From Halobacteriovorax sp. (lineage in GTDB: Bacteria; Bdellovibrionota; Bacteriovoracia; Bacteriovoracales; Bacteriovoracaceae): DNA of 64,000 nt. The translations under genes were made by a program, and so were the position numbers. Location of the stretch: the NCBI GenBank assembly GCA_002720865.1, contig PBIO01000031.1, positions 124,001-188,000 of the forward strand, in the 5' to 3' direction. This document shows, in pieces, positions 1-64,000 of this stretch. The notes under the pieces are model-generated. The model saw nothing but the letters and a program-made list of their open reading frames with translations. It ran no database searches and had not been told where the DNA came from. Numbering within the stretch: position 1 is the first letter of the stretch; each line of letters opens with the position of its first letter.

Positions 1-836
1 TCGATAAGAGGATCGACATCAGGAGTGGGTAGGTCGCAAGTGAGGCTATCTATTAAAGGGGAGACAAGTTCATAATCGGTCTCACCAAAAATCTTCACCC
101 AAAGCTTTGAAAATGAAGTTGAGTTTATGGGAAGGGAGAACAGGATTTTCTTTTTGTTAAAATACTTTGAAGTTTTAAGGATAAGATCTTTATAGGTAAT
201 AGACTCCCCATTAACAACGTCGATAGTTTTATCGAAGAAGCTAGAGTTGTTGATTGAAACCTTTACGATTTTGGTTAGGTCATCAATAAAGATCGCCTGA
301 GTTTTACTCTCTGTCCACTTCGGAAGAACCATCCCTGGTAAGTTAAAAACCAAATTTTTCAAAATTTCAAAAGATGAACCACCATCTCCGGCAATCATGC
401 CCGCTCTTAGAACTGTTACCGGAATTCCCGTGGCCTTAAAAACATCTTCAACTTCTCGGCGGCTTTCTAAATGTTTACTTACATCAGATTTAGGAAGCAA
501 TCCTCCAAGGTAGATAATTTGCTTTACCCCTGCACTCTTACAGGCCCGAGCAAAATTATCGGCGATTAATAGATCCGCATCTTGAAAATCACCTTGAAAA
601 AGTCTTGTTGAAGGCATCATGGAATGAACCAGGTAAATTGCAATATCTGTATCTTGTAACGCTTCTTTAGAGCTTTGATAGGAAAAGAGATCCGCAGAAA
701 CCCAAGAGAGCTTTGGGTTCCCAGATTCTCGATTACTTCGGCTAAGTCCTTTTATCACTAACTCACTATCTTCGAGCTGCTTTAATAGATTCTTTCCTAC
801 GTAGCCAGAAGCTCCAGCGATGGTGACTCTTGTCAT
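1..836 (-). CDS. NAD(P)-binding atypical SDR protein, 5' part (cut by window edge)
   Basis: The frame is open from an ATG at 836 to the left edge, about 278 codons, so the C-terminus is missing. The N-terminus carries a Rossmann glycine motif, GASGYVG at residues 8-14. About residues 105-140 show a YLGGLLP segment followed by HLESRREVE and a TVLRAGMIAGDGGSSFE-type stretch. These are typical of the NmrA-like NAD(P)H-binding proteins that are often fused to a DUF2867 domain; that domain would lie beyond the edge. The classical Tyr-x3-Lys catalytic pair is not obvious, as expected for atypical SDRs. Substrate unknown. It is transcribed divergently from the membrane-protein gene at 978. Confidence 0.8.
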   Translation of the reverse strand, partial: MTRVTIAGASGYVGKNLLKQLEDSELVIKGLSRSNRESGNPKLSWVSADLFSYQSSKEALQDTDIAIYLVHSMMPSTRLFQGDFQDADLLIADNFARACKSAGVKQIIYLGGLLPKSDVSKHLESRREVEDVFKATGIPVTVLRAGMIAGDGGSSFEILKNLVFNLPGMVLPKWTESKTQAIFIDDLTKIVKVSINNSSFFDKTIDVVNGESITYKDLILKTSKYFNKKKILFSLPINSTSFSKLWVKIFGETDYELVSPLIDSLTCDLPTPDVDPLI

Positions 837-865
837 TTGTCTATCTCCATGTCTAAGACACTGCC

Positions 866-901
866 TAATCTTATGTTAACCCTAAGTGCTCGATAAGATT
901 A
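866..901. promoter_or_regulatory. candidate operator between divergent genes
   Basis: TAATCTTAT at 866-874 is matched by its exact reverse complement ATAAGATTA at 893-901, with 18 bases between. It lies in the 141-base gap between the divergent SDR gene and the membrane-protein gene. It could be a regulator site or a chance AT-rich repeat. No regulator gene adjoins it. Confidence 0.25.
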
Positions 902-977
902 ATACTTTATGCTCTGTCTAGGCCATGTTGATTGTTCGTACATTAGATTCTGCTAGTATCGACTAAAGGAAGAGGAC

Positions 978-1403
978 ATGGACACAACACTCTTTATCAT
1001 ACAGCTCTTTTGCTGCTTTAGCCTCTTTGGGCTTATCTGGACCATACAGCTCGTTCACTATCCCGCATTTTTAGAAATAGACCCTAAGTCATTTTCTGAT
1101 TTTTCGGAAACACATAGTAAGAGCATCAGTTTTTTCGTAGCTCCTCTAATGATCGTAGAACTGATTACTGGGGCACTACTTTTATTATCTTCGCCTAATG
1201 CTCAGTTCTTTACGAACTTTATTGGTATTCTTATTCTTTGGTCTAGCACTATCTTTTTAAGCGTTCCTTGCCATCAAAAACTTTCTAAAGGCAAAGATAT
1301 CGGCACAATCAAAAAACTTATTAGCACAAATTGGCTAAGGACCATTATTTGGAGCCTTAGAACATTTCTTTTACTAAGTATTTTACTGGAGAAGGTAAAT
1401 TGA
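978..1403 (+). CDS. small four-helix inner-membrane protein, function unknown
   Basis: This 141-residue protein has four predicted membrane helices, at about residues 5-26, 50-72, 77-97 and 120-138. It carries a conserved-looking QLVHYPAF motif at 24-31, at the end of the first helix. The ATG at 978 follows AGGAAGAGG and is well supported. Its stop overlaps the TTG start of the next gene, so the two are translationally coupled and probably act together in the membrane. Four-helix proteins with a (Q)LVHYP motif recur in environmental bacteria, but I know of no assigned function. Confidence 0.75.
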   Translation: MDTTLFIIQLFCCFSLFGLIWTIQLVHYPAFLEIDPKSFSDFSETHSKSISFFVAPLMIVELITGALLLLSSPNAQFFTNFIGILILWSSTIFLSVPCHQKLSKGKDIGTIKKLISTNWLRTIIWSLRTFLLLSILLEKVN

Positions 1404-2431
1404 AAAAGAACTGGATGGGTATCACGCTCTTGTGGGCAGGTATTTATAATATCGTTTGGGGAACCTGGGTTGTTCTCTTTCCTCTTCATGTCTTTGAACT
1501 GACTGGGGCTACTCCTCCTAAGTATCCTGAGCTTTGGCAATGTGTGGGAATGATCGTTGCCGTTTACGGATTAGGTTATTTAATTGCGGGAACAGCTCCC
1601 TTAAAGCATTGGCCAATTGTACTCGTTGGTTTTTTAGGTAAGATTTTCGGACCTATTGGTTTTGTTGTAGCGATTAATAATAATGTTTTTCCCCTTGAGT
1701 TTGGGTGGAATATTGTTTTTAACGACCTTATTTGGTGGATACCCTTCGGAATGATTCTCTATAGAGTGAGTAGGCGATACTCTAAGGCTCCCATGCGAAC
1801 TATTAAAGAAGAGGAGTTTAAAAATTTTGAAGATCGGGATCGTGCCCGTTTTATAAACTCACTTTCTGGATATAAGTCCGCTAACCTGATTGGAACGGCA
1901 GACAATAGTGGAAATACTAATCTTTGTATTGTTAGCTCTGCCTTTCATCTAGGGGCCAATCCCGCTCTTATGGGATTTATTATAAGGCCTGATTCAGTCC
2001 CAAGGGACACTCTCACCAATCTAAGAGAAGGGGGTGTTTGCTCCCTTAATCATGTTCATCATTCTTTTATCGAGAAGGCCCATCAAACCAGTGCCCGCTA
2101 TCCAAAGGATCTAAGCGAGTTTGATGCCTGTCTTTTAACACCAATGTTTATTGATGGATTCCCCGCTCCCTTTGTGGCGGAGTCAAATATTAAAATGGGT
2201 CTTAAAATCATTCGCGAAGAAAAACTTTCGGAGAACGGAACCCATCTTATCATCGCGCAAATTGTAGACGTGCATATTCCTTCAGATTGTCTCCATGAAG
2301 ATGGGAGAGTGGATATAGAAAAAGCCGGCAGTGTTTGCGTAGCCGGACTTGATACTTATTACGAAGGGCAAAGGCTAAAAAGATTTTCTTATGCCAAACC
2401 AGGCCTTAGGCCAAAATCCTTGGAGGATTAA
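1400..2431 (+). CDS. membrane-anchored flavin reductase-like protein (fusion)
   Basis: The protein has two parts. Residues 1-125 hold four hydrophobic helices (about 8-28, 48-66, 72-92, 105-123). Residues 150-343 resemble the flavin reductase-like / FMN-binding split-barrel family: a NLIGT strand, a NLCIVSSAF segment, a FIIRPDSVPRDT segment typical of FMN phosphate contact, then CSLNHV. The start is TTG at 1400, preceded by GGAGAAGG and overlapping the previous stop. An in-frame ATG lies four codons downstream. The domain is usually soluble, so membrane tethering is unusual. It may use FMN to reduce or oxidise a lipid or quinone-type substrate, but the substrate cannot be read from sequence. 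Confidence 0.8.
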   Translation: MKKNWMGITLLWAGIYNIVWGTWVVLFPLHVFELTGATPPKYPELWQCVGMIVAVYGLGYLIAGTAPLKHWPIVLVGFLGKIFGPIGFVVAINNNVFPLEFGWNIVFNDLIWWIPFGMILYRVSRRYSKAPMRTIKEEEFKNFEDRDRARFINSLSGYKSANLIGTADNSGNTNLCIVSSAFHLGANPALMGFIIRPDSVPRDTLTNLREGGVCSLNHVHHSFIEKAHQTSARYPKDLSEFDACLLTPMFIDGFPAPFVAESNIKMGLKIIREEKLSENGTHLIIAQIVDVHIPSDCLHEDGRVDIEKAGSVCVAGLDTYYEGQRLKRFSYAKPGLRPKSLED

Positions 2432-2602
2432 ATGTTCGGACTTTTTAAAAAGGACCCTGTTAAAAAACTTGAAGAGCAGTACAGTAAAAAAATGGAAGAG
2501 GCCATCAATGCCCAAAGAAACGGAGATATCGACGGCTTTAGCAAGCTCTCTTTCGAAGCGGATCAAATTGATAAACAAATCGAAGAACTAAAAAAACAAT
2601 AA
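2432..2602 (+). CDS. DUF6435-type small protein
   Basis: A 56-residue protein begins MFGLFKKDPVKKLEEQY and ends in a Lys/Glu-rich helix. The ATG at 2432 directly follows the upstream stop, with GGAGG inside the preceding codons as ribosome binding site. Length and the MFxxFKxDPxKKLxxxY start match the DUF6435 family of short, mostly helical cytoplasmic proteins of unknown role. A longer open frame overlapping here in another phase is spurious. It probably belongs to the same operon as the two membrane proteins upstream. Confidence 0.8.
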   Translation: MFGLFKKDPVKKLEEQYSKKMEEAINAQRNGDIDGFSKLSFEADQIDKQIEELKKQ

Positions 2603-2608
2603 GCGATA

Positions 2609-3322
2609 CTAAGCGTCTGGGAAACCAAGGCGGCCTATGATGGGAAGCTTGAGGGCCGGGCGTAGGAAATCAATTCCAAAGACAAGGCCTAGAATATTGA
2701 CTTCGATACCTTCGGTGACTCCGAGGGTAAGACCCAGAAGACCGTAAAGAGAAAATTGAAAGCCCATTCCCCCGGGACTTTTATCAAACATGATGGAATC
2801 CGCTAAAAAATCTTTTCCGACCGCGTGAGGGGGAAGCTCCACCGTTAGCTCGTCAGTATTTCGAATAAGATAGTCCACGAATGTATTGCTATTGGGACCA
2901 GGAAAAACTCGATAGGTTCCGCCTCGGGGATATTTTTTAATAAGCTTTTCAAGATGATCGATGACCTTATCGGCCTTCTCGCCTCTTAAGGTTTGGTAAA
3001 TTGTAGGTTTATTTCCGTACCAATAGCGATCGGGAAGATCTTTCTTAACGCTAACGGAAGTAGGACTTCTTCTTAGGTTCCATCCGATAACCTGGGCCAC
3101 GGTGTACTCTTTTTCGTCTTTTCTTTTCCAGCTAACCCAAGGATGAATGCCAAAATAACCACGCCAAGAAAAGGCCCGGGCTCCGTAGACTTGGACAATG
3201 GATTCTTTAAGGTCTTGAGGCTTAGGGGCAATCTCAGCTGATTTACGGCTGGCCGTGCGCCATGAGCCATTAGAACTACAAGAAGAGAGAATAAATAGGG
3301 AAGTAATCATCAATATTTTCAT
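2609..3322 (-). CDS. DUF3750 family lipoprotein
   Basis: I chose the ATG at 3322, which gives 237 residues, because it yields a clean lipoprotein signal (MKILMITSLFILSSCSS, lipobox LSSC). An upstream in-frame start would bury the signal. The body has VQVYGARAFSWRG, HPWVSWK, RYWYGNKP and a YRVFPGPNSNTFVDY segment, which match DUF3750, a family found in lipoproteins and membrane proteins of proteobacteria. The Asn/Pro-rich NSNTF stretch and conserved aromatics suggest a catalytic or binding fold, but no function is known. It is probably anchored in the outer membrane facing the periplasm. Its 5' region faces the divergent exporter gene. Confidence 0.8.
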   Translation of the reverse strand: MKILMITSLFILSSCSSNGSWRTASRKSAEIAPKPQDLKESIVQVYGARAFSWRGYFGIHPWVSWKRKDEKEYTVAQVIGWNLRRSPTSVSVKKDLPDRYWYGNKPTIYQTLRGEKADKVIDHLEKLIKKYPRGGTYRVFPGPNSNTFVDYLIRNTDELTVELPPHAVGKDFLADSIMFDKSPGGMGFQFSLYGLLGLTLGVTEGIEVNILGLVFGIDFLRPALKLPIIGRLGFPDA

Positions 3323-3377
3323 CTTCCCTAGCTTAGGATGATTGTCACCGCCCTGCAAGGGGACTATGCTTTTGTCT

Positions 3378-4280
3378 ATGTCAAATCGGGCCAAAGGCTA
3401 TTTTTGTATTCTCTTCGGGACTTTCTGTGTGGGCGCCGTATCGGTGACCTCAAAGAATGCACTTTCCCATATGAGCACACTTTGGTTTTTAAGCTGGATG
3501 TACTTCTTTTCAACTTTTTTAAGTTTTCCATTTGGTAAGAAAATTGAATTTCCTAAAGAGAAAAGGGATTGGTGGTATTTTGCCCTTCATATTGGGGGAA
3601 TCGTTTTTGGATGGTTTGTTTCAATTTCTGGGCTTCAGTATTTAGATGCGCCTACGGCCGCCTTTGTTTCTCGTTTTGAGTTTCCTATTTTAATGATGAT
3701 CTCCATGCTTTTTCTGCAGGAGAGTTTAGGAAAAATAATTTATCCGGTTATTTTAATGAGTATTTTTGGGGTGGTGGTGATGACGGATGAAGGGATTCTT
3801 CGGGATGTCTTGGCCGTGAACCTTGGGAAAAACTGGGGAATCTTTTTGGTGATGATCTCGGCCTTTGGCTTTGCTCTTGGGGAGCTTGGAACTAAGACCA
3901 TTGCTGGAAAGATTGATTCTAGGGTTTTTACGTTTTTTAGGAACCTAATCATCCTACCTTTTTTCGTGGTCATGGCCTTGGCCGTGGATGGCCTAGTGGT
4001 TCCGACGAAAGAGGGGCTATTTTGGGCCGCGGCCTGCGCCTTGGCCGGACCAGTCCTAGCGCGAATCTTTTATATGGAGGCCCTTAAAAGGATTCCTCTT
4101 GGGCACGCTACAATCTTTACCCAGCTAGAGCCCATCCATTCTCTTTTCTTTGCCTTTATCCTTGGAATGGAGCTTCCTGAGGGCAGGGAGTATTTAGGCG
4201 GCGCGTTTATTCTTCTAAGTTGTTTAATTCTAGTCGTATCTCAGTACCTAAGGCCGGACAGGCGCAAAATTTTGGTGTAA
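3378..4280 (+). CDS. EamA/DMT-family transporter
   Basis: This is a hydrophobic protein of about 300 residues with some ten membrane helices in two repeated EamA halves. An LxYLDAPTAAFVSRFEFP-type segment ends the first half, and ILARIFYMEALKRIPLGHA with a FTQLEPIHSLFFAF segment marks the second. These are hallmark motifs of drug/metabolite (RhaT/EamA) exporters. The start is uncertain: ATG 3378 puts Lys/Arg just before helix 1; ATG 3366 has AAGGGG too close; TTG 3342 is also in frame. Substrate is probably a small metabolite or amino acid, not determinable here. Confidence 0.85.
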   Translation: MSNRAKGYFCILFGTFCVGAVSVTSKNALSHMSTLWFLSWMYFFSTFLSFPFGKKIEFPKEKRDWWYFALHIGGIVFGWFVSISGLQYLDAPTAAFVSRFEFPILMMISMLFLQESLGKIIYPVILMSIFGVVVMTDEGILRDVLAVNLGKNWGIFLVMISAFGFALGELGTKTIAGKIDSRVFTFFRNLIILPFFVVMALAVDGLVVPTKEGLFWAAACALAGPVLARIFYMEALKRIPLGHATIFTQLEPIHSLFFAFILGMELPEGREYLGGAFILLSCLILVVSQYLRPDRRKILV

Positions 4281-4314
4281 AAAACCAGCAAAATAATTCA
4301 TCGCAGGAAAAACT

Positions 4315-5904
4315 ATGATCAGCACAGATAATGTAAGTCTGGCCTTTGGCGGGCGTAAACTTTTTAACGACGTAAATATTAAGTTCACACCAGGAAATTG
4401 CTACGGACTTATCGGGGCAAATGGGGCCGGAAAATCTACCTTTGTAAAAATTCTTTCAGGGGAGCTTGAGCCTCAGACTGGTTCGGTAAATATTACTCCA
4501 GGGCAAAGACTATCGGTCTTAAAGCAGGATCACTTTGCTTATGATGAGTACCCAGTTCTTCAGACGGTTATGATGGGTAACGATGTGCTCTTTAAGATCA
4601 TGAAAGAAAAAGATGAAATCTATGCCAAAGAAGATTTTTCTGATGAGGATGGAATTCGCGCCAGTGAACTTGAGGCTGAGTTTGCTGAGATGAATGGATG
4701 GGAAGCGGAGTCTGATGCTGGGATTATGCTCGCCGGTCTAAAAATTGGAACAGAATATCATCATAAGCTTATGAAAGATTTAACTGGTCCAGAAAAAGTT
4801 AAGGTTCTTTTGGCCCAGGCTCTTTTTGGTAACCCTGATATTTTACTTCTGGATGAGCCTACCAACCATCTTGATATCGCGGCCGTTAAGTGGCTTGAAA
4901 ATTTTCTTATGAACTTTAAAAATACCGTTATCGTGGTTTCTCACGATAGGCATTTTTTAAATAAGGTTTGTACCCATATTGCTGATCTTGACTTTGGAAA
5001 GATCAACACCTTTGCTGGTAACTATGACTTTTGGAGAACTTCTTCAGAGCTAGCTCAGCGTCTTCGTAATGATGAAAATAAAAAGATGGAGCAAAAAGCA
5101 GCGGAGCTTAAGGCCTTTATTCAAAGGTTCTCGGCCAATGCTTCTAAATCAAGCCAGGCAACCTCAAGACAAAAGCAGCTTGATAAGCTTCAGTTAAATG
5201 ATCTTCCTCAAAGTTCTCGTAAATATCCTTATGTGCATTTTAAGCCCCTAAGGGAAGCGGGCAAAGAGCTTCTTAAGGTCGATGGGATCACTAAATCAAT
5301 TGATGGAGTAAAGCTTCTAGATAATATCCGCTTTCAAATGCAAAAAGGTGAGAAAATTATCTTCTTAGGTGATAACTCTCTTGCTACGACCACGCTTTTT
5401 CAAATTCTAGGAGGAGAAGCAGAGCCGGACTCAGGAACTTATGAATGGGGAGTAACAACTACTTTAGGTTATTTCCCAGCTGATAATAGTAAGTATTTTC
5501 AATCTAATGATAATCTTATTGATTGGCTTCGCGAGTACTCAGAAGAAAAAGATGAAAACTTTATTAGAGGTTTTCTAGGAAAGATGCTTTTTTCAGGTGA
5601 GGAAGCAAAGAAAAAATGTAGCGTTCTCTCCGGTGGTGAAAAAGTTCGCTGTATGCTTTCAAAAATGATGTTAATGGGGGCCAATGTTCTTATGCTAGAT
5701 GGCCCAACAGATCATTTAGACCTTGAAAGTATTCAGGCCGTGAATGAAGGGCTTACTGAATTTTCTGGTACAGTTCTTTTTTCAACTCACGATCACGAGT
5801 TTATTCAAACCGTGGCGAATCGTGTGATCAATATTGAAAAAGGCCAGATCGTTTACGACAAAAAGATCACTTATGATGAGTATCTGGATGAGATTCTTAA
5901 GTGA
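4315..5904 (+). CDS. ABC-F ATPase, YbiT type, with one degenerate ATP site
   Basis: This soluble, 529-residue protein has two ATPase domains and no membrane part. Domain 1 has an intact P-loop (GANGAGKST, 34-42), an altered signature (LTGPE, 156-160), an intact Walker B (DEPTNHLD, 180-187) and the switch His (SHD, 209-211). The linker contains RFSANASKSSQATSRQKQLDK, diagnostic of the YbiT/EttA-like ABC-F group. Domain 2 has a broken P-loop (GDNSLATTT, 352-360, no Lys), an intact signature (LSGGE, 438-442) and DGPTDHLD (462-469), where the catalytic Glu is Gly. ABC-F proteins act on the ribosome. The altered elements all belong to one composite site. It lies just upstream of, and overlaps, the GTG start of the next gene. 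Confidence 0.9.
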   Translation: MISTDNVSLAFGGRKLFNDVNIKFTPGNCYGLIGANGAGKSTFVKILSGELEPQTGSVNITPGQRLSVLKQDHFAYDEYPVLQTVMMGNDVLFKIMKEKDEIYAKEDFSDEDGIRASELEAEFAEMNGWEAESDAGIMLAGLKIGTEYHHKLMKDLTGPEKVKVLLAQALFGNPDILLLDEPTNHLDIAAVKWLENFLMNFKNTVIVVSHDRHFLNKVCTHIADLDFGKINTFAGNYDFWRTSSELAQRLRNDENKKMEQKAAELKAFIQRFSANASKSSQATSRQKQLDKLQLNDLPQSSRKYPYVHFKPLREAGKELLKVDGITKSIDGVKLLDNIRFQMQKGEKIIFLGDNSLATTTLFQILGGEAEPDSGTYEWGVTTTLGYFPADNSKYFQSNDNLIDWLREYSEEKDENFIRGFLGKMLFSGEEAKKKCSVLSGGEKVRCMLSKMMLMGANVLMLDGPTDHLDLESIQAVNEGLTEFSGTVLFSTHDHEFIQTVANRVINIEKGQIVYDKKITYDEYLDEILK

Positions 5905-6482
5905 GAATAGTCCTATCAGTTTTAGTTCTTCTTTTTAGTGAATTTGCATTCGCCAATATTACGGTGGGCACTTTTGGCCCTCCTTTGGGAAGAGTTAGAG
6001 AAGAGGCCTTAAAAAAGGAAAGTGCTTTTTCAACTAAGCCCTATGTTGGTATTTTTTATAAGTATCAAACCTCATCCCCATGGGTCTTTGATTTTGAATT
6101 TGATTATGTTTTCCCGCAAGAGTCTTATGAAAATATACAAAGTCCTAAGACTCAATCAAAAAGATTTCTTTGGCATGTAAATGGAAATTACTATACGGGA
6201 GGCGGACTTGTTTACGGAATCGCCGGACTTTCTACCGTGGTAACTAAAGTTACTGGGGAAGGGGGAAGTGTGGATGTTAGCGGAAGTACTTTTTATCTGC
6301 CAAAAGAGCCGGAAAACTCCTCTTATAATATGACCATCAACCTAGGTGCTGGTCTCGATTTTATGAAAACTTATTTTGCTGAATTTAAAACTCATATTTG
6401 GAGACCTCTTAGTGGAGACGCTAGGGCCTTTTCTTTTTCTTTAGCACTTAAATTTCAATTTTTTGGAGGAAGTGGAATATGA
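5901..6482 (+). CDS. exported beta-rich protein, probable small outer-membrane barrel
   Basis: 193 residues with a signal peptide (MRIVLSVLVLLFSEFAFA, cleavage before NITVG). The body has alternating aromatic/polar strands and ends in a phenylalanine-rich strand (FSFSLALKFQFFGG), typical of an eight-strand outer-membrane barrel. The start is GTG, overlapping the upstream TGA by four bases (GTGA). The stop overlaps the next ATG in the same way (ATGA), so it is coupled to both neighbours. Function not recognised. Confidence 0.65.
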   Translation: MRIVLSVLVLLFSEFAFANITVGTFGPPLGRVREEALKKESAFSTKPYVGIFYKYQTSSPWVFDFEFDYVFPQESYENIQSPKTQSKRFLWHVNGNYYTGGGLVYGIAGLSTVVTKVTGEGGSVDVSGSTFYLPKEPENSSYNMTINLGAGLDFMKTYFAEFKTHIWRPLSGDARAFSFSLALKFQFFGGSGI

Positions 6483-7273
6483 AAACTCTATTACTCTCTT
6501 TTATTGCTCTAGTTTCCTTTGGAGCAAATGCTTTTACCTTAATTAGCCAGACAGCAGAAACTTATAAAGATTCAAATGAGATTATCATCAATGTTGCCAG
6601 TGATGGTTGCTCAACAGGGCCATCTGCCGAGGCGCTTTTAGATCTGGCCATGAAAGCAGCTGAGGCCTATTGGAATTCTGTTGAAACCGCTAATATTCAA
6701 TTTAAAGAAGGAAAAGTCGTTGCCGCAACAGCAGCTGGACAGGACTTTTCTAATTTTGTCGATGAAGCAAGACAAGTTGGAATTAATACCGTCATTATTG
6801 GTTGTAGCACTAATATGTCAGCGACGGCCGCGGCCGTTGGTGGCTCTGGTGGCGCGGATAAGGCCCGCTATGGCGCCGTTCTTATGAAAGACGTGGCCGT
6901 AAATTTTAATCGCGGAGAAGAAATTACCATGGCCATCTTGGCCCATGAACTTGGTCATGTACTTGGCCTTGGTCATAGCCGCCACGGTTTGGCCCTTATG
7001 GATTCCAGTGGTGGAGCCGTAGGTCTTAATAAATTAACTCAAGATGATCGTGATGGAGCTACTTATCTTTATCCCTATGGAAAAAGTCCCAGTGGTTGTT
7101 TTAATTCATTATTAAGTATCGATGATATTAGTAGGCCATCAGATAAGAAGAAGGATTTTCTCTACTCGATGCTAATCGGTTTTATTTTATTGATAACTAT
7201 GAAGTACCTGGTCCAATTGTTTTTTAGTTATTATCGGAACCATGGCATCCTCATGAGGAAGGCCCACTCCTAA
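6479..7273 (+). CDS. matrixin-type zinc metalloprotease with C-terminal membrane tail
   Basis: A signal peptide (residues 1-18) is followed by a metzincin catalytic domain. The zinc motif is HELGHVLGLGHS at 156-167, with the three His at 156, 160 and 166 and the catalytic Glu157. The Met-turn is ALMDSS at about 172-177. This is the M10 (matrixin) pattern, so the protein is an exported peptidase. Unlike most short bacterial matrixins it ends in a hydrophobic helix (227-249) plus a basic tail, which could anchor it to the membrane. The last 28 codons run antisense into the end of the nitroreductase gene, so the native C-terminus may have been extended by loss of a stop codon. Confidence 0.85.
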   Translation: MKTLLLSFIALVSFGANAFTLISQTAETYKDSNEIIINVASDGCSTGPSAEALLDLAMKAAEAYWNSVETANIQFKEGKVVAATAAGQDFSNFVDEARQVGINTVIIGCSTNMSATAAAVGGSGGADKARYGAVLMKDVAVNFNRGEEITMAILAHELGHVLGLGHSRHGLALMDSSGGAVGLNKLTQDDRDGATYLYPYGKSPSGCFNSLLSIDDISRPSDKKKDFLYSMLIGFILLITMKYLVQLFFSYYRNHGILMRKAHS

Positions 7274-7843
7274 TACCATGAAGGGACGTTCCTCACTCGG
7301 ACGATCAAGTAGAGTGCCTAAAAACTGCATGCGTTTAGGCGTATAGGTTAGGCAATTAAGCCCTGAGAGATGGAGTGCTGAGATTAGCATCCCCGTGGCA
7401 ATTCCCGCCGATTCTTTGGCGTAATAATTCGTACTTTTTTCTTCCCCTTCCTCTAAGTCAAAGTGGCGATAAAAAACCGCAATAAGGTAGGGAACAGTTG
7501 TGATAAATTCTTTTTTGGCGTCTAGGTTTAAATGCTTTAAATCTCTAAGCCATTTCTTATTTGGTTTTTCTACATAGAACCGCCTCTCCTCAATTTCGGA
7601 TAGCTTTCTAATCTTTGATTTAAGCTCAGGGTTTTCTATTACGCAGAAGCTCCAAGGCTGTTTATTGGCCCCGCTTGGGGCCAGACCAGCTACTTTTATT
7701 GCGTTGTGAATAAGCTCCCTGTTCGGCTTTTCGGGCGAAAACTCTCGAATCGTTCTTCTATATTTGAAGATTTCCGCTAACTTGCGGCTAATCTCAAGAG
7801 ATTCAGCTTCGTTAAATAGGGCAGCTTTAAAGGGTATTTTCAT
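7187..7843 (-). CDS. nitroreductase-family FMN oxidoreductase (iodotyrosine deiodinase-like branch)
   Basis: 218 residues. The N-terminal FMN phosphate motif RRTIREF is followed by GLAPSGANKQPW, then a YYAKESAGIATGMLISALH helix, and TPKRMQFLGTLLDRPSEERPF. This combination, including ERPF.VLGVGLP near the C-terminus, fits the IYD/BluB-like branch of the nitroreductase superfamily, which reduces or dehalogenates aromatic substrates using FMN and NAD(P)H. The actual substrate is unknown. A perfect 22-base palindrome lies just upstream, between this gene and divergent astB. The 3' end overlaps the convergent protease gene by 87 bases. Confidence 0.85.
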   Translation of the reverse strand: MKIPFKAALFNEAESLEISRKLAEIFKYRRTIREFSPEKPNRELIHNAIKVAGLAPSGANKQPWSFCVIENPELKSKIRKLSEIEERRFYVEKPNKKWLRDLKHLNLDAKKEFITTVPYLIAVFYRHFDLEEGEEKSTNYYAKESAGIATGMLISALHLSGLNCLTYTPKRMQFLGTLLDRPSEERPFMVLGVGLPHEDAMVPIITKKQLDQVLHSYQ

Positions 7844-7856
7844 TCGTTTTAAATCC

Positions 7857-7878
7857 TTTTGTTAATGTATTAACAAAA
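7857..7878. promoter_or_regulatory. perfect palindromic operator between nitroreductase and astB
   Basis: TTTTGTTAAT at 7857-7866 is followed by GT and then its exact reverse complement ATTAACAAAA at 7869-7878. This ten-base-arm, two-base-gap palindrome has the size and spacing of a dimeric repressor site (TetR, MarR or GntR class). It sits in the 99-base gap between the two divergent starts, so it could control both. No regulator gene is adjacent. Confidence 0.55.
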
Positions 7879-7942
7879 TTAAGAGCTCTTGTCTATAGCT
7901 TTTTTGCCATCTAAGCTAAATCCTTCAAAAAGCGAGGGTTTA

Positions 7943-9280
7943 GTGAGTTCTTATGAAGTTAATTTTGATGGTTTAGTTGGTCCAACTCATAATTATGCAG
8001 GTCTTTCCACAGGGAATGTGGCCTCCATGAATAATGCTTCAGATAAGTCTTATCCAAAGGCCGCGGCCAAACAAGGGCTAGATAAAATGCTTGCCGTTAG
8101 TAAGCTTGGATTAAAACAAGGAGTTTTGGCCCCGGCGCAAAGACCAGACCTTCAAACTTTAAGAAGACTAGGCTTTAGTGGTAGTGAAGAGCAAATAGTG
8201 GAAAAGGCCTTTAAGGAAAACCCCATTCTTCTAAATGCCTGCTATTCAGCTTCTTCCATGTGGACGGCCAATGCGGCCACCGTTTCTCCAAGTGCTGATA
8301 CGGCCGATGGAAAAGTCCATATGACTCCGGCCAACCTCGTTAATAAACTTCACCGTTCAATTGAATCCCCAGTTACCTCAAATATTTTAAAGGCCACCTT
8401 TAATGATGAAAAAGTTTTTTCTCATCATGAAGCTCTTCCTTATGGCGACTTTTTTGGAGATGAAGGGGCCGCCAATCATACTCGCTTTTGTCATGAGTAT
8501 GGGGAGCAAGGAGTGGAGTTTTTCGTTTACGGAAAACATCATTTTGATAAATCAAAACCAAGGCCCACTAAGTTCGAGGCCAGGCATACTATTGAGGCCT
8601 CCAAGGCCATAGCGAGACTTCATCAGCTTGATCCAAACAAGACGGTCTTTGCCCAGCAAAACCCAGACGTAATTGATCAGGGGGTTTTTCATAATGATGT
8701 GATTGGCGTGGGAAATAAAGACGTTTATTTTTATCATGAACAAGGTCTACTAAACTCAAAGGAAGTTGAAGAAAACCTGAAGCGCGCCTTTGGTGAAAGG
8801 CCCCTTCATCTAGTAAAGGTGACGACGGATCAAGTCCCAGTTTTAGACGCTATAAAATCTTATCTTTTTAATAGCCAGCTAATTGCTCTTCCTAATAATG
8901 AGACCGCTTTAATTGCTCCAGAAGAATGTAAAAATAATCCTGCGGTATGGAATTATATTGAAAATTATATGCTTAAAGAAACTCCTATTAAGCATGTGCA
9001 TGTTTTCAATGTGACTCAGAGTATGAAAAACGGAGGAGGACCGGCCTGCTTAAGATTACGAGTGGCCTTAAAAGAAACTGAGCTTGCTTCAGTTAATCAG
9101 GCCACATTGATGGACGAAACTCTTCATGAAAAATTATACGCTTTAGTGGATAAGCATTATAGAGAAGAGCTAACTCAGAACGACTTAAGAGACCCTAAAC
9201 TTATTAATGAAGTGCGTAGCTTTTTAGATGAGCTAACAACCGTACTAAAACTAGGCAGCATCTATCCTTTTCAGCAATGA
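7943..9280 (+). CDS. astB: N-succinylarginine dihydrolase
   Basis: This enzyme hydrolyses N2-succinylarginine to N2-succinylornithine, ammonia and CO2 in the arginine succinyltransferase pathway. The match spans the whole protein: [18 protein letters not shown], the GDEGAANH segment with the catalytic Glu, [19 protein letters not shown] with the catalytic His, and [12 protein letters not shown] with the nucleophilic Cys. I chose the GTG at 7943: AGCGAGGG precedes it and it gives 445 residues beginning [10 protein letters not shown], aligned with the E. coli start (447 residues). An upstream in-frame TTG at 7889 would add 18 residues. The other ast genes are not nearby. The stop overlaps the next ATG (ATGA). 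Confidence 0.95.
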
Positions 9281-9807
9281 TAATAAGAAACGTAGAAAAA
9301 AAAGATATTCAAGGCATCTTAGATATTTATACTCCATTTATCTTGGATTCAATTACAACTTTTGAAACTGAGGTTCCGTCTCTTGAAGAGTTTGAAAAAA
9401 GAGTTTTAGAGACCAATAAAAAATTCCCTTGGTTGGTGGCCGTGGAAAACGATGTGGTTCTTGGTTATGCCTATGGAAGTGAGCACCGCAGTCGCTGCTC
9501 TTATCAGTGGTCCTGTGAAAGCTCGGTCTATCTTGCTCCGGAGGCTAGAAGAAAGGGTCTTGGAAAAAAACTATATCTTGAATTATTTAAAATCTTAAAA
9601 AGCCAAGGCTTTATCCAAGTTTTGGCCGGAGCTGCCCTTCCAAACGAAGCAAGTGTGGGGCTTCACAAGGCCATGGGCTTTACAGAGGTGGGGACCTATA
9701 AAAAAATTGGCTATAAAAAGGGGCGCTGGATTGATACTTATTGGATGCAGTTAGAATTAAATGCTCCAGAAGGTCCTGTCGAAATTATTCCTTATTCTAA
9801 GCTTTAA
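9277..9807 (+). CDS. GNAT acetyltransferase, phosphinothricin/amino-acid type
   Basis: 176 residues with the GNAT fold: RNVEKKDI start, FPWLVAV strand, [19 protein letters not shown], the acetyl-CoA motif [17 protein letters not shown] (R-x2-G-x-G/A), and [35 protein letters not shown]. This last pattern is characteristic of the Pat/MnaT group, which acetylates methionine sulfone, phosphinothricin and similar amino-acid analogues. It overlaps astB by four bases and is presumably co-translated. A role in amino-acid detoxification or catabolism is plausible, unproven. Confidence 0.88.
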
Positions 9808-9808
9808 A

Positions 9809-9864
9809 AGAAACTGACCTACTTACCTGGCTTTTTTCATCACCACTTAAGTAGGTCAGTTTCT
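9809..9864. repeat. 17-bp perfect inverted repeat, hairpin element
   Basis: AGAAACTGACCTACTTA at 9809-9825 is repeated exactly in reverse complement at 9848-9864, with a 22-base loop. It begins two bases after the GNAT stop and precedes a separate short terminator. It is too long for an ordinary terminator and lacks its own U-tract. The form resembles palindromic dispersed elements (REP/MITE), and the outer AGGTCAG.. is distantly like the arm of the 75-base repeat elsewhere in the window. No second copy was seen here. Confidence 0.6.
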
Positions 9865-9870
9865 AAAAGA

Positions 9871-9897
9871 AAAAGGCCCCGGTAAACGAGGCCTTTT
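9871..9897. terminator. intrinsic terminator, mainly for the minus-strand lipoprotein gene
   Basis: AAAAGGCC at 9871-9878 pairs with GGCCTTTT at 9890-9897. With inner pairs (one G-T) the stem reaches 11 bp. On the minus strand the stem is followed by TTTTTCTTTT, a good U-rich tract. It lies between the convergent GNAT and lipoprotein genes. Confidence 0.75.
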
Positions 9898-9930
9898 GGA
9901 TGGATTTATTTTGGGATACTAGGTCCTGTC

Positions 9931-10587
9931 TTAAAGACAAGTTCCGTAGTAGTCATAGACTTTGTCTGAGTCGTTAAAAGTTCCTTTAAAGTCACCTAAA
10001 CGATCGCGAGTTCCTGGATTAAAAGCTCCAAGCTTAATTTTCTTATTTGTGTAAACCATATGATAAGTAACATCACGAGAACCTGAGATGGTTACATTAA
10101 CCATTCTACATTCTTTGCGACATCTTTTTACAACCTGACCATTTGGCTTAGTGATCTCTTCACATACTTTTTCACAACGTCTTACCTGATCTGTATAAGT
10201 ACAAGACTCATAAGTGCTAGTTGAACCTGAACGAGTTACGTTAGTGGCAACTTTTCCTCTTAGGTCATAAAGCTGTCCCGTTGTTGAAGCTGGGATATCA
10301 ATCTTACCTTGGTAAGTAGGAAACTGAGCATTGTCTGGAAGTTTGATTTTTACATCAATATCTTTTTTCCCAGATCTTTTAAGTGAAAGCTTCACTTTAT
10401 GTTTAGATGAAAAACCAAGAGTTGCCCGGTAAGAACCAGCAGGAATCTTCTTAGTCTTTGTGTTACCAAACATAGTTCTATGCTTTAATTTTAGAGTTTG
10501 CCCTGTAGTGAATTCGCCAGAAAAATCATTACAAGAACTAAGACCTAGAGTTAAAAGCCCGGCCATGGCTAAAGTTATTAAACGCAT
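9931..10587 (-). CDS. Cys-rich lipoprotein of unknown family
   Basis: 218 residues starting with a lipoprotein signal (MRLITLAMAGLLTLGLSSCN, acylated Cys19). The first half is Lys-rich and beta-like. Residues about 125-165 hold six cysteines in two similar CxxxC-bearing segments (RRCEKVCEE and KRCRKECRM), suggesting a small disulfide-stabilised unit. The C-terminus adds one more Cys. It is probably attached to the outer membrane. The gene is monocistronic, with a terminator just downstream. Function not recognised. Confidence 0.75.
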   Translation of the reverse strand: MRLITLAMAGLLTLGLSSCNDFSGEFTTGQTLKLKHRTMFGNTKTKKIPAGSYRATLGFSSKHKVKLSLKRSGKKDIDVKIKLPDNAQFPTYQGKIDIPASTTGQLYDLRGKVATNVTRSGSTSTYESCTYTDQVRRCEKVCEEITKPNGQVVKRCRKECRMVNVTISGSRDVTYHMVYTNKKIKLGAFNPGTRDRLGDFKGTFNDSDKVYDYYGTCL

Positions 10588-10808
10588 CTTCTCTCTCCCA
10601 TGTAGATGTTGTTTACAGGGAGGTTAAAAAGCAAAGGGCGTGCCAAAGTTGATTCTAGTAAATTCAACAGGAAGACGCGTCGCGTTCTCGATTCAAGAAG
10701 GAACCGGTGTCATTATCAAAGGGTAAAAACGCATCTTGCGCTGTGTCTATAATTGCCAAATAGCCTACCTCAGCATAAGTTTCGCCTATATTAATTTAAG
10801 GGGGATAT

Positions 10809-11210
10809 ATGAAGATTAACTGGATCTGTTTTACAGCTTTAATTCTATTAAGTTTTGGATCAAATGCCGAAGCATCTAACTACAAATGTACTGAGTGGGA
10901 AAAACAAGACAGTGTTTCTTGTGTTTTTGCTGGAAAAAGCGCGAATATTTATAAGCGCCAATGTGAAAATGCCTGCTGGTATAATCCTGTTACAAGACGT
11001 GGGAATATGGGACCAAACTGCGATCAGGAAAGAGTTTGTCATCCTAAAAACCCAGAGACTTTTTCATCAGAATGTTCTGAGTGGGTAAAGGTTAGCGGCG
11101 TAACTTGCTATGATCCTAATACACAAGATTGGGAGCAAAAATGGCAAAGGGCCTGCACAGTAGGAATAAAAGAATCTTGGTGTTCAAGAGCAAACCCAAA
11201 CGATCTTTAA
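10809..11210 (+). CDS. small exported Cys-rich protein with internal duplication
   Basis: A signal peptide (about 1-22, ..SFGSNAEA) is followed by a mature part of about 110 residues with ten or so cysteines. Two related units can be seen: CTEWEKQDSVSC...RQCENACW and CSEWVKVSGVTC...QRACTVGIKESWC. Both share C-x-EW-x5-V-x-C and a downstream RxC/RAC. AAGGGGG precedes the ATG. The protein is likely disulfide-bonded and secreted or periplasmic. No family recognised. The 221 bases upstream hold nothing else I can support. Confidence 0.75.
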   Translation: MKINWICFTALILLSFGSNAEASNYKCTEWEKQDSVSCVFAGKSANIYKRQCENACWYNPVTRRGNMGPNCDQERVCHPKNPETFSSECSEWVKVSGVTCYDPNTQDWEQKWQRACTVGIKESWCSRANPNDL

Positions 11211-11214
11211 TTTT

Positions 11215-12438
11215 TTAAGCTCGGGTTCGCTTTAACATGGCGGACCCAAGGCTCATCATCGTTCTAAGTACAGACATTTTTACGGAAGCATTGGGATTGG
11301 GCTCTTTTCCTTTTCCCATGCGATGAATCTGCTCTGTATACCAAACAATTTCTAAAGGAATCATCTTATCCATAGCCTTAGAGCCGGAGGTTAAAGGCTT
11401 AACCTGAGATTTTACGTCTTGGCCTTCCAATAATTTATTTGGAAAATCTGGATCTATGGCAATTGATCTGGCGAGACCAATCATTTCACAGGCACCGGAC
11501 TTTAAGGCCTCATCCATTCCTTCTCTTGATCTAAATCCACCTGTTAATAGAAGAGGAGTATCAATTAGTTTCCTAACCTTTTCACAGTAGTCGAGGAAAT
11601 AAGCTTCTCTTTTTTTAGTGCTATCCTTTTTTTTAGTTCCATCCATCATGGCGGTAGCTTCGTAGGTACCACCTGAGATTTCGATTAAGTCCATCCCAAG
11701 TTCCCCAAGAGTTTGAACCACGATCATGGATTCCTCTTCGGAGAAGCCGCCTTTTTGAAAGTCTGCTGAATTCAATTTTATGCCAATAGGAAAGTCTTCA
11801 CCTAATTCCTTTCGCATTGTTTTGTAAATCTCGACCACAAAACGCATACGATTCTCAAGGCTTCCTCCCCATTGATCCGTGCGCTGGTTATGGCGAGGAG
11901 AGAGGAATTGACTAACAAGGTATCCATGGGCCCCATGGATTTGAACTCCAGTAAAGCCAGCTTCTTTAGCCACCTTGGCCGTATAAGCATATCCTTTTAT
12001 GATCTTAGTTATTTCCTGGGCCGTTAGGGCACGGGGAGGATTAAACATATTTTTCATATAGGAATCATAGCCAATTGCTGAAGGGGCCATGGGTTCAGGG
12101 CTTAAAAACTTAGGGGACTGCTTGCCAGGATGATTAATTTGCATCCAAAGATGAGCTCCATTTTGAGTTCCGGCCCGGGCCCATTCTTTAAGTCCCTCTA
12201 GGCATTCATGTCCTTCTTCGATAACTACATTATGAGGTTCGCCAAGGGCCTTGGAGCTCATCATCACATTTCCTGTAATAATCAAGCCGGTTCCACCTTT
12301 TGACCAGCGATTATAAAGATTAACAAATTTATGTCCGGGTCTATGACCAGCATCGGCCATATTCTCGCTCATGGCGGATTTGGCTATTCTATTTTTAATG
12401 ATGGCCCCACAGGGGAGTGTTAATTTTTGATCTATCAT
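11215..12438 (-). CDS. NADH:flavin oxidoreductase, old yellow enzyme family
   Basis: 407 residues forming one FMN-binding TIM barrel of the OYE family. Visible motifs: KNRIAKSAMSE near the N-terminus, WMQINHPGKQ, the substrate HGAHGYLVSQFLSPRHNQRTDQWGGS block with His/His in HGAHGY, then GIKLNSADF and a phosphate site (TGGFRS, GLARS). These flavoenzymes reduce activated C=C bonds (enones, xenobiotics) using NAD(P)H. It lacks the extra Fe-S and FAD domains of 2,4-dienoyl-CoA reductase. Substrate unknown. It ends only a few bases from the convergent Cys-rich gene. Confidence 0.88.
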   Translation of the reverse strand: MIDQKLTLPCGAIIKNRIAKSAMSENMADAGHRPGHKFVNLYNRWSKGGTGLIITGNVMMSSKALGEPHNVVIEEGHECLEGLKEWARAGTQNGAHLWMQINHPGKQSPKFLSPEPMAPSAIGYDSYMKNMFNPPRALTAQEITKIIKGYAYTAKVAKEAGFTGVQIHGAHGYLVSQFLSPRHNQRTDQWGGSLENRMRFVVEIYKTMRKELGEDFPIGIKLNSADFQKGGFSEEESMIVVQTLGELGMDLIEISGGTYEATAMMDGTKKKDSTKKREAYFLDYCEKVRKLIDTPLLLTGGFRSREGMDEALKSGACEMIGLARSIAIDPDFPNKLLEGQDVKSQVKPLTSGSKAMDKMIPLEIVWYTEQIHRMGKGKEPNPNASVKMSVLRTMMSLGSAMLKRTRA

Positions 12439-12473
12439 AGGAGTATTATGGCATTAAACGAGAAAAACAAAAA

Positions 12474-13427
12474 CTAGGAAGCTTTACTTGAAGGGATTTT
12501 AACGACGAATGTGGTATTTTTGCGAGTGTCGTCATAATGAAGATCCCCGCCCTCATCTCTTACAACCTTTTGTGAGAGGCTTAGCCCAAGGCCGGTACCT
12601 TTGCCTATATCTTTACTCGTAAAAAAGGGTTCAAAAAGCCTTTCTACAATTTCTGGAGGTATTCCTGATCCGGAGTCTTGAATAAGAACTTCATAGAATC
12701 CGTCTTTTTCATGGCCAAAAATCTTGATCCATTTTTCTTCGCTTTCTTTTATGGCATCGACGGAGTTATTTAGAAGATTAATAAAGACTCTTGATAAGGA
12801 GATTCTTTTTAAAAGTAGTGGCTTTTGAAAAATAGGAGACTCAAGCTCAAATTTAAAATCTATATCAGAGCCTTTAATTTTTTCTTCAAAGATCCCGGTT
12901 ACGTCACCGATAACTTCTGCCAGTGTCGTGCTTGTTGAGTCTTCCTCTGAAGTATCTCTCGTGATATCTTGCATGGAGCGGATGATTTTAGAGATTCGAT
13001 CACAGGTCTCTCTAATATCTCCGATTTTATTTTTTATTTCCTCGACATCAAATTCACCCTCTAATCTTCTTTGGATAACAAGGGCAGAGCCACTTATAAT
13101 GGCAAGGGGGTTATTGATTTCGTGGGCCACGCTTGAGGTCATCTCACCAATAGAGGCTAAGTGAGAGTTTCTCTTATTTTCAGCTTCTTCTTTATTTAGT
13201 TTTTGTTGGAGGGTCTTTTCTCTAGAATAAAAATACCCAGCTAGAGCAAAAATAAGCGGAAAAGCTGGCACGCTGAACTTTAGGATTCTTTGAGAGTTAA
13301 TATCCCAAAGAATATTCTTTAAATTAAAGCTCATTTCTAGTTCATTTAGATCTAGGTAAATGAAAAAAGTCGGGACTAAAAATCCAAAAAGCGATCCTAT
13401 AATAATAGGAATCAAAGCTTGTTTCAT
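12474..13427 (-). CDS. membrane sensor histidine kinase
   Basis: 317 residues. Two membrane helices (about 5-22 and 50-66) enclose a very short external loop. A dimerisation/phosphoacceptor domain follows (SVAHEINNPL, His about 101), then an ATP-binding domain with the N box (NLLNNSVDAI), G1 (DSGSGIP), F box (FEPFFTS) and G2 (GTGLGLSL). It autophosphorylates on the His. There is no cognate response regulator beside it, so this is an orphan kinase. Its ATG overlaps the stop of the porin gene by four bases, tying kinase output to an outer-membrane protein. Confidence 0.9.
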   Translation of the reverse strand: MKQALIPIIIGSLFGFLVPTFFIYLDLNELEMSFNLKNILWDINSQRILKFSVPAFPLIFALAGYFYSREKTLQQKLNKEEAENKRNSHLASIGEMTSSVAHEINNPLAIISGSALVIQRRLEGEFDVEEIKNKIGDIRETCDRISKIIRSMQDITRDTSEEDSTSTTLAEVIGDVTGIFEEKIKGSDIDFKFELESPIFQKPLLLKRISLSRVFINLLNNSVDAIKESEEKWIKIFGHEKDGFYEVLIQDSGSGIPPEIVERLFEPFFTSKDIGKGTGLGLSLSQKVVRDEGGDLHYDDTRKNTTFVVKIPSSKAS

Positions 13428-14836
13428 AATCTTAGTATATAAGAGAGGTAAGCATTATGTACTCTCTGATCTATTGGTGAATAGTTTACGTTATTAAAAT
13501 AGTGTTCTCTTAAGAAGTTTATATAACCAATTCTTAGTGAGGAGCTATGCTTTAAAAACTTCATCGTAAAATAATTATGGAATCCTTGTCCGATCCAAAC
13601 ATAGAGCTGATTATTTCTTCTATTATAGAAACTAGCGGGTGTGGTACCAATATTGGTGTTTATATACTCAAAGCCTGTTAAGTACTTGCTATTAAACTTA
13701 TATCTAATCCCGTGAAGCTGCTGGCCGGCACTAATATCTGTAGCACTTAAAAAACCACCTAGGCTATATTGAGTTCCCTGACCACCAAGAGCGCCCCCTT
13801 CATTATCTTCAATAATCGTCGCAATCGTATTTCCGCGGTTCTTTGCGTCGGTGTATTTATAAGTAAAGTAAAAACTAAAATTTGTATTTAAGACCTCATC
13901 TAACTCCAGGTAGGCCACGAAGTTTTCGGCGGAGTAGGCCTTATCGAGAGCATGGCTAATTCGATAAATATTTCGATCCCCGGCTAAATTCTTATCAAGA
14001 ACGCCTCTCGTCTCTGATTCCGCAGGACCGGAAATAGAAAAATTGGAGTAGTTAAAAAGAAAGGTAATTTTATCAGCAAGTTTTAAGGCCTTAGTTTGAT
14101 ACTCAAAGGTTCCAAAAATAAAGTCAGAAGGCTTCATAATCTGACCTCTTACCTCATTGGCCTTACCTTTTTCTTTTCCTCCCATAATTTCAGTGGTTGG
14201 AATTATATTTCCTGGATTATAAATACTTCTTAAAGAGAAATAATGTTTCTTTGATGGAGAGTTCCACTTATAAGTTAAAGCAAATCCATCAAAGGGCAAA
14301 GAGTAGGAAAGGGAGTTATAAGTACCGAGTCTAGCGTCTCCATCCTTAAGATGTTCTGGAGGTCCATTTGCTGTAGGAAGTCTTCCCGCAGAAAAGGAGA
14401 GTTTGTTTTTTATGATTTGATAATCAAAATAGGCCCGGCTTAATCTTAAAAAAGAAGTTCCATCAAAGAGTCTACCACTTTCAAGTACAGGTCCTACCTC
14501 CACGGCCGACTTGTTCATATAGAACATAGAAAATAAAGAGGAATAAAACTTAATTCGATTAGAGACATCTACATCAGCGTTCAACTTAAATCTGATATTA
14601 GAGGTTTGAACTGATCTATTCTTTGGTGCCTTATCCCAGCCATCAGTTTGAAAGTTATCGTAGTGCATTCCAAATTCACCGCTAAACTTAAAACGCTCGG
14701 ACATACGGCTAACTTGCAAATCAAGAATTGAATCCTCTAACTCAAGAATTTTTTGATTTAGCTTTTTTAGCTGCTCTTCCGAGGCCGAAGCATAAAGAGA
14801 TGTGAATATTAAAATAAGTATTAAACAAAATTTCAT
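13424..14836 (-). CDS. outer-membrane porin, DUF3373-like
   Basis: 470 residues from the ATG at 14836, which has GGAG six bases upstream; a start twelve bases earlier is less likely. A signal peptide (..TSLYASA) is followed by a short coiled coil (about residues 18-45). Then comes a large beta-barrel region with FKFSGEFGMHYDNF, a SFSAGRLPTANGPPEHLKDG motif and a C-terminal aromatic strand ending in RL. The coiled coil plus RFKFSG and GRLPT motifs resemble DUF3373 porins of epsilon- and delta-type proteobacteria. Cargo unknown. It lies between a small exported protein and a histidine kinase in one operon. Confidence 0.75.
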   Translation of the reverse strand: MKFCLILILIFTSLYASASEEQLKKLNQKILELEDSILDLQVSRMSERFKFSGEFGMHYDNFQTDGWDKAPKNRSVQTSNIRFKLNADVDVSNRIKFYSSLFSMFYMNKSAVEVGPVLESGRLFDGTSFLRLSRAYFDYQIIKNKLSFSAGRLPTANGPPEHLKDGDARLGTYNSLSYSLPFDGFALTYKWNSPSKKHYFSLRSIYNPGNIIPTTEIMGGKEKGKANEVRGQIMKPSDFIFGTFEYQTKALKLADKITFLFNYSNFSISGPAESETRGVLDKNLAGDRNIYRISHALDKAYSAENFVAYLELDEVLNTNFSFYFTYKYTDAKNRGNTIATIIEDNEGGALGGQGTQYSLGGFLSATDISAGQQLHGIRYKFNSKYLTGFEYINTNIGTTPASFYNRRNNQLYVWIGQGFHNYFTMKFLKHSSSLRIGYINFLREHYFNNVNYSPIDQRVHNAYLSYILRL

Positions 14837-14837
14837 A

Positions 14838-15137
14838 TTATTCTCCACCGATGACGTTACCGGAGTATTTATTTTTTAAGTCTCTAAATAGTAATAAGGA
14901 TTTTTCGCAGTCAAAAGTATCGCCGCATTTGCCAAGGTAGATCTGCGAAATAGACTCGTCAGAGCAGTCAAGGGAGCCTTTATTTTTTAAAATTTGAATG
15001 AGAAATTTTTTGGTTAGGTTATTTGAAATACTGGGGCACTCTTTTTTAAGTCCCTTTGAAAAATCAAGGACCAAGCTTTGGGCGTAGACAGACCGAAATC
15101 CCATTAGAAGGACCAGACAAAAGATAACTTTTTTCAT
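14838..15137 (-). CDS. small exported protein, unknown
   Basis: 99 residues: a signal peptide (MKKVIFCLVLLMGFRSVYA) and about 80 mature residues with four cysteines (ECPSI, DCSDE, GKCGD, DCEKS). It is the first gene of a three-gene operon; its stop is one base from the porin ATG. It may be a periplasmic or surface partner of the porin. No family recognised. The 265 bases upstream, shared with the divergent redoxin gene, contain no RNA gene or repeat that I can support. Confidence 0.65.
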   Translation of the reverse strand: MKKVIFCLVLLMGFRSVYAQSLVLDFSKGLKKECPSISNNLTKKFLIQILKNKGSLDCSDESISQIYLGKCGDTFDCEKSLLLFRDLKNKYSGNVIGGE

Positions 15138-15402
15138 CCCTAGATTTTAGGGAAAAATCAGGTTTTTTCAACAATAATTATTTAACGCGAGCTTATAAGT
15201 CAGTTAATTTAAAAGGGATAAAAGTAGGAAGAAGAGCAGAGTCCATAAGAGGTTTTGAGTTTGAATTTCAGTTTTATCTTCTTGGTTTTCCACGGAGAAT
15301 TAGTAACATGGGGCGCGCTGCGACGCAAGAAAGAGTGGAGATAACGAAAGAATTTCATTATTCAAGTTGTTGTAATTTGAAGACTTAGCCATAATTAGAT
15401 TT

Positions 15403-15987
15403 ATGAAATTAATTTTGATTCTTTCCATTCTTTTAAGTTTTCCCCTTTGGTCAAAACTTCCCAATAAAAAAGCTCCGCCAGTTTTTGCACTAAAGGATAT
15501 CAATGGAAACACTCATAAGATTCAAACTTACCATCAAAATACCCTAGTCCTAGAATGGCATAATCCAAAATGTCCCTTTAGTGCTCGACATACTAAAGAG
15601 AAAACTTTTATTAATTTGCAAAATAAGTATATGGCAAAGAACGTAGATTTTTTGGCCATTGATTCTTCAAACCCGGCAGTTGCTACTAATATGCTTGAAT
15701 ACTACGATTGGATTCAAAAATATGGAGTCAATTACCCCATTCTTCAAGATCCCACTGGTGCTATTGGCAAGGCCTATGATGCTAGGGTGACCCCTCATAT
15801 TTTTATTATTCATAAAGGAATCCTCGTTTATCAAGGGGCCGTAGATGATGATACTTTTGGCGAAAAGCCAGTTTCTAAAAGAAAAAACTATATCGATATG
15901 GCCCTTGCATCTTTAACTAAGAATGGAAAATTACCTAAAGGGATGAAGGCCTATTATCCAGAGTATGGATGCGGGGTTAAATATTAG
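15403..15987 (+). CDS. exported thioredoxin-fold redoxin (AhpC/TSA-like)
   Basis: 194 residues with a signal peptide (MKLILILSILLSFPLWS) and a redoxin domain: PPVFALKDINGNTHKI, VLEWHNPKCPFSARHT, DFLAIDSS, GVNYPILQDPTGAIGKAYDARVTPHIFII. The active-site position has one Cys (NPKCPFS) rather than a CxxC, as in peroxiredoxin-like members. A second Cys lies in the C-terminal tail (YGCGVKY) and might resolve a disulfide. It presumably handles thiol or peroxide chemistry in the periplasm. The stop shares its TA with the convergent HD-GYP stop (15984-15987). Confidence 0.85.
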   Translation: MKLILILSILLSFPLWSKLPNKKAPPVFALKDINGNTHKIQTYHQNTLVLEWHNPKCPFSARHTKEKTFINLQNKYMAKNVDFLAIDSSNPAVATNMLEYYDWIQKYGVNYPILQDPTGAIGKAYDARVTPHIFIIHKGILVYQGAVDDDTFGEKPVSKRKNYIDMALASLTKNGKLPKGMKAYYPEYGCGVKY

Positions 15988-16955
15988 ACCTCTTGTTTTC
16001 CTATAAAGCCAAGTTTAAAGGCCTGAGTCACTCTTGGGAAGAACTTTGGATCCCACTTTGTACCGTCACCCATAGTCAGCATTTCAATAACTTTTTTATA
16101 TCGATCAACAGCCTCTAAGGACTTCGTCTGGGTAAGGAGATTATCAATTTCATTTGCCATAGAGACGATTTGAGCCAAGGAATAAATATTCGATCCCTTT
16201 ATTCCCTCTGGATAACCTGAGCCGTCATAATATTCATGATGCTGAAGCATGATATTAAAAACCTGATCAGGGATACCCTCGGATTTTCTAATAATTTTTA
16301 CTGAGTTTTCAGGATGCTGCTTGATCCACTGATCGTATTCTGGATGACTTGGATTAGCGTATATTTCCGGTGGAATCTTAGCTTTACCGTAATCGTGGAA
16401 AATAGATCCCATATAAAGATTTTCTAAGACGAAAGAATGTCCATGACCCACGGCCATTCCTAAAAATACCGCCAGGTTGGCAACATTAACTGAATGGGCA
16501 GCAATATCATCATTTCGTGCCATGATGGCCTCAATGGCCTGGGCGGTGATGGGATCTTTTTTGATCTTACCCACAAAGTCTTCCACATGCCCCTGAATGG
16601 CCTCAACCTTATCGGGAGTTAGCTTTTCATCTGAGAAAACTTCGTAAACGATTTCTTTTAAGGCGAGAGAGTCTTCAATGACCTCACGGTTTTCTTCTCC
16701 GGCCTCTTTAACCATATCTTCAATATCTTCAGCTTTTGTATCTGTTAGCCAGTCCATAAATTCTAAAACTAGATCAGATTCGACGTAGATACTTTTTACG
16801 TTCTTTGCCATAAAGAGGTCGTATTTTTCTTTTCCGAGAATATCACCTTTATTTTTAAATTTTACGTGCTTTCCATTGAGCAAAATAAAAACGTCCGCAG
16901 GCAATTCAGCCTCCGGGTTTATTTTCGCGAGCATAACTTCAGAATAGTCGGACAT
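15984..16955 (-). CDS. HD-GYP domain protein, probable cyclic-di-GMP phosphodiesterase
   Basis: 323 residues. An N-terminal domain of about 150 residues contains a PADVFILLNGKHV segment, seen in predatory-bacterial HD-GYP proteins. The HD-GYP domain (about 150-310) has the metal motif FHDYGK, then HPENSV, and the signature HHEYYDGSGYPEG (HHExxDGxGYP), all intact. Such enzymes linearise cyclic-di-GMP to pGpG or GMP. There is no receiver domain, so the N-terminal part may sense or bind something else. It lies 18 bases downstream of the AlkB-type gene and is probably co-transcribed. Confidence 0.9.
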   Translation of the reverse strand: MSDYSEVMLAKINPEAELPADVFILLNGKHVKFKNKGDILGKEKYDLFMAKNVKSIYVESDLVLEFMDWLTDTKAEDIEDMVKEAGEENREVIEDSLALKEIVYEVFSDEKLTPDKVEAIQGHVEDFVGKIKKDPITAQAIEAIMARNDDIAAHSVNVANLAVFLGMAVGHGHSFVLENLYMGSIFHDYGKAKIPPEIYANPSHPEYDQWIKQHPENSVKIIRKSEGIPDQVFNIMLQHHEYYDGSGYPEGIKGSNIYSLAQIVSMANEIDNLLTQTKSLEAVDRYKKVIEMLTMGDGTKWDPKFFPRVTQAFKLGFIGKQEV

Positions 16956-16973
16956 GGGTTTAATTATAAACCA

Positions 16974-17975
16974 TTATTCCTCAGGAAGCATAGGATTCAT
17001 GACCATAAACCAAAGCTTTGGAATGGTGGCCAAAAGTAACATGCCTGGATAGCCCGTAGGAAATTGAGGACTATTATCAAAATGCCTAAGAACTTGATAA
17101 GGTCTGTCAGCATTAGCATGGTGATCCGAATGGCGTGATAGTTCAAATAAAAGCATTCGGCTGAGTGGATGATTGGAGTTCCAAGAATGCTCAGGTCCCA
17201 CTTTTTCATAGCGTCCATTTGGCTTAAGCTTTCGCCTAAGTCCATAATGCTCGATGTAATTGACGCCCTCAATTAAGAGCCCCCCTCCTATTGCTGCCCC
17301 TACAAATGCAATTGCTGGTAGGCTTCCGAGAAAGAAGGCGATGAGAGCTACTATAATTATTTCTATGGCCAAGTACTGAAGAGTTTTTATGGGCTCTACT
17401 CTATAGGCCGTTTTAAAACTTCTATAAAAACTTCTGCTAAGAAACTTATACAAGTTTATCCCTTTTTCAGCCGAGGCATGATCGAGGGGAGTTGCCACAT
17501 TTTTATGATGATTTTTATTATGCTCGATTAAAAAATGCATATATAGAGTTGTGCTAAGTAAAGTGAGAGACATGAATTTATTATGAGCCCCTTTTCTATG
17601 ACCAAGCTCGTGGGCAAGGTTACTTCCTAGAGCAGCATTGACAAGAACCATTGAGGCCATTTTGCCGATTAAAAAGAAGAGTGGAAGTTCAGCTCCAAAT
17701 TTCCATATGCTCCAGAGAAAATAGGCCACAAGACTTAGGTGAACCACAAACATTAAATAAAGAACTCCGTCGTAATAAGGCTTAGCTTGCAATTCTTTTT
17801 CCGTTTGAGCCTCGAGGTTCCTATCAGATCCTTTTAAAAAGAGTTCTACCAATGGGATTAAACCAAAGAGGAAAAGAACCCCGAACCAGGACATATAAGC
17901 TTCAGCTTTCAGCGATATAAAGACTGATAGTGGAAGGGCAAAAGAAAAGAGGTATTTATATTTCTCTATTTTCAT
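16974..17975 (-). CDS. AlkB-type integral-membrane alkane/fatty-acyl monooxygenase
   Basis: 333 residues with several membrane helices and the His boxes of the di-iron hydroxylase family: HELGH (122-126), EHNKNHH (151-157), a NYIEHYGL motif at about 245, and RHSDHHA (281-287). NYIEHYGL is the hallmark of alkane 1-monooxygenase. These enzymes insert oxygen at terminal methyl groups using O2 and reduced rubredoxin; no rubredoxin gene is nearby. It is shorter than typical AlkB (about 400). In a predator the substrate may be prey or own lipid chains rather than alkanes (inference). It is divergent from a TetR gene across a perfect inverted repeat. Confidence 0.88.
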   Translation of the reverse strand: MKIEKYKYLFSFALPLSVFISLKAEAYMSWFGVLFLFGLIPLVELFLKGSDRNLEAQTEKELQAKPYYDGVLYLMFVVHLSLVAYFLWSIWKFGAELPLFFLIGKMASMVLVNAALGSNLAHELGHRKGAHNKFMSLTLLSTTLYMHFLIEHNKNHHKNVATPLDHASAEKGINLYKFLSRSFYRSFKTAYRVEPIKTLQYLAIEIIIVALIAFFLGSLPAIAFVGAAIGGGLLIEGVNYIEHYGLRRKLKPNGRYEKVGPEHSWNSNHPLSRMLLFELSRHSDHHANADRPYQVLRHFDNSPQFPTGYPGMLLLATIPKLWFMVMNPMLPEE

Positions 17976-17991
17976 GGGATCATGCTATCAT

Positions 17992-18025
17992 AAAATGAAC
18001 TATTTTTAATAAAATAGTTCATTTT
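17992..18025. promoter_or_regulatory. perfect 15-bp inverted repeat operator, alkB-like / tetR
   Basis: AAAATGAACTATTTT at 17992-18006 and its exact reverse complement at 18011-18025 are separated by TAAT. The repeat is centred between the AlkB-type start (17975) and the TetR start (18050). TetR-family proteins typically bind such sites in the intergenic region they share with the target, so autoregulation and control of the hydroxylase is the natural reading. Confidence 0.75.
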
Positions 18026-18049
18026 TCACACTGGCTAAAGGACTGAAAT

Positions 18050-18649
18050 ATGGGAAGAAAGGCAGGAAATAAAGGTGTGGACCTTGAGCATGACTACCGA
18101 ATGACTTGGGCCATGGAGCTTTGGCCATATTTTAAGCAGCATGGTTTAAAAGGCTTTAATATGAACGAGGTTGCTAAAACTTTAGGAAAAAGTAAAACCA
18201 CTGTTTATAAATACTTTCAAACTAGAGAAGATATTTTAGAGCTTATTTTATCCAAAGTTCTTTTAGACCTATCAGCCTTTGAAGAAATCTTATTAGATAA
18301 AAAACAAAATTATATCGAACGTTACGAACAGGCTATTGAAGTTCTTTCTGTTTCTTTAGGAGGAATCTCAACTAGTTTTTTACTTGATTTAAAACGCTAT
18401 CACCCAAAGCTTTGGGAAAGCATTAACGGCTTTAAGCTCTACTCTCTAGGTGTTTTAAAGAGCTTTTATAGGGAAGGAAAACGAAAAAAAATCCTGGGAA
18501 ACACTAGTGTTGAGCTACTTGTTACTGGAGATGAGATTTTTTTGAGTGCACTCTTAGAGCCAGAGTTTTTACATAAAAATAAGATAAGTCTGGAGTCTGG
18601 GCTACGTGCTTATTTTGAAAACAAAATGTTTGGAATGCTTAAAAGATGA
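18050..18649 (+). CDS. TetR-family transcriptional regulator
   Basis: 199 residues. The helix-turn-helix is at about residues 17-62 (GLKGFNMNEVAKTLGKSKTTVYKYFQTREDIL), the standard TetR DNA-binding domain. The C-terminal ligand domain is not assignable. The ATG at 18050 follows AAGGACTGAA. By position it should regulate the divergent AlkB-type hydroxylase and HD-GYP pair, and itself, through the 34-base inverted repeat. The ligand could be a fatty acid or alkane-like molecule (inference). The 197 bases after it contain nothing recognisable. Confidence 0.9.
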   Translation: MGRKAGNKGVDLEHDYRMTWAMELWPYFKQHGLKGFNMNEVAKTLGKSKTTVYKYFQTREDILELILSKVLLDLSAFEEILLDKKQNYIERYEQAIEVLSVSLGGISTSFLLDLKRYHPKLWESINGFKLYSLGVLKSFYREGKRKKILGNTSVELLVTGDEIFLSALLEPEFLHKNKISLESGLRAYFENKMFGMLKR

Positions 18650-18846
18650 TTGAAATTCGACCTCTTCAAACTCCCTCTATCCAAGGCCGAATTAATCATA
18701 TGAGGAATATGTCTCTGCTGATTACTAGTCTAGCCGTGTGCACCGAAAGACAGAAGGGTTTAATTTCTTACTTTTTATTACGCGATAAATAAAAACAATC
18801 GGCTAAAGGCATTAAGAGCTTGAAACTAGGAAATTTTAAAGCAGGT

Positions 18847-19551
18847 TTATTTGGCCGGCCGACCATTTGGGTAGGCGTATTTTCCGCTCATGGCAAGCTC
18901 AATAAGCTTTATAAATTCTTTTCCTTGAGGGGTGCCTTTTACTCTTTCAGCTTCATTTCGAATGGCCGCGAGAGATTTTTTAACATCTTTGATCATTGTC
19001 TTTTTAAAAAGTCCCGCTAGAAAACTTTTTGGGTTAATAAAACTTCTATACTTAAAAATCGTTTTATCATCTTGTGGATAAAATTCCGCAAAGCCTTTAA
19101 CTATATCAGCGGAATTAGACTCGATCATTTTCCAATCAACCCTAAAAATATCGAATTTATTTTTCTTAAGAACTGTGGCGTGAATATACTTACTATTACT
19201 AAGAGGCCAGGGCATTTCCATTTCATAGGCCGTATGAATTTCAACCGGAGAAACCTGTTTGATGACATCGGATTTTATTAATCCTGGAACATAATTCTTT
19301 TGATGTTCGTAGGCGATAAAAAGTGCCAGAGTTTCTAGGGGGCTTGCCTTAACGCTAAAGTAAATTGTTAACTCAGGCCAAGCAGACTTATTGATATTCT
19401 TTTTCTTTACGACAAAGCCTCTATTTCGAAGAGTCTTAAAATCCTTCTTTGAAAAAACACGGGCCATCTCTTCAGTAATTGGGCTTACAAGTCCCTGTGA
19501 AAATGCCGGATAAATTGTAAAACTAACTATTAGCGCAATCAGTAATTTCAT
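18847..19551 (-). CDS. exported START/SRPBCC-like protein
   Basis: 234 residues from the ATG at 19551, which puts a signal peptide (MKLLIALIVSFTIYPAFSQG) at the N-terminus; an upstream in-frame start would spoil it. The body shows the START-like pattern: WPELTIYFSVKASPLETLALFIAYEHQKNYVPGLIKS, VEIHTAYEMEMPWPLSNSKYI and WKMIES. START domains form a cavity that carries lipids or other hydrophobic ligands. An exported version may shuttle lipid in the periplasm. It sits next to lipid-hydroxylase and sphingolipid-type genes, which supports a lipid role by context only. Confidence 0.7.
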   Translation of the reverse strand: MKLLIALIVSFTIYPAFSQGLVSPITEEMARVFSKKDFKTLRNRGFVVKKKNINKSAWPELTIYFSVKASPLETLALFIAYEHQKNYVPGLIKSDVIKQVSPVEIHTAYEMEMPWPLSNSKYIHATVLKKNKFDIFRVDWKMIESNSADIVKGFAEFYPQDDKTIFKYRSFINPKSFLAGLFKKTMIKDVKKSLAAIRNEAERVKGTPQGKEFIKLIELAMSGKYAYPNGRPAK

Positions 19552-19659
19552 AGACCTATCATAGGGAAATGACTCTTCTTTGGCACCCTTAAAATCAGCT
19601 AGAAACATAGACAACTAGTGATTTTTAGGATAACTTGCCGCAATAATTCGGAGTCAAAT

Positions 19660-20274
19660 ATGAAGCATTACGATTCGATTCGTATCTTTAAAAATCCTAT
19701 TCTTGAATGGTGCACTCATGTTCATCCTATAATCCCATTATTGATGTGGGCCCCTGTGGTCTTATTCTTAGGTTATAGGGGAGTTAGTGTTTATGAATAC
19801 TCCGGAATAGAGTGGATTGGTTTAGCGGTCAGTGGGCTTCTTGTGTGGACCTGGACGGAGTACTCCTTGCATCGTTGGGTTTTTCATTGGAACTCTAAAA
19901 CAAAACTAGGTCAGCGCTTTGTGTTTTTGTTTCATGGTCTTCATCATGATGATCCAGACGACCCAACTCGATTAGTTATGCCTCCAGTTCCTGCCATTCT
20001 CATCATGAGCTTACTTTATTTTTTCTTTGGGCTTTTTATTCCAGGAAATTATATTGAAGGATTTATGGCCTTCTTTATCATTGGCTATTTATGTTATGAC
20101 TATATCCACTATGCTACTCATCACTTTCCTATGACTTCGAGGCTAGGAAGATATTTGAGAAAATTTCACTTACAACATCATAACTCTAAAGAAGAATCAA
20201 AATACGGAGTTAGTAATCCTCTCTGGGATTATATTCTAGGTACAGTGACAGGTCCCAAAAAAGATAGACGCTAA
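19660..20274 (+). CDS. fatty acid / sphingoid hydroxylase (FA2H-like)
   Basis: 204 residues from the ATG at 19660 (CGGAG six bases upstream). Three or four membrane helices frame the di-iron His clusters: HRWVFH (71-76), HGLHH (92-96), HYATHH (150-155) and HLQHH (170-174). The EYSLHRWVFHW and FHGLHHDDPDDPTRLV pattern is that of the fatty acid 2-hydroxylase / Scs7 branch rather than plain sterol desaturases. Such enzymes hydroxylate the acyl chain or the sphingoid base of ceramides. The serine palmitoyltransferase-like operon lies within 6 kb, so ceramide is the likely substrate (inference). It is coupled to the PAP2 gene by an ATGA overlap. Confidence 0.85.
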   Translation: MKHYDSIRIFKNPILEWCTHVHPIIPLLMWAPVVLFLGYRGVSVYEYSGIEWIGLAVSGLLVWTWTEYSLHRWVFHWNSKTKLGQRFVFLFHGLHHDDPDDPTRLVMPPVPAILIMSLLYFFFGLFIPGNYIEGFMAFFIIGYLCYDYIHYATHHFPMTSRLGRYLRKFHLQHHNSKEESKYGVSNPLWDYILGTVTGPKKDRR

Positions 20275-21077
20275 TGATTTATAAAACCCTTCTCATTCTA
20301 ATTTTTAGTTTCGGCCTAAACGCCAGTGAAAATAAGGCACCAAGTGGTGATGGCTGGACGGATACCAAAACAACTATCAACTGGATGCTTAAAGCCTCCT
20401 ATATGCAGTTTACTGTTCAAAATAATATTTATTATGGGGCAGTAGGGGCTGCTGCGAGCTGGTACTCTTTTGAGCACGATGACCGTATTGCCGCTCTAAC
20501 TCAGTCTAAAGAAATTAAGAATATCGTCGACCATGTTGGTGATGCCGGAGTCTTTTTTAATTTTCCTTTTGCTGCCATGGGGGCTTGGTATTACGGAAAG
20601 AAATCCGGCAATACACATCTGATGCAATTTATGATGGAGTATGCCTCGGCCATGTACCTTACACTGGCTGAAAGTGGGCTCTTTAGTTATATTCAAATTC
20701 ATAAGAGACCTAGTCCTCATAATATTAGTTTTTGGGAAAAAGAGTTTCGCGGAGACAGTTCGTGGCCATCAGGTCATATTGTCCCATACTCAGCTCTCTT
20801 TTTTAAAACACTACAGTTTTACGGTCCCGGATGGGCCATGATTCCTTTGGGTTTGACAGTCATGTCCGGTCTTCAGCGTATGCAAGATGGAAAACATTAT
20901 CTTTCTGATATTGTTGGGGCCTTCTTTTTATCTGCCCTTGCCTCAGAAGGTGTTAGAAAAGTGGCCGGTTATCATAATAACCATAAGTTTTATAAACGCT
21001 GGCTTGAGCACGACGTAAAGCTTGGGATGCTTAGGTATAAAAAAGCTTACGGACCTCTTATAAGTTTTAGCTATTAG
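20274..21077 (+). CDS. PAP2-family lipid phosphatase
   Basis: 267 residues with a signal-like N-terminus (MIYKTLLILIFSFGLNAS) and several hydrophobic helices. The three acid-phosphatase motifs are present: HKRPSPHN (motif 1), WPSGH (motif 2) and LQRMQDGKHYLSD (motif 3, R-x5-H-x3-D). PAP2 enzymes remove phosphate or exchange head groups on lipid phosphates, with the active site outside the inner membrane. Coupled to the hydroxylase and convergent with the ceramide-type operon, it could act on ceramide-phosphate or a polyprenyl phosphate (inference). Its stop shares the TA with the convergent stop (21074-21077). Confidence 0.88.
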   Translation: MIYKTLLILIFSFGLNASENKAPSGDGWTDTKTTINWMLKASYMQFTVQNNIYYGAVGAAASWYSFEHDDRIAALTQSKEIKNIVDHVGDAGVFFNFPFAAMGAWYYGKKSGNTHLMQFMMEYASAMYLTLAESGLFSYIQIHKRPSPHNISFWEKEFRGDSSWPSGHIVPYSALFFKTLQFYGPGWAMIPLGLTVMSGLQRMQDGKHYLSDIVGAFFLSALASEGVRKVAGYHNNHKFYKRWLEHDVKLGMLRYKKAYGPLISFSY

Positions 21078-21877
21078 TTTAGAAAAAGCTTGTTTTGAAT
21101 CAAGTACTCCATAACATGATCGGCAATTTCTTTATGACCCTCTTTATTAGGATGCCAATTATCTTTAGACATTAACTGATCAGCGTTTTTATTCTTTTGC
21201 AGGTCAATAAGGTGTAGATTTTGTTCTTGTGAAACCTTAAAGAGTAGCTCATTAACTACCTTAGGTGATTTATAGTAATTTATCATCACAGCAGGGACAC
21301 TATACTTTTTTAAGAGCCTAATAACCTCAAGGTAATTGGGCATAGTATTTTGTAAATATTCCTGATTAGTAAATGAATCCTTGGCGTCAGGATCATAGAA
21401 AATAAATTCTCCATGATCACCTTCATGAATCTTTTCTTGAAAATTAAAATACAGATAAGAAAAATAAATTAATTTTAATAGTTTTATCTTAGTAAAAAAT
21501 GAAAGATGGGAAATGGGGTTTAAGGCCGGGTTTATATCGTTAACACCAAAATGCAAGATGGCAAAACGAGGCTTATATTTAAGGAGATTAAGCTCTAAAT
21601 TATCCAGAATTGAAAAGCTGGTTTGTCCCGGATAAGAAAGGTTTATAACCTCAAATTTTTTATCTTGATGTATTTTATTCAAGTTTTTTTGAATTAAGTT
21701 TGGATAGCTCATGGTAAGTCTATTTGGAAGCATCAAACCATAGCTAGTCGATTCACCAAGCACGAGGATGTGATTGGTCCCTTTGTTTAAAATCTTTTTT
21801 TTAGTTTTGTTCCTTACAAAATAACCGGTGCCGTGAAGGGAGAGTTCCATAAAGGCCAAAATGCAAAAGAGAACCAT
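21074..21877 (-). CDS. membrane-anchored SGNH/GDSL-type hydrolase
   Basis: 267 residues. An N-terminal hydrophobic segment (1-20) is probably a signal anchor. The SGNH blocks are visible: VLGESTSYG with Ser43 in place of the usual GDS, LSYPG, GVND (111-114, block III Asn), and DNWHPNKEGH with Asp239 and His242 completing the triad. The family contains esterases and acyl or acetyl hydrolases acting on lipids and glycans. It is the last gene of the SPT-acyltransferase-SDR operon, 11 bases after the SDR gene, so it may trim or modify the sphingolipid product (inference). Confidence 0.8.
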   Translation of the reverse strand: MVLFCILAFMELSLHGTGYFVRNKTKKKILNKGTNHILVLGESTSYGLMLPNRLTMSYPNLIQKNLNKIHQDKKFEVINLSYPGQTSFSILDNLELNLLKYKPRFAILHFGVNDINPALNPISHLSFFTKIKLLKLIYFSYLYFNFQEKIHEGDHGEFIFYDPDAKDSFTNQEYLQNTMPNYLEVIRLLKKYSVPAVMINYYKSPKVVNELLFKVSQEQNLHLIDLQKNKNADQLMSKDNWHPNKEGHKEIADHVMEYLIQNKLFLN

Positions 21878-21888
21878 AAAGAACTTTT

Positions 21889-22869
21889 TTATAGCCAGCC
21901 TCTTTTCTTATAATCATTTAACGTTTCTTCAACAATCTTTTCTATATCCCATTTATAAACTTGTCCCAACTGCTTGGTCGACTTTTCTGCTGAACAGGTC
22001 CAGGCTTTAGGAATAATTTCATTAATCTTGTCTGGAGTAAGCCTAACTGTTTTCGGCTTTTTTAGGGCGATAACTTTCGTTGCAAATTTGATCGGTGAAA
22101 TTGGTAGTGGGATAATTAAAGGTTTCTTTTTATTAAGCTTACTCGCAATTACCGAAAGCAGTTCTTTGAACTCTATGGCCTTTGGAAAAGCGCTAAAATA
22201 AACCTCTAGGCCTTCCTTATCATTTTCAAGACAAAGCTTGATTGACTCTACAAGATCAAAAACTCCAACAAAGCTATAAATTTTCTTGCCGCCTTTTCTA
22301 CCAAGGGAAGGTACTATGCCTTTTTTAACCATCTTAAACACGTCGAGGACTGCAGGATCTCTTGGTCCGATTACCATAGGCGGTCTTATTATTGATTTTT
22401 GCCAAGATTTAGGGGCTTCATTTGTTAAAATTCTTTCAGCTGCAAGTTTAGACTTTCCATAAACGCTGACTGGCTCTGGGACCTGATCTTCAGTTTGATA
22501 CCTCTTTGAGGGACCTGCTGCTGCTAGAGAAGAAATTAATATAAACTTTAGCTTGGTATACTTAAAAGAGAGGTCTTCAATTAACTGTCTAGTTGATTCC
22601 GTATTGACTGTATAAAAACTTCTATCTTCAAATGAGTGAACAATTCCAGCTGCGTGAACGACAGCATCCAAATCGATTGGTAGCTCAGCAACCCAGTCGT
22701 GGCTTTTTGTTGAATTTAGGCTTCCTCTTATTAAAGTCCCTTTAACATCAAATTCTTTGGCCTTATCAGGGGAGCGAACAAGAGAGTAAACTTCATGACC
22801 GCTCCTATGTAATAAATCAGATAGGTGGGAGCCTACAAATCCGGTGGCACCTGTAATCAGTATTTTCAT
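21889..22869 (-). CDS. cerR: SDR-family reductase, probable ceramide reductase
   Basis: 326 residues of the extended SDR family: GATGFVG (7-13) binds NAD(P), an HAAG motif follows at 72-75, a SSLAAAGP segment at 113-120, and the catalytic pair is Tyr137 / Lys141 (SVYGKSK). In Caulobacter an SDR of this extended kind (CerR) reduces the 3-keto group of N-acylated 3-ketosphinganine to give dihydroceramide. The assignment here rests on family and on position directly after an SPT-like and a bCerS-like gene, whose stop overlaps its start. Without that context it would be called only an NAD-dependent epimerase. Confidence 0.7.
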   Translation of the reverse strand: MKILITGATGFVGSHLSDLLHRSGHEVYSLVRSPDKAKEFDVKGTLIRGSLNSTKSHDWVAELPIDLDAVVHAAGIVHSFEDRSFYTVNTESTRQLIEDLSFKYTKLKFILISSLAAAGPSKRYQTEDQVPEPVSVYGKSKLAAERILTNEAPKSWQKSIIRPPMVIGPRDPAVLDVFKMVKKGIVPSLGRKGGKKIYSFVGVFDLVESIKLCLENDKEGLEVYFSAFPKAIEFKELLSVIASKLNKKKPLIIPLPISPIKFATKVIALKKPKTVRLTPDKINEIIPKAWTCSAEKSTKQLGQVYKWDIEKIVEETLNDYKKRGWL

Positions 22870-23978
22870 AAATTCTTTTCGAAAACTCGGTAGCGCTTAT
22901 AAACCTTTCCACCCATAAGCTCTAAGGGTTTACACATTTCCAAATTATCTTCAAGCACCCAGCTCATTTCTACTTCATTATAACCACAGGCCACAATATT
23001 ATCCTGGAGCTGTCTATACATAACAGCAGCTAGACCCATCTTGCGATACTTTGGCTTTAATCCAAGTGTAATCACACGGCAGCGCTTAACGTATTTCTTC
23101 ATATTGAGCAGCTTAAAAATACCTGTAGGAAAGAGTTTTCCTGACGGATTGTGTGCTAAGACCTGATTGACATCCGGAAGGCATACAGCGAATCCTACGA
23201 CCTCTCCGTCAACCTCGGCCATCAGGATAAGCCTTTCATCGATTACAGACTTTAGGTCTTTTGCCGTATGAAAGAACTCATTATCAGTCATAGGAACAAA
23301 GCCCCAGTTCTTTTCCCAGGCGTCGTTATAAATCTCATGCATTCTTAGAACTTCATTATCCCAGTCTTTCTTTTTAACTGTTCTAAACTTAACACGGCTT
23401 TTTTGAAGAATTCTGTCCGAAACCCGAACCACTTTTTCTGGCATCTCAAAAGGGACCATCACTTTGTAAGCGATAAGATCTTTTGCTTTTTTATAACCAT
23501 TTTTCTCAATAAGATCGAGGTGGTACTTGGGGTTATAGGTCATCATGATTTGAGGTGGGTCCTCAAATCCTTCAACCAATGTTCCTACTTCGTAATTTGT
23601 TGAAGGGTTCATTGGCCCCATGACCTTTGTCATGCCTTCTTCCTTAAGCCATTTTTCTGCCGTTTCAAAAAGAGTATGGGCAATAAAGTCATCATTGATG
23701 GTCTCAAAGAAACCGAAGAAGCCTACTTGCTCACCTTGGTATTTATTGTAGTGATCGTTGACCACCGCAACCACGCGGCCAACCTCTTCTCCCTTATCAA
23801 GGGCCAGCCATGATTTAGTTCGGCTAGTTTCGTAAAAAGGATGTTTTGGGTTAAAGATGTCTTTTAGGGCCATCTTCAGCGGGGCGATCCAGTTAGGGTC
23901 GTTTTTATATAATTTCCACGGAAGATTTAATAAAGCATTCAAATCTTTTTTATTTTTTACTTCCTTAATTTCTACCAT
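22866..23978 (-). CDS. YghO/bCerS-type N-acyltransferase, probable bacterial ceramide synthase
   Basis: 370 residues of a GNAT-related family. Visible landmarks are FYxTSRTKSWLAL, GRVVAVVNDHYN, GFFGFFETIND, MGPMNPSTNYEVGTLVEGFEDPPQIMMTYNP and KAKDLIAY. Near the C-terminus comes the acyl-CoA loop LGLKPKYRKMGLA. This architecture is that of E. coli YghO and of the Caulobacter bacterial ceramide synthase, which N-acylates 3-ketosphinganine. It sits between an SPT-like and an SDR gene, overlapping the latter by four bases; that order supports the ceramide role. The family is broader than ceramide synthesis, so function remains an inference. Confidence 0.72.
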   Translation of the reverse strand: MVEIKEVKNKKDLNALLNLPWKLYKNDPNWIAPLKMALKDIFNPKHPFYETSRTKSWLALDKGEEVGRVVAVVNDHYNKYQGEQVGFFGFFETINDDFIAHTLFETAEKWLKEEGMTKVMGPMNPSTNYEVGTLVEGFEDPPQIMMTYNPKYHLDLIEKNGYKKAKDLIAYKVMVPFEMPEKVVRVSDRILQKSRVKFRTVKKKDWDNEVLRMHEIYNDAWEKNWGFVPMTDNEFFHTAKDLKSVIDERLILMAEVDGEVVGFAVCLPDVNQVLAHNPSGKLFPTGIFKLLNMKKYVKRCRVITLGLKPKYRKMGLAAVMYRQLQDNIVACGYNEVEMSWVLEDNLEMCKPLELMGGKVYKRYRVFEKNL

Positions 23979-23992
23979 TGTATTCCTCTTTC

Positions 23993-25198
23993 TTAGTGAA
24001 GACGGTGACCAGTAGGAATATCTAATTCCTTTTTGGCCATGGCAAAGACTTCAAGAACGCGGTCTAAATGAGCTTGAGTATGACTGGCCATATAGCTGGT
24101 TCTGATAAGAGCTTCGCCTTTTGGCACGGCCGGAGAAATCACTGGAGTTGCGAAAACACCATTTTCTTTTAAAAATTGAGTCACTTGCATGGCCTTTAAG
24201 TCATCACCAATAAATACCGGAACAATCGGCGTCTCAGAGTTATAAGTATAAAAACCAAGTTCTTTAAAACCTTTTTGAATAAATTCTACGTTTTTCCAAA
24301 GGGCCTCGTGAATTGAATTATCTTTTTCACAGAGATCGATACAAGCAGAAACTGTTGCTACTGCAGAAGGTGCCATAGAGGCAGAGAACATAAAACTTCT
24401 GGCCGTGTGGCGAACATAGTCCATGGCCTCATGGGTTCCTGAAATGACCCCACCAATGGAAGCGAAAGATTTAGAAAAAGTTCCCATATTAAAATCGACT
24501 TTTTCGGTAACTCCAAAATGATTCATAGTCCCACGACCACGGTCACCCATAACGCCAATTCCATGGGCATCGTCAACGTAAACCATAGCGCCATATTTCT
24601 CGGCTAAAGCGATTACTTGGTCTAGCTTAAGAACATCACCAGTCATTGAGAAAACTCCGTCAGCAACAATAGTGACTCGGTTAAACCTATTAATATTTGA
24701 GGCCAGTTGTTCCTCAAGGGATTCCATATCATTATGCTTCCACTTGAAAGTTGGTCCTAAGGCCAATCGACTAGCGTCAATAATTGAAGCGTGGTTCTCA
24801 CTATCAAAAAGCATACAATCCTTTGGACCGCAAAGAGCTGCTAGAGCCCCAAGGTTTGTTTGCATACCTGTTGAAAAGACAATGGCCGCTTCGTGACCTA
24901 AATACTTAGCAAGCTTTACTTCAAGTTCTTCATGAATTGTTAAATTTCCATTTAAAAATCTAGAGCCAGTACAACCAGTACCAAATTTTTCAATGGCCTT
25001 AATGGCATGCTCTTGAACATAGGGGTGGTGAGTTAGTCCTAGGTAATTGTTTGATCCGATCATGACCATATCAATTCCGTCATGAGTAATGGTCGTTCCG
25101 TCACTAGCTTCAATGGCCCTAAAGAATGGGTAAAGATTATTTTCTCTAAGCATGTTCGCAGTATCTAAAATGCGATGTGAAAAAGTAGAATTACCCAT
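23993..25198 (-). CDS. spt: serine palmitoyltransferase-like alpha-oxoamine synthase
   Basis: PLP-dependent condensing enzyme, 401 residues from the ATG at 25198 (GGGGA seven bases upstream). A longer frame would add 19 residues with no binding site. Motifs: SNNYLGL, GTGCTGSRFLNGN (72-84), SENHASIID with the PLP-stacking His136, HNDM (155-158), DDAHG (209-213) and GTFSKSFASIGG with the Schiff-base Lys243. HNDM and GTFSKSFAS favour serine palmitoyltransferase over AONS or KBL, which share the fold. The reaction would condense serine with a long acyl-CoA or acyl-ACP to 3-ketosphinganine, the first step of sphingolipid synthesis. First gene of a four-gene operon. Confidence 0.8.
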   Translation of the reverse strand: MGNSTFSHRILDTANMLRENNLYPFFRAIEASDGTTITHDGIDMVMIGSNNYLGLTHHPYVQEHAIKAIEKFGTGCTGSRFLNGNLTIHEELEVKLAKYLGHEAAIVFSTGMQTNLGALAALCGPKDCMLFDSENHASIIDASRLALGPTFKWKHNDMESLEEQLASNINRFNRVTIVADGVFSMTGDVLKLDQVIALAEKYGAMVYVDDAHGIGVMGDRGRGTMNHFGVTEKVDFNMGTFSKSFASIGGVISGTHEAMDYVRHTARSFMFSASMAPSAVATVSACIDLCEKDNSIHEALWKNVEFIQKGFKELGFYTYNSETPIVPVFIGDDLKAMQVTQFLKENGVFATPVISPAVPKGEALIRTSYMASHTQAHLDRVLEVFAMAKKELDIPTGHRLH

Positions 25199-25307
25199 GT
25201 ATTGATCCCCAATTTTATTATTTTTGTGTGCAGTGTGGTATATAAAGAGGGACACTTATAGTCAACTAAGTGGGTATTTTGTTCTTACGAAATTTTAGGT
25301 ATTTACT

Positions 25308-26057
25308 TTATTTAGACGCAGAGCGTTTGGCCATCATTTTTCTCATTTCCTCTGCTCTTGCCTCAGAGTTGATTTCTTGAAAGAGCTTCTCTTCGGTCTT
25401 CTTGTCGACGTTGAGAAAGGCAATTCCTAGCTTGATATTCCCATTGGGTTGTCCAGTAGCGTCTTTGGCCACCCAGCTACCAGCGATTTTACACTGGGCA
25501 ATATCGGTTTTAAATCGATTAAGTCTTAACTGGCATTCGCTAAACTCCTTATCTTTAGCAAATCTTTCAGCCTCTGATTCTGGGACTTCAATACTGGTTC
25601 CACCGGCCGAAATATCTAAACCATCAAAAACTTCTTCATCAATTTTAAATTGAATTGTGACATTCGAAGATTGCATTAAGCGATAGTTGGATCTTTGCTG
25701 AGACTTATAAACTCCTCGGTCGAAAGTTAGAATATAGGCCTTGCTTGTTTCGTCTTGTTGTAAGAGAGAAGTGGTAAAATATTGAAATTTTCCATAGGTG
25801 ATTTTAACGAAAACATCTTTGTCTTTTAATGAGGAGCCCGTTAGTTTTGAAAGAAAGCCCCCTTGGTTTTCAAGGAATAACTTGAGGGCACCCCCGTCGC
25901 CGCCATTGCATTTATAATACTCGACGTCTTCGTGTTTCCCTTGTTCCCAAATATTTACTTCGGCCTTAGCTTCAATAAGCTCCGGAACTAAACCAGCCAC
26001 ATCTTCCTTTGGCATCTGGTCAAAGTAATGTTTTTTATTGGGATCTTTAAAACTCAT
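25308..26057 (-). CDS. PilZ-domain protein, probable cyclic-di-GMP receptor
   Basis: 249 residues, cytoplasmic. The N-terminal half (1-115) resembles a YcgR-N-like flanking domain. The PilZ domain (about 120-235) carries the ligand motifs RSNYR (RxxxR) and DISAGG (D/NxSxxG) plus a WVAKD strand. Both halves of the cyclic-di-GMP signature are intact. AAAGGA precedes the ATG. It is a single gene upstream of the sphingolipid-type operon on the same strand, with 109 bases between, so co-transcription is possible but not shown. Confidence 0.9.
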   Translation of the reverse strand: MSFKDPNKKHYFDQMPKEDVAGLVPELIEAKAEVNIWEQGKHEDVEYYKCNGGDGGALKLFLENQGGFLSKLTGSSLKDKDVFVKITYGKFQYFTTSLLQQDETSKAYILTFDRGVYKSQQRSNYRLMQSSNVTIQFKIDEEVFDGLDISAGGTSIEVPESEAERFAKDKEFSECQLRLNRFKTDIAQCKIAGSWVAKDATGQPNGNIKLGIAFLNVDKKTEEKLFQEINSEARAEEMRKMMAKRSASK

Positions 26058-26228
26058 ATGTCCTTTATTTTAAACCGAAACGAGTTTTTAAAAAAGAATA
26101 CAGAATAGGCAAAAATTGTCCTAACTCCTCGAAATCATTTACCTTAAAAACCTGACAAAAGGCAGCTCAAAGGGCATAATCCGGCTTTATTTAGCTTATA
26201 AGCACCATTTAGCCCTTAGGGAACGATT

Positions 26229-28871
26229 ATGAAGACTGAAACACCTCAAACTATCCATCTTAAAGACTATAAAAAGCCGACCTATACGATCACGGATATT
26301 CATCTAACTTTTGACCTCCATGATACTCAAACAAAGGTCAAAACTAAGATGTCCGTTGAGTCGACTGGTGTAGAGAAGGGAGCCCCACTGGTTCTTAATG
26401 GGGAGCAGCTGGTTTTTAAAAAAGCTTCCATCGATGGAGCCCAGCTAGAAGCAAGCCGCCTAGAGCTTGGTGATGATCTTTTAACAATCAAAGATGTCCC
26501 GGAAAAGTTTACTCTTGAAATTGAAAATGAAATTAACCCAGAAGCGAATAAGGCTTTGGATGGTTTATATAAATCAGGAAGTATTTTTTGTACTCAAAAT
26601 GAACCGGAAGGGTTTAGAAGAATTACTTATTATATTGACCGTCCCGATGTGATGGCCAAGTTCACCACCAAAGTAATCGCCGATAAAAAACTTTATCCGG
26701 TTTTACTTTCTAATGGAAACCCACTTGAAAGAGGGGATCTTGATGGTGGTAAGCATTTTGTTGTTTGGGAAGATCCGTTTCCAAAACCATCTTATCTTTA
26801 CGCCCTAGTGGCCGGAGATCTTGGGTTGGTCAAAGATACTTATAAAACTATGAGCGGAAGAGAAATTGCTCTAGAGATCTTTTGTGACAAAGGGAATGAA
26901 GATAAATGTGGTCACGCCATGGAATCTTTAAAAAAATCCATGAAATGGGACGAAGATACTTATGGGCTTGAGTATGATTTAGATATTTATATGATTGTTG
27001 CCGTGGACTCTTTTAATATGGGTGCCATGGAAAATAAGGGCTTAAATATTTTTAACTCCGCATATGTTTTGGCCAAGCCTGAAACCGCAACTGATGATAA
27101 TTTCCTTGGGATTGAAGGAGTTGTGGGACATGAGTATTTCCATAACTGGACCGGGAATAGAATTACATGCCGTGACTGGTTTCAGTTAACGCTCAAAGAA
27201 GGCTTAACGGTTTATCGTGATCAAGAGTTCTCAAGTGATATGAACTCCGCGGCGGTTAAGCGAATTCAAGATGTAGATATTCTAAGAAACCATCAGTTTA
27301 GAGAAGATGCGGGACCAACGGCTCACCCAATAAAGCCGCCTTCGTATATTGAAATAAATAATTTTTATACTTCAACGGTTTATGACAAAGGTGCTGAAGT
27401 TATTCGAATGATTGAAACTTTTCTTGGTAAAGAAGGTTTTAGAAGAGGGATGGATAAGTACTTTGAGCTTTATGACGGACGTGCCGTTACGACTGAAGAC
27501 TTTATTCACGCCATGAGCATCGCCAATTCTAATTATGACTTTGAGCAATTCAAGCTATGGTACGCACAGGCGGGAACTCCTCAAATTGATGTAAAATGGA
27601 ACTACGATGCCTCTGAAAAAGTATATACCTTAACGGTCATTCAATCTTGCCCTCCAACTCCTGAGCATGATGAGAAAAGACCTTTTCACTTTCCACTCAG
27701 AGTTGCTCTTCTTGGTAAAACAGGAAATGAATTGCCATTAAATTTAGTCGATAAAAAAGGACAACCTCAAATTGAAGAAGGAATTCTTCATATGAGATCT
27801 GAAACAGAAACTTATATCTTCACAGGAGTAGAAGAAGAGCCGACTCTTTCTATAAATAGAGGCTTTTCAGCTCCGCTTAAAGTTTATACACCTTATAAAG
27901 AATCTGATCTTATTTTCTTACTTGGAAATGATACAGATCAATTCAATCGCTATGAAGCCGCTCAGCTAATGGGTCAAAGACTTGTTTATCATAACTTAAA
28001 AGAAAAACATGATGGAAAAGAGCTTACTCTTGATGCGGATTATATTGAAGCATGGGGAAAAGTTTTAGGGGATGAGAGTTTAGACGGACTTATTAAGTCT
28101 GAAATTCTATCCCTTCCTAGTGAATCAATTCTTCAGCAAGGTCATAGTCCAATTGACTACAAGGGACTTCACGAAGTCAGACGTTGGATGAAAGGTGAGC
28201 TGGCCAAGGCCCATAGAGAGCTACTTCAAAAAACCTATGACGGTCTTAATATTGAAAAACCTTACAAGCTTGACCCAAAATCAATGGGTGAGAGAAGTTT
28301 AAAGAATGTATGTCTTTCATTTCTAGCAGTGCTTGATGATGAAGCGGCTCATGAACTTTGTTACTCACAATTTTCAAAGGCCACAAATATGACTGAAGAG
28401 ATTGCGGCCCTCTCTTTTCTAATTAACTGCAATACTGACTTAAGTAAAAAAGCAGTTAATGAGTTTTATGAAAAGTGGAAGCACGAAACCCTCGTCATGC
28501 AAAAATGGCTGGGAGTTCAAGCTTCCTGTCGTTTTGACTCAACACTTGATCGCGTTCTCGAACTAGAGAATGATTCAGTTTATGATAAGACCGTTCCGAA
28601 CCTTCTTAGATCACTTCTTGGTGGCTTCGCTAGAAACGCGGTTCAGTTCCATAGAGAAGACGGTGCCGGTTATAAGTTCCTAGCTAAAAAGATTCTTGAG
28701 ATTGATAAGATCAACCCTCAAATGGCCTCAGGCCTGGCGGGAATCTTTAGAGACTATAAACGTCTTAATGAGTCAGCGAAAGGCAAGATGAAAGTTGAAC
28801 TTGAGGCCTTAAAAGAGACTGAAGGTTTATCTAAAAATACTTACGAGATTGTTTCTAAGATACTTCACTAG
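26229..28871 (+). CDS. pepN: aminopeptidase N (M1 family)
   Basis: 880 residues, close to the E. coli enzyme (870). The exopeptidase motif GAMENKG is at about 264, the zinc site HEYFHNWTGNR at 301 with His301, His305 and Glu324 (LKEGLTVYRDQEF), followed by the catalytic Tyr region (FYTSTVYDKGAEVIRM). It removes N-terminal residues from peptides in the cytoplasm. The domain order is beta-sandwich, thermolysin-like domain, small beta domain, then the C-terminal helical superhelix. The stop codon TAG is the first three bases of the 75-base repeat, so the last residues may have changed when the repeat arrived. Confidence 0.97.
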   Translation: MKTETPQTIHLKDYKKPTYTITDIHLTFDLHDTQTKVKTKMSVESTGVEKGAPLVLNGEQLVFKKASIDGAQLEASRLELGDDLLTIKDVPEKFTLEIENEINPEANKALDGLYKSGSIFCTQNEPEGFRRITYYIDRPDVMAKFTTKVIADKKLYPVLLSNGNPLERGDLDGGKHFVVWEDPFPKPSYLYALVAGDLGLVKDTYKTMSGREIALEIFCDKGNEDKCGHAMESLKKSMKWDEDTYGLEYDLDIYMIVAVDSFNMGAMENKGLNIFNSAYVLAKPETATDDNFLGIEGVVGHEYFHNWTGNRITCRDWFQLTLKEGLTVYRDQEFSSDMNSAAVKRIQDVDILRNHQFREDAGPTAHPIKPPSYIEINNFYTSTVYDKGAEVIRMIETFLGKEGFRRGMDKYFELYDGRAVTTEDFIHAMSIANSNYDFEQFKLWYAQAGTPQIDVKWNYDASEKVYTLTVIQSCPPTPEHDEKRPFHFPLRVALLGKTGNELPLNLVDKKGQPQIEEGILHMRSETETYIFTGVEEEPTLSINRGFSAPLKVYTPYKESDLIFLLGNDTDQFNRYEAAQLMGQRLVYHNLKEKHDGKELTLDADYIEAWGKVLGDESLDGLIKSEILSLPSESILQQGHSPIDYKGLHEVRRWMKGELAKAHRELLQKTYDGLNIEKPYKLDPKSMGERSLKNVCLSFLAVLDDEAAHELCYSQFSKATNMTEEIAALSFLINCNTDLSKKAVNEFYEKWKHETLVMQKWLGVQASCRFDSTLDRVLELENDSVYDKTVPNLLRSLLGGFARNAVQFHREDGAGYKFLAKKILEIDKINPQMASGLAGIFRDYKRLNESAKGKMKVELEALKETEGLSKNTYEIVSKILH

Positions 28872-28943
28872 GTGCCAGTTACCTTTTGGGACTTTCTGCG
28901 TTACTTCGTAACGCTATTAGTCCCAAAAGGTAACTGGCACCTA
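28869..28943. repeat. 75-base hairpin repeat, copy 1, supplies both flanking stop codons
   Basis: The ends form a perfect 25-bp inverted repeat (28869-28893 against 28919-28943, beginning TAGGTGCCAGTTACC). The middle folds into a second stem, GCGTTAC-TTC-GTAACGC (28898-28914). The unit starts with the TAG stop of pepN and ends with CTA, the stop of fbaA read on the minus strand. It matches the copy at 36322 except for one base (28918). TA at each end may be a target-site duplication, as with IS630/Tc1-type MITEs. A REP element moved by a RAYT transposase is the alternative. Confidence 0.9.
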
Positions 28944-30008
28944 ACATAGTATAGATTTTCCGTCTGACTTAAGATCTTTGATCGACTGAATAATTCTATC
29001 GGTCATTGCGTTTTCTGCTTTTTTGCCCCAGGCTCTTGGGTCGTACTGCTTCTTATTTCCAACTTCGCCTTCAAGCTTTAAAACTTCATCGTAGTTCTTC
29101 ATCATATGATCAACCACTGGTCTAGTATAAGCATATTGAGTATCTGTATCGACGTTCATCTTGATCACTCCATAACCTAGAGTTTCATGAATATCTGATA
29201 GCTCAGAACCAGAACCTCCGTGGAAAACAAGAAGGTGACGATGCTCTGGTCCAAGTTCTTTTTCAACAGCGTCTTGTCCGTCTCTTAAGATGGTTGGACG
29301 AAGCTTAACATTACCTGGCTTATATACCCCGTGTACGTTTCCGAATGTGGCCGCGTACATGATTTTTCCAATAGGGTTAAGCTCTTTTGCTATTTGAACC
29401 ATCTCTTCAGGAGTTGTGTATAATTTATCAGCTGGCATATCTTCGTTATTAACACCATCTTCTTCGCCGCCTACAACTCCAGTTTCAACCTCAAGAATGA
29501 TTTGGTTCTTGGCACATCTTTCTAGTAGCTGTTTTGATTGGGCAATATTTTGCTCAAGAGGAAGCTCACTTCCATCGAACATATGAGAGTTAAAAAGATT
29601 TGGCTCACCTTTGGCTCTTCTTCTTTCAGTTTCTTCGATAAGTGGAATCATAAAAGATTCTACTTTGTCTGGGTGGCAGTGATCCGTATGAAGGGCCACG
29701 CAAATATCTAGCTTTTCTGCCATGAGGTGAACATGCTGAGCCAGTGAAATCGCTCCAAGGGCCATATCGTTTAGGGCCTGACCTGAGCAATACTGACCAC
29801 CGCCAGATGAGACCTGAATGATTCCATCAGACTTAGTATCAGCGAAGGCCTTAAGGGCAGCATTGGCCGTTGAAGTTGAGGTTACATTGATGGCCGTAAA
29901 AGCAAATTGCTCTTTTGACGCTTTTTCAAGCATTTGGCAGTACTGTTCGTAATTAGCTACAGGCATTTGGCTTCCTTTGGAGAAAATATTTTTAAAATTC
30001 GCAGGCAT
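28941..30008 (-). CDS. fbaA: fructose-bisphosphate aldolase, class II
   Basis: 355 residues, class IIA. Motifs: AFTAINV near the N-terminus, QVSSGGGQYCSG, the metal-binding HTDHCHPDKV, SHMFDGSELPLEQNI, EVETGVVGGEEDGV, FGNVHGVYKPGNVKL and VFHGGSGSE. These bind Zn2+ and the sugar phosphate. The enzyme interconverts fructose 1,6-bisphosphate with DHAP and glyceraldehyde 3-phosphate in glycolysis and gluconeogenesis. Length is near the E. coli enzyme (359). The stop TAG lies inside the terminal inverted repeat of the 75-base element, and the last codon before it is Cys. Confidence 0.97.
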   Translation of the reverse strand: MPANFKNIFSKGSQMPVANYEQYCQMLEKASKEQFAFTAINVTSTSTANAALKAFADTKSDGIIQVSSGGGQYCSGQALNDMALGAISLAQHVHLMAEKLDICVALHTDHCHPDKVESFMIPLIEETERRRAKGEPNLFNSHMFDGSELPLEQNIAQSKQLLERCAKNQIILEVETGVVGGEEDGVNNEDMPADKLYTTPEEMVQIAKELNPIGKIMYAATFGNVHGVYKPGNVKLRPTILRDGQDAVEKELGPEHRHLLVFHGGSGSELSDIHETLGYGVIKMNVDTDTQYAYTRPVVDHMMKNYDEVLKLEGEVGNKKQYDPRAWGKKAENAMTDRIIQSIKDLKSDGKSILC

Positions 30009-30112
30009 TAAACCCTAAGAAAACAGGTATTTCTACGCGCCCTGCTTCTTTTTCACGGTGGCCTGATAAATATTCGTTTCTTTGGTAAAAATCGATCTGA
30101 TAGGAGTTATTT

Positions 30113-31102
30113 ATGCGTATTTTGATTGGTTTATTGGGGTTTGCCCTAAGTTTAAATTCTTTTGCTATTAGTGAAATTAATTACAAAGAGAACTTCGATA
30201 AGTTAGTGGCTCCTTTTTATAACTCAGGTCAAACCGAAACTCTGGCCGCAAGAGATGGAGTTAAGCTTTCCTATCATAAAATCAATCAAGGAAAGAAAAA
30301 GCTTATCTTTATGATGGCCGGAAGAACTGAAGCGGTCTCTAAATATGCTGAAGTTGTCTATGATTTAAAAGATGAAGGCTATGACTTCTTACTTCTTGAT
30401 AGCAGAGGACAAGGTCTATCTGAAAGAGAGCTTGGGGATATTCAAAAGGGCTGGGTAAAATCTTATAAGAAATACATTACTGACATTGAAGATCTCTTTA
30501 AGGGCTTAAAGCTAAAAGAAAACTATGAAGAGATTGTTTTTCTTGGACATTCAATGGGGGCGGCCATTGGGCTTAGATATGCTGAGGTTAATCCTAAAAG
30601 CTTTTCTAAGATAGTTGTAAATTCACCAATGATTGAATTAAAGCTCGATGATAAAAATGAAACTGTAGTTGCTATGTACATGAGACTTAAAGTTTTAACT
30701 GGGGCTGGAACTGATTATATTCCTGGGGGCGGACCTACAACTGAAGAATATCCCTTCGAAAATAATCGCGTGACTCATAGTCCAGCACGTTTTGAGATGG
30801 CCAGAGAGTTAGAAAGAGAAAACCCTGAGCTTATTATGGGCTCGGCCACGGTAAAGTGGGTTCTTGAAGGCATCAAGATGGGGCGCAAAACCTATAAGAA
30901 GAGAAAGAAACTCTACAAAACACCGATGCTTATGTTTCAGGCCGGTATAGAGCATTTTAGTCGTTATAAAAGACAAGATAAAATCTGCAAAGAGCATCCA
31001 AAATGTGAAAAGGTCTTAATCAAAGAAGGAAAGCATGAACTCTTGCAAGAGAAGGATGAGATCAGAAGTCAGGTGATTTCTAAAATTAAAGCTTTTCTTT
31101 AG
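30113..31102 (+). CDS. exported alpha/beta hydrolase, PldB-like lysophospholipase
   Basis: 329 residues with a signal peptide (MRILIGLLGFALSLNSFA). The alpha/beta-hydrolase body resembles lysophospholipase L2: an MMAGRTEAVSKYAEVVYDL segment, the LLLDSRGQGLSER loop, the nucleophile elbow GHSMG (Ser147) and a C-terminal EGKHELLQEKDE with the catalytic His. E. coli PldB is inner-membrane associated without a cleaved signal; here export is clear, suggesting action on periplasmic or prey lysophospholipids (inference). Its 3' end overlaps the convergent FkbM gene by 17 bases. Confidence 0.82.
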   Translation: MRILIGLLGFALSLNSFAISEINYKENFDKLVAPFYNSGQTETLAARDGVKLSYHKINQGKKKLIFMMAGRTEAVSKYAEVVYDLKDEGYDFLLLDSRGQGLSERELGDIQKGWVKSYKKYITDIEDLFKGLKLKENYEEIVFLGHSMGAAIGLRYAEVNPKSFSKIVVNSPMIELKLDDKNETVVAMYMRLKVLTGAGTDYIPGGGPTTEEYPFENNRVTHSPARFEMARELERENPELIMGSATVKWVLEGIKMGRKTYKKRKKLYKTPMLMFQAGIEHFSRYKRQDKICKEHPKCEKVLIKEGKHELLQEKDEIRSQVISKIKAFL

Positions 31103-31961
31103 GAATAAAAAGAAAGTCTAAGAGGTCTTCATTTACTTCGAAGGCCTCAGGAGCTTCTAAAAGCTCAAAAGATTCGTCTTTTTCAATGGCGATTAAATAA
31201 TCAAGTTCATTAAAAAGCTTATAAAAATCTGAAAAGGACTTCCCGATATTTTCAACCCAGTGGCGATTATACTCCGTTTGAATCACAGGTCTGGTCTTCT
31301 TTAAAAAATTCATACCACCTTCAAAAACAAAGTATTCAGCCCCTTCAATATCAATTTTAATAAAGTCGCAGGCATCAATTTTATGTTCACTGGTAAAACT
31401 ATCTAAGGTCACCATCGGCACTTCAGACTTAATTCCTTCACCACTATTAGTATTTATATTGTCGCCTACGGCATTGCCTACAAAGTCTTCGCTAGGCAAG
31501 GTAATCGTAAGGGTTCCTGCTTTATTTCCCATGGCCAAGTTAAAGGGCAATATATTAGAAAAATTATTTCTTGAAATATTATCTTGTAATTGAAGAAAAT
31601 TATTTTTTAAGGCTTCGATGGCGAAAACCGTTGGTTTTAAATCTTTATAAACCTGGGCATAGGCGCAGGCATAGAGGCCTATATTTGCGCCTATATCTAG
31701 AATCACTGAACCAGGCTTTAGGAACTGAGAGGCCATAAATATATTTTCGTCATGATACTGACCGGAGAAGAGAATATTTTTTAAATAAGGCTGGGTGGGC
31801 CGTATTCTCATATTGTGCCCTAGACGCATCTTTTTTTTATAGCCAACCTCTGGGGAAGGGTCAGAATGAATCAGCTTGTAAAATAGCCAGAGGGGAAAAC
31901 GGTACAGTTTTGAGTACTGAATTCGCTGAAGCGGAGAATGATACTTTTTGATTTTTCTCAT
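31086..31961 (-). CDS. FkbM-family methyltransferase
   Basis: 291 residues. The SAM-binding region GSVILDIGANIGLYACAYA is followed by FAIEALKNN, the DSF segment, and CDFIKIDIEGAEYFVFEGG, the FkbM hallmark. A C-terminal VIQTEYN strand completes the domain. Members O-methylate sugars or polyketides. The N-terminal 60 residues are basic and without a known fold. It lies divergently upstream of the E1 gene and convergent to the hydrolase, with no operon partner. Given glycosyltransferase and epimerase genes nearby, a surface glycan is a possible substrate. Confidence 0.85.
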   Translation of the reverse strand: MRKIKKYHSPLQRIQYSKLYRFPLWLFYKLIHSDPSPEVGYKKKMRLGHNMRIRPTQPYLKNILFSGQYHDENIFMASQFLKPGSVILDIGANIGLYACAYAQVYKDLKPTVFAIEALKNNFLQLQDNISRNNFSNILPFNLAMGNKAGTLTITLPSEDFVGNAVGDNINTNSGEGIKSEVPMVTLDSFTSEHKIDACDFIKIDIEGAEYFVFEGGMNFLKKTRPVIQTEYNRHWVENIGKSFSDFYKLFNELDYLIAIEKDESFELLEAPEAFEVNEDLLDFLFIPKEKL

Positions 31962-32084
31962 ACAGCTCTATCTTATCAAAATTTAAGGAATGGGCATCGC
32001 GTTAACTTAAGCTATATTCATTGCCATTTAAACCCCATTTGGTTAGTTTTTACTTCTTATTTTAGGTACATATAGAGGCTTGTT

Positions 32085-34133
32085 ATGCTTATGAAAGTGG
32101 CGAAAAAGTTCACATTAAAAAACACAGAAAAAGATACATTAAAACTTTGGTACTCATTGCTAACTCTTGGACGTCAGTTAGATGAGAGAGCTCCGAATTA
32201 TTTAAAGCAGGCCATTGGTTGGTCTTACCATGCTCCTTATGCTGGACATGACGGAATTCAGTTGGCCATCGGTCAGGCTTTTACAATGGGTGAGGATCAT
32301 CTTTTCCCTTACTACCGGGATATGCTTACGGCCATGAGTGCTGGAGTTAGTGCTGAAGAAATTATCCTTAATGGAATCTCAAAAGCGACAGACTTAGCCT
32401 CTGGTGGAAGGCATATGAGTAACCACTTCGCAAAGCCAGAGTGGAATATTCATAATGTAAGTTCTTGTACAGGAAATCATACTCTACATGCAGTAGGTGT
32501 CGCTCGCGCCATGAAACGATACGGTCATAAAGGTGTGGCCATCTCTTCTCAGGGTGAATCTTCAGTTTCTGAGGGTTATTGCTACGAGGCCATTAATGGA
32601 GCCTCTAAAGAGAAGCTTCCAGTTATTTTTGTTTTTCAAGATAATGGCTATGGCATCTCTGTTCCGAAAAAAGATCAAACTGCTAATGAAAAAATCTCTG
32701 ATAATTTTAGAGGCTTTGCAAACCTAAGAATCATTCAATGTGATGGTAAAGATATCTTTGACTCTATGAACGCCATGGCAGAGGCCCGTAAGCATGTGCT
32801 TGAAAAGGGTGAGCCCGTAATCGTTGACGCTGATTGTGTGAGAATTCATTCTCATTCTAATTCAGATAAGCACGAGCTATATAGAAGCGAAGAAGAAAGA
32901 GCTGAAGCCAAAGCCCAAGATCCTCTTGATGCTTTTAAGAAACTCATGACGGCCAATAAGCTTCTTACAAAAAAAGAAATGGAACAGCTTGATAATGAAG
33001 CTAAAGAGATGGTTGTTGAAGCTCATATGAACTCTATGAAAGCTCCCAATCCTGACCCGGCTTCTATTTATGACTTTGTCATTCCTGATCATCCGGTGAG
33101 TGAAAAATACCCGGAAGGAATTTCAGAGGGGGTTGGCGAAGAGATGAAGTTCATCGACGCCCTTAACTCAACTTTAAAGGCAGAGTTTCGCCATAACCCG
33201 GACACATATATTTGGGGGCAAGATATGGCCAACAAAGATAAGGGTGGAATCTTTAATGTTTCAAAAGGAATGCAGCAAGAATTTGGAATTGAAAGAGTTT
33301 TTAATGCACCAATTGCAGAGGATTTTATTGTAGGAACAGCAAATGGTTTTTGCCGTTTTAATAAAGACATTAGAGTTGTTGTAGAAGGGGCCGAGTTTGC
33401 CGATTATTTTTGGCCCGCTATGGAACAGTTAGTTGAAACGACTCATGATTACTGGAGATCAAACGGAGCCTACTGTCCTAACTTTACTATTAGGTTGGCC
33501 AGTGGTGGTTATATTGGTGGGGGACTTTATCATTCCCAGAATATTGAAGCTTCACTTCTTCCATTTCCAGGATGTCGTATTGTCGTTCCGGCCTTTGCAG
33601 ATGATGCTGCAGGACTACTTAGAACTTGTATGAGATCAGAAGGATTAAATATCTTCTTAGAACCAAAAGCTCTTTATAATGCTAAGCATGCAATGAGCCA
33701 GGTTCCAGAAGATTTTGAAGTTCCTTTTGGAAAATGCCGAGTCAGAAGAGAGGGTACTGATCTCACAATTCTTACTTACGGAAATACTGTTCATCACTCC
33801 CTCGAAGCTGCTGAGAAAATTGCGTCAGAAGATGGTGCCTCAATAGAAGTGGTCGACCTAAGAAGCCTAAGTCCTTTAGATGAGGAAGGTATTTTGAAAT
33901 CGGTTAGAAAAACTAACCGCTGTTTAGTTGTTCATGAAGATAAGGTCTTTGCAGGTTTTGGTGGAGAGTTAGTCGCTCTTATTAATGAAAAAGCATTTGA
34001 ATCCCTTGATGCACCAGTAAGAAGAGTCGGTTCTGAGTTCACTCCTGTTGGGTTTAATAGAATCCTAGAAAGAGCAACACTGCCCAATGCAGATAAAGTA
34101 GTGGCCGGTGCGAGAGAACTTCTTTCTTATTAG
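32085..34133 (+). CDS. 2-oxoacid dehydrogenase E1, fused alpha and beta subunits (branched-chain type)
   Basis: 682 residues. Residues about 15-335 are the thiamine diphosphate E1-alpha domain (YHAPYAGHDGIQLAIGQAF, GGRHMSNHF, GESSVSEGYCYEAIN, FVFQDNGYGIS). Residues about 350-680 are E1-beta (GQDMANKDKGGIFNV, NAPIAEDFIVGTANGF, the transketolase C-domain). Fused versions of the branched-chain 2-oxoisovalerate dehydrogenase E1 are common in Bacteroidetes and in predatory bacteria. It decarboxylates 2-oxo acids and passes the acyl group to an E2 lipoyl protein, not in this window. Branched acyl-CoA from it would prime iso-fatty acids. The start MLMK has AGAGG six bases upstream. Confidence 0.88.
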   Translation: MLMKVAKKFTLKNTEKDTLKLWYSLLTLGRQLDERAPNYLKQAIGWSYHAPYAGHDGIQLAIGQAFTMGEDHLFPYYRDMLTAMSAGVSAEEIILNGISKATDLASGGRHMSNHFAKPEWNIHNVSSCTGNHTLHAVGVARAMKRYGHKGVAISSQGESSVSEGYCYEAINGASKEKLPVIFVFQDNGYGISVPKKDQTANEKISDNFRGFANLRIIQCDGKDIFDSMNAMAEARKHVLEKGEPVIVDADCVRIHSHSNSDKHELYRSEEERAEAKAQDPLDAFKKLMTANKLLTKKEMEQLDNEAKEMVVEAHMNSMKAPNPDPASIYDFVIPDHPVSEKYPEGISEGVGEEMKFIDALNSTLKAEFRHNPDTYIWGQDMANKDKGGIFNVSKGMQQEFGIERVFNAPIAEDFIVGTANGFCRFNKDIRVVVEGAEFADYFWPAMEQLVETTHDYWRSNGAYCPNFTIRLASGGYIGGGLYHSQNIEASLLPFPGCRIVVPAFADDAAGLLRTCMRSEGLNIFLEPKALYNAKHAMSQVPEDFEVPFGKCRVRREGTDLTILTYGNTVHHSLEAAEKIASEDGASIEVVDLRSLSPLDEEGILKSVRKTNRCLVVHEDKVFAGFGGELVALINEKAFESLDAPVRRVGSEFTPVGFNRILERATLPNADKVVAGARELLSY

Positions 34134-34207
34134 TAACTGATTAAATAAGTCTAAAATACTTTTTACCTCTAAGTTTGCTAAACTATTAGTGAACTTAGAG
34201 GTTAATT

Positions 34208-35371
34208 TTGAAAAAACTAAATATCGTCATTGTCATGGTTGAACCCCCGTTACCTTTTGGTAATGCGGCGGCAAGATGGTTTTATGTTTTACTTAAAGGA
34301 TTGGTAGAAAGAGGGCATCAAGTTCGCGCCTTTGCCGTTTGTTCTAAAGAAGCTGAAATGGAAAAGGCTAAAAAACTTTTTCCAAGCTCTGAGTATGACC
34401 TAAAGCTTTATCCTATTAGAAAAAAATCTTCTTTAACTCAAAAAGTTAACTCTCTATTAAGGCCTTATTCTTTTAAAATTAGTGAACAGATGCAAAGAGA
34501 TTTAGATGTGGAACTCTCTAAAGGCTATGACGTTCTTCATATTGAACAGATGTGGGGAGGCTGGGCCGCACTAAAACATTTAGAAAAAGCCGTATTAAAT
34601 ATTCATCACTATCAGCTAATTGATTTAGAGTATACAAATAGCTCAAGCCTAAAAGATCAATATGAAAAGTGGCAGATTAAAAGAGCAGAAAAACTCATCA
34701 CGAAATATTTTAAGACTATTAGAACTTGCTCTCCAAGGCTTGAAACTAAAGCAAGGGAGTTAAACCCGAATTCGTATATTAAAACTAATCCCGTTGGTAT
34801 TGATGGCGCTCTCTATAATTATATTCAAGATGAGGAGAGGGGAGTAGAGCCGACCATCGTCATGATTGGAACAATGACTTGGTATCCAACCTCTTCAGCT
34901 GCCGTAAGGTTACTAGATCGACTTTGGCCAGAGATTTTAAAACAAGTGCCAAACGCAAAGTTAAAAATTGTGGGTTACGACGCCAAATCAGTTTTATCAA
35001 AATACATTAATAGTGAAGGTGTAGAAATTTTTGAAAATGTCCCGGAGATTGAGCCTTACTTTAAAATGGGTTCTGTTTTTGTATATGCTCCCGCTCGAGG
35101 CAGCGGAATGAAGATTAAGATACTAGAAGCAATGCTTTTTGGAATCCCCGTCGTAACCACAAGTGAAGGGGCAGAGGGTCTACCCGTTGTAGATGGAGAG
35201 CACGCGGGGCTTTGTGAGGATGATGAGGGTCTTATTCGCCGAGCAGTTGAACTTTTAAAAGATGTGGAAAAACAAAATATACAACGTAAAAAAGCTAGAG
35301 AGCTTGTGGAATCCGTTTGTGGACCAAAGGCTACTTTAGATACTATGGAAGAAATTTATTCTAAAATATAG
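34208..35371 (+). CDS. glycosyltransferase, GT4-like
   Basis: 387 residues with two Rossmann-like halves. The N-terminal acceptor half has PPLPFGNAAARWFYVLLKGLVERGHQV. The C-terminal donor half has VMIGTMTWYPT, AKLKIVGYDA, and VFVYAPARGSGMKIKILEAMLFGIPVVTTSEGAEGLP, the E-x7-E-type nucleotide-sugar site of GT4 proteins. The start is TTG at 34208 after AGAGG. It is followed by an epimerase gene eight bases later, so both probably make or attach a sugar on a surface glycan or glycolipid. No signal peptide; cytoplasmic or membrane-associated. Confidence 0.88.
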   Translation: MKKLNIVIVMVEPPLPFGNAAARWFYVLLKGLVERGHQVRAFAVCSKEAEMEKAKKLFPSSEYDLKLYPIRKKSSLTQKVNSLLRPYSFKISEQMQRDLDVELSKGYDVLHIEQMWGGWAALKHLEKAVLNIHHYQLIDLEYTNSSSLKDQYEKWQIKRAEKLITKYFKTIRTCSPRLETKARELNPNSYIKTNPVGIDGALYNYIQDEERGVEPTIVMIGTMTWYPTSSAAVRLLDRLWPEILKQVPNAKLKIVGYDAKSVLSKYINSEGVEIFENVPEIEPYFKMGSVFVYAPARGSGMKIKILEAMLFGIPVVTTSEGAEGLPVVDGEHAGLCEDDEGLIRRAVELLKDVEKQNIQRKKARELVESVCGPKATLDTMEEIYSKI

Positions 35372-35379
35372 GAGTTATT

Positions 35380-36324
35380 ATGAGTACAAAATGGATCGTC
35401 ACAGGAGCCGCTGGCTTTCTTGGATCACATGTTATTGAACAACTTACTGAAAAAGGTGATGAGGTAGTTGCCATTGATAATATGGAATGGGGTGTACAAA
35501 AGCATATAGATCCATTTTTAGATAAACCGAACTTCAAGTTTTATAAACAAGACATATGTGAAATTGAAGCTATTCAAAAAATCTTTAATGAAGAGAAGGC
35601 AACAGGTCTAATTCACCTAGCGGCCATTCACTTTATACCTGACTGTATTAAGGACCCGTCAAAAGCTGTTAAATTCAATATCTTTGGAAGTCAGGTGGTC
35701 TTAAAAGCCGCCCTTGATTCTGGAGTTAAGAACTTATGGTTTGCCTCTACGGGGGATGTTTATAAACCAAGCGAAGAGCCCCATAAGGAAGAATCTACCG
35801 TTGAGCCTTTTAATATTTACGGAAAGAGTAAGCTTTTAATGGAAGAGTTGGTTCGATTTGCGGCCAATGAAAATCCAGATAGACGAATTGTCATTGGAAG
35901 GCTTCTAAATCTTTATGGAGCTAGAGAGACTAATCCCCATATTCTCCCAGAAATTATTGGTCAGCTTAAAAAAGATATCAACACAACACTTAGGTTAGGG
36001 AATCTTTATCCTAAAAGAGATTTAGTTCCAATTCATGAAGTGGCAAAAACAATTTATGAAACTTTCGACAAGGTTGAAGACGGGTGTTACACCTTGAACT
36101 ATGCAACTGGTGTTGCCCAGTCAATGCAAGAAGTGATCGATATGATTGGAGAAGTTCTTGGTAAAAAAATAAATGTTGAAACTGACCCTGCAAAAGTTCG
36201 AAAGTCTGAAAGACCACATCTTCAAGCTGATGTTTCAAAGCTAAAAAATATTTTAGGATGGACGCCTAATCACGACCTAAAAAGTGGTCTTACCGAACTT
36301 TTAAAAGGAGAGGGCCTTTTATAG
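35380..36324 (+). CDS. NAD-dependent sugar epimerase/dehydratase
   Basis: 314 residues, extended SDR. GAAGFLG (8-14) binds NAD; IDNMEWG follows; catalytic FASTGDVY and YGKSK (Tyr/Lys) are present; then LNLYGARETNPHILPEII and a QADVSKLKNILGWTPNHDL C-terminus typical of UDP-sugar 4-epimerases and dehydratases. It probably provides the nucleotide sugar for the glycosyltransferase just upstream, with which it forms an operon. Substrate not determinable. Its TAG stop is the first three bases of the 75-base repeat copy 2. Confidence 0.9.
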   Translation: MSTKWIVTGAAGFLGSHVIEQLTEKGDEVVAIDNMEWGVQKHIDPFLDKPNFKFYKQDICEIEAIQKIFNEEKATGLIHLAAIHFIPDCIKDPSKAVKFNIFGSQVVLKAALDSGVKNLWFASTGDVYKPSEEPHKEESTVEPFNIYGKSKLLMEELVRFAANENPDRRIVIGRLLNLYGARETNPHILPEIIGQLKKDINTTLRLGNLYPKRDLVPIHEVAKTIYETFDKVEDGCYTLNYATGVAQSMQEVIDMIGEVLGKKINVETDPAKVRKSERPHLQADVSKLKNILGWTPNHDLKSGLTELLKGEGLL

Positions 36325-36396
36325 GTGCCAGTTACCTTTTGGGACTTTCTGCGTTACTTCGTAACGCTATAAGTCCCAAAAGGTAACTGGCACCTA
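36322..36396. repeat. 75-base hairpin repeat, copy 2, supplies both flanking stop codons
   Basis: Same 75-base unit as at 28869, with one substitution (A at 36371 where copy 1 has T) that lengthens the stem by one pair. It begins TAGGTGCC and ends GGCACCTA. The first TAG is the stop of the epimerase gene and the last CTA is the minus-strand stop of the cyclase gene. The flanking sequences outside the unit differ from copy 1, so this is a mobile or amplified element, not a larger duplication. Confidence 0.9.
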
Positions 36397-38628
36397 TTTA
36401 CTTGTAAGAGTAAAGACTCCATCCCAATCTGCACCGGGAGGATTCTCTTTAAAGGCCTTACATCTTTCTAAGTAAATCTCAGACGGATTAGTTTTCTTAC
36501 CTTTTAAGAGGGGGAAGCGTTGATATTCAAGTTCCAGAGTCTGGGTGAAGAGGTCGATGGCCCCGTTCCAGTCCTGCGATTTATAGGCCTCAATTCCTTC
36601 TTTAAATTTTATAGCAAGCTCTTTTAAATAATCCGGTGCTGTACTATGGAGACCAATAAGATCAAAAGTTGTTACAGGAATAGATTTACCAACAACCTTA
36701 ATTGTATCTAGCTCTCGCCAAATAAAAAGTTCATCTCCAGCGGCTTCTTTTGTTTCAGCAGAAACTTGTGTGAAGATACCATATTGCTTAGCTGATTCTT
36801 CTAGTCTAGCAGCCAAGTTCACAGCATCACCCATCATGGTATAGTTCATTCTTGAAGCAGACCCCATGTTTCCGGTAACAATTTCACCAGTATTGATACC
36901 AATCCTCATTCTCATTTCGTGAACAATTAGTGGCCATTTATCACCTTCACTGACCCATTTTTCCCTTAGGACTAAAAGAGCCTCCTGCATTCTATGGGCG
37001 GTCATCACCGCCCTCTCAGCATGATCTGGAAGTGGCATAGGAGCACCGAAGAAAGCGATAATGGCATCACCTTCATATTTATCTAGAGTCCCTTTTTCTT
37101 CCAATAGAATATCGGTCATTGCGGTTAAGTACTCATTTAATAGTTCAACCAATTGAGTTGCAGAGAGTTTTTCAGAAAAAGAAGAAAAGCCCTGAATATC
37201 CGTAAAGTAAGCCGAGCGAATCCCTGAATCTCCACCTAGTTTTGGAGCTTCACCGGTCTCATACATCTCATCAATAAGTTCAGGAGAGATATAGTTTCCA
37301 AAGGCGTTCTTTAAAAAAGCCTTGTCCTTGTTCGCAATATAAAAATGCAAGAATGTATTCCAAGAATAACAGGCACCTATACTAAAGAGACAAAAGAATA
37401 ACTTGATCTCGTAACCTTGAGGTAAGAGAACAAATGTATCTAAGTAATAAACACCACCGGAAATTAACACTACCGAAATCAAGTCGATTAAAGCATTCCC
37501 ATATAATTGAATAACGAGAATTAAGAGAGTTCCTAAAATAAGAATTAACCAAGAATATTTTGTTGATTGCTCATAAGGAGCAAAGAATTTTCCCTCTAAA
37601 AGCATATGGGTCATATTCATATGAAAGAAGACCCCAGGGAGAAGTGGGTCAACTGGAGTATGTCTAATATCATGGGCGGCAAAGGCGGTTGAACCTACAA
37701 AAATAATTTTGTTTTCTAAAAGTGATTTCCATTTGGGATCATTATCGTTCGACTTTAAAAGTTCAATAATTGAAAACTCTGGAAAAGCTAATCTATCTCC
37801 AAGCCATCTAATTTTAGCTTCACCTTTAATATTTAGGTTAAGTGCTCCATTTTTAATCTTTAATCTAAAATCGCCAATATTTAATAAGTCTACAGACGCC
37901 TTATCGCCGGTATAGGCTTCATAGGCGGAAAGAGAAAAAGAAGGAAAATATATATCGTCAACATTACCAACAAGAGGGTAGTGCCTAAAAATACCATCCG
38001 AATCAGATTCAACCTGGAGGTGAGTAAGAATGGCATCCGTTTCTTGAAGCATTGGAATAGGGAACTGTTCCTTTCCCACGTACCATGGAGCAAGGCTAAT
38101 ACCTTCCCCTTGCTTGGTATCCATAATAAAATTATAAAGAACCTCTGGTAGCTCCTGCCCGTCTTCTTTCCATCTTGTTAAGGCGTAAGGGAGTATAACT
38201 TTATTACCAGGGACTGATTGGAAATTTCTAATGGCGTCTGCGAAAACTACATCTGGGTTTTCCCCATTGCAGACAAGAGATGGCTCAGGGTAAAAAACAT
38301 CAAAGGCCACAACTTTTGCTCCATAATGCTTAAGCTTATCGAGCATCTTTCCCCAAGTTTGCCTTCGTATTGGCCATTCTCCTAGGCCATTGATGGTGGC
38401 ATCATCGATGGCTGCTAAAACAAGTCTTTCATCTTTGGCGTCATAGTTTAAGGTTTGTTTCATACGAATATCGTAAAACCTATCTTCAAAGAAGGTTGTA
38501 TAGGCAAAGAACTTCTTAATTTCGTAGTCTTGAATATCCCTTTCAGAAATTGCGAAGAAAATTGAAATTGCTGAGAAACCTAGAATTACGAAAATACCTA
38601 GGTATTGAATAAATTTAGTCATGGTCAA
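36394..38628 (-). CDS. CHASE2-domain membrane adenylate/guanylate cyclase
   Basis: 744 residues. One N-terminal membrane helix (about 8-26) leads to an exported CHASE2 sensor domain (LVLAAIDDATINGLGEWPIRR, AFDVFYPEP). About residues 355-420 form three more helices. The class III cyclase domain follows (about 465-650): AYFTDIQGFSSFSE and KYEGDAIIAFFGAP with the two metal Asp, RIGINTGEIVTGNMG, and MMGDAVNLAARLE. It makes cAMP, or possibly cGMP, in response to an extracytoplasmic signal. A C-terminal TPR-like stretch ends the protein. Last gene of an operon with FecR and TPR-barrel genes; its stop comes from the repeat. Confidence 0.93.
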   Translation of the reverse strand: MTMTKFIQYLGIFVILGFSAISIFFAISERDIQDYEIKKFFAYTTFFEDRFYDIRMKQTLNYDAKDERLVLAAIDDATINGLGEWPIRRQTWGKMLDKLKHYGAKVVAFDVFYPEPSLVCNGENPDVVFADAIRNFQSVPGNKVILPYALTRWKEDGQELPEVLYNFIMDTKQGEGISLAPWYVGKEQFPIPMLQETDAILTHLQVESDSDGIFRHYPLVGNVDDIYFPSFSLSAYEAYTGDKASVDLLNIGDFRLKIKNGALNLNIKGEAKIRWLGDRLAFPEFSIIELLKSNDNDPKWKSLLENKIIFVGSTAFAAHDIRHTPVDPLLPGVFFHMNMTHMLLEGKFFAPYEQSTKYSWLILILGTLLILVIQLYGNALIDLISVVLISGGVYYLDTFVLLPQGYEIKLFFCLFSIGACYSWNTFLHFYIANKDKAFLKNAFGNYISPELIDEMYETGEAPKLGGDSGIRSAYFTDIQGFSSFSEKLSATQLVELLNEYLTAMTDILLEEKGTLDKYEGDAIIAFFGAPMPLPDHAERAVMTAHRMQEALLVLREKWVSEGDKWPLIVHEMRMRIGINTGEIVTGNMGSASRMNYTMMGDAVNLAARLEESAKQYGIFTQVSAETKEAAGDELFIWRELDTIKVVGKSIPVTTFDLIGLHSTAPDYLKELAIKFKEGIEAYKSQDWNGAIDLFTQTLELEYQRFPLLKGKKTNPSEIYLERCKAFKENPPGADWDGVFTLTSK

Positions 38629-38646
38629 ATTCCTTTTAGACCTATT

Positions 38647-40245
38647 TTAAAAATTTGCGCTTATTTCAAATCCAGTAACATGTTTGGTGTATTCATTGCT
38701 TTCACCGGCATCAGAAACCTTTTTTGAATAATCATAATTCACCGATAACTTTACATTGGGCCTGACTGCTTTACTTAGCTTAATACTTGGAGCGTAAGTT
38801 TTTTCAGTTCCCGTTCGAGCCAGAGTTGCCAGGACTTTAAGAAATGTGACCGAAAATCCAACATGAAAAGAATATTGGTTGGCAAACTTTGGAACGATAT
38901 AATCCACCCTTAGCATTGTTGTATCTGAATCATTGGTAGGGGCTTTATGAAATCTACTTTCTGAAAAGTTCCACATCAATAAGAAAAGATTCCCACTGGG
39001 TCTAATTACAGTTTGAGTAAGAGTCCAACTGGTCAAATCAAAGTTTAGATTGGAATCATGGTATTCTGTCGTTCCATTTGAGTAGCTAACTCCAGAGTCT
39101 CCAAATTTAAAAAAGCCAATTTTCTCACCTACAGACCAGGTTCTTCCTTGGCTATATTTGCTAAGGGATTTTAATTGGTATTGGTCTCTTGCTGCGTAGT
39201 CTATTTTATAATCAAAAGTAAAACTGCCGGGCTTACTTCCTAGTTTATGATCAAGCCTTTGCTTAATAGCAGGTTTAATCTCATATCTATCATCTTCATA
39301 AACACCAGGGGATTCTCTGTCAGAATGCTTTACATATTTAAGCTTTAGCTCAGGGGTAATAATGTACATTTGGGCAAAAAGAAATGAGTATGATGCGTTT
39401 GCATTGGTTTCATAGATATAAGAATCTTTTCTCGTGTCTTGAACCGTCGGAAGATTGGTAGTTAGAGTAATATTATTATCATATTTATAGGCTTGTGAAA
39501 TAGATAGGCGGTACTTTTTCGCAGGAAACATCTTTCCAGAGATAAGCTGATTAGGATCTAGCCTATATCTTCTAATGACTTCTTTTTTTCTCGCCACAAC
39601 ATCTTTTGAGAGCCTAGACTTATCGTCAATGGCGATTGCCTTATCATATCTTGGGATAATATGTTTTTTTACTAATTCTCTTGTATTGTCTTTTTTAGTC
39701 GCTAGCTCTAGAAAAATTTCAGCTAATTGATAATTGGCAATCTGTAAGTATTCAGGCGTTGAATCTTTTTGTTTAAGCATTTCAGCATAATATTTTTTAG
39801 CTTTTTGAAAATCTTCTAGAATTTGACTGGAGTAGGCGACGTAATAGTAAGAGATAGAAGGTTTAAAGCCAGACTTTGCTGAAAGAACAAAATACTTTTG
39901 TGCTTCAGCTAGATCATTATTTCCGTAATAGGCCTGACCAATTTCATAATAAAGGTCAGCTCTTTTTGAACCTAAAGCGAGGGCCTTCTTTAATGACTTT
40001 GTGGCCGGGTCAAATTGTTCAAGTCTGGATTGGGCAATACCTCTAAAGTACTCTTTCTCAGCTCTTGATTCTTTCTTTTTAGGGTTATAATTTTGAAGGG
40101 CTTTTAAAACTTCTGGATAAAGCCCTTGGATAAATAAATTTGATATTGCTTTGAAACCACTTTGATTTGCTTGTGAGTTTTGAGCAAAAACAAGAGTTGA
40201 ATTAAATAAAATTAAGAGACATACGAGAGCCTTTAGACTTGGCAT
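38647..40245 (-). CDS. exported TPR protein with C-terminal outer-membrane barrel
   Basis: 532 residues from the ATG at 40245, chosen because it begins a signal peptide (MPSLKALVCLLILFNSTLVFA). The longer frame would start inside a terminator-like hairpin. Residues about 20-200 hold TPR repeats (GSKRADLYYEIGQAYYGNNDLAEAQKYF type). About 235-532 are beta strands with a final aromatic residue (EISANF), the pattern of an outer-membrane barrel. TPR-barrel fusions can bind partners in the periplasm and cross the outer membrane. With FecR upstream and a CHASE2 cyclase downstream it may be the surface part of a sensory system (inference). Confidence 0.78.
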   Translation of the reverse strand: MPSLKALVCLLILFNSTLVFAQNSQANQSGFKAISNLFIQGLYPEVLKALQNYNPKKKESRAEKEYFRGIAQSRLEQFDPATKSLKKALALGSKRADLYYEIGQAYYGNNDLAEAQKYFVLSAKSGFKPSISYYYVAYSSQILEDFQKAKKYYAEMLKQKDSTPEYLQIANYQLAEIFLELATKKDNTRELVKKHIIPRYDKAIAIDDKSRLSKDVVARKKEVIRRYRLDPNQLISGKMFPAKKYRLSISQAYKYDNNITLTTNLPTVQDTRKDSYIYETNANASYSFLFAQMYIITPELKLKYVKHSDRESPGVYEDDRYEIKPAIKQRLDHKLGSKPGSFTFDYKIDYAARDQYQLKSLSKYSQGRTWSVGEKIGFFKFGDSGVSYSNGTTEYHDSNLNFDLTSWTLTQTVIRPSGNLFLLMWNFSESRFHKAPTNDSDTTMLRVDYIVPKFANQYSFHVGFSVTFLKVLATLARTGTEKTYAPSIKLSKAVRPNVKLSVNYDYSKKVSDAGESNEYTKHVTGFEISANF

Positions 40246-40270
40246 TTTCTTCGGTCCTTGAATAAATAAA

Positions 40271-40289
40271 GGGCCCATTCTTTGGGCCC
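40271..40289 (-). terminator. hairpin between fecR-like and TPR-barrel genes (terminator or attenuator)
   Basis: Read on the minus strand, GGGCCCA-AAGAA-TGGGCCC forms a seven-base GC-rich stem followed by TTTATTTATTC. It stands in the 101-base gap after the fecR-like stop and just before the TPR-barrel start. It probably lowers read-through into the TPR-barrel and cyclase genes, giving more FecR protein than downstream products. Confidence 0.6.
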
Positions 40290-40346
40290 CTAAATGCTTA
40301 AATTATAGGTAATTATAGCTAGTTTTAGCCTTTTTTTGAAATGCTT

Positions 40347-41615
40347 TTACTGAGTACTGAAGTTAAATTGTACGTTAGTAGATGTTGCGCCGCCCCCACA
40401 CTGAGGTAATTCTGGATTTAAAGCACAGATATCGCCTTCTTCTGGGACAACTTCACAAATACTTGGGTCAATTGCACAAGGATCCTCTAGGTAAACTTCA
40501 GGCTCACCTTCTCCAGCAGGAGCTGGCCCTGTAGCCACAAATTCCCCGTCAGCATTAAATTCACCGCCGGCCGTTGGTAATCCGCCGCAACCAGATAGGG
40601 GACAGTCGGTCTGAGGTGGTCCATCAGGTCCTCCGCCATCGGCCATTGGTCCGTCAGGACCGCCTTCAGCGCTTGCTGGATCTCTTCCGTCTGGGCCGCC
40701 TGGTCCATCCATCGGTTCACCTTCACCAGCTGGCATCACTTCTCCGTTAGGCCCAACGGCAACAACTGTTCCATCGGCCTTAATCATCTTATCGCCTTTA
40801 ACTTCTTCTTTAACTTCTGGTCCTTTTTCACCAACCACAGTTGATTCTTCACCAGCTGAGTCGTTGGCAACATCTTCTTTATTTGTTCCCGGAAGAAGTA
40901 AATTATTTCCAGAGAGCTTGATACTCTTATCTGAAAGTGTTTTTAGATCACCTTTTTTACCACCAGACTTCACAGCTTCTTTCATAATATTAGCTGGGAT
41001 CTTTAAGACGGCAGGTGGTCCCGCTTTGCCTTTAAACACGGCCATTTGACCGGCAGCAATTGGTGTTAGAGACGCTGGGTTTGAAAAGGCCTGTCTTACT
41101 TGATCTGGAGACATGCCTTCGGCAATGGCCGTCACAACAAGGGCACCTTCGTATAATTGGGTATGGGTCATCCCATCCACAACAGAAACTTCGAAGTCAG
41201 TACCACGAACACCCATGGCCGCAGTTTTAGTTTTGATATAAAGCTTCTCTTTATTTTTATCCATCTGCATATAATCTTTTGTAACTTTTGAACGCAGCTG
41301 ACCTTTCATAAGTGTGATAATACCGGCTTTTTTCTTTGGGAATTTATTGATAATCATTTGAGAGTTTGGACCGAGGTTCATTTGAGATTTATCTATAAAA
41401 AGAAGTTTAACGAAGGACTTTTCTTCAGTTTTAACCTGCGCTCCTTCTGGAAGCCAGTCGCCTCTTTTTAAAGTGATAACTTTGTTGCTTTTAAGTTTTG
41501 CCTTCACTGAACCTTTTAGGATAATGACTTTTGCCACATCTCCTTCACCGGCCAGGGCGATAAAACTAAGCATTAAAATTATGCTTAAGAATCCCGTTTT
41601 AAATAGTGATTTCAT
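40347..41615 (-). CDS. exported FecR-domain protein with Gly/Pro/Asp-rich tail
   Basis: 422 residues. Signal peptide (1-22), then a FecR domain (about 25-140): AKVIILKGSVKAKL, LKRGDWLPEGAQVKTEEKSFVKLLFID, and MGVRGTDFEV, the family hallmark. About residues 250-345 are low-complexity, rich in Gly, Pro, Asp and Glu (GPGGPDGRDP type), probably an extended linker. The C-terminus holds several Cys pairs (CPLSGC, CAIDPSICEV). There is no sigma factor or TonB receptor beside it, so this is the FecR-like/CHASE2-linked type rather than an iron-siderophore regulator. First gene of a three-gene operon. Confidence 0.85.
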   Translation of the reverse strand: MKSLFKTGFLSIILMLSFIALAGEGDVAKVIILKGSVKAKLKSNKVITLKRGDWLPEGAQVKTEEKSFVKLLFIDKSQMNLGPNSQMIINKFPKKKAGIITLMKGQLRSKVTKDYMQMDKNKEKLYIKTKTAAMGVRGTDFEVSVVDGMTHTQLYEGALVVTAIAEGMSPDQVRQAFSNPASLTPIAAGQMAVFKGKAGPPAVLKIPANIMKEAVKSGGKKGDLKTLSDKSIKLSGNNLLLPGTNKEDVANDSAGEESTVVGEKGPEVKEEVKGDKMIKADGTVVAVGPNGEVMPAGEGEPMDGPGGPDGRDPASAEGGPDGPMADGGGPDGPPQTDCPLSGCGGLPTAGGEFNADGEFVATGPAPAGEGEPEVYLEDPCAIDPSICEVVPEEGDICALNPELPQCGGGATSTNVQFNFSTQ

Positions 41616-41737
41616 AACCTTTGTCCTTTTTCTCTTCGAAAAAACCTCATCACTCTATCGACTATTTTACGCCTGTTCTTTAGGGAAACTAACTCGCAAT
41701 TATTTAGGCTCTAAGTATATGAATTTATGTATTGGAA

Positions 41738-41765
41738 TGTGGACGTCCAAAATTGGCCGTCCACA
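41738..41765. promoter_or_regulatory. imperfect 28-base palindrome upstream of the fecR-like operon
   Basis: TGTGGACG (41738-41745) pairs with CGTCCACA (41758-41765), and CCAA with TTGG inside, with one mismatch (41746/41757) between the two stems. It lies in the gap between arsC-like and fecR-like genes, both minus strand. There is no U-tract, so an operator for the fecR operon or a small hairpin element is more likely than a terminator. No nearby regulator can be tied to it. Confidence 0.4.
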
Positions 41766-41804
41766 ATTGTTGCTACCTAGGAGGTAAGTCGTTGAAATAA
41801 ATGA

Positions 41805-42152
41805 TTAAATGATGCTTAAAAGGTTCTCTGGGGGTCTACCTATAACTGCTTGATTCCCGTTATCAAAGATAGGTCTTTCTAAAAGTATAGGATTCTTCGC
41901 AATTATTTTTATCCACTCTTGGCGGCTTAGTTCCTGACCTTTTAGATTTAAGTCCTTGAAAACTGTTTCTTTGGTTCGAATGACTTCTAGAGGCTCTTTA
42001 CCTAGCTTTGAAAAAAGCTCATCCAATTCACTTTCAGACAGAGGATTCTTTAAATATTCAACCACATCAAATGAAACTTTTTTTTCTTCTAAAATGGCCA
42101 AGGCCTGACGGCTTTTCGAACATCTTGGGTTATGAATTAAACGTGCGCTCAT
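41805..42152 (-). CDS. ArsC-family reductase-like protein (glutaredoxin type)
   Basis: 115 residues, full length for the family. NPRCSKSRQAL has the catalytic Cys (CxxS), followed by VVEYLKNPLSESEL, VIRTKE, and NPILLERPIFDNGNQAVIGRPPE, matching the ArsC/YfgD group. Classical ArsC reduces arsenate with glutathione and glutaredoxin. No other ars gene is present, so the YfgD-like housekeeping branch of unknown substrate is at least as likely. Nine bases separate it from the upstream beta-barrel gene on the same strand. Confidence 0.9.
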   Translation of the reverse strand: MSARLIHNPRCSKSRQALAILEEKKVSFDVVEYLKNPLSESELDELFSKLGKEPLEVIRTKETVFKDLNLKGQELSRQEWIKIIAKNPILLERPIFDNGNQAVIGRPPENLLSII

Positions 42153-42161
42153 TTTTGACTC

Positions 42162-42833
42162 CTAAAATAAAGTTATTCCAGCATTAATCATGATAAAACT
42201 TCCGCGAATATCTTGCTCACTTTCTTCAGTTGAAATCGTTCTTACTTCAGCAAAGTTACTTGCATCAACGAGAGATACATCTTTGGATTTTTTGTAGCTA
42301 TAAAGAATTTCAAAGTAAACGGGATGCATTTCTTTAAAAGGCAAGAGCTCTTCGATCCCTATAGCCAGCATCCCACCTCTTGAAATATATGTGAGTTTAT
42401 AGTCGGAGTTAAAATCTCCTGAGCTGGCCTGAAATTGCTCTAGTTTTACAGTCTGCATAGACCAAGTAGGGCCAAGTCCCGCATAAAAATGCCAACCTTT
42501 TTTCGGTTGCCACTCAAAAATATATTTAAAAACTGGGCCAAAACTTACATGGCGAAAAACGCCAGAGCCGACAACTGAAGTTCCATTTGCTCTGAATCTT
42601 AGATCATCAATTTTCCCCCAGTAAAAATAACTGGCTAAGTTTATTTCCCATTTAGAAAAACGGTATCCAAACTGGGTATTAAAACCAAAGCCTGTCATAT
42701 GATCTTCTGATTTATCAAAGGCGTGGATTGTTGCCTGCGATAATCCTAAGCCTCCCTTTAGGGACATATCATTCTGCCAAGCAAAAGCTTTAGTGGAGAA
42801 TATAAAAAATAAGGTTATCAAAAACTTTATCAT
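42162..42833 (-). CDS. outer-membrane beta-barrel protein, unknown
   Basis: 223 residues with a signal peptide (MIKFLITLFFIFSTKAFA) and alternating strands rich in Tyr, Phe and Gly, such as GFGFNTQFGYRF, FYAGLGPTWS and a last strand ending in ITLF. The terminal Phe is the classic outer-membrane assembly signal. It is coupled to the DUF3943 gene by a one-base overlap. Function not recognised; most likely an eight- to ten-strand barrel. Confidence 0.72.
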   Translation of the reverse strand: MIKFLITLFFIFSTKAFAWQNDMSLKGGLGLSQATIHAFDKSEDHMTGFGFNTQFGYRFSKWEINLASYFYWGKIDDLRFRANGTSVVGSGVFRHVSFGPVFKYIFEWQPKKGWHFYAGLGPTWSMQTVKLEQFQASSGDFNSDYKLTYISRGGMLAIGIEELLPFKEMHPVYFEILYSYKKSKDVSLVDASNFAEVRTISTEESEQDIRGSFIMINAGITLF

Positions 42834-43528
42834 TAAAAATCCATCATCAAGGTTAAGCTTCCCGTTTTCTTTCCATTGTATTTAGGGATAAGTTGTATCT
42901 TTCCTTCATAAAACCAAAAAAGTGTGGAGGGGTTTAAAACATGACCAAGAAAGCGACCAAAGGCATTTCCTGTATTTAATAAATATAAACTTAAGTTCTC
43001 AAGGCCAAGGCCAATAACCGATCCAATAACGGGAGTTTGATATAAGTCTTGGACACTGGCTGGTTCGGTATAAATCTCTACTGTAAACTCAAAGAGAGTA
43101 GAGCTTATAAAAGCCATACCTAGTGAATCAACTCGATTATATCCATTGGCACGATAATAGAGATAGAGCTGGGAGCCAGTTATGGGGTGCACGAACCAGT
43201 TCCAAAAAGGCTCATCTCTATCAAAGACAAGTCTTCCAAAATTATAACGATAATTTTTGATGCTTCCTTTTTCTCTAAATACTTCTGGTTGGGTGATGGG
43301 GTAGAGGGCCCAACTAAGTCCATAGATAGCAGAAAGGTGAAGGGCGCTTTCTTTTAAAGTATGTGGGCGATTAGTATATCCATAATGATATTTGGGCTCT
43401 CTTTTTCGAGAAGCTAGACTTTCCTTAGACTCTTTTAGGGCAGGCTTTTCAGAGGCTAAGACCTCTAAATTAGAGTAGCAGGTAAATAAAAAAAGGAGCC
43501 CCAAGAGTGGAACTCTGATTTGTATCAT
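42833..43528 (-). CDS. DUF3943 family exported protein
   Basis: 231 residues. The N-terminal signal (VPLLGLLFLFTCYSNLEVLA) is followed by a domain with SAIYGLSWALYPITQPEVF, YRYNFGRLVFDRDEPFWNWFVHPITGSQLYLYYRANGYN, FEFTVEIYTEPASVQDLYQTPVIG, and a FLGHVLNPS segment. These are the DUF3943 landmarks. Members are outer-membrane or periplasmic proteins of unknown role. The downstream overlapping gene encodes a barrel, so the two probably form one envelope unit. Confidence 0.85.
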   Translation of the reverse strand: MIQIRVPLLGLLFLFTCYSNLEVLASEKPALKESKESLASRKREPKYHYGYTNRPHTLKESALHLSAIYGLSWALYPITQPEVFREKGSIKNYRYNFGRLVFDRDEPFWNWFVHPITGSQLYLYYRANGYNRVDSLGMAFISSTLFEFTVEIYTEPASVQDLYQTPVIGSVIGLGLENLSLYLLNTGNAFGRFLGHVLNPSTLFWFYEGKIQLIPKYNGKKTGSLTLMMDF

Positions 43529-43738
43529 ATTAAAAAATTACCCCATGGTTTAGAATGAAACTTAGTACCACGAGGCTTACGAATAGAGTAGTTTTAAGGG
43601 GTTATGGCAGAAGGCGTTAAGCCTTTAATAGTTTGAGTGTTCAAACAGAAAAAGCCAAAATTTGACTTATTTTTTTAGTCAAACCTTAGTGGTAAAATGG
43701 GCGGACTTTATTAATAAGAAACATATATAGGTGAAGAC

Positions 43739-44104
43739 ATGAAAACTAGACGATCATTTTTTAAAGCAGCTCTTTTAAGCATTAGTGCCCTTCCTCTTTT
43801 AAAGAGTGGTGAAGCACTAGCAGCTTCTGCATTAAAATGTCCTCAAGACGCTCCTAAGGACGCTAAGGCATTAAAGAAACTACTTAAGTACGACGGAAAA
43901 GTATCTAAGAGGCTTGCATTCGTTGCTAACTCTTCTGATACAAAACATAAGAAGTTTAAGGCAGGATCAAACTGTGGAAACTGCAAGTTTTATAATGCTA
44001 AAAAAGAAGTTGAAGGCTACGCTCCATGTTCAATGGCAGCTAATAAGTACGTTCCTGCCTGCGGTTGGTGTAAGTCTTATAAGTTAGATAAGAAAAAAGT
44101 CTAA
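43739..44104 (+). CDS. high-potential iron-sulfur protein with Tat-type signal
   Basis: 121 residues. The N-terminus has twin arginines and a hydrophobic stretch (TRRSFFKAALLSISALPLL), a likely Tat signal that would export the folded cluster. The mature part has the HiPIP cysteine pattern C79-x2-C82-x14-C97-x13-C111, with the final GWC typical of the family; C34 and C108 are extra. HiPIPs carry a [4Fe-4S](3+/2+) cluster and transfer electrons in the periplasm, often to cytochrome oxidases or reaction centres. It is a single gene with its own terminator. Partner unknown. Confidence 0.88.
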   Translation: MKTRRSFFKAALLSISALPLLKSGEALAASALKCPQDAPKDAKALKKLLKYDGKVSKRLAFVANSSDTKHKKFKAGSNCGNCKFYNAKKEVEGYAPCSMAANKYVPACGWCKSYKLDKKKV

Positions 44105-44117
44105 TTCTAAATCAATA

Positions 44118-44144
44118 AAAAAGCCCGGACTGACCGGGCTTTTT
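44118..44144. terminator. bidirectional intrinsic terminator
   Basis: AAAAAGCCCGG (44118-44128), a five-base loop, and CCGGGCTTTTT (44134-44144) form an 11-bp stem with U-runs on both strands. It lies between the convergent HiPIP and L,D-transpeptidase genes and can end both transcripts. Confidence 0.9.
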
Positions 44145-44168
44145 CTTTAAGATAATTTTAATCTAAAT

Positions 44169-45530
44169 TTATAAGTTAACTTTATCCATGTTCATCCAAG
44201 GTCCAACCTCTTCGTCAGCGAATCCACCGCGAATTAGTGACTCATGGTTTGGAAGAGTGTATCCCTGAACAAAACCAGCGTCGATATAAAATACTCCGCG
44301 CATTTTCTCAGACTCAACTCTATAAACATTTCCTTTGCTTCCAAGACTTGCAGAAATACGACCTAGGTCTTCACCCGGTGTGTACTCAACAATAGTTGGA
44401 AATTGGTCAACATCGTAAGACCCTTCTTCGATCCATTTGTCTTGAGCAATACCTTCATCAAGAACATAGTTTCTATCAGCTGTTGGTCCGTTCTTACGTG
44501 AACCAGGAGTTGTTAGAATATAGTCCCACTTTTTATTAATTGGGCTATAACCTTTAAGTGTAGGATCAAGAAGAGCTTCTTTAGCGTAAATCTTGATAAA
44601 AGGAGTACCTACTGGAAGAATATTTCTTAAGTAAGCAATCGTCTCATTATCAGTTCTTGAACAACCAGAACTTCTTGGATTGGCCACAACATTTGAGATC
44701 CACTTTTTTGTATAATGAATATACTTTTTCTTATCAACACCCCAACCAACTGTTCCGTGTGTCCACTGAGCATTTGAGTTAGGAAAGATAAAAGCTGTAT
44801 ACCAACCGAAAGCTCCACGGATATCACCGTATCTCTTTCCATCCACTTTAGGCATATACTTTTTCTTCATCCAAGACATAAAACCTTTTCCTGGTTTTGG
44901 TGGCTTTGGATAGCTTGGGTGGTACCATGAAGGGTAGTGAGCGGCACCGTCTTGGTAGAACTTAATCCAATGAGTAAGACGATATGAACCGGCCCAAGTA
45001 CGAACTTTTTCATTTTTGTCTTCACCAACGGCTAGCTCTGCTTCAAGAACCATCTTATGTGGACAAGAGTTGTCAGCACAAACTCTTTCATAAACTCTTA
45101 ATCTTTCCGTCGCTATATTTTGAACAACAAAAAGGTCACCTTTAAAAGTTTTATAATCAATTTTCTCTTCTTCAAGATACTTAAAACTTACAAAGTAACG
45201 GTCAGAAGGTTGAATAACATTATTAGCTTCAGTCTTTACGATTTCAACTTGAACGTAATTTCCATTAAAAGGTCCAACATTTACGACTCTTAGTTGATCG
45301 TTTCTATTAACGATACCAAGACCGTTATTTGAAACCTCATCACTCGAGCGAACTCTTAAACCATTTGTTGATACAAAGTAGATCTTACCTTGCACAAGTT
45401 CTTCACGGCTTGAAACCGTAAAACTTGTCATCAGTTCTGCATCAGCATTTCCGGTATTCGGTGTCTCATTTTTACCGCCACAGGCAGCAAGTAGGAGAAC
45501 TAGTCCCATAAGGATCATGTTCTTTTTCAT
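44169..45530 (-). CDS. L,D-transpeptidase (YkuD) lipoprotein with SH3-like domain
   Basis: 453 residues from the ATG at 45530 (GGAG upstream; a lipoprotein signal MKKNMILMGLVLLLAACGG with Cys17). Residues about 40-105 form an SH3b-like domain (GLRVRSSDEVSNNG). The YkuD catalytic region includes WTHGTVGWG and RSSGCSR, the S/T-x-GC-x-R motif with the nucleophilic Cys. Such enzymes make 3-3 cross-links in peptidoglycan or attach proteins and amino acids. In predatory Bdellovibrio, L,D-transpeptidases remodel walls during prey growth, so a predation role is reasonable but unproven here. Divergent from the lysozyme-like gene. Confidence 0.87.
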   Translation of the reverse strand: MKKNMILMGLVLLLAACGGKNETPNTGNADAELMTSFTVSSREELVQGKIYFVSTNGLRVRSSDEVSNNGLGIVNRNDQLRVVNVGPFNGNYVQVEIVKTEANNVIQPSDRYFVSFKYLEEEKIDYKTFKGDLFVVQNIATERLRVYERVCADNSCPHKMVLEAELAVGEDKNEKVRTWAGSYRLTHWIKFYQDGAAHYPSWYHPSYPKPPKPGKGFMSWMKKKYMPKVDGKRYGDIRGAFGWYTAFIFPNSNAQWTHGTVGWGVDKKKYIHYTKKWISNVVANPRSSGCSRTDNETIAYLRNILPVGTPFIKIYAKEALLDPTLKGYSPINKKWDYILTTPGSRKNGPTADRNYVLDEGIAQDKWIEEGSYDVDQFPTIVEYTPGEDLGRISASLGSKGNVYRVESEKMRGVFYIDAGFVQGYTLPNHESLIRGGFADEEVGPWMNMDKVNL

Positions 45531-45799
45531 GGCTCTCTCCTCCACAAAGGTTGTTTTTGGCACATTAGTTATTTAATTCGTGACTTTGTTACACAATATT
45601 TGAACCCGTGTCTTCTTTGCCCTTGGCAAATGTAATCTTTACCATTTATTGATGCAGCGCGTAACGTGTTAAAATTACAGTGACTTTGTGCGTCAGGATA
45701 AAGATTTCATGAATGCCCCTCTAGCGTTTACATAGCGTGTCAGGATTGGGAATTAGGATTAATTACAAATTAAAACCCCATCCGTGAGAGGAGATTAAG

Positions 45800-46753
45800 A
45801 TGAAAAAGTTAATCGTCGGCGCTTTATTGGCGGCATCTGCATTCAGCGTTCAAGCTGAGAACATTGAATTATTAAATATGGCAACCTTTGTTGTTAACCC
45901 AGAGGCCTCGACAGTTGGTCCAAAATTTAAAAACACTGCTGAAAGAAGAGCGGTTTATGGTGATCAAGTTGCCACGCTTCTATTAAAGAATGCTGACAAG
46001 CTTGCTTCAAAATATCTAGATATGAACGATCCAATGGCCTATAACGCTTTTATGGTAATGGCCCTGACAGTTCCAATGCACGAAGGATTCTTTGTACACT
46101 TTAGAGAAACGGCCAATATTGAATCTGAATGTGTCGATTATAAAAGTAAGTATAAAAAACTTAGCGGAAAAGCTAAGAAAGAATTTAAGAAAAACTTAAT
46201 TAAAGGAAGCACTCCTTTTTTAATTAAGTGTAGTAAAATTGACGAAAGTCTTCCAACTGTAACTTCAATTATGAGAGCTATTTTAGATGGTTCTGATATT
46301 GGAATGATGCAAATTTCAGTAAGATGGCATTATGATATCTTTCTTGCTCAAAGAAAGTTTGAGTCAGTAGAAAAAACAATTGATTATGGAATGAGACATT
46401 TATTAAAAGGATTTGATCCAATCTATAGAAAGTCTAATGAGCACTCTTGTTTGACGGAAAATGGAAGCTTTAGTTACCAAAATCTAGTTCGCGCTACTTG
46501 GGGTGGATTTTATAATGGCGGAAGTGTTGGTCAGGCCTGTCGTTTTTCTGGTGTAGGTCATGCCAACGATCGTGCCTTTAAAATGAACCTTGATAAGATC
46601 TTATCTTATCCTGAAACAGGACTTCTAGGTTATAACAATGACTTAAGACTAGATCTAACACCGACTGTAAAAGCAGCTGTTGTTGAAGTCATTAATAACT
46701 TAAGAAATGGTACAGACAATAGAAGTGCAGTTAATAAGCTTTTAAAGAAATAA
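45800..46753 (+). CDS. exported lysozyme/transglycosylase-like protein
   Basis: 317 residues with a signal peptide (MKKLIVGALLAASAFSVQA). A candidate catalytic Glu lies in HEGFFVHFRETANIESE at about residue 95-111. SDIGMMQISVRWH resembles the G-x-MQI motif of lytic transglycosylases, and WGGFYNGGS the YNGG motif. Two Cys pairs are also present. Together these suggest a lysozyme-like peptidoglycan glycosidase fold of a divergent family, acting in the periplasm or on prey wall. The protein is not close to any E. coli Slt/Mlt family by eye. The 269-base gap to the divergent transpeptidase holds its promoter; no other feature was found. Confidence 0.68.
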   Translation: MKKLIVGALLAASAFSVQAENIELLNMATFVVNPEASTVGPKFKNTAERRAVYGDQVATLLLKNADKLASKYLDMNDPMAYNAFMVMALTVPMHEGFFVHFRETANIESECVDYKSKYKKLSGKAKKEFKKNLIKGSTPFLIKCSKIDESLPTVTSIMRAILDGSDIGMMQISVRWHYDIFLAQRKFESVEKTIDYGMRHLLKGFDPIYRKSNEHSCLTENGSFSYQNLVRATWGGFYNGGSVGQACRFSGVGHANDRAFKMNLDKILSYPETGLLGYNNDLRLDLTPTVKAAVVEVINNLRNGTDNRSAVNKLLKK

Positions 46754-46798
46754 TTTGAGAAGTTTCTCTTTTAGAGAAGCTCCTTCTGGGGGGCGATA

Positions 46799-47674
46799 GT
46801 GAAAGGTTTTTGGCGCAAAGTCTTACTCACGATGGGGTTCGCCCCCCTTCTTTTTTTGTTCAATAAATATTACCTACTACCCAATTACGATGCGCCTAAG
46901 ACCCCTGTAAAAAAAGAAAAAACCGTAGTCATAAAAGTAGAAGAGGCCAGCGCTCCAAAGTCTGAGCTTAAAGTTCTATCTTCTAAGGCAGCCAAAAAAA
47001 GTACAGAAGCGGTTCTATTAGAAAGAATTCAAAACTTTTCAAAAAATATTAAAGAGATTATTCCCAGCCTAAAAGATGAGTGGCAAGAGGAGGGAAAGTC
47101 TCTTCTTAAGAATTTGGAAGATTGCCAAGGTCGAGATTTTTGCGGAATGCAGCCAGATGAAGATGGCTATTTCGATGAGAGTGAAACTCATGCGAGAAAG
47201 ACTCAGGTACGCTTGCTTGAAATGCTTAATCAATCCTTTGAAGAATCCGGTGATAAAAAATTTTTATTAGATTCTGAAGTTCTAAGCTCCTTTTTAAAGA
47301 GCGGGAATGAAAGGCTTATTCTACAGACCTTTAAGCAATTAAAGGCGAAAGGAGAGCTAAAGTCTGCTCTTAGTCGTATTTCAGGAAAAGACTCGGCCAA
47401 TGCCTTAATGCTCTTATCGAAGTCGGTAAGCAAAGAAGAGCTGGTAGAGTTAATTGAAGAAGCACTTCAGGGCTCAAATGGCTACACAGCAGTATCGGTC
47501 TTTGAAGTACTAGGTAAACTTCAATTTGATGAACCTGGTTTTGAAGCCGTTTTAAACAGAGTTTGTCATTTGAAAAATGGACTCCCACAAAATTGGCGGG
47601 CCATAGATGGTCTATCCTCTAAGATAGCTAAGGAAAGAGGATTTAAAATCAACGCCAAGTCTGTTTGCCAATAA
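46799..47674 (+). CDS. membrane-anchored periplasmic protein, unknown
   Basis: 291 residues. The start is GTG at 46799 preceded by GGGGGG. One membrane helix at about 9-26 follows a basic start, then a Lys/Glu-rich helical body of about 260 residues facing the periplasm, with CxxxxFC-type cysteines (EDCQGRDFCGM) and C-terminal CHLKNG and VCQ. The helical repeats look HEAT-like but no family is recognised. It lies 45 bases after the lysozyme-like gene, separated by a weak hairpin (AGTTTCTC...GAGAAGCT), and is probably in the same operon. Confidence 0.7.
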   Translation: MKGFWRKVLLTMGFAPLLFLFNKYYLLPNYDAPKTPVKKEKTVVIKVEEASAPKSELKVLSSKAAKKSTEAVLLERIQNFSKNIKEIIPSLKDEWQEEGKSLLKNLEDCQGRDFCGMQPDEDGYFDESETHARKTQVRLLEMLNQSFEESGDKKFLLDSEVLSSFLKSGNERLILQTFKQLKAKGELKSALSRISGKDSANALMLLSKSVSKEELVELIEEALQGSNGYTAVSVFEVLGKLQFDEPGFEAVLNRVCHLKNGLPQNWRAIDGLSSKIAKERGFKINAKSVCQ

Positions 47675-47678
47675 AAAC

Positions 47679-48395
47679 TTATTGTAGCGGATCAAGCTCG
47701 TGAATCTTATTGTTCATTCTATGCAGCTCATTAGCCATTTTATTATTAATCATTTTGTACTGGCGAGCATAGGCCTTTGAATCTTCCAGTTCTTTCATTG
47801 TAGATTCAAGTTCTTGGTTAATCTCTTGATTGATATTTTTGAGATTATTTATTTCTTTAAGAAGTAAATTAATCTGCTCTGATTTTTCATTTACGTCGCG
47901 GGCCTTGGAGTTCTTTTCCGTAGCTTCGTGATCAATCTTTGATTGTGCCATATTAAAAGCTGATTCAAGCGATCTTTGATAACGTGAGTTCTTTTCAATT
48001 TCATTTGATAATTTTTCTTCTACTTCAAGCCTTTGATTAAACTTCTTATTTAAAAAGGAGATCATTTTTTCTTTTTGAAAAAGTTCTTCTGCAAATTCAG
48101 TAGCTGAGGCGGATAAAAAATTTGTTAGAGTTTCTACTTGAGCATCTAACTCTGCATTTTCAGAGATAGATTTCTCTAATAGGGTTTTAACTTCTTTTGA
48201 GTGCTTTTGCTCAAAGTTGATTTGCTTATAAAGTTCGTCAATGGCAGTTTTATATTCGTCGATTTCGGCCTGACGAGCATCCCAAATGGCACGGAAGGTT
48301 CCGTCCATCTTTTTTCCTTCTTTCTTACGAAGGAGGCTAAAGAGGCCTTGGTTTTGTTTTAAAAGTTCTTCAAAGCTTTGATAGATTTTACGCAT
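47679..48395 (-). CDS. coiled-coil protein, unknown
   Basis: 238 residues, almost entirely alpha-helical and charged, with heptad patterns from about residue 45 to 230 (TAIDELYKQINFEQK, EIEKNSRYQRSLESAF, EINNLKNINQEINQEL). There is no signal peptide or membrane segment. It is probably a cytoplasmic structural or scaffold protein. It ends five bases from the convergent gene. No family recognised. Confidence 0.7.
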   Translation of the reverse strand: MRKIYQSFEELLKQNQGLFSLLRKKEGKKMDGTFRAIWDARQAEIDEYKTAIDELYKQINFEQKHSKEVKTLLEKSISENAELDAQVETLTNFLSASATEFAEELFQKEKMISFLNKKFNQRLEVEEKLSNEIEKNSRYQRSLESAFNMAQSKIDHEATEKNSKARDVNEKSEQINLLLKEINNLKNINQEINQELESTMKELEDSKAYARQYKMINNKMANELHRMNNKIHELDPLQ

Positions 48396-48456
48396 AGTAA
48401 AATTCTATAGCCGCTTGCGTGAAAGTGAAACTACGCAGAGCAGCTAAAGTGCTAAA

Positions 48457-49023
48457 TTACCACTCTGGAGCGACGTAAACATCGATTTCTGGGTTGTACT
48501 GATCTCTTAGAATGGCCTTTATGGCCTCAAGAGTCCCCGTCGTTGAGGAAGGGCAAGTACCGCAGGCCCCTTGATATTGAACCAAAAGAACATTGTCTTC
48601 ATAGCTAATGGTTTGAATATCTCCTCCATCACCTTGAAGACCAGGACGAATCGTTTTATCTAAGATACCCTCAATTTCTTTAAGCTCTGGAGTTAAATTG
48701 GCTCTTCTATCTCTTTCAGGATCTGGGTCATTATAATCAGGATTGTGAGCAGGCATTCCACCTCTAAGAGTCTCGATGATCTGTGTTTCAAGAATCTCCC
48801 ACTCCTCATATCCAAATTTAGTAATTGTAATCACATTTTCAAAAAAGTGAAGTTGATCGACACCTCTAAGTGTGAAGAGGTTAAGGGCAAGTTTATTTTC
48901 CCCGCATTGCATGGGTGTTTTATAAGTAGAATTACCTTCGTTTTTAACGGAGGTGTTTAAGATAAACTTAAGGGCGTTTGGGTTTGGAGTTGGTTGAATT
49001 GTGATATCTAGTTCTTCTGCCAT
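48457..49023 (-). CDS. nfuA: Fe-S cluster scaffold/carrier Nfu
   Basis: 188 residues from the ATG at 49023; a longer frame extends into sufS and is not used. The N-terminal Nfu_N domain (ITIQPTPNPNALKFILN) is followed by the NifU C-terminal domain (IRPGLQGDGGDIQTISYED, GACGTCPSSTTGT) with the CxxC that binds a [4Fe-4S] cluster between two subunits. It passes clusters assembled by SufBCD to target enzymes. It is the last gene of the suf operon, seven bases after sufS. The Nfu_N arrangement is closer to mitochondrial-type Nfu1 than to E. coli NfuA. Confidence 0.93.
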   Translation of the reverse strand: MAEELDITIQPTPNPNALKFILNTSVKNEGNSTYKTPMQCGENKLALNLFTLRGVDQLHFFENVITITKFGYEEWEILETQIIETLRGGMPAHNPDYNDPDPERDRRANLTPELKEIEGILDKTIRPGLQGDGGDIQTISYEDNVLLVQYQGACGTCPSSTTGTLEAIKAILRDQYNPEIDVYVAPEW

Positions 49024-49030
49024 ATCTTTC

Positions 49031-50245
49031 CTACAGGAGTTTGAGTGATTTGTTGAGTGCGGCCATAAGCGCGTCCACATCTTCTTTATTGTTGTAAATA
49101 CTGAATGAGGCTCGGACTGTTGCATTGACATTAAATCGCTCCATTAATGGTTGTGTACAATGATGACCGGTTCTTACGGCCACTCCTTGTTGATCTAATA
49201 AGGTACCAAGGTCGTGGGGATGAACTCCATCGATGACAAAAGAAATAACCGAAGTTTTCTCTTTTGCTGTTCCTATAATTTTAAGTCCATCTATTTCAAG
49301 TAATTTCTTGGTAGCATAGTTTAAAAGTTCATTTTCTTGCTGATGAATATCTTCCCAACCTAGTGAATCAATATAATCGATGGCGTCTTTTAAAGCGATG
49401 ACTTCGGCTATTGCTGGAGTTCCCGCCTCAAATTTTTCGGGAAGCTGATTATAGGTGGTTCCGGTAAAGGAAACTTTTTCAATCATGGCACCGCCTCCCT
49501 GGTAAGGGGGCATCTGGTTTAAAAGCTCTTCTTTTCCAAAAAGAATTCCAACTCCGGTAGGTCCATAAATTTTATGCCCAGAGAAGGCCAAGAAATCGCA
49601 ATTTAAATCTTGAACATCTATCTTCATATGAGGTGCGCTTTGGGCAGCATCAACACAAAATTTTGCACCAGCGTCATGGGCAAGGGCAACCATTTCTTTT
49701 ATGGGGTTGATCGTTCCGAGTGTATTTGAAATATGACAAACAGATACCAATTTAACTTTTGGATTCAGGAGTTTTTTATAAGCCTCAAGGTCAATCTCAC
49801 CGGCATCATTGATTGGTATCTCTTTAACAATGGCACCTTTTCTTTGGGCCATAAGTTGCCAGGGAACAATATTTGAATGATGTTCCATAGTTGAAATTAA
49901 GATTTCATCACCAGCATTTATAAATTTTTCTCCAAAACTAAAGGCCACTAAGTTTAGAGAATCCGTGGTTCCTTTGGTGAAGATGACTTCATGATCAAAC
50001 TTTGCGTTGATGAACTTTTGAACTGCTAAACGAGTAGCCTCGTACTTTCTTGTTCCTTGCTCACTTAAAAAGTGAACGCCTCTATGAACATTTGCGGTTT
50101 CTTTTTCATAATGCTGATGAAGAGCATTTATTACTGGGGCAGCTTTAAGAGCAGAAGCAGCACTATCTAAGTAAACGAGATCCTTTCCATGAACCTTTTG
50201 AGCTAGGGCAGGGAAGTCTCTTCGAATTTGAGCTAGTTCTAACAT
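49031..50245 (-). CDS. sufS: cysteine desulfurase SufS
   Basis: 404 residues, PLP-dependent group II desulfurase. Landmarks: DSAASALKAAPV, the STMEHHSNIVPW helix, CHISNTLGTINP, FSGHKIYGPTG with the Schiff-base Lys, and RTGHHCTQPLM with the active Cys. It takes sulfur from cysteine to a persulfide and supplies it for cluster assembly. No SufE or SufU partner gene is in the operon, so the sulfur acceptor must be encoded elsewhere or be SufB directly. It abuts sufD with no spacer. Confidence 0.97.
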   Translation of the reverse strand: MLELAQIRRDFPALAQKVHGKDLVYLDSAASALKAAPVINALHQHYEKETANVHRGVHFLSEQGTRKYEATRLAVQKFINAKFDHEVIFTKGTTDSLNLVAFSFGEKFINAGDEILISTMEHHSNIVPWQLMAQRKGAIVKEIPINDAGEIDLEAYKKLLNPKVKLVSVCHISNTLGTINPIKEMVALAHDAGAKFCVDAAQSAPHMKIDVQDLNCDFLAFSGHKIYGPTGVGILFGKEELLNQMPPYQGGGAMIEKVSFTGTTYNQLPEKFEAGTPAIAEVIALKDAIDYIDSLGWEDIHQQENELLNYATKKLLEIDGLKIIGTAKEKTSVISFVIDGVHPHDLGTLLDQQGVAVRTGHHCTQPLMERFNVNATVRASFSIYNNKEDVDALMAALNKSLKLL

Positions 50246-51508
50246 CTAAGCTTCCTCTCTCATCCTTTGATGAATATCTTCTTCGTACTCAGTATATAGA
50301 AGATTTTCTAAGTATTTTTTGGTTTCAACATGTTTGATTTTATCCAAAGCTTCTTGGACAAAACCATGGCAAAGCATGATCTTGGCATCTCTTGGAGAGA
50401 TGGCCCTACTTTCTAAATAAAAAAGTTCTTCTTCACTTAACTGTCCAACAGTAGCTCCATGGGCACATTTTACATCATCAGCATAAACTTCTAATTGGGG
50501 CCTAGTATCGGCATGAGCTTTTTTAGAAAGAAGAAGATTTTTATTTAACTGGCTTGAGTCCACTAATTGAGCATCTCTATGAACAATGATTTTCCCCGTG
50601 AAAATTCCGTGGCTCACATCATCCAATACCGCTTTAAAAAGCTGCTCTGATTCGGTTCTTTCGACTTTGTGATTAATATGACTAAAGTTATCACATTGCT
50701 GAGAACCTCTTAAAGCGTAGAGGCCGTTAACTTCTCCTCTAGCCCCGGCACCAACCAGATCGATATTTATATTATTTCTTGAAAGTTTCCCACCAGTCGT
50801 AAAAGTAAAGCTATGTAGGCAGGCGTTAGCCTCTACAGTTGCCTTAACTGAACCAAAATGAAAACTTTCAGCTCCTTCCGTTACGACTTTGACATGCTCG
50901 GCGTTTGCATTTTTCGCCACTGTGAGCTCTGTCATATGGTTTCTGTTATAACTTCCTTGGTCAGGAGAGTTAAAATACTCGGCAATTCTGGCTACGCTAT
51001 TGGCTTCAATATTAACGAGTAGACGACTGGCACCTACAGAGTTGATCGCTTCGGCCGTGTTTAGGTGAAGAATATTGATAATTCCTGGGGAGCTATCTTT
51101 TTTAATTGTTAACTTAATAAATTGCTCAGTAAGAATTAAGTTTAAGTCTTCAAGGGAATCGGTAGGGAAGTCTTTATTTCCAGTAAAGCTATCAGAGATC
51201 TGAAACTCGACCCCATCAGGTAGATTTGAATACTCGTTTGAAACTTTTCCGTTGATAAGGACTAATTGGGGCTTAATTCCTCTAGCTAGCTTTGTGACCT
51301 GATCATTTGTAAGCTCTCCCGCCACAGCTTTTATATTAAGGGCCTTAGGAAAAAAAGCATCTACATTCGTGTACTTATAATCTTCAAGCTTCTTATGAGG
51401 AAGACCTTGAAGTTTGAATCGATCAAAGGCTTTTTGAGCATCACTTGATAAGTTAAGGCTCATCATTTGATCGAGAATATTTTTATTTAATTCTTCTCTT
51501 TCCTTCAT
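50246..51508 (-). CDS. sufD: Fe-S assembly protein SufD
   Basis: 420 residues of the SufB/SufD beta-helix family. The C-terminal half shows NRNHMTELTVAKNAN, GKIIVHRDAQLVDSSQLNKNLLLS and YADDVKCAHGATVGQLSEEELFYLESR, the conserved core with the CAHGAT motif. SufD pairs with SufB on the SufC ATPase dimer to form the scaffold and helps iron acquisition. It overlaps sufC by one base, so the subunits are coupled. Confidence 0.95.
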   Translation of the reverse strand: MKEREELNKNILDQMMSLNLSSDAQKAFDRFKLQGLPHKKLEDYKYTNVDAFFPKALNIKAVAGELTNDQVTKLARGIKPQLVLINGKVSNEYSNLPDGVEFQISDSFTGNKDFPTDSLEDLNLILTEQFIKLTIKKDSSPGIINILHLNTAEAINSVGASRLLVNIEANSVARIAEYFNSPDQGSYNRNHMTELTVAKNANAEHVKVVTEGAESFHFGSVKATVEANACLHSFTFTTGGKLSRNNINIDLVGAGARGEVNGLYALRGSQQCDNFSHINHKVERTESEQLFKAVLDDVSHGIFTGKIIVHRDAQLVDSSQLNKNLLLSKKAHADTRPQLEVYADDVKCAHGATVGQLSEEELFYLESRAISPRDAKIMLCHGFVQEALDKIKHVETKKYLENLLYTEYEEDIHQRMREEA

Positions 51509-52269
51509 TATTGAACCTTTGTTAACCAGTCATAACCTTTTTCTTCCAATTCCAGAGCCAATTCCTTTCCACCAGACTTTATAATTTGTCCGTTTGAAAG
51601 CACGTGAACATAATCTGGTACGATATAATCGAGAAGTCTTTGGTAATGAGTTACTAGTAAGACGGCATTATATTTATTTTTTATGGCGTTTACGCCTTTA
51701 GAAACAATTTTTAGAGCATCAATATCAAGACCTGAGTCAGTCTCATCTAAAAGAGAAAGTCTTGGGTTCAAAACGGCCATTTGAAGAATTTCATTTTTCT
51801 TTTTCTCTCCACCTGAAAAGCCTGTATTTACAGGTCTATCTAGGAAGCTGGCGTTCATTTCAAGGAGATCAAGCTTTGGCTTTAGGAACTCTCTGAATTC
51901 TTCTTCAGTAACTTCATTTACTCCTTGAGCTTTACAGACTTCATTAAAAGACTCGTGAAGAAAACCAAAATTGCTAACACCAGGGATCTCTACCGGGTAT
52001 TGAAATCCTAGAAAAATCCCTTTTTGGGCTCTCTCATAGGCTTCGAATTCTAATAAGTCAGTTAGTTTATTATTCACATCATACTGAATAGTGCCTTCCG
52101 TAACTTCAAAAGCTGGATGCCCAGCAATAACTTTTGCTAGAGTACTTTTTCCTGAACCGTTCGGACCCATTATCGCGTGAACTTCGCCCGGTTTAATGGT
52201 TAAGTTAATGCCACGAAGAATCTCGTCACCGTCTTCTACTTTTGCGTGTAGGTTTTTAATTTCAATCAT
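51508..52269 (-). CDS. sufC: Fe-S assembly ATPase SufC
   Basis: 253 residues, ABC-type ATPase without membrane domains. Walker A GPNGSGKST, signature FSGGEKKKNEILQ, Walker B LSLLDETDSGLD and the His-switch VTHYQR are intact. The EKKK-after-signature and LLDETDSGLD forms are typical for SufC. ATP hydrolysis drives shape change of the SufBCD scaffold. It lies three bases after sufB. Confidence 0.97.
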   Translation of the reverse strand: MIEIKNLHAKVEDGDEILRGINLTIKPGEVHAIMGPNGSGKSTLAKVIAGHPAFEVTEGTIQYDVNNKLTDLLEFEAYERAQKGIFLGFQYPVEIPGVSNFGFLHESFNEVCKAQGVNEVTEEEFREFLKPKLDLLEMNASFLDRPVNTGFSGGEKKKNEILQMAVLNPRLSLLDETDSGLDIDALKIVSKGVNAIKNKYNAVLLVTHYQRLLDYIVPDYVHVLSNGQIIKSGGKELALELEEKGYDWLTKVQ

Positions 52270-52272
52270 AAT

Positions 52273-53703
52273 TTATCCTATTGAATTCTCTAATTTTAGT
52301 TCTAATAATTTTACAGCTTCTACACTGAACTCTAGAGGAAGCTCTTTAAAAACTTGGCTACAGAAACCATTAACAATCATAGAGATACATTTTTCCATAT
52401 CCATTCCTCTTGATTGCAAATAAAAAAGTTGATCTTCGCTAATCTTTGTCGTCGAAGCTTCGTGTTCTACTGTTGCCGTATTATTTTTCACGTCAATATA
52501 GGGGAAAGTATTTGCGCTACAAGCAGCTCCAACAAGCATGGAGTCACACTGAGAATAGTTTTTAGCTCCATCTGCTGAAGGCATAATCTTAACAAGTCCT
52601 CGGTAGTTATTCTCACTTTCTTCAGCGGATATACCTTTGGAGATAATGGTACTTTTGGTGTTCTTACCGATATGAACCATCTTCGTTCCGGTATCGGCCT
52701 GCATCTTATGATTTGTTAAGGCCACAGAGTAAAACGAGCCTTGAGAGTTATCTCCGATTAGATTACAACCAGGATATTTCCAAGTAATTGCAGAGCCGGC
52801 CTCAACCTGAGTCCAACTTATATTTGAGTTCTTACCTAGGCAGTTTCCTCTCTTTGTTACAAAATTATAAATCCCACCCTTTCCGTCTTTATCTCCGGCA
52901 TACCAGTTTTGAACTGTAGAGTAGCGTATTGTGGCATCATCTAGAGCTACAAGCTCAACAATGGCCGCATGCAACTGATTTTCATCTCTTTGAGGGGCAG
53001 TACAGCCCTCTAGGTAATTTACAAAACTTCCTTCGTCCGCAACAACTAAGGTTCTTTCAAACTGACCAGTCTCTTTGGCATTTATTCTAAAGTAAGTAGA
53101 AAGATCCATAGGGCAGGTGACACCTTTTGGAATATAAACAAAGGAGCCATCGGAAAAAACGGCGCAATTTAAGGCCGCATAAAAATTGTCCGTATAGGGA
53201 ACAACTGTTCCTAAGTATTTTTTTACAAGTTCTGGGTGATCCTTAACCGCTTCGCTGATAGAACAAAAAATAACTCCGACCTTTTCAAGATCTTCCTTGT
53301 AGGTGGTGGCAACAGATACTGAGTCAAAAACCGCATCTACTGCAACTCCAGATATTCTTTTTTGTTCCCCGAGAGGAATTCCCAGTTTTTCAAAAGTAGC
53401 TAATAGCTCAGGATCAACTTCTTCTAAGCTTGAGAGTTCAGGCTTTTTCTTAGGAGCAGAATAATAATAAAGATCTTCAAAATCGATGGCTGGAATATCA
53501 AGCTTGGCCCAGTTGGGATGCTTTAAAGTTTTCCAATGACGAAAGGCCTTTAGTCTATAATCGAGAAGCCACTCAGGTTCCTCTTTTTTCGCACTAATCC
53601 TTCTAACGATATCTTCGTTGAGTCCTTTAGGAAAATCTTCCGTCTCTATATCCGTATAGAATCCATATTTGTATTCGCTACCTTGAAGGTCGCTCTGGCT
53701 CAT
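52273..53703 (-). CDS. sufB: Fe-S assembly scaffold SufB
   Basis: 476 residues. Motifs: [31 protein letters not shown]-like [53 protein letters not shown] and [38 protein letters not shown]. These are the SufB hallmarks, including the C-terminal Glu/His ligands. It builds new clusters with SufC and SufD. The ATG overlaps the Rrf2 regulator stop by four bases. Confidence 0.97.
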
Positions 53704-54146
53704 ACTTCCATCCTTTCACCAAATTCAATTGGGTCTTTATCATCAAAAAGTAATTCTTTTAGAGAAAGACTTTCTAAATAGGCATTTAGTTTTTTGTTTA
53801 ATTGTTCAAGTGGGTCAACAATATTGCAGTTGGTATAAAGCTCGCAGACTTCACCTTTAGAGTTATGACAAAACTGTCCTTCCTCTTTTCCTTCAACCAT
53901 TCTTGCTAATTGCATATAAGTGATCTCATCAAGGCTTTTTTCTAGATGATAGCCACCTCGAATTCCTTTAACAGAATTTAAAAGACCACGGGTGTTCATC
54001 GTTTGAAGAACTTTCGCCGTCGTATCAAAAGGAACATTAAAATGTTCGCAAATTTCACGGGCACTAGTTAGATTGCCAACTGGCTTGCTGGCCATAAACT
54101 TTAGGGCCATAAGTGCATATTCCACTTTGCGATTGATCTTAAGCAT
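53700..54146 (-). CDS. Rrf2-family regulator of the suf operon
   Basis: 148 residues: winged helix-turn-helix ([61 protein letters not shown]), then three cysteines as C-x7-C-x5-C ([16 protein letters not shown], about 96-112). IscR uses three similarly placed Cys to bind a [2Fe-2S] cluster, with different spacing; SufR-type relatives differ too. It is the first gene of the operon and overlaps sufB, so it presumably senses cluster status and represses its own operon. Half-sites in the promoter region support this. Confidence 0.92.
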
Positions 54147-54203
54147 GCGCTTTTCCTTATAAATTCAAGGGCTTCTAATTACCTTAAAAGGGGGCAAAAA
54201 GAA

Positions 54204-54255
54204 ACCTATTTAAGGGAAGTATAACATAAATAGGTCATTTTTTAACCTATTTTAA
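54204..54255 (-). promoter_or_regulatory. suf promoter with three ACCTATTT half-sites
   Basis: ACCTATTTA (54204-54212) and TAAATAGGT (54227-54235) form a 9-bp inverted repeat with a 14-base gap. A third copy, AACCTATTTTAA, follows at 54244-54255. On the minus strand a -10-like TATACT (54219-54224) lies inside the inverted repeat, so a protein bound to the half-sites would block the suf promoter. The likely binder is the Rrf2 protein encoded first in the operon (inference). Confidence 0.6.
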
Positions 54256-54357
54256 GTTGCTGAAATTACTTGAGTTGTCTAGCTGATGTATTATAGACAT
54301 TAGTTAACCGACTATAAAGGTAAGGTTTTGGCTACATAATGCCGATAACTAATTGAG

Positions 54358-56373
54358 ATGAATAGAAGCAGATTGAAATCATTTATATTCCTTTTAATTG
54401 GATTTTATCCATTAGTGGCGTTTTCTTGCCCAAAAGGTGTTGATGAGTTTGGAAGGATTGTTGAAAGAGAGATCGACAATAATCTAGAAGCTCAGGTTGA
54501 TGCAGTTACTTCAGCTCAAATTGGAGTTAATAATGAGGCGAAATTGGGGGTGGCCGGAGCTGGCTCTCAAGATTCAAGAATTGCAGCCTTTGATGTGGAT
54601 ACTGTCGATGAAATTCATATGGTTGAAAGAGAAATCAATGCAGCGGCAACGGCCAGTACACAAGATACAAAACTGTTTAAGCCAGATCTGGACTCAGTAG
54701 ATGAGTTAGAAAAAGCAGATAGAAAATTTTTAAAATATAAAAGAGAAATTAAAACCTCTGATGAGGTTGTAGCCGAAGCCACTCGAAAAAAGCTTCCAGT
54801 TGATAGTGCCGAGTACCGATCTCAGATTAGATCTAAACCTTCGGTTGAAAGATTTAAATCAAAGTATGCAAAGAGTCAGCTCGAGTTTGAAAATAGAAGG
54901 TTTATTAGCGAGATTGGAAAAACGCCTCCAGGAAAGAAGTCCGTTTATTTCGATGTGGAAAATTCTGTTTTAAAAGATTTGAACGATAATATTTTTGAAT
55001 CAAAAGACTTAGGAGATGCGGCCGGTAATCTATTTAATAGTATTTTATACGGGAAGATAAAGTCCGATCCAAAACTAGCAACCAGGTTAGACGGCAAGTA
55101 TCGAGATTTTAAATCTATGCGATTTCGTTTTCTTTTAGATGAAGGAGAGGATGCTACGGCTCTTAATAATGCACTTAAAAAGGCTTACGGGGAAGCCGCT
55201 GCTGAGTTTGAAGTTAAACTTTCAGCTACAGGTCTAAAGGAATTATGGGCGACTCGCTCAGGGCAAACCGGAAATCCAAGAAAATGGTTTTTAGCGGGAA
55301 CCGGATCTAATCCACTAGAAGCTAATATGGCAGCGAGACAAGCTAGGGGCATGCTTGAAGAAATGGGAACTTCTAATCGACTTGTTGAGTATGCTTCAAG
55401 GGTTGATAGCCTATCAAAAGATATAAAAGACTTAGAGAAAATAAGAACTTTATTATCAAGAATGCCAGAACTTAAAAAAGCTGGTGTTTTAGTTGATTCA
55501 GGAAATGGTAAATTTATCCTCTCAAAAGATATGATTGGAATTTTAAGAAAAACAAAACGGGGAGACTTTTCAAGCTTAAAAGATTACCGAAAAGCTATAA
55601 GAAAACAGGCGAGGGGATTGTTTGGAGTAAAGCTAGATAAGGTTGCCATCGATGGGATGACTAAATATTTTGAAGGGGTGGATGCCCTAAGCCCTCCACT
55701 TTTTATACGAAGTAGAAATGGAATTGACTTAAGCTCTGCAAATAGCGGATTAGTCTCGGTTGATTTTACTGGGGTTGGTGTTGATAATGCTTTTGAGGCA
55801 ATGAATGGTCTTTTAAAAGCGACTACTGAAGGGGCCGGTAATAAAAAATTGGTTGAAGGCGCCCTAAAGAGTATTGATGATCATGTTGAAAATGTTACGG
55901 AATCAATGAATAGGTCAAAACGCGCCTTCAACGACGGAACTCAGCATGTTTCAGGAGCTGAAAAACCAGCCGTTTTCTCTGGTGATGATGGAATGTACTT
56001 TCCTGATAAGCCTTGGACCAGATCAGAAAAACAAAAACTAGTCGATAAACTTGGAGGTGAAGATCCTTCTAAGTACCGTGTGACTTTTGTTGAAACCAAA
56101 TATAAGAATGGAAAACCAATTCCAGCTGACCTTAGGTCTGAATATATTGTTAAGGCTGAAAAAGTTGAAAAGGCCATCCGTAAGGCCGTTACAGGATTAG
56201 GGGAGGGGCAAATTTCCCCTGAACGAGCCAGAGAAATGATGATCGCCATTGAGTACAAACCTGCCCAGGCCGGTAAATCTGACTGGGATATTTTATTTGG
56301 TGGAAAAATTAATCATCACGAGCAAACGATCCTTCGAAGATCGCTTGAGGCCATTATTGAAGCAGATCACTAA
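54358..56373 (+). CDS. large exported helical protein of unknown family
   Basis: 671 residues. The N-terminus (MNRSRLKSFIFLLIGFYPLVAFSC) is a signal peptide; whether Cys is acylated is unclear because the lipobox is poor (AFSC). The body is mostly alpha-helical and Lys/Glu/Asp-rich. It holds an acidic repeat-like start (VDTVDEIHMVEREI, LDSVDELEKADRKF), a SVYFDVENSVLKDLNDNIFESKDLGD segment and a compact C-terminal region (from about 545) with MYFPDKPWTRSEKQ and SDWDILFGGKINHHE. No known domain was recognised. It lies upstream of a rhomboid protease and a giant exported protein on the same strand. Its stop shares TA with the convergent gene (56370-56373). Confidence 0.7.
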   Translation: MNRSRLKSFIFLLIGFYPLVAFSCPKGVDEFGRIVEREIDNNLEAQVDAVTSAQIGVNNEAKLGVAGAGSQDSRIAAFDVDTVDEIHMVEREINAAATASTQDTKLFKPDLDSVDELEKADRKFLKYKREIKTSDEVVAEATRKKLPVDSAEYRSQIRSKPSVERFKSKYAKSQLEFENRRFISEIGKTPPGKKSVYFDVENSVLKDLNDNIFESKDLGDAAGNLFNSILYGKIKSDPKLATRLDGKYRDFKSMRFRFLLDEGEDATALNNALKKAYGEAAAEFEVKLSATGLKELWATRSGQTGNPRKWFLAGTGSNPLEANMAARQARGMLEEMGTSNRLVEYASRVDSLSKDIKDLEKIRTLLSRMPELKKAGVLVDSGNGKFILSKDMIGILRKTKRGDFSSLKDYRKAIRKQARGLFGVKLDKVAIDGMTKYFEGVDALSPPLFIRSRNGIDLSSANSGLVSVDFTGVGVDNAFEAMNGLLKATTEGAGNKKLVEGALKSIDDHVENVTESMNRSKRAFNDGTQHVSGAEKPAVFSGDDGMYFPDKPWTRSEKQKLVDKLGGEDPSKYRVTFVETKYKNGKPIPADLRSEYIVKAEKVEKAIRKAVTGLGEGQISPERAREMMIAIEYKPAQAGKSDWDILFGGKINHHEQTILRRSLEAIIEADH

Positions 56374-56624
56374 GCAGCTTCAGTAACACCTTCTTCTAAT
56401 GCGTTCTTGTATTGATACCAAAGATGATCAAGCTCATGGTCTTTATGAGTTTCAATTAGACCCAGTATGACATAATCTTCAGCTTCTTCTTGAGTAAGAT
56501 GTGGAGTATGTTCTTTTTGCAAGCGGTACATATCTTGAAGATCTTCTTTAGGCGTTTTCGTCTTTAAAAGGGTAGAAACTCTTTGCTCAATTTTTAATAA
56601 TAAACTTTGGTTACTTGTTGCCAT
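56370..56624 (-). CDS. small acidic helical protein, unknown
   Basis: 84 residues from the ATG at 56624, chosen because GGAGG lies six bases upstream. A longer frame starting 39 bases earlier has no such site. The sequence is soluble and helical, with an acidic His-rich middle (QKEHTPHLTQEEAEDYVILGLIETHKDHELDHLWYQYK). No domain recognised. It lies between two plus-strand genes. Confidence 0.65.
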   Translation of the reverse strand: MATSNQSLLLKIEQRVSTLLKTKTPKEDLQDMYRLQKEHTPHLTQEEAEDYVILGLIETHKDHELDHLWYQYKNALEEGVTEAA

Positions 56625-56715
56625 AAAAATCCTCCGAATTACCTTTACCTTTTCGAGTGCCAAGATAATTTCTTTAGGAATTGCGAAAGCATTTCCACAC
56701 CTATAATCTTAACTG

Positions 56716-57636
56716 ATGAATGAATTTGATAACATGATAAAAATTGGAGAGTTAGCGGATAAAAAAATAACCGAGGAAATTGTATCGGAAATGCTTAAAA
56801 GGAATATTCATCTTGAAAAAGTGTATGATTCGCAAAATCAGATGTTTGTCCTGTATGCCCGAGACGAAGAGTCGGCAACCGTGGCCTTTGATTATTATAG
56901 AGTTAAGGTCGGCTTTGCACCTCCGCCTAAGCCATTACCTAAAGAGTGGGAAAGTATAAAGAACGCTCCTCTTGGAAAATTAACCATCGTCTTTTTAGCA
57001 ATTAGTCTTTTTGTTTACGGGAGTCGCCTTTTTATGGGGGATAGCCTATTTGAACTTTTTTTCATGTCAAATAATCAAAATGGAGAGTTAACGGAGATAA
57101 AGAATGGAGAGTACTGGAGGCTTTTTACACCGGTTTTTTTACATTTTAATCTTCTGCATATTCTTTTCAATGGAATGTGGATGAAGGACCTAGGAAGTTT
57201 GATTGAGCATCATAAGGGAATGCTTTTTTACTTAGTTTTGATTCTTGTTTCCGGGCTTCTGTCTAACCTTGGGCAGTTCTATGTTAAAGGTCCTTTTTTC
57301 GGAGGTCTCTCTGGGATTGTTTACGCACTCTTAGGTTTTATCTGGATGAACAAAAGGTTTTTTCCAAAGGTCAGTTATTCATTACCAAGAAATGATGTAC
57401 TCCTTATGATCGGTTGGTTTTTCTTTTGTTTTACAGGGCTGCTAGGTCCCATTGCCAACACGGCTCATGGCATAGGTCTGGCCATTGGAATGATCTTCGG
57501 GGTTTTTAGTGGAAGTATAAGTGCTAAAACTTTTAATCCCGTATTAATGCTAGGCTTTTGCCTTTTGGCCTTGGCCTTTGGGGCAGGGACCTTTGCCTTT
57601 GAATTCTTCATTTTACCAATGATTTCAGCATCTTAA
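56716..57636 (+). CDS. rhomboid intramembrane serine protease
   Basis: 306 residues. A cytoplasmic N-terminal domain (1-80) like that of GlpG precedes six membrane helices. Catalytic features: HFNLLHILFN (143-152), GGLSGIVYALLGF with Ser199 in GLSG, and NTAHGIGLAIG with His251. The Ser-His dyad is intact, so it should cleave single-span membrane proteins near their extracellular side. Natural substrates are unknown. It is flanked by two large exported proteins, one of them starting 92 bases downstream, which are candidate partners (inference). Confidence 0.92.
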   Translation: MNEFDNMIKIGELADKKITEEIVSEMLKRNIHLEKVYDSQNQMFVLYARDEESATVAFDYYRVKVGFAPPPKPLPKEWESIKNAPLGKLTIVFLAISLFVYGSRLFMGDSLFELFFMSNNQNGELTEIKNGEYWRLFTPVFLHFNLLHILFNGMWMKDLGSLIEHHKGMLFYLVLILVSGLLSNLGQFYVKGPFFGGLSGIVYALLGFIWMNKRFFPKVSYSLPRNDVLLMIGWFFFCFTGLLGPIANTAHGIGLAIGMIFGVFSGSISAKTFNPVLMLGFCLLALAFGAGTFAFEFFILPMISAS

Positions 57637-57728
57637 TTTATAAATAGCCTCTTTAGGTTTAGCTCTACTTTACCGATAAGTTATGGAGCTATAGAGAGGT
57701 AGTTATAAATTTTAATTCTCTAATTTTA

Positions 57729-60700
57729 TTGATGACCGTGGTCTGGGGTTTGCTGTTTAGTAACAATGTTGTTGCTGGGCAGAGATATACACTAGAGGCT
57801 CAAAAGCATGACGTCGCTTCAAACACTTCAACTGCTATTTATTTTGATAATCAGGAACAGCGAATCGTAAAGAAAACCTTTCAATGGTCAAAGGAATTTG
57901 AACGTAGAAGAAGGGAGTCTAATAGGGAGAAGTTTAACTTTCCGGCAGTCTCTTCGAACCTCTCAAATGTTTCACCTAAAACTCTAGATGCTCACAACGT
58001 AAAAGTAAGCTACGAACACCATAGCCTGTATCAACCAGGTGATAGAAACAGGACTTCTAATTCTATAAAAAATATCCTGGGCTCAAAAACCGCAGCCAAT
58101 AGTTTTGTCCGAAGAATGGAAGCAAGGGTTGATAAATCAGATAATCAGTATGTCCTCGTTCAAAAAGGCTCTAGCGGAAAAGGAAGCCGGGCAAAAGATA
58201 TTGCGGTTTATTATAATAAAGAAAGAGGCGAGTTTGTTACAAAAACAATAAAAAGAAAACGCAGTAATAGTCCTGCCTTTAATTTTCCTTCTTCTATAGC
58301 TAGACCAGCCATTCTAAACCCTTCTACGAAAGACAATTTTTACAAATTGGAAGAAAGCGATAGTTACTGGGCTAAAACTCCTAACCAATTTGCAAAAGCC
58401 CTTTCAAGGATTAGAGGAGATTTCAACTCAGCAAATGTGACTTTTGATAAAGGGAAATTTCAAGGTGCATTTGAGCAGATGAAAAAGATAAGAAGCGGAG
58501 ATGTTCTGATTAAAGAGCAGTATAAAGGTGATAAATTGTACCGCGTTTATTATAACTACGATCGAAATGAAATGATGGTTCAGGAAATGGACCTAGACCG
58601 AAAGGACCGTAGTAAGATTAAAAAACTAAGTGAAACAGTTTATGATCTAACTACCGATTATGGTTATCAAGGTGCAAGAAACGCGTTGGTAAGCAGTAAA
58701 GTCATTGGAGAAGGCGAGCTCGACTCTTTTAGGGGAGCTCAAATTACCGCCTGCCGGGATGTTTTGGAAAGTCATATCCTTCCCGATTTAACGGACTTTG
58801 AAAATATCACTGATGCCCTATGGGATCGACATCTGCACCAAGCAGTTGCAAGTGAAGCAATCAAGGGACCGAATAGAAGCATGTTTCTTGAGCTAAACCT
58901 CTTAGATAAGCCAAGAAGAGTAAAAGTCTTTTTAGATGCCAAGGGACAAGTGGCGCGAGTTGAATGGGTAGGGATGACTCCGGAAGAGGCTGAGAAAGAA
59001 GGTTTAAAACTTGATTTTAAAACGGATGAAGATGGACAAAGAAATTATCTTATCTCTACAAATTACCCGGACAAAGAATCATTTGATCCTATTATGGGAA
59101 TTAATGCCGACAATATTAGAGTTGAAAAAGGAATTCTAAAAGGAAACTTGGCCGTCTTTGTTAAAGGTAAGAAAAGTGGAGAATTTGAATATAATGAATT
59201 TGAAAAAAGTGTCTTTCCTTTTGAATTAGATGAACAAAGAAGAGGAATCGCTAAAATTGAGAAACGTCAAAGATTAGATGGTAGCGCAAAGAACTACTAC
59301 GATATTGACGCTCCTTATGAAGATGGTTCTGGAGGAATTAAAAATGGATTCTTTAAATTATTCTTCTCAAAAGACGGAAGGCGGGAATTCGTAAGAGATA
59401 CCATATACGAAAATGCTACAGAGACCTTAAGTGGGCCAGACTATAATCACCTTATTACAAACAGAGAAGTTTGGACTATCTCTGATCGGATTTCTCATCA
59501 GCTAGGGAAAAAGACTGGCAACTATACAAGTTCTGTTACAGACATTACAGCAAGAGGAGCGGAGCTTGCATACGCTGCTTTTGGAGATGAGATTTTATTA
59601 AGAGTCATAAAAGAGATGTTACCAGAGGAATCTGATGCAGCTATAAATAGTGTTGTCCTAAATGTTACAGAAGCTTTTAAAGAATGTTTGGCAAGAGCAG
59701 GGAACAGTAGAAACAAAAAGGTTGCCGATCAGTGTATGGAAATTTTTAAAACGGAAGCTCCAATCTATGTAGGTAAAGAAGTTCTTCTTTTAAAACTTAG
59801 GCAAAATCAGTTAGGAGATTTTGAGGCAGAAGCGAATAAAATATATATGGCCTGTATAAAGGAAAACTACCGGCCATCGGCAAGCCAGCCAGATTCTACT
59901 AATAAGATTAAAGGCTGTTTATATCAAGCCTTTATGGAAACTATTGATAAGGCCATGGGGCCAACTTTAGATAAAGAAGTTGATAAGATAGTAAAAGATA
60001 AAGGTTATAATTTTAAATTATCCGCATCTGAAAAAGATGGGCTCCTCAAGGGAGTGAAGTCCTGCTTTAAATCAAAAAAACTACAATCAGATGGTCTTTT
60101 TGGAACCAAATATAATTTTCAAAAACTAGAAAAGATGGAGCCGACTGAGTTTGAACAAAACTTAATGGGTTGTGTAACAGAGATTAAAGTTGGAACGGGA
60201 AGAATTGTAGTTGATAAAATTCTAGGAATTGAACTTGATAAACAAGACTTAACTCCAGATATAAAGGCAGCCGCTCAACAAAAAGCTCTCACTCAGGGTT
60301 ATGAAGCCTGTGTTAAAAAGCAGGATGAGATTGTGAACGAGTTTGTTTCTAAAATGAAGCCAACTCCAAAGTCTGCACCAAAGCCAGGACAGCCAATAAA
60401 ACCCACGGCTAAAACTGAAAAAATGGTTAAAGTTCCGACGATTGAACCAGGTGAGTGTGCAAACTTAGTCATGAATAGAACTTTATCCATTGTCGTTCCT
60501 GAAATGGTTAAAAAGGCTATCGGAGCAGATTTCTATACTCTTCTGTCTAAAGATCCCGAAACAATGCCTCAATTTCTGATTTGTTTTGATAGGGAAGAAA
60601 AACGTCTACTTGATGAACTTCCTTATATATTAAAAACGGAAGCTGGGCTTGATGTTAAAACAAAAGAAAAGAATGCCAAAGCTAGGGCGCAAAGAGCAGA

Positions 60701-63599
60701 TAAGGCCCACGCAGGATGCCTTAAAGAAGCTTTAACTTGGGCGAGTTTTCATGCCGTTGGTCAGATAGTCGAAGACACTCTTAAGGAAGACCCTGAGCTA
60801 TCAAAATTAATCAAGCTTACAGATAGAGATAAAGCAGTCATGGGTAAGAAAATCCAAGCCTGCTTTGCAAGAGAATTAGTGGCCTATGAGACAGTTACTT
60901 CCATGACTGACGCCTTAGACCCGCTAAAAGAGAAGTGTGGTGTCGAATTACTTCTGGATTCAGATGTTCAGCAGATTATTTTTAAACCAGTTATAGAAGG
61001 CTCTTTGAAAGATGCCAATATAAAAGACAAGGATCTAGAGGGGTTAAGGACTTCCATTCTTAAGGGAATGAACGAGGAGATGAAGTCAGCTAAAACGATT
61101 GAAGAAGTGATCGCCGCTGCTAAGTCTTACAAAGGGAAAGCCGCCATACAGGTTATCGACTTTAGCATTAAAGATAAAATTAATGACTTGGTAGAAATCG
61201 ATAATCCAGAACTAAAGTTAAGTGAAGTTTCAAGACTAAATAAACTGGCACAGGAAAAACTACTTAGTAGTAGTGGGTTAAACTTTAAGGAAAAAATACT
61301 TAAGGCAGCTGGAGATAGTGACCCAAAAGTTCTTGATGCTGTCCTTGATGAATTCAAAGTCGAGGCAACTAAGACCATTGGACCTGAAGTTGTTGAGCTA
61401 ACGGGAGATAAGCTTCTTAAAGACGGACTTTTATCAAATAAAGACCAAATTAAAGAAATGAGAAAGAATGCTGAAGCTAAGCTAAAAAATTGCTTGGATA
61501 ATAAACCTGCCGGTGTCCAGATAGATGCTCATATTGATGAATGTGTGGTTAAGCTTAAGTCTTCAACTACTGAATGGGTGATCAATGCGTCTTTGATGAA
61601 AAATTTAACTGACGAAGAAAACTCTCGAATCTTCTCTAAAGAGGATCAAGAGAGAATTATTGGAACCATTTTAGATGAAGCTGCAAAAAAAGAAATCGAT
61701 CGTATAAGTAGAATTGAAGATAAGAAAGAAGCAGATCTTGCGCTTCAAAAATTCACAATTTCCGTAAAGGCCAAGGCCGCAGGGCAAATTGTAAAAGGTG
61801 TTATCCCATATACTTTAAATCAAGTTCTAACGAATAGCAGCCGCGCTAGTGATCAGATGGTTCAAAGAACTGAGGAATTTAAAGAAAAGCTTAAAAAAGA
61901 ACTAATTGGTGACTTTGATATATGTATTGAAAAATATAAAAAAGGATCTGAAGCTGCCCTCGCAGGTAACTGGTCCAATGAAAAGTATAATCCTGAAGAA
62001 GAGTTTAACGCTTGTGCCAATAGGTTAAGGTTATCTTCTATGGAAAAAATCATGCCTTTTAAATTCAAGGAAGTCTTAAGACTTCTTAATAAGAATGAAA
62101 GGGAGAATGATTCAGTTATTAAAACGAATCAGCTTTATCTAAAAAAATGCGTAGAGAAAGTTGATATTTACTCGGACCCGAAAGAGTATAAATATAAAAT
62201 GGACTCATGTTCTGTCATGACCGTTTTTGCTTTCACTAAAAGCACTATTCAGTACACAAGAGATCTTGGAGATGGGCTTTTTGTTCAGAATCCAAAAACT
62301 ATTGAGGAATGGGACTCTTGTATTTCTCGAATGCGCGGAGATGTTGTTGAAAAGCTTTCTCCATATAGCTCTGATAAATCGCTTGAGAAAATTGAAGACG
62401 ATTTTAGTTTTATCTCTGAGGCCTTTAGGAAAAACGCTAATATCAAGTCAGAAGATTATGAGCCTGTTACTATGGAATGGGTTATTGATAAAATTAAGCG
62501 TTGTGCCCTTGAGTCTTTAGCACCTAATTTGATTCAAGAATATAAGATGAAGGTTATTTCAGATCCAAAGTTAAAACTTTCTGCAAGAGAGCAAGCTGTA
62601 ACAAGCTCATTTCTAGATTCTCTTAGTAATATTCTAAGTTTAAAATACGATGGAAAGCCAGTTAACTTTCAAGTTGATAAGTTCGTTAAAGAGCTAAATA
62701 CTGAACTTGATAATCTTCCTAAAAGTGATCAAGAAAATAAGCCTGACTATTTAACTGTGATTGAGGAATTTCAACCCTTAATTTATGATTATGTAAAAGA
62801 CCTCGTTGGATATGATCAGCAGGGATTTTTAGATGGCATAAAGGATTTTGAAAGAAAGGTTAAAAGAGCCGTAGAGCTTAATAAAGGAAAACTTTCGATT
62901 CCAGAACTTAAGGATATTCTCGTGGATTCTAAACTAGGGGAAATCCTACTTAAGTCTTTGGTCTCAAAAATTATTAAAGACAAGGCGGGAGAAGCGCTCA
63001 AGAAGCAAGGTGTTTCACCCGGTGGAGTCGTTAACCAGCTATCTTCGAAAGAGATGTTAGATAGGATCTTTAAGGGGAAAAAGGGGCAAGAGACAATTAC
63101 TCATGTTAAGAGAAAACTTAAAGGACTCGGACTAGCAGAAATCTTTCAGCTTCTTAACACTGAAAAAGCTAGCAATAAAAAGAAGCTTGATGTGCTAATG
63201 AAAGATATCAATGGGAAAGTTATTGATACGCTAGCAGAAGACACCATGAATGGTGGCTTTGTTGAAACTCTCTTTGGGCCTATAGTTCAAAAATCTTTAA
63301 CAGAAAAAAGAGATGGAATTGAGACTGGCTTCTCCGCAATCTTCAAGGTACCAGTGGCCGGTTTAATGGGTTATAACCGACACGAATTTCACTGGGGAAC
63401 AAGATGGGATAATAGATCTTATTCACTTAGGAATACTCCTTCTGGAAAGAAGGCCGTTAAGAATTTTAGCTCCTATATTCTTAAACCACTAATGAAAGAT
63501 GGGATGTCTGATTCAGAACTTGAAAAGAAAATTGAAAAGCATATTGAGCCTCAAATTAAAGAGGCCCTCGGAGAGAATGGCGTCGGTCTCTGGGAATAG
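57729..63599 (+). CDS. giant exported Cys-containing helical repeat protein
   Basis: About 1,956 residues from the first conventional start, TTG at 57729 (ATG at 57732). These lack a ribosome site. GAGAGG at 57694-57699 instead points to an ATA at 57705, eight codons earlier, which would give a full signal peptide (hydrophobic from NSLILLMTVVWGLLF to VVAG). No ATG, GTG or TTG lies between the upstream stop and 57729. Residues about 20-600 are beta-rich with repeated LYRVYYNYDRNEMM-like strands. About 600-1,650 hold tandem helical units, each with one or two Cys in a short helix (AFKECLARAG, IKGCLYQAFM, GYEACVKKQ, HAGCLKEALTW, FDICIEKYK, WDSCISRMRG). No known family recognised; possibly a surface or periplasmic structural protein. 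Confidence 0.75.
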   Translation: MMTVVWGLLFSNNVVAGQRYTLEAQKHDVASNTSTAIYFDNQEQRIVKKTFQWSKEFERRRRESNREKFNFPAVSSNLSNVSPKTLDAHNVKVSYEHHSLYQPGDRNRTSNSIKNILGSKTAANSFVRRMEARVDKSDNQYVLVQKGSSGKGSRAKDIAVYYNKERGEFVTKTIKRKRSNSPAFNFPSSIARPAILNPSTKDNFYKLEESDSYWAKTPNQFAKALSRIRGDFNSANVTFDKGKFQGAFEQMKKIRSGDVLIKEQYKGDKLYRVYYNYDRNEMMVQEMDLDRKDRSKIKKLSETVYDLTTDYGYQGARNALVSSKVIGEGELDSFRGAQITACRDVLESHILPDLTDFENITDALWDRHLHQAVASEAIKGPNRSMFLELNLLDKPRRVKVFLDAKGQVARVEWVGMTPEEAEKEGLKLDFKTDEDGQRNYLISTNYPDKESFDPIMGINADNIRVEKGILKGNLAVFVKGKKSGEFEYNEFEKSVFPFELDEQRRGIAKIEKRQRLDGSAKNYYDIDAPYEDGSGGIKNGFFKLFFSKDGRREFVRDTIYENATETLSGPDYNHLITNREVWTISDRISHQLGKKTGNYTSSVTDITARGAELAYAAFGDEILLRVIKEMLPEESDAAINSVVLNVTEAFKECLARAGNSRNKKVADQCMEIFKTEAPIYVGKEVLLLKLRQNQLGDFEAEANKIYMACIKENYRPSASQPDSTNKIKGCLYQAFMETIDKAMGPTLDKEVDKIVKDKGYNFKLSASEKDGLLKGVKSCFKSKKLQSDGLFGTKYNFQKLEKMEPTEFEQNLMGCVTEIKVGTGRIVVDKILGIELDKQDLTPDIKAAAQQKALTQGYEACVKKQDEIVNEFVSKMKPTPKSAPKPGQPIKPTAKTEKMVKVPTIEPGECANLVMNRTLSIVVPEMVKKAIGADFYTLLSKDPETMPQFLICFDREEKRLLDELPYILKTEAGLDVKTKEKNAKARAQRADKAHAGCLKEALTWASFHAVGQIVEDTLKEDPELSKLIKLTDRDKAVMGKKIQACFARELVAYETVTSMTDALDPLKEKCGVELLLDSDVQQIIFKPVIEGSLKDANIKDKDLEGLRTSILKGMNEEMKSAKTIEEVIAAAKSYKGKAAIQVIDFSIKDKINDLVEIDNPELKLSEVSRLNKLAQEKLLSSSGLNFKEKILKAAGDSDPKVLDAVLDEFKVEATKTIGPEVVELTGDKLLKDGLLSNKDQIKEMRKNAEAKLKNCLDNKPAGVQIDAHIDECVVKLKSSTTEWVINASLMKNLTDEENSRIFSKEDQERIIGTILDEAAKKEIDRISRIEDKKEADLALQKFTISVKAKAAGQIVKGVIPYTLNQVLTNSSRASDQMVQRTEEFKEKLKKELIGDFDICIEKYKKGSEAALAGNWSNEKYNPEEEFNACANRLRLSSMEKIMPFKFKEVLRLLNKNERENDSVIKTNQLYLKKCVEKVDIYSDPKEYKYKMDSCSVMTVFAFTKSTIQYTRDLGDGLFVQNPKTIEEWDSCISRMRGDVVEKLSPYSSDKSLEKIEDDFSFISEAFRKNANIKSEDYEPVTMEWVIDKIKRCALESLAPNLIQEYKMKVISDPKLKLSAREQAVTSSFLDSLSNILSLKYDGKPVNFQVDKFVKELNTELDNLPKSDQENKPDYLTVIEEFQPLIYDYVKDLVGYDQQGFLDGIKDFERKVKRAVELNKGKLSIPELKDILVDSKLGEILLKSLVSKIIKDKAGEALKKQGVSPGGVVNQLSSKEMLDRIFKGKKGQETITHVKRKLKGLGLAEIFQLLNTEKASNKKKLDVLMKDINGKVIDTLAEDTMNGGFVETLFGPIVQKSLTEKRDGIETGFSAIFKVPVAGLMGYNRHEFHWGTRWDNRSYSLRNTPSGKKAVKNFSSYILKPLMKDGMSDSELEKKIEKHIEPQIKEALGENGVGLWE

Positions 63600-63600
63600 A

Positions 63601-64000
63601 TTACATCTTTTTTGGTGCTGGAATTCCGAGAATCTCTAAACCTTTGTTCATAACTTTTCCCGTAGCGACTGCAAGTGATAAACGAACTTTTCCAAGTTCA
63701 GCAGTTTCAGCTTTCCCGATGGGGCATTCAGCATAAAAAGAGTTAAATAGTTTTCCAAGCTCATAGAGATAAGCACATAAATGAATGGTTTTTAACTGAT
63801 CAACTCCGCTTTCAACAATAGAATTAAAAAGGGAGAGCTTTTGAAGTAGAGCGGTCTCTTGAGACTCTTTAATCAGTGACCAGTCAACGGTGTCAGTATC
63901 ACTATAGCCTAGCTTTTCTGATAGTGAACAAATTCTAGCGTGAACGTATTGAAGGTAGGGACCTGTCTCACCATCGAGTTTAAGCCATTCCTCCATATCA
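63601..64000 (-). CDS. argS: arginyl-tRNA synthetase, C-terminal part (cut by window edge)
   Basis: The open frame enters from the right edge and ends at 63601, giving about 133 C-terminal residues. They match the class I ArgRS end: a GPYLQYVHARICSL segment, then the DALR anticodon-binding domain with YLYELGKLFNSFYAECPI, RLSLAVATGKVMNKGLEILGIPAPKKM, where the final Met is the conserved terminus. The catalytic domain with HIGH lies outside. The apparent ATG at 63996 is internal. It is convergent with the giant gene, one base apart. Confidence 0.95.
   Translation of the reverse strand, partial: DMEEWLKLDGETGPYLQYVHARICSLSEKLGYSDTDTVDWSLIKESQETALLQKLSLFNSIVESGVDQLKTIHLCAYLYELGKLFNSFYAECPIGKAETAELGKVRLSLAVATGKVMNKGLEILGIPAPKKM

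Follow-up and report, generated by a model that had tools for sequence, protein, structure and literature searches.

Seven open reading frames lie in the studied region, positions 18847-25198 of the window (the whole stretch of 64,000 nucleotides analysed here), in a Halobacteriovorax-like member of the Bacteriovoracaceae, a marine predatory bacterium. Their positions and orientation match the preliminary description (Table 1). The minus strand carries an operon of the SPT, bCerS, SDR and SGNH genes, with successive gaps of 14, -4 and 11 bp. FA2H and PAP2 form a plus-strand pair with a 1-bp overlap, and PAP2 and SGNH are convergent with a 4-bp overlap. The Pfam E-values were 9.4e-54 for Aminotran_1_2, 4.4e-26 for Epimerase, 6.7e-20 for FA_hydroxylase, 1.3e-12 for Lipase_GDSL_2 and 3.9e-8 for PAP2. 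Because the same arrangement recurs in dozens of genomes, it is not a product of chance.

Table 1. Genes and features of the locus, in window coordinates.
Feature	Position	Strand	Assignment
SPT	23993..25198 from likely ATG; ORF open to 25255	-	serine palmitoyltransferase-type alpha-oxoamine synthase
bCerS	22866..23978	-	YghO-type N-acyltransferase (bacterial ceramide synthase)
CerR-like extended SDR	21889..22869	-	candidate 3-oxo-ceramide reductase
SGNH/GDSL hydrolase	21074..21877	-	Pfam Lipase_GDSL_2; lineage-specific, probably outside conserved unit
FA2H/Scs7-type di-metal hydroxylase	19660..20274; ORF open from 19618	+	Scs7p match, His motifs
PAP2-superfamily phosphatase	20274..21077	+	Pfam PAP2; signal-like segment at N-terminus
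START-like exported protein	18847..19551; ORF open to 19614	-	predicted START (helix-grip) fold
Intergenic stretch, 108 bp	19552..19659	.	separates the divergent START and FA2H genes, between likely starts

The first three genes of the operon had been described as an SPT-bCerS-CerR type set, and the sequence scores and a tree bear this out: all three products are closest to proteins of other ceramide loci, not to KBL or BioF. The top PDB matches of SPT were the Sphingobacterium SPT structures (8guh/3a2b, 366 bits); in the same list the Sphingomonas SPT (249 bits) ranks under an entry named AONS/KBL (298 bits). The NCBIfam SPT model NF047600 scored best of all models, with 484.8 bits against 378 for the bioF model, a score below its curated cut-off of 640 bits. 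In the tree, SPT falls among the SPTs of other ceramide operons (100/99) and away from Kbl and BioF of E. coli, the only two non-SPT references, both of them long-branched. It carries NMGTFSKSFAS, and the GTFSKS signature is common to SPTs. A single scan of contigs with SPT gave matches only in two congeners. The bCerS matches YghO of Rubrobacter, Pseudomonas veronii, Aureispira, Roseomonas and E. coli at full length (34-38% identity, 232-273 bits), and all five reference proteins sit in loci with SPT. Against SDRs that accompany SPT/bCerS, the references behind the CerR-like assignment, the SDR scored 87-130 bits (Aureispira, Rubrobacter, E. coli and P. veronii), and at most 51 bits against any PDB SDR; in Caulobacter, CerR is periplasmic. 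Its GxxGxxG and YxxxK motifs are invariant in the homologue alignment. Unrelated bacteria also keep the three genes together: Rubrobacter has the same gene order, and the E. coli locus adds ACP and FAAL.

As had been proposed, sequence and predicted fold both assign the hydroxylase to the Scs7/FA2H type. Yeast Scs7p was the sole PDB sequence match (7e-24), with the His motifs aligned, and the predicted model (pLDDT 81) reached a TM of 0.75 to Scs7p, with the next match not significant. Scs7p was also the only FA_hydroxylase-superfamily structure found in the PDB searches, with Sur2 not among the competitors, so these searches cannot tell Scs7 from Sur2. Four di-metal-site histidine motifs are present (HX4H/HX2HH/HX3HH/HX2HH), and their histidines are invariant in 35 homologues. 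By ORF and Pfam, the protein of about 204-205 aa consists of the hydroxylase domain only, without an N-terminal cytochrome b5 domain. The cytochrome b5 domain is present in animal and yeast FA2H and absent from the plant enzymes. The neighbouring PF00487 protein at 16974-17975 proved to be an alkane 1-monooxygenase, which ruled it out as a DesA hydroxylase of the Caulobacter type.

The PAP2 protein contains the PSGH and RX5HX3D motifs, which are invariant among homologues. The KX6RP motif was not found in the homologue alignment; RP is retained, and the Lys is replaced by an invariant Ser. The SGNH protein has the GES/GVND/DNWH motifs. It had been counted with the tailoring genes, a placement we do not keep: G037 has the gene, and G038, a member of the same genus, lacks it, as do the loci of all other genera. 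Its range is two of the three species in a single genus, which places it outside the unit.

The START fold proposed for the exported protein was recovered by structure prediction. The AF2 model (pLDDT 90.5) matched the StAR-related lipid transfer protein 3qsz (3e-10) and the human CERT START domain (6e-8) in Foldseek, and the N-terminus is signal-like (MKLLIALIVSFTIYPAFS). The window protein has no Pfam START or Polyketide_cyc2 match, and one of 28 homologues matched, at 0.0045. Since no Pfam family was hit and the profile matched 3qsz at just 0.12, the START assignment rests on structure.

Synteny agreed with the proposal that hydroxylase, PAP2 and START belong with the core trio. In raw counts over 46 informative loci from 23 genera, the genes found no more than 7 kb from bCerS were FA2H in 36 loci (16 genera), START in 29 (13 genera) and PAP2 in 28 (12 genera). 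The left limit of conservation is sharp at START: the gene beyond it belongs to 16 different families across 29 loci. On the right flank, PilZ and PepN are also conserved, and some of the linkage therefore reflects general synteny. In G020 (L075), FA2H shares an operon with SDR-bCerS-SPT. The START-PAP2 adjacency is kept even away from SPT (L119, L120). Across 129 genomes, counted raw with kinship ignored, FA2H was found in 51 of 68 genomes with SPT and 3 of 61 without; the corresponding numbers were 40 and 3 for START, and 41 and 2 for PAP2. Three apparent exceptions, with orthologues of FA2H, START or PAP2 and no SPT, are contigs that stop inside the locus. Conversely, 17 SPT-bearing genomes lack FA2H and 28 lack START, and START-like genes of the genus g36 occur without SPT. 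Outside the order, 33 of the 69 bCerS-bearing genomes have FA2H, against 6 of the 171 that lack bCerS. In the families f22-f27, where bCerS is near-universal, neither FA2H nor START showed any extra association. Linkage of FA2H to ceramide genes was looked for outside the order and was not found there, and START adjoins other genes.

A 2001 study by Watanabe is said to have described sphingophosphonolipids in Bacteriovorax stolpii. A phosphonate head group of this kind does not carry over to the window strain: the window genome (G000, 100% complete) has no PF13714 match and thus no PEP mutase, which excludes the phosphonate of Bacteriovorax as its head group. In relatives, the phosphonate pathway is located in a separate cluster. 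The four CDP-alcohol phosphatidyltransferases of G000 were considered for a phosphonate head group and set aside, as by context they look like the PgsA/PssA type and show no similarity to the phosphonate-cluster transferase.

We believe that this locus probably serves ceramide (sphingolipid) synthesis and brings its own hydroxylase for the acyl chain; it is best read as a 2-hydroxy-ceramide locus. SPT would condense serine with a fatty acyl thioester to 3-ketodihydrosphingosine, which bCerS would N-acylate, and the SDR would then reduce the 3-oxo group to give dihydroceramide. The membrane-bound FA2H would add a hydroxyl afterwards, with C2 of the N-acyl chain as the likeliest position. PAP2 would act on the periplasmic side, with a lipid phosphate as its most likely substrate, and the exported START-fold protein would most likely be a periplasmic binder of ceramide or of the finished sphingolipid, aiding its carriage to the outer membrane. 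A more far-reaching reading, which we put forward only tentatively, is that this protein is a periplasmic ceramide/sphingolipid carrier, a bacterial counterpart of CERT, taking the hydroxylated lipid from inner membrane to outer membrane; START-FA2H-PAP2-SDR-bCerS-SPT would then be a complete unit to make, modify and deliver the lipid. The set is conserved across the family and can therefore be tested as one unit of ceramide production, modification and perhaps transport.

The neighbours themselves could have another explanation. SPT, bCerS and SDR may make ceramide while PAP2 and START, with general lipid or envelope functions, stay beside them by chromosomal inertia. The equally conserved PilZ-PepN on the other side, the START relatives of g36 and the other neighbours of START outside the order fit this account, which we nevertheless regard as rather doubtful, given the sharp boundary at START, the near absence of START and PAP2 orthologues from SPT-less genomes and the joint relocation of the START-PAP2 pair. 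The hydroxylase might instead act on the long-chain base at C4, as Sur2 does, giving a phytosphingosine-type ceramide and not a 2-hydroxy acyl chain. Sur2 is itself a member of the FA_hydroxylase superfamily, with ceramide precursors as its substrates, and B. stolpii has phytosphingosine as well as alpha-hydroxy fatty acids in its sphingolipids; the match in sequence and fold is nevertheless to the 2-hydroxylase Scs7p, with no Sur2 structure competing, and we think C4 hydroxylation unlikely.

The first enzyme could use another amino acid, such as cysteate for a sulfonolipid or alanine/glycine for 1-deoxy bases, with a ceramide-like product. The cysteate C-fatty acyltransferase 28eh is indeed among the PDB matches (247 bits), and SPT scores under the curated cut-off; but the Sphingobacterium match is 119 bits better, bCerS and a CerR-like SDR adjoin, and an SPT has been characterised in the relative B. 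stolpii (PMC6148460), all of which makes such a substrate improbable. A last reading, which would make the first gene KBL or BioF and its neighbour a YghO relative unconnected with ceramide, is hardly credible. All oxoamine synthases resemble one another, and E. coli Kbl matches at 34%, but the tree separates the two, the GTFSKS signature is that of SPTs, and the neighbour matches YghO of ceramide loci over its full length.

According to PMC11087976, neither flippases nor lipid transporters have been identified for the sphingolipids of bacteria. The exported START-fold protein is a specific candidate for a sphingolipid transporter, being fixed beside ceramide genes, with close orthologues nearly absent where these are lacking. 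A FA2H-type hydroxylase tied to bacterial ceramide genes would open C2/C4 hydroxylation of ceramide to genetic tests and has a bearing on how the eukaryotic enzyme evolved. Acyl hydroxylation has been reported to affect polymyxin sensitivity in Caulobacter (PMC11324152).

The ceramide/phosphosphingolipid cluster of Caulobacter crescentus (spt, cerS, cerR and neighbours; PMC11087976, PMC11324152) has the SPT, bCerS and CerR-type genes and the proposed step order in common with the window locus, which lacks an adjacent dedicated ACP, acyl-ACP synthetase, LptFG2 and head-group genes and has PAP2 and START in addition. For acyl hydroxylation, Caulobacter has a DesA-family protein whose gene lies away from the cluster (CC_0202, PMC11324152), whereas the window has a Scs7/FA2H-type enzyme beside the core. 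The YghO-SPT-SDR loci of E. coli (L145), P. veronii (L141) and Rubrobacter (L144) share the trio; they are without FA2H or PAP2, and that of E. coli includes ACP and FAAL. In Rubrobacter, an annotated SRPBCC gene downstream of the trio has no detectable similarity to the window START. The plasmid ceramide locus of Roseomonas mucosa (L143) has a FA_hydroxylase-family gene overlapping bCerS (27% identity to the window FA2H, E 3e-10). Unlike in the window, this hydroxylase is distant, and a CDP-alcohol phosphatidyltransferase and DAG kinase (head-group genes) and LptFG are adjacent. B. stolpii is a related organism with a characterised SPT and ceramide sphingolipids (PMC6148460); its head group is a phosphonate, unlike that of the window genome, which lacks PEP mutase. 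The CERT START domain and the Xanthomonas StAR-related 3qsz share the predicted helix-grip fold with the window protein, which differs in being exported, without a PH domain and at 11-17% identity. Yeast Scs7p, mammalian FA2H and the myxobacterial FA2H homologues (PMC10002949) share the di-metal histidine motifs and fold with the window enzyme, which, by comparison, is without the cytochrome b5 domain, has about 205 aa and is encoded beside ceramide synthesis genes.

We read the genes at 18847-25198 as a ceramide locus joined by a eukaryote-type hydroxylase and by candidate transport and phosphatase partners. The genome (4.9 Mb, completeness 100%, contamination 4.4%; window at G000:C31:124001-188000) has two Halobacteriovorax MAGs as its closest relatives bearing names. 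The minus-strand genes from SPT to SGNH are spaced by 14, -4 and 11 bp, which indicates a single operon, and FA2H and PAP2 converge on SGNH, as the preliminary description had proposed. START and FA2H are separated by 108 bp. An AlkB homologue (alkane 1-monooxygenase; 16974-17975, minus; PDB 8f6t, 8e-69) and a divergent TetR regulator (18050-18649, plus) adjoin the ceramide locus in this genus.

Genes of the ceramide locus
Gene	Position	Strand	Remark
SPT (serine palmitoyltransferase-type oxoamine synthase)	23993-25198	minus	start likely ATG
bCerS (YghO-type ceramide synthase)	22866-23978	minus	
SDR (CerR-like candidate 3-oxo-ceramide reductase)	21889-22869	minus	
SGNH (SGNH/GDSL hydrolase)	21074-21877	minus	
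PAP2 (phosphatase)	20274-21077	plus	
FA2H (Scs7/FA2H-type hydroxylase)	19660-20274	plus	start common to homologues
START (exported, predicted START fold)	18847-19551		divergent from FA2H

The first two genes had been described as SPT-like and as YghO/bCerS-type, and both assignments held. The top PDB match of SPT was Sphingobacterium SPT (366 bits), ahead of an entry labelled AONS/KBL (298 bits) and of cysteate acyltransferase (247 bits); Sphingomonas SPT reached just 249 bits, so scores alone leave the identity undecided. SPT_CFB was the top NCBIfam model (485 bits, under the cut-off of 640). In the tree, the window SPT family joined the SPTs of named ceramide loci and Sphingobacterium SPT with support of 100/99, apart from the outgroup of only two long-branched rows, E. 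coli Kbl and BioF, both without the GTFSKS motif. The genome's eight best PF00155 loci included no further oxoamine synthase. Full-length identity of bCerS was 34-38% to YghO of Rubrobacter, P. veronii, Aureispira, Roseomonas and E. coli, all from SPT-containing loci. SDR matched the SDRs of YghO/SPT loci with 87-130 bits; no PDB SDR exceeded 51 bits. A relative (L061, G016:C35) carries a second bCerS-like gene with no SPT adjoining.

The only solved relative of FA2H by sequence was the yeast ceramide 2-hydroxylase Scs7p (7e-24), with which every histidine motif aligned; these motifs were invariant across 35 homologues. The predicted structure (pLDDT 81) matched Scs7p at TM 0.75, with no other significant match. 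PAP2 retains PSGH and RX5HX3D and has lost the Lys of KX6RP. START fitted no Pfam family; its model (pLDDT 90.5) has a helix-grip fold and matched the StAR-related lipid transfer protein 3qsz (3e-10) and human CERT START domains (from 6e-8). CERT rows are numerous because CERT has many solved structures, and ligand specificity is not deducible from them. Outside the order, the neighbour of START homologues (L168, L169, L171, L173) is a conserved multi-pass membrane protein that on visual inspection resembles EI24/CysZ; of 15 genomes with this arrangement, 11 carry bCerS at another site. START-like paralogues (142-170 bits) occur in L135, L136 and other genomes of one genus (g36) in which SPT has no match, so that the family at large must serve a different role.

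In 46 loci (23 genera), the sequence extends 5.5 kb or more past bCerS; FA2H was close to bCerS in 36 of these (16 genera), START in 29 (13) and PAP2 in 28 (12). The gene past START belonged to 16 different families in the 29 loci. The opposite flank, PilZ and PepN, is likewise conserved, so right-hand synteny is uninformative. In G020 (L075), FA2H belongs to the SDR-bCerS-SPT operon; in G073 and G063, START and PAP2 stay together, apart from SPT. SGNH, previously counted in the tailoring set, drops out, being present only in G000 and G037 among the loci compared.

The order was sampled with 129 genomes of one family, by its named relatives probably Bacteriovoracaceae. FA2H (at least 280 bits) occurred in 51/68 genomes with SPT versus 3/61 without, START (at least 190 bits) in 40/68 versus 3/61, and PAP2 in 41/68 versus 2/61 (Fisher p 1e-11 to 2e-17, phylogeny-uncorrected); in the exceptions (G012, G052, G108), the contig breaks off within the locus. 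Outside the order, FA2H occurred in 33/69 genomes with bCerS versus 6/171 without, a co-occurrence uninformative within families f22-f27, where bCerS is near-universal. No linkage of FA2H to ceramide genes was found outside the order. On a Roseomonas mucosa plasmid (L143:11192-13125), a 'sterol desaturase family' FA_hydroxylase gene overlaps bCerS, a linkage that is apparently independent or very distant.

B. stolpii sphingolipids bear hydroxy-aminoethylphosphonate (PMC6148460; PMC12366243). A PEP-mutase (PepM)/nucleotidyltransferase fusion was found in 19 relatives' genomes, 19/19 with SPT. Its cluster (L101, L103-L110, L116; other Bacteriovoracaceae) runs TauD-family dioxygenase, nucleotidyltransferase, CDP-alcohol phosphatidyltransferase, LysE-type protein, the fusion, phosphonopyruvate decarboxylase (Ppd) and AEP transaminase; the top NCBIfam match of the dioxygenase is phosphonate dioxygenase TmpA, far under cut-off. 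This looks like a candidate (1-hydroxy)aminoethylphosphonate head-group pathway for B. stolpii-type sphingolipids in those relatives. PEP mutase is absent from the genome of the window, so the head group of this strain differs from the B. stolpii phosphonate.

In the literature searched, we found no description of a conserved set made up of hydroxylase, START and PAP2, in agreement with the preliminary description. The ceramide core is of an already known kind: the Rubrobacter locus has the identical gene order SPT-bCerS-SDR, and the E. coli locus comprises SPT, ACP, SDR, FAAL and YghO. Acyl hydroxylases of sphingolipids reported from bacteria are the P450s of Sphingomonas, and myxobacteria are known to have FA2H homologues (PMC10002949). 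In Caulobacter, a DesA-family protein encoded elsewhere serves as the acyl hydroxylase (PMC11324152).

Follow-up and report, generated by a model that had tools for sequence, protein, structure and literature searches.

The window analysed here, a stretch of 64,000 nucleotides from Halobacteriovorax sp., contains two 75-bp hairpins, S1 and S2, which are identical at 74 of 75 bases and each of which lies between two convergent genes. All four neighbours are real genes, since Pfam domains are present in each of them. As the earlier note had read from the letters, a near-identical repeat is present in two copies and supplies the stop codons of both convergent neighbours in each, so that four of four stops fall in frame, with TAG as the first and CTA as the last bases of the element. 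The features of the two sites, with the basis on which each was assigned, are as follows.

26229..28871, plus strand: neighbour, peptidase family M1 with DUF3458 domains (Pfam domains)
28869..28943, no strand: REPIN-like element, copy S1 (sequence, genome search, fold, pairwise comparison)
28869..28871, plus strand: TAG stop of the M1 aminopeptidase gene, made of TA and the first G of the arm (in frame)
28871..28893, plus strand: left REP arm of S1, GGTGCCAGTTACCTTTTGGGACT (arm pattern)
28898..28914, no strand: inner stem-loop of S1, GCGTTAC-TTC-GTAACGC (compensating changes among copies)
28919..28941, minus strand: right REP arm of S1, inverted (arm pattern)
28941..28943, minus strand: TAG (CTA) stop of the aldolase gene (in frame)
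28941..30008, minus strand: neighbour, fructose-bisphosphate aldolase class II (Pfam domains)
35380..36324, plus strand: neighbour, GDP-mannose 4,6-dehydratase/epimerase family (Pfam domains)
36322..36396, no strand: REPIN-like element, copy S2 (74/75 identical to S1)
36322..36324, plus strand: TAG stop of the GDP-mannose dehydratase/epimerase-like gene (in frame)
36324..36346, plus strand: left REP arm of S2 (arm pattern)
36372..36394, minus strand: right REP arm of S2, inverted (arm pattern)
36394..36396, minus strand: TAG (CTA) stop of the CHASE2-cyclase gene (in frame)
36394..38628, minus strand: neighbour, CHASE2 and adenylate/guanylate cyclase domain (Pfam domains)

Architecture of the element and its copies in the genome

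The element has a REPIN-like layout, in which a (TA)GGTGCCAGTTACCTTTTGGGACT arm and an inverted second arm enclose a variable spacer with a stem of its own, and its outer foot reads TA|GGTGCC. The predicted fold has an energy of -56.7 kcal/mol against -16.5 +/- 2.8 kcal/mol for 200 shuffled sequences, which places the hairpin far from chance. A search of the whole genome with the arm pattern returned 34 matches against one for the reversed control; two of them (C1:10657 and C4:1717) were judged to be chance matches, three (C14:1392388, C20:146364 and C31:86486) were left out of the site analysis, and weak matches to the element with E > 2 were likewise set aside. Eight two-arm copies were found, along with single arms that are more varied (up to 3 mismatches). 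Among the two-arm copies the arm cores are nearly invariant, positions 10-24 and 52-66 of S1 showing no change, while the spacer differs from copy to copy and its inner stem carries compensating changes, seven pairs having both partners altered (covariation 0.163; shuffles 0.071, none of 500 being as high). The single arms resemble REP units, and a short perfect palindrome, for example GGTGCCAGGCACCTTTTGG, occurs in several of them; folding single arms as RNA gave nothing clear. Some two-arm copies lie near one another: the two of the window (contig C31) are separated by 7.4 kb, and those at C11:302828 and 306583 by 3.8 kb.

REPINs were defined in Pseudomonas fluorescens SBW25 (Bertels and Rainey 2011, PMC3116915). 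Like those described in the cited parts of that paper, the element is an inverted pair of REP units which, together with a spacer bearing compensating changes, folds into one long hairpin; it is repeated and mainly extragenic, its doublets (n = 8) are more conserved than its singlets, and it is linked to RAYTs. It differs from them in having about eight doublets against hundreds in SBW25, in a GGTGCC foot without the conserved GTAG or GTGG, and in that no RAYT of the same arm is found in the genome. The GTAG/GTGG tetranucleotide is absent from the feet of the window copies, which have CTAG and ATAG, and a GTAG foot is present at the RAYT unit R1 described below and at one unit in G013, a genome of a different genus. 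Judged by its architecture, the element is REPIN-like, a presumptively mobile small hairpin of a known kind made of two inverted REP units. The exact 23-base arm had no match in collections of genome and viral contigs, from which its own and very near records were possibly excluded; the 75-base element had none in the genomes of 58 relatives, and Rfam gave none within positions 26000-39000 of the window.

Stop codons at the copies and in related genomes

We examined 24 REP/RAYT sites in the genome, comprising eight two-arm copies, four RAYT genes and 12 single arms. Five of these supply stops, at eight ends (both ends of S1, S2 and R1, and one end each of two single arms). Among the two-arm copies only the two of the window, both between convergent genes, do so; the remaining six have no stop role, two lying between plus-strand genes, one between minus-strand genes and three between divergent genes. 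Scoring all copies, as the earlier note had proposed, thus upheld the stop role for the window and not its generality, and the first outcome which that note had named as counting against it, a majority of copies away from stop codons, is partly borne out. A stop lies within about 10 nt at 14 of the 24 sites, against a rough null of 0.17 taken from the window's intergenic space, a count for which edges and gene calls were set partly by hand. The spacing of uninserted convergent genes in the window is small as well, 7 of 12 such pairs being between -17 and +4 nt apart.

These counts bear on the view that the hairpin is a dedicated module, kept by selection, which ends both translations and halts converging transcription. 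The stem is very stable and both stops are in frame in both window copies, and the cited part of PMC12306157 reports ribosome stalling in E. coli at REPs located no more than 15 nt from a stop. Such a module would hardly be expected to have six of its eight two-arm copies away from convergent stops, three of them between divergent genes. The T-run that follows the G+C-rich stem of an intrinsic terminator is absent from both window copies, and a terminator pattern scan, restricted to loops of 3-8 and not above shuffles in its result, listed neither of them, although its loop limit may exclude both. Moreover, both relatives compared below manage without the element at 36322, and we hold this reading to be highly improbable.

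The eight stop-bearing ends were compared with their orthologues in two genomes of the same genus, G001 and G002, giving 16 comparisons, of which one was dropped as the pair was not orthologous. The terminal codon was the same in 11 of the remaining 15 comparisons, one of these 11 bearing a REP itself, and the other four differed by 1, 1, 4 and 6 residues. Each of the eight ends has at least one element-free orthologue of equal C-terminal length, and the ten element-free orthologues of equal length end with TAA (five) or TAG (five). Since element-free relatives end their proteins at the same codon, we conclude from these comparisons that the stops pre-existed and that the element settled at them without shifting the protein ends. 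The element would then sit on the stops of both genes because these pre-existed and the arm starts directly after their TA. Orthologous sites with and without the element thus make the question of whether such repeats create or reuse stop codons directly answerable, and the answer here is reuse.

At 36322 both relatives lack the element; G001 has TAG, 15 nt and CTA, while in G002 the two stops overlap by 8 nt and are not of the yTAr type. A clean insertion into either state would not yield the present sequence; starting from the state of G001, its native spacer of about 15 nt would also have to disappear. The numbers of extra native spacer bases in G001 and G002 are 19 and -3 at 36322, 10 and 10 at S3, 12 and 10 at S5, 56 and 66 at S6, and 17 and -9 at S7. 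As the relatives keep more native spacer at several sites, bases were likely lost with or after insertion. The 28869 pair has no true empty site in the relatives, G001 having another left neighbour and G002 an extra gene between the pair, which by eye is methyltransferase-like and lies between the aminopeptidase and aldolase genes (L088). It may also be mentioned that G001 has a seemingly decayed REP-like arm (L096) at the locus orthologous to C11:306583, where the present genome has a two-arm element.

The earlier note had proposed a TA-targeting MITE inserted into a TA shared by the overlapping stops of a convergent pair. What stands of this is a non-autonomous mobile hairpin that has TA at either end and lies between convergent genes; insertion into a shared TA does not hold as a general model. 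When the element and one TA were removed from the present sequence, 28869 collapsed to cTAa, which holds both stops, whereas 36322 gave aTAt and R1 gave gTAc, neither with a stop, so the model fits one of three double-stop units. The relatives stop at the same codon in most comparisons and do not have the shared-TA pair expected at 36322. The three uninserted pairs with a 4-nt overlap of the shared-TA type are indeed present in the window (15984, 21074 and 56370), and TA stands outside 12 of the 16 arm ends of the eight two-arm copies, with ends placed by eye, against 9.8% in the window's intergenic sequence, as an IS630/Tc1-type element would have it. The transposase genes, to which we now turn, speak otherwise.

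RAYT genes and their inverted arms

The genome has four Y1 transposase genes (R1-R4), all of them RAYTs, with REP_Tyr_transpos (NF047646) as their best NCBIfam match (E 1e-16 to 1e-19, below the cut-off of the model). For R1 there is in addition a match to the solved structure of E. coli TnpA-REP (4er8; E 2.5e-5). HxH (HuH) and Y-xxx-NP are retained in all 13 aligned RAYTs, as in E. coli TnpA-REP and its relatives, and cleavage of single-stranded REPs is, as there, the likely mode of action (PMC6006769, PMC8266576, as far as the cited parts go). The YIYQNP motif found here fits none of the RAYT subclasses listed in the part of PMC6006769 cited, some of which are without REP-like repeats, exactly; the nearest is 2.6, YIH[QN]NP. 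Inverted arms of the same general design as those of the element flank R1-R3, not R4. The R1 arms are perfect over 25 nt, and the unit supplies TAG stops at both ends of a convergent pair. It lies at G000:C19:40309 (L018:1360-2124), where it provides the stops of both neighbours, a SIS-domain gene and one that is TatA-like. Searches of the genome with PF01797 and with NF047646 at E <= 1 brought up no RAYT bearing the GGTGCCAGTTACCTTTTGGGACT arm, whose cognate enzyme may have been lost; for this reason we call the element REPIN-like.

Out of the two kinds of transposase that the earlier note had suggested looking for, the RAYT was thus found, in four genes, and the DDE_3 domain of IS630 was not (PF13358 only, no match in the genome at E <= 0.01). 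With this search empty, an IS630/Tc1 origin was rejected. Inverted arms of the element's general design belong to RAYT genes, and among other RAYT units of the clade the number with TA at both ends does not clearly exceed what independent ends would give (6 of 48, expected 3.8, permutation p 0.10). Together with the failure of 36322 and R1 to collapse to a shared stop, this leaves insertion of an IS630/Tc1-type MITE into a shared TA very unlikely.

Y1_Tnp matches occur in 38 of the 59 genomes of a sample of the family. Inverted arms were found at 28 of 47 scored RAYT genes (score >= 14, shuffles reaching 12; the scoring excluded loci without HxH in the best frame, one locus at a contig edge and two that were not placed). 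They were also found at 62 of 80 named RAYT loci, mostly Bdellovibrionota records, at a threshold of 13 (shuffle maximum 13, 99% at 12); a GGT-type foot is present at 50. Inverted arms are lacking at the other 18 loci, and the pattern used detected no GGT foot at 12. A set of 28 RAYT units, four with weaker arms, was picked by hand and overlaps partly with the 80-locus set (L169 = L222). The predatory Bdellovibrionota, in which most of the RAYT genes detected stand between inverted arms, join the REP/RAYT world.

Of the 50 units with a GGT foot, 48 entered the TA count, two ending at a contig edge. TA was present at both ends in 6, at one in 15 and at neither in 27, and hence a two-sided TA is not a rule for RAYT-unit ends. 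Stop offsets were taken at 56 ends, defined as those RAYT-unit ends with a gene of 100 codons or more running towards them and ending within 60 nt. The commonest offset was -2 (TA|GG read as TAG; ten ends, all TAG), followed by -5 (six), and 23 of the 56 fell between -6 and -1. One unit, L276, supplies both stops like the window copies. In G013 we found a REP family of 17 arms (control 0), nine of which have a stop at -2 to -6.

A likely route to the stop codons

We consider it likely that the element is REPIN-like, has been spread by a RAYT, and survives where its foot follows the TA of a pre-existing stop. A Y1 single-strand transposase of the RAYT kind would act on the folded hairpin, and going by the genes and arms at hand it is probably a RAYT that moves the element. 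The arm would be placed directly behind a TA, which we take as the insertion point. A foot landing after the TA of TAA or TAG would be harmless, as TAG is then restored by the first G of the arm. Convergent genes nearly touch in the host genome, and the surviving insertions would be those that spare the protein ends, selection rather than targeting presumably accounting for the positions at stops. The long stem may in addition act on the 3' ends of the transcripts.

The peak at offset -2 (10 of 56) is the sharpest observed, and with the nine of 17 arms in another genus and two different REP types at one stop codon in two species (the H1 site) it is what one would expect if the RAYT system actively preferred TA sites of stop codons, instead of selection removing other insertions. 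In a compact genome, however, such a pattern is equally expected from purifying selection; some copies are found between divergent genes, and TA precedes only 27 of the 96 RAYT-unit ends while AA precedes 41. An active preference is therefore possible, is not needed to explain the pattern, and seems unlikely to us. We regard as unlikely, too, its stronger form, in which the RAYT units and REPINs of Bdellovibrionota home to the TA of stops, single-stranded TAA or TAG being preferred, a few spacer bases being replaced and both stops being re-formed, so that insertion is harmless by design. If RAYTs did prefer stop codons, this would amount to a self-limiting transposon lifestyle in a compact genome. 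Survival at pre-existing stops remains the reading we favour.

REPs that donate stops are already known from other bacteria, and the element is a further example, as far as the cited part of Di Nocera et al. (2013, PMC3733652) goes, where GTAG REP ends are described as often providing TAG stops. Unlike in those REPs, the base preceding TAG is not a conserved G in the element, and the cited part mentions no Bdellovibrionota and gives no comparison with empty sites. The same text names RAYT-like genes between other inverted repeats TIRtrons or TIRYT genes, some of whose repeats form moderately abundant families and also dimers. The units found here resemble TIRtrons in that a RAYT-type gene stands between inverted non-GTAG repeats, and differ from their description there in lacking the GGGGWSAS motif, the arms sharing GGTRCC, often with a CTTTTGG tail. 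A search of a limited collection of papers found none on RAYTs in Bdellovibrio or on REP or palindromic elements in Halobacteriovorax.

Two further observations may be added. At G000:C20:115438 (L028) and at its counterpart in G001 (L103), REPs of different types (GGTGCCAGTTACC and GGTACCTGGTTACTTG) stand at the identical stop codon, while a third species has none there (TAA). In G013, 14 of the 17 arms of the REP family lie on contig C6, which bears its RAYT unit, and this suggests local spread.
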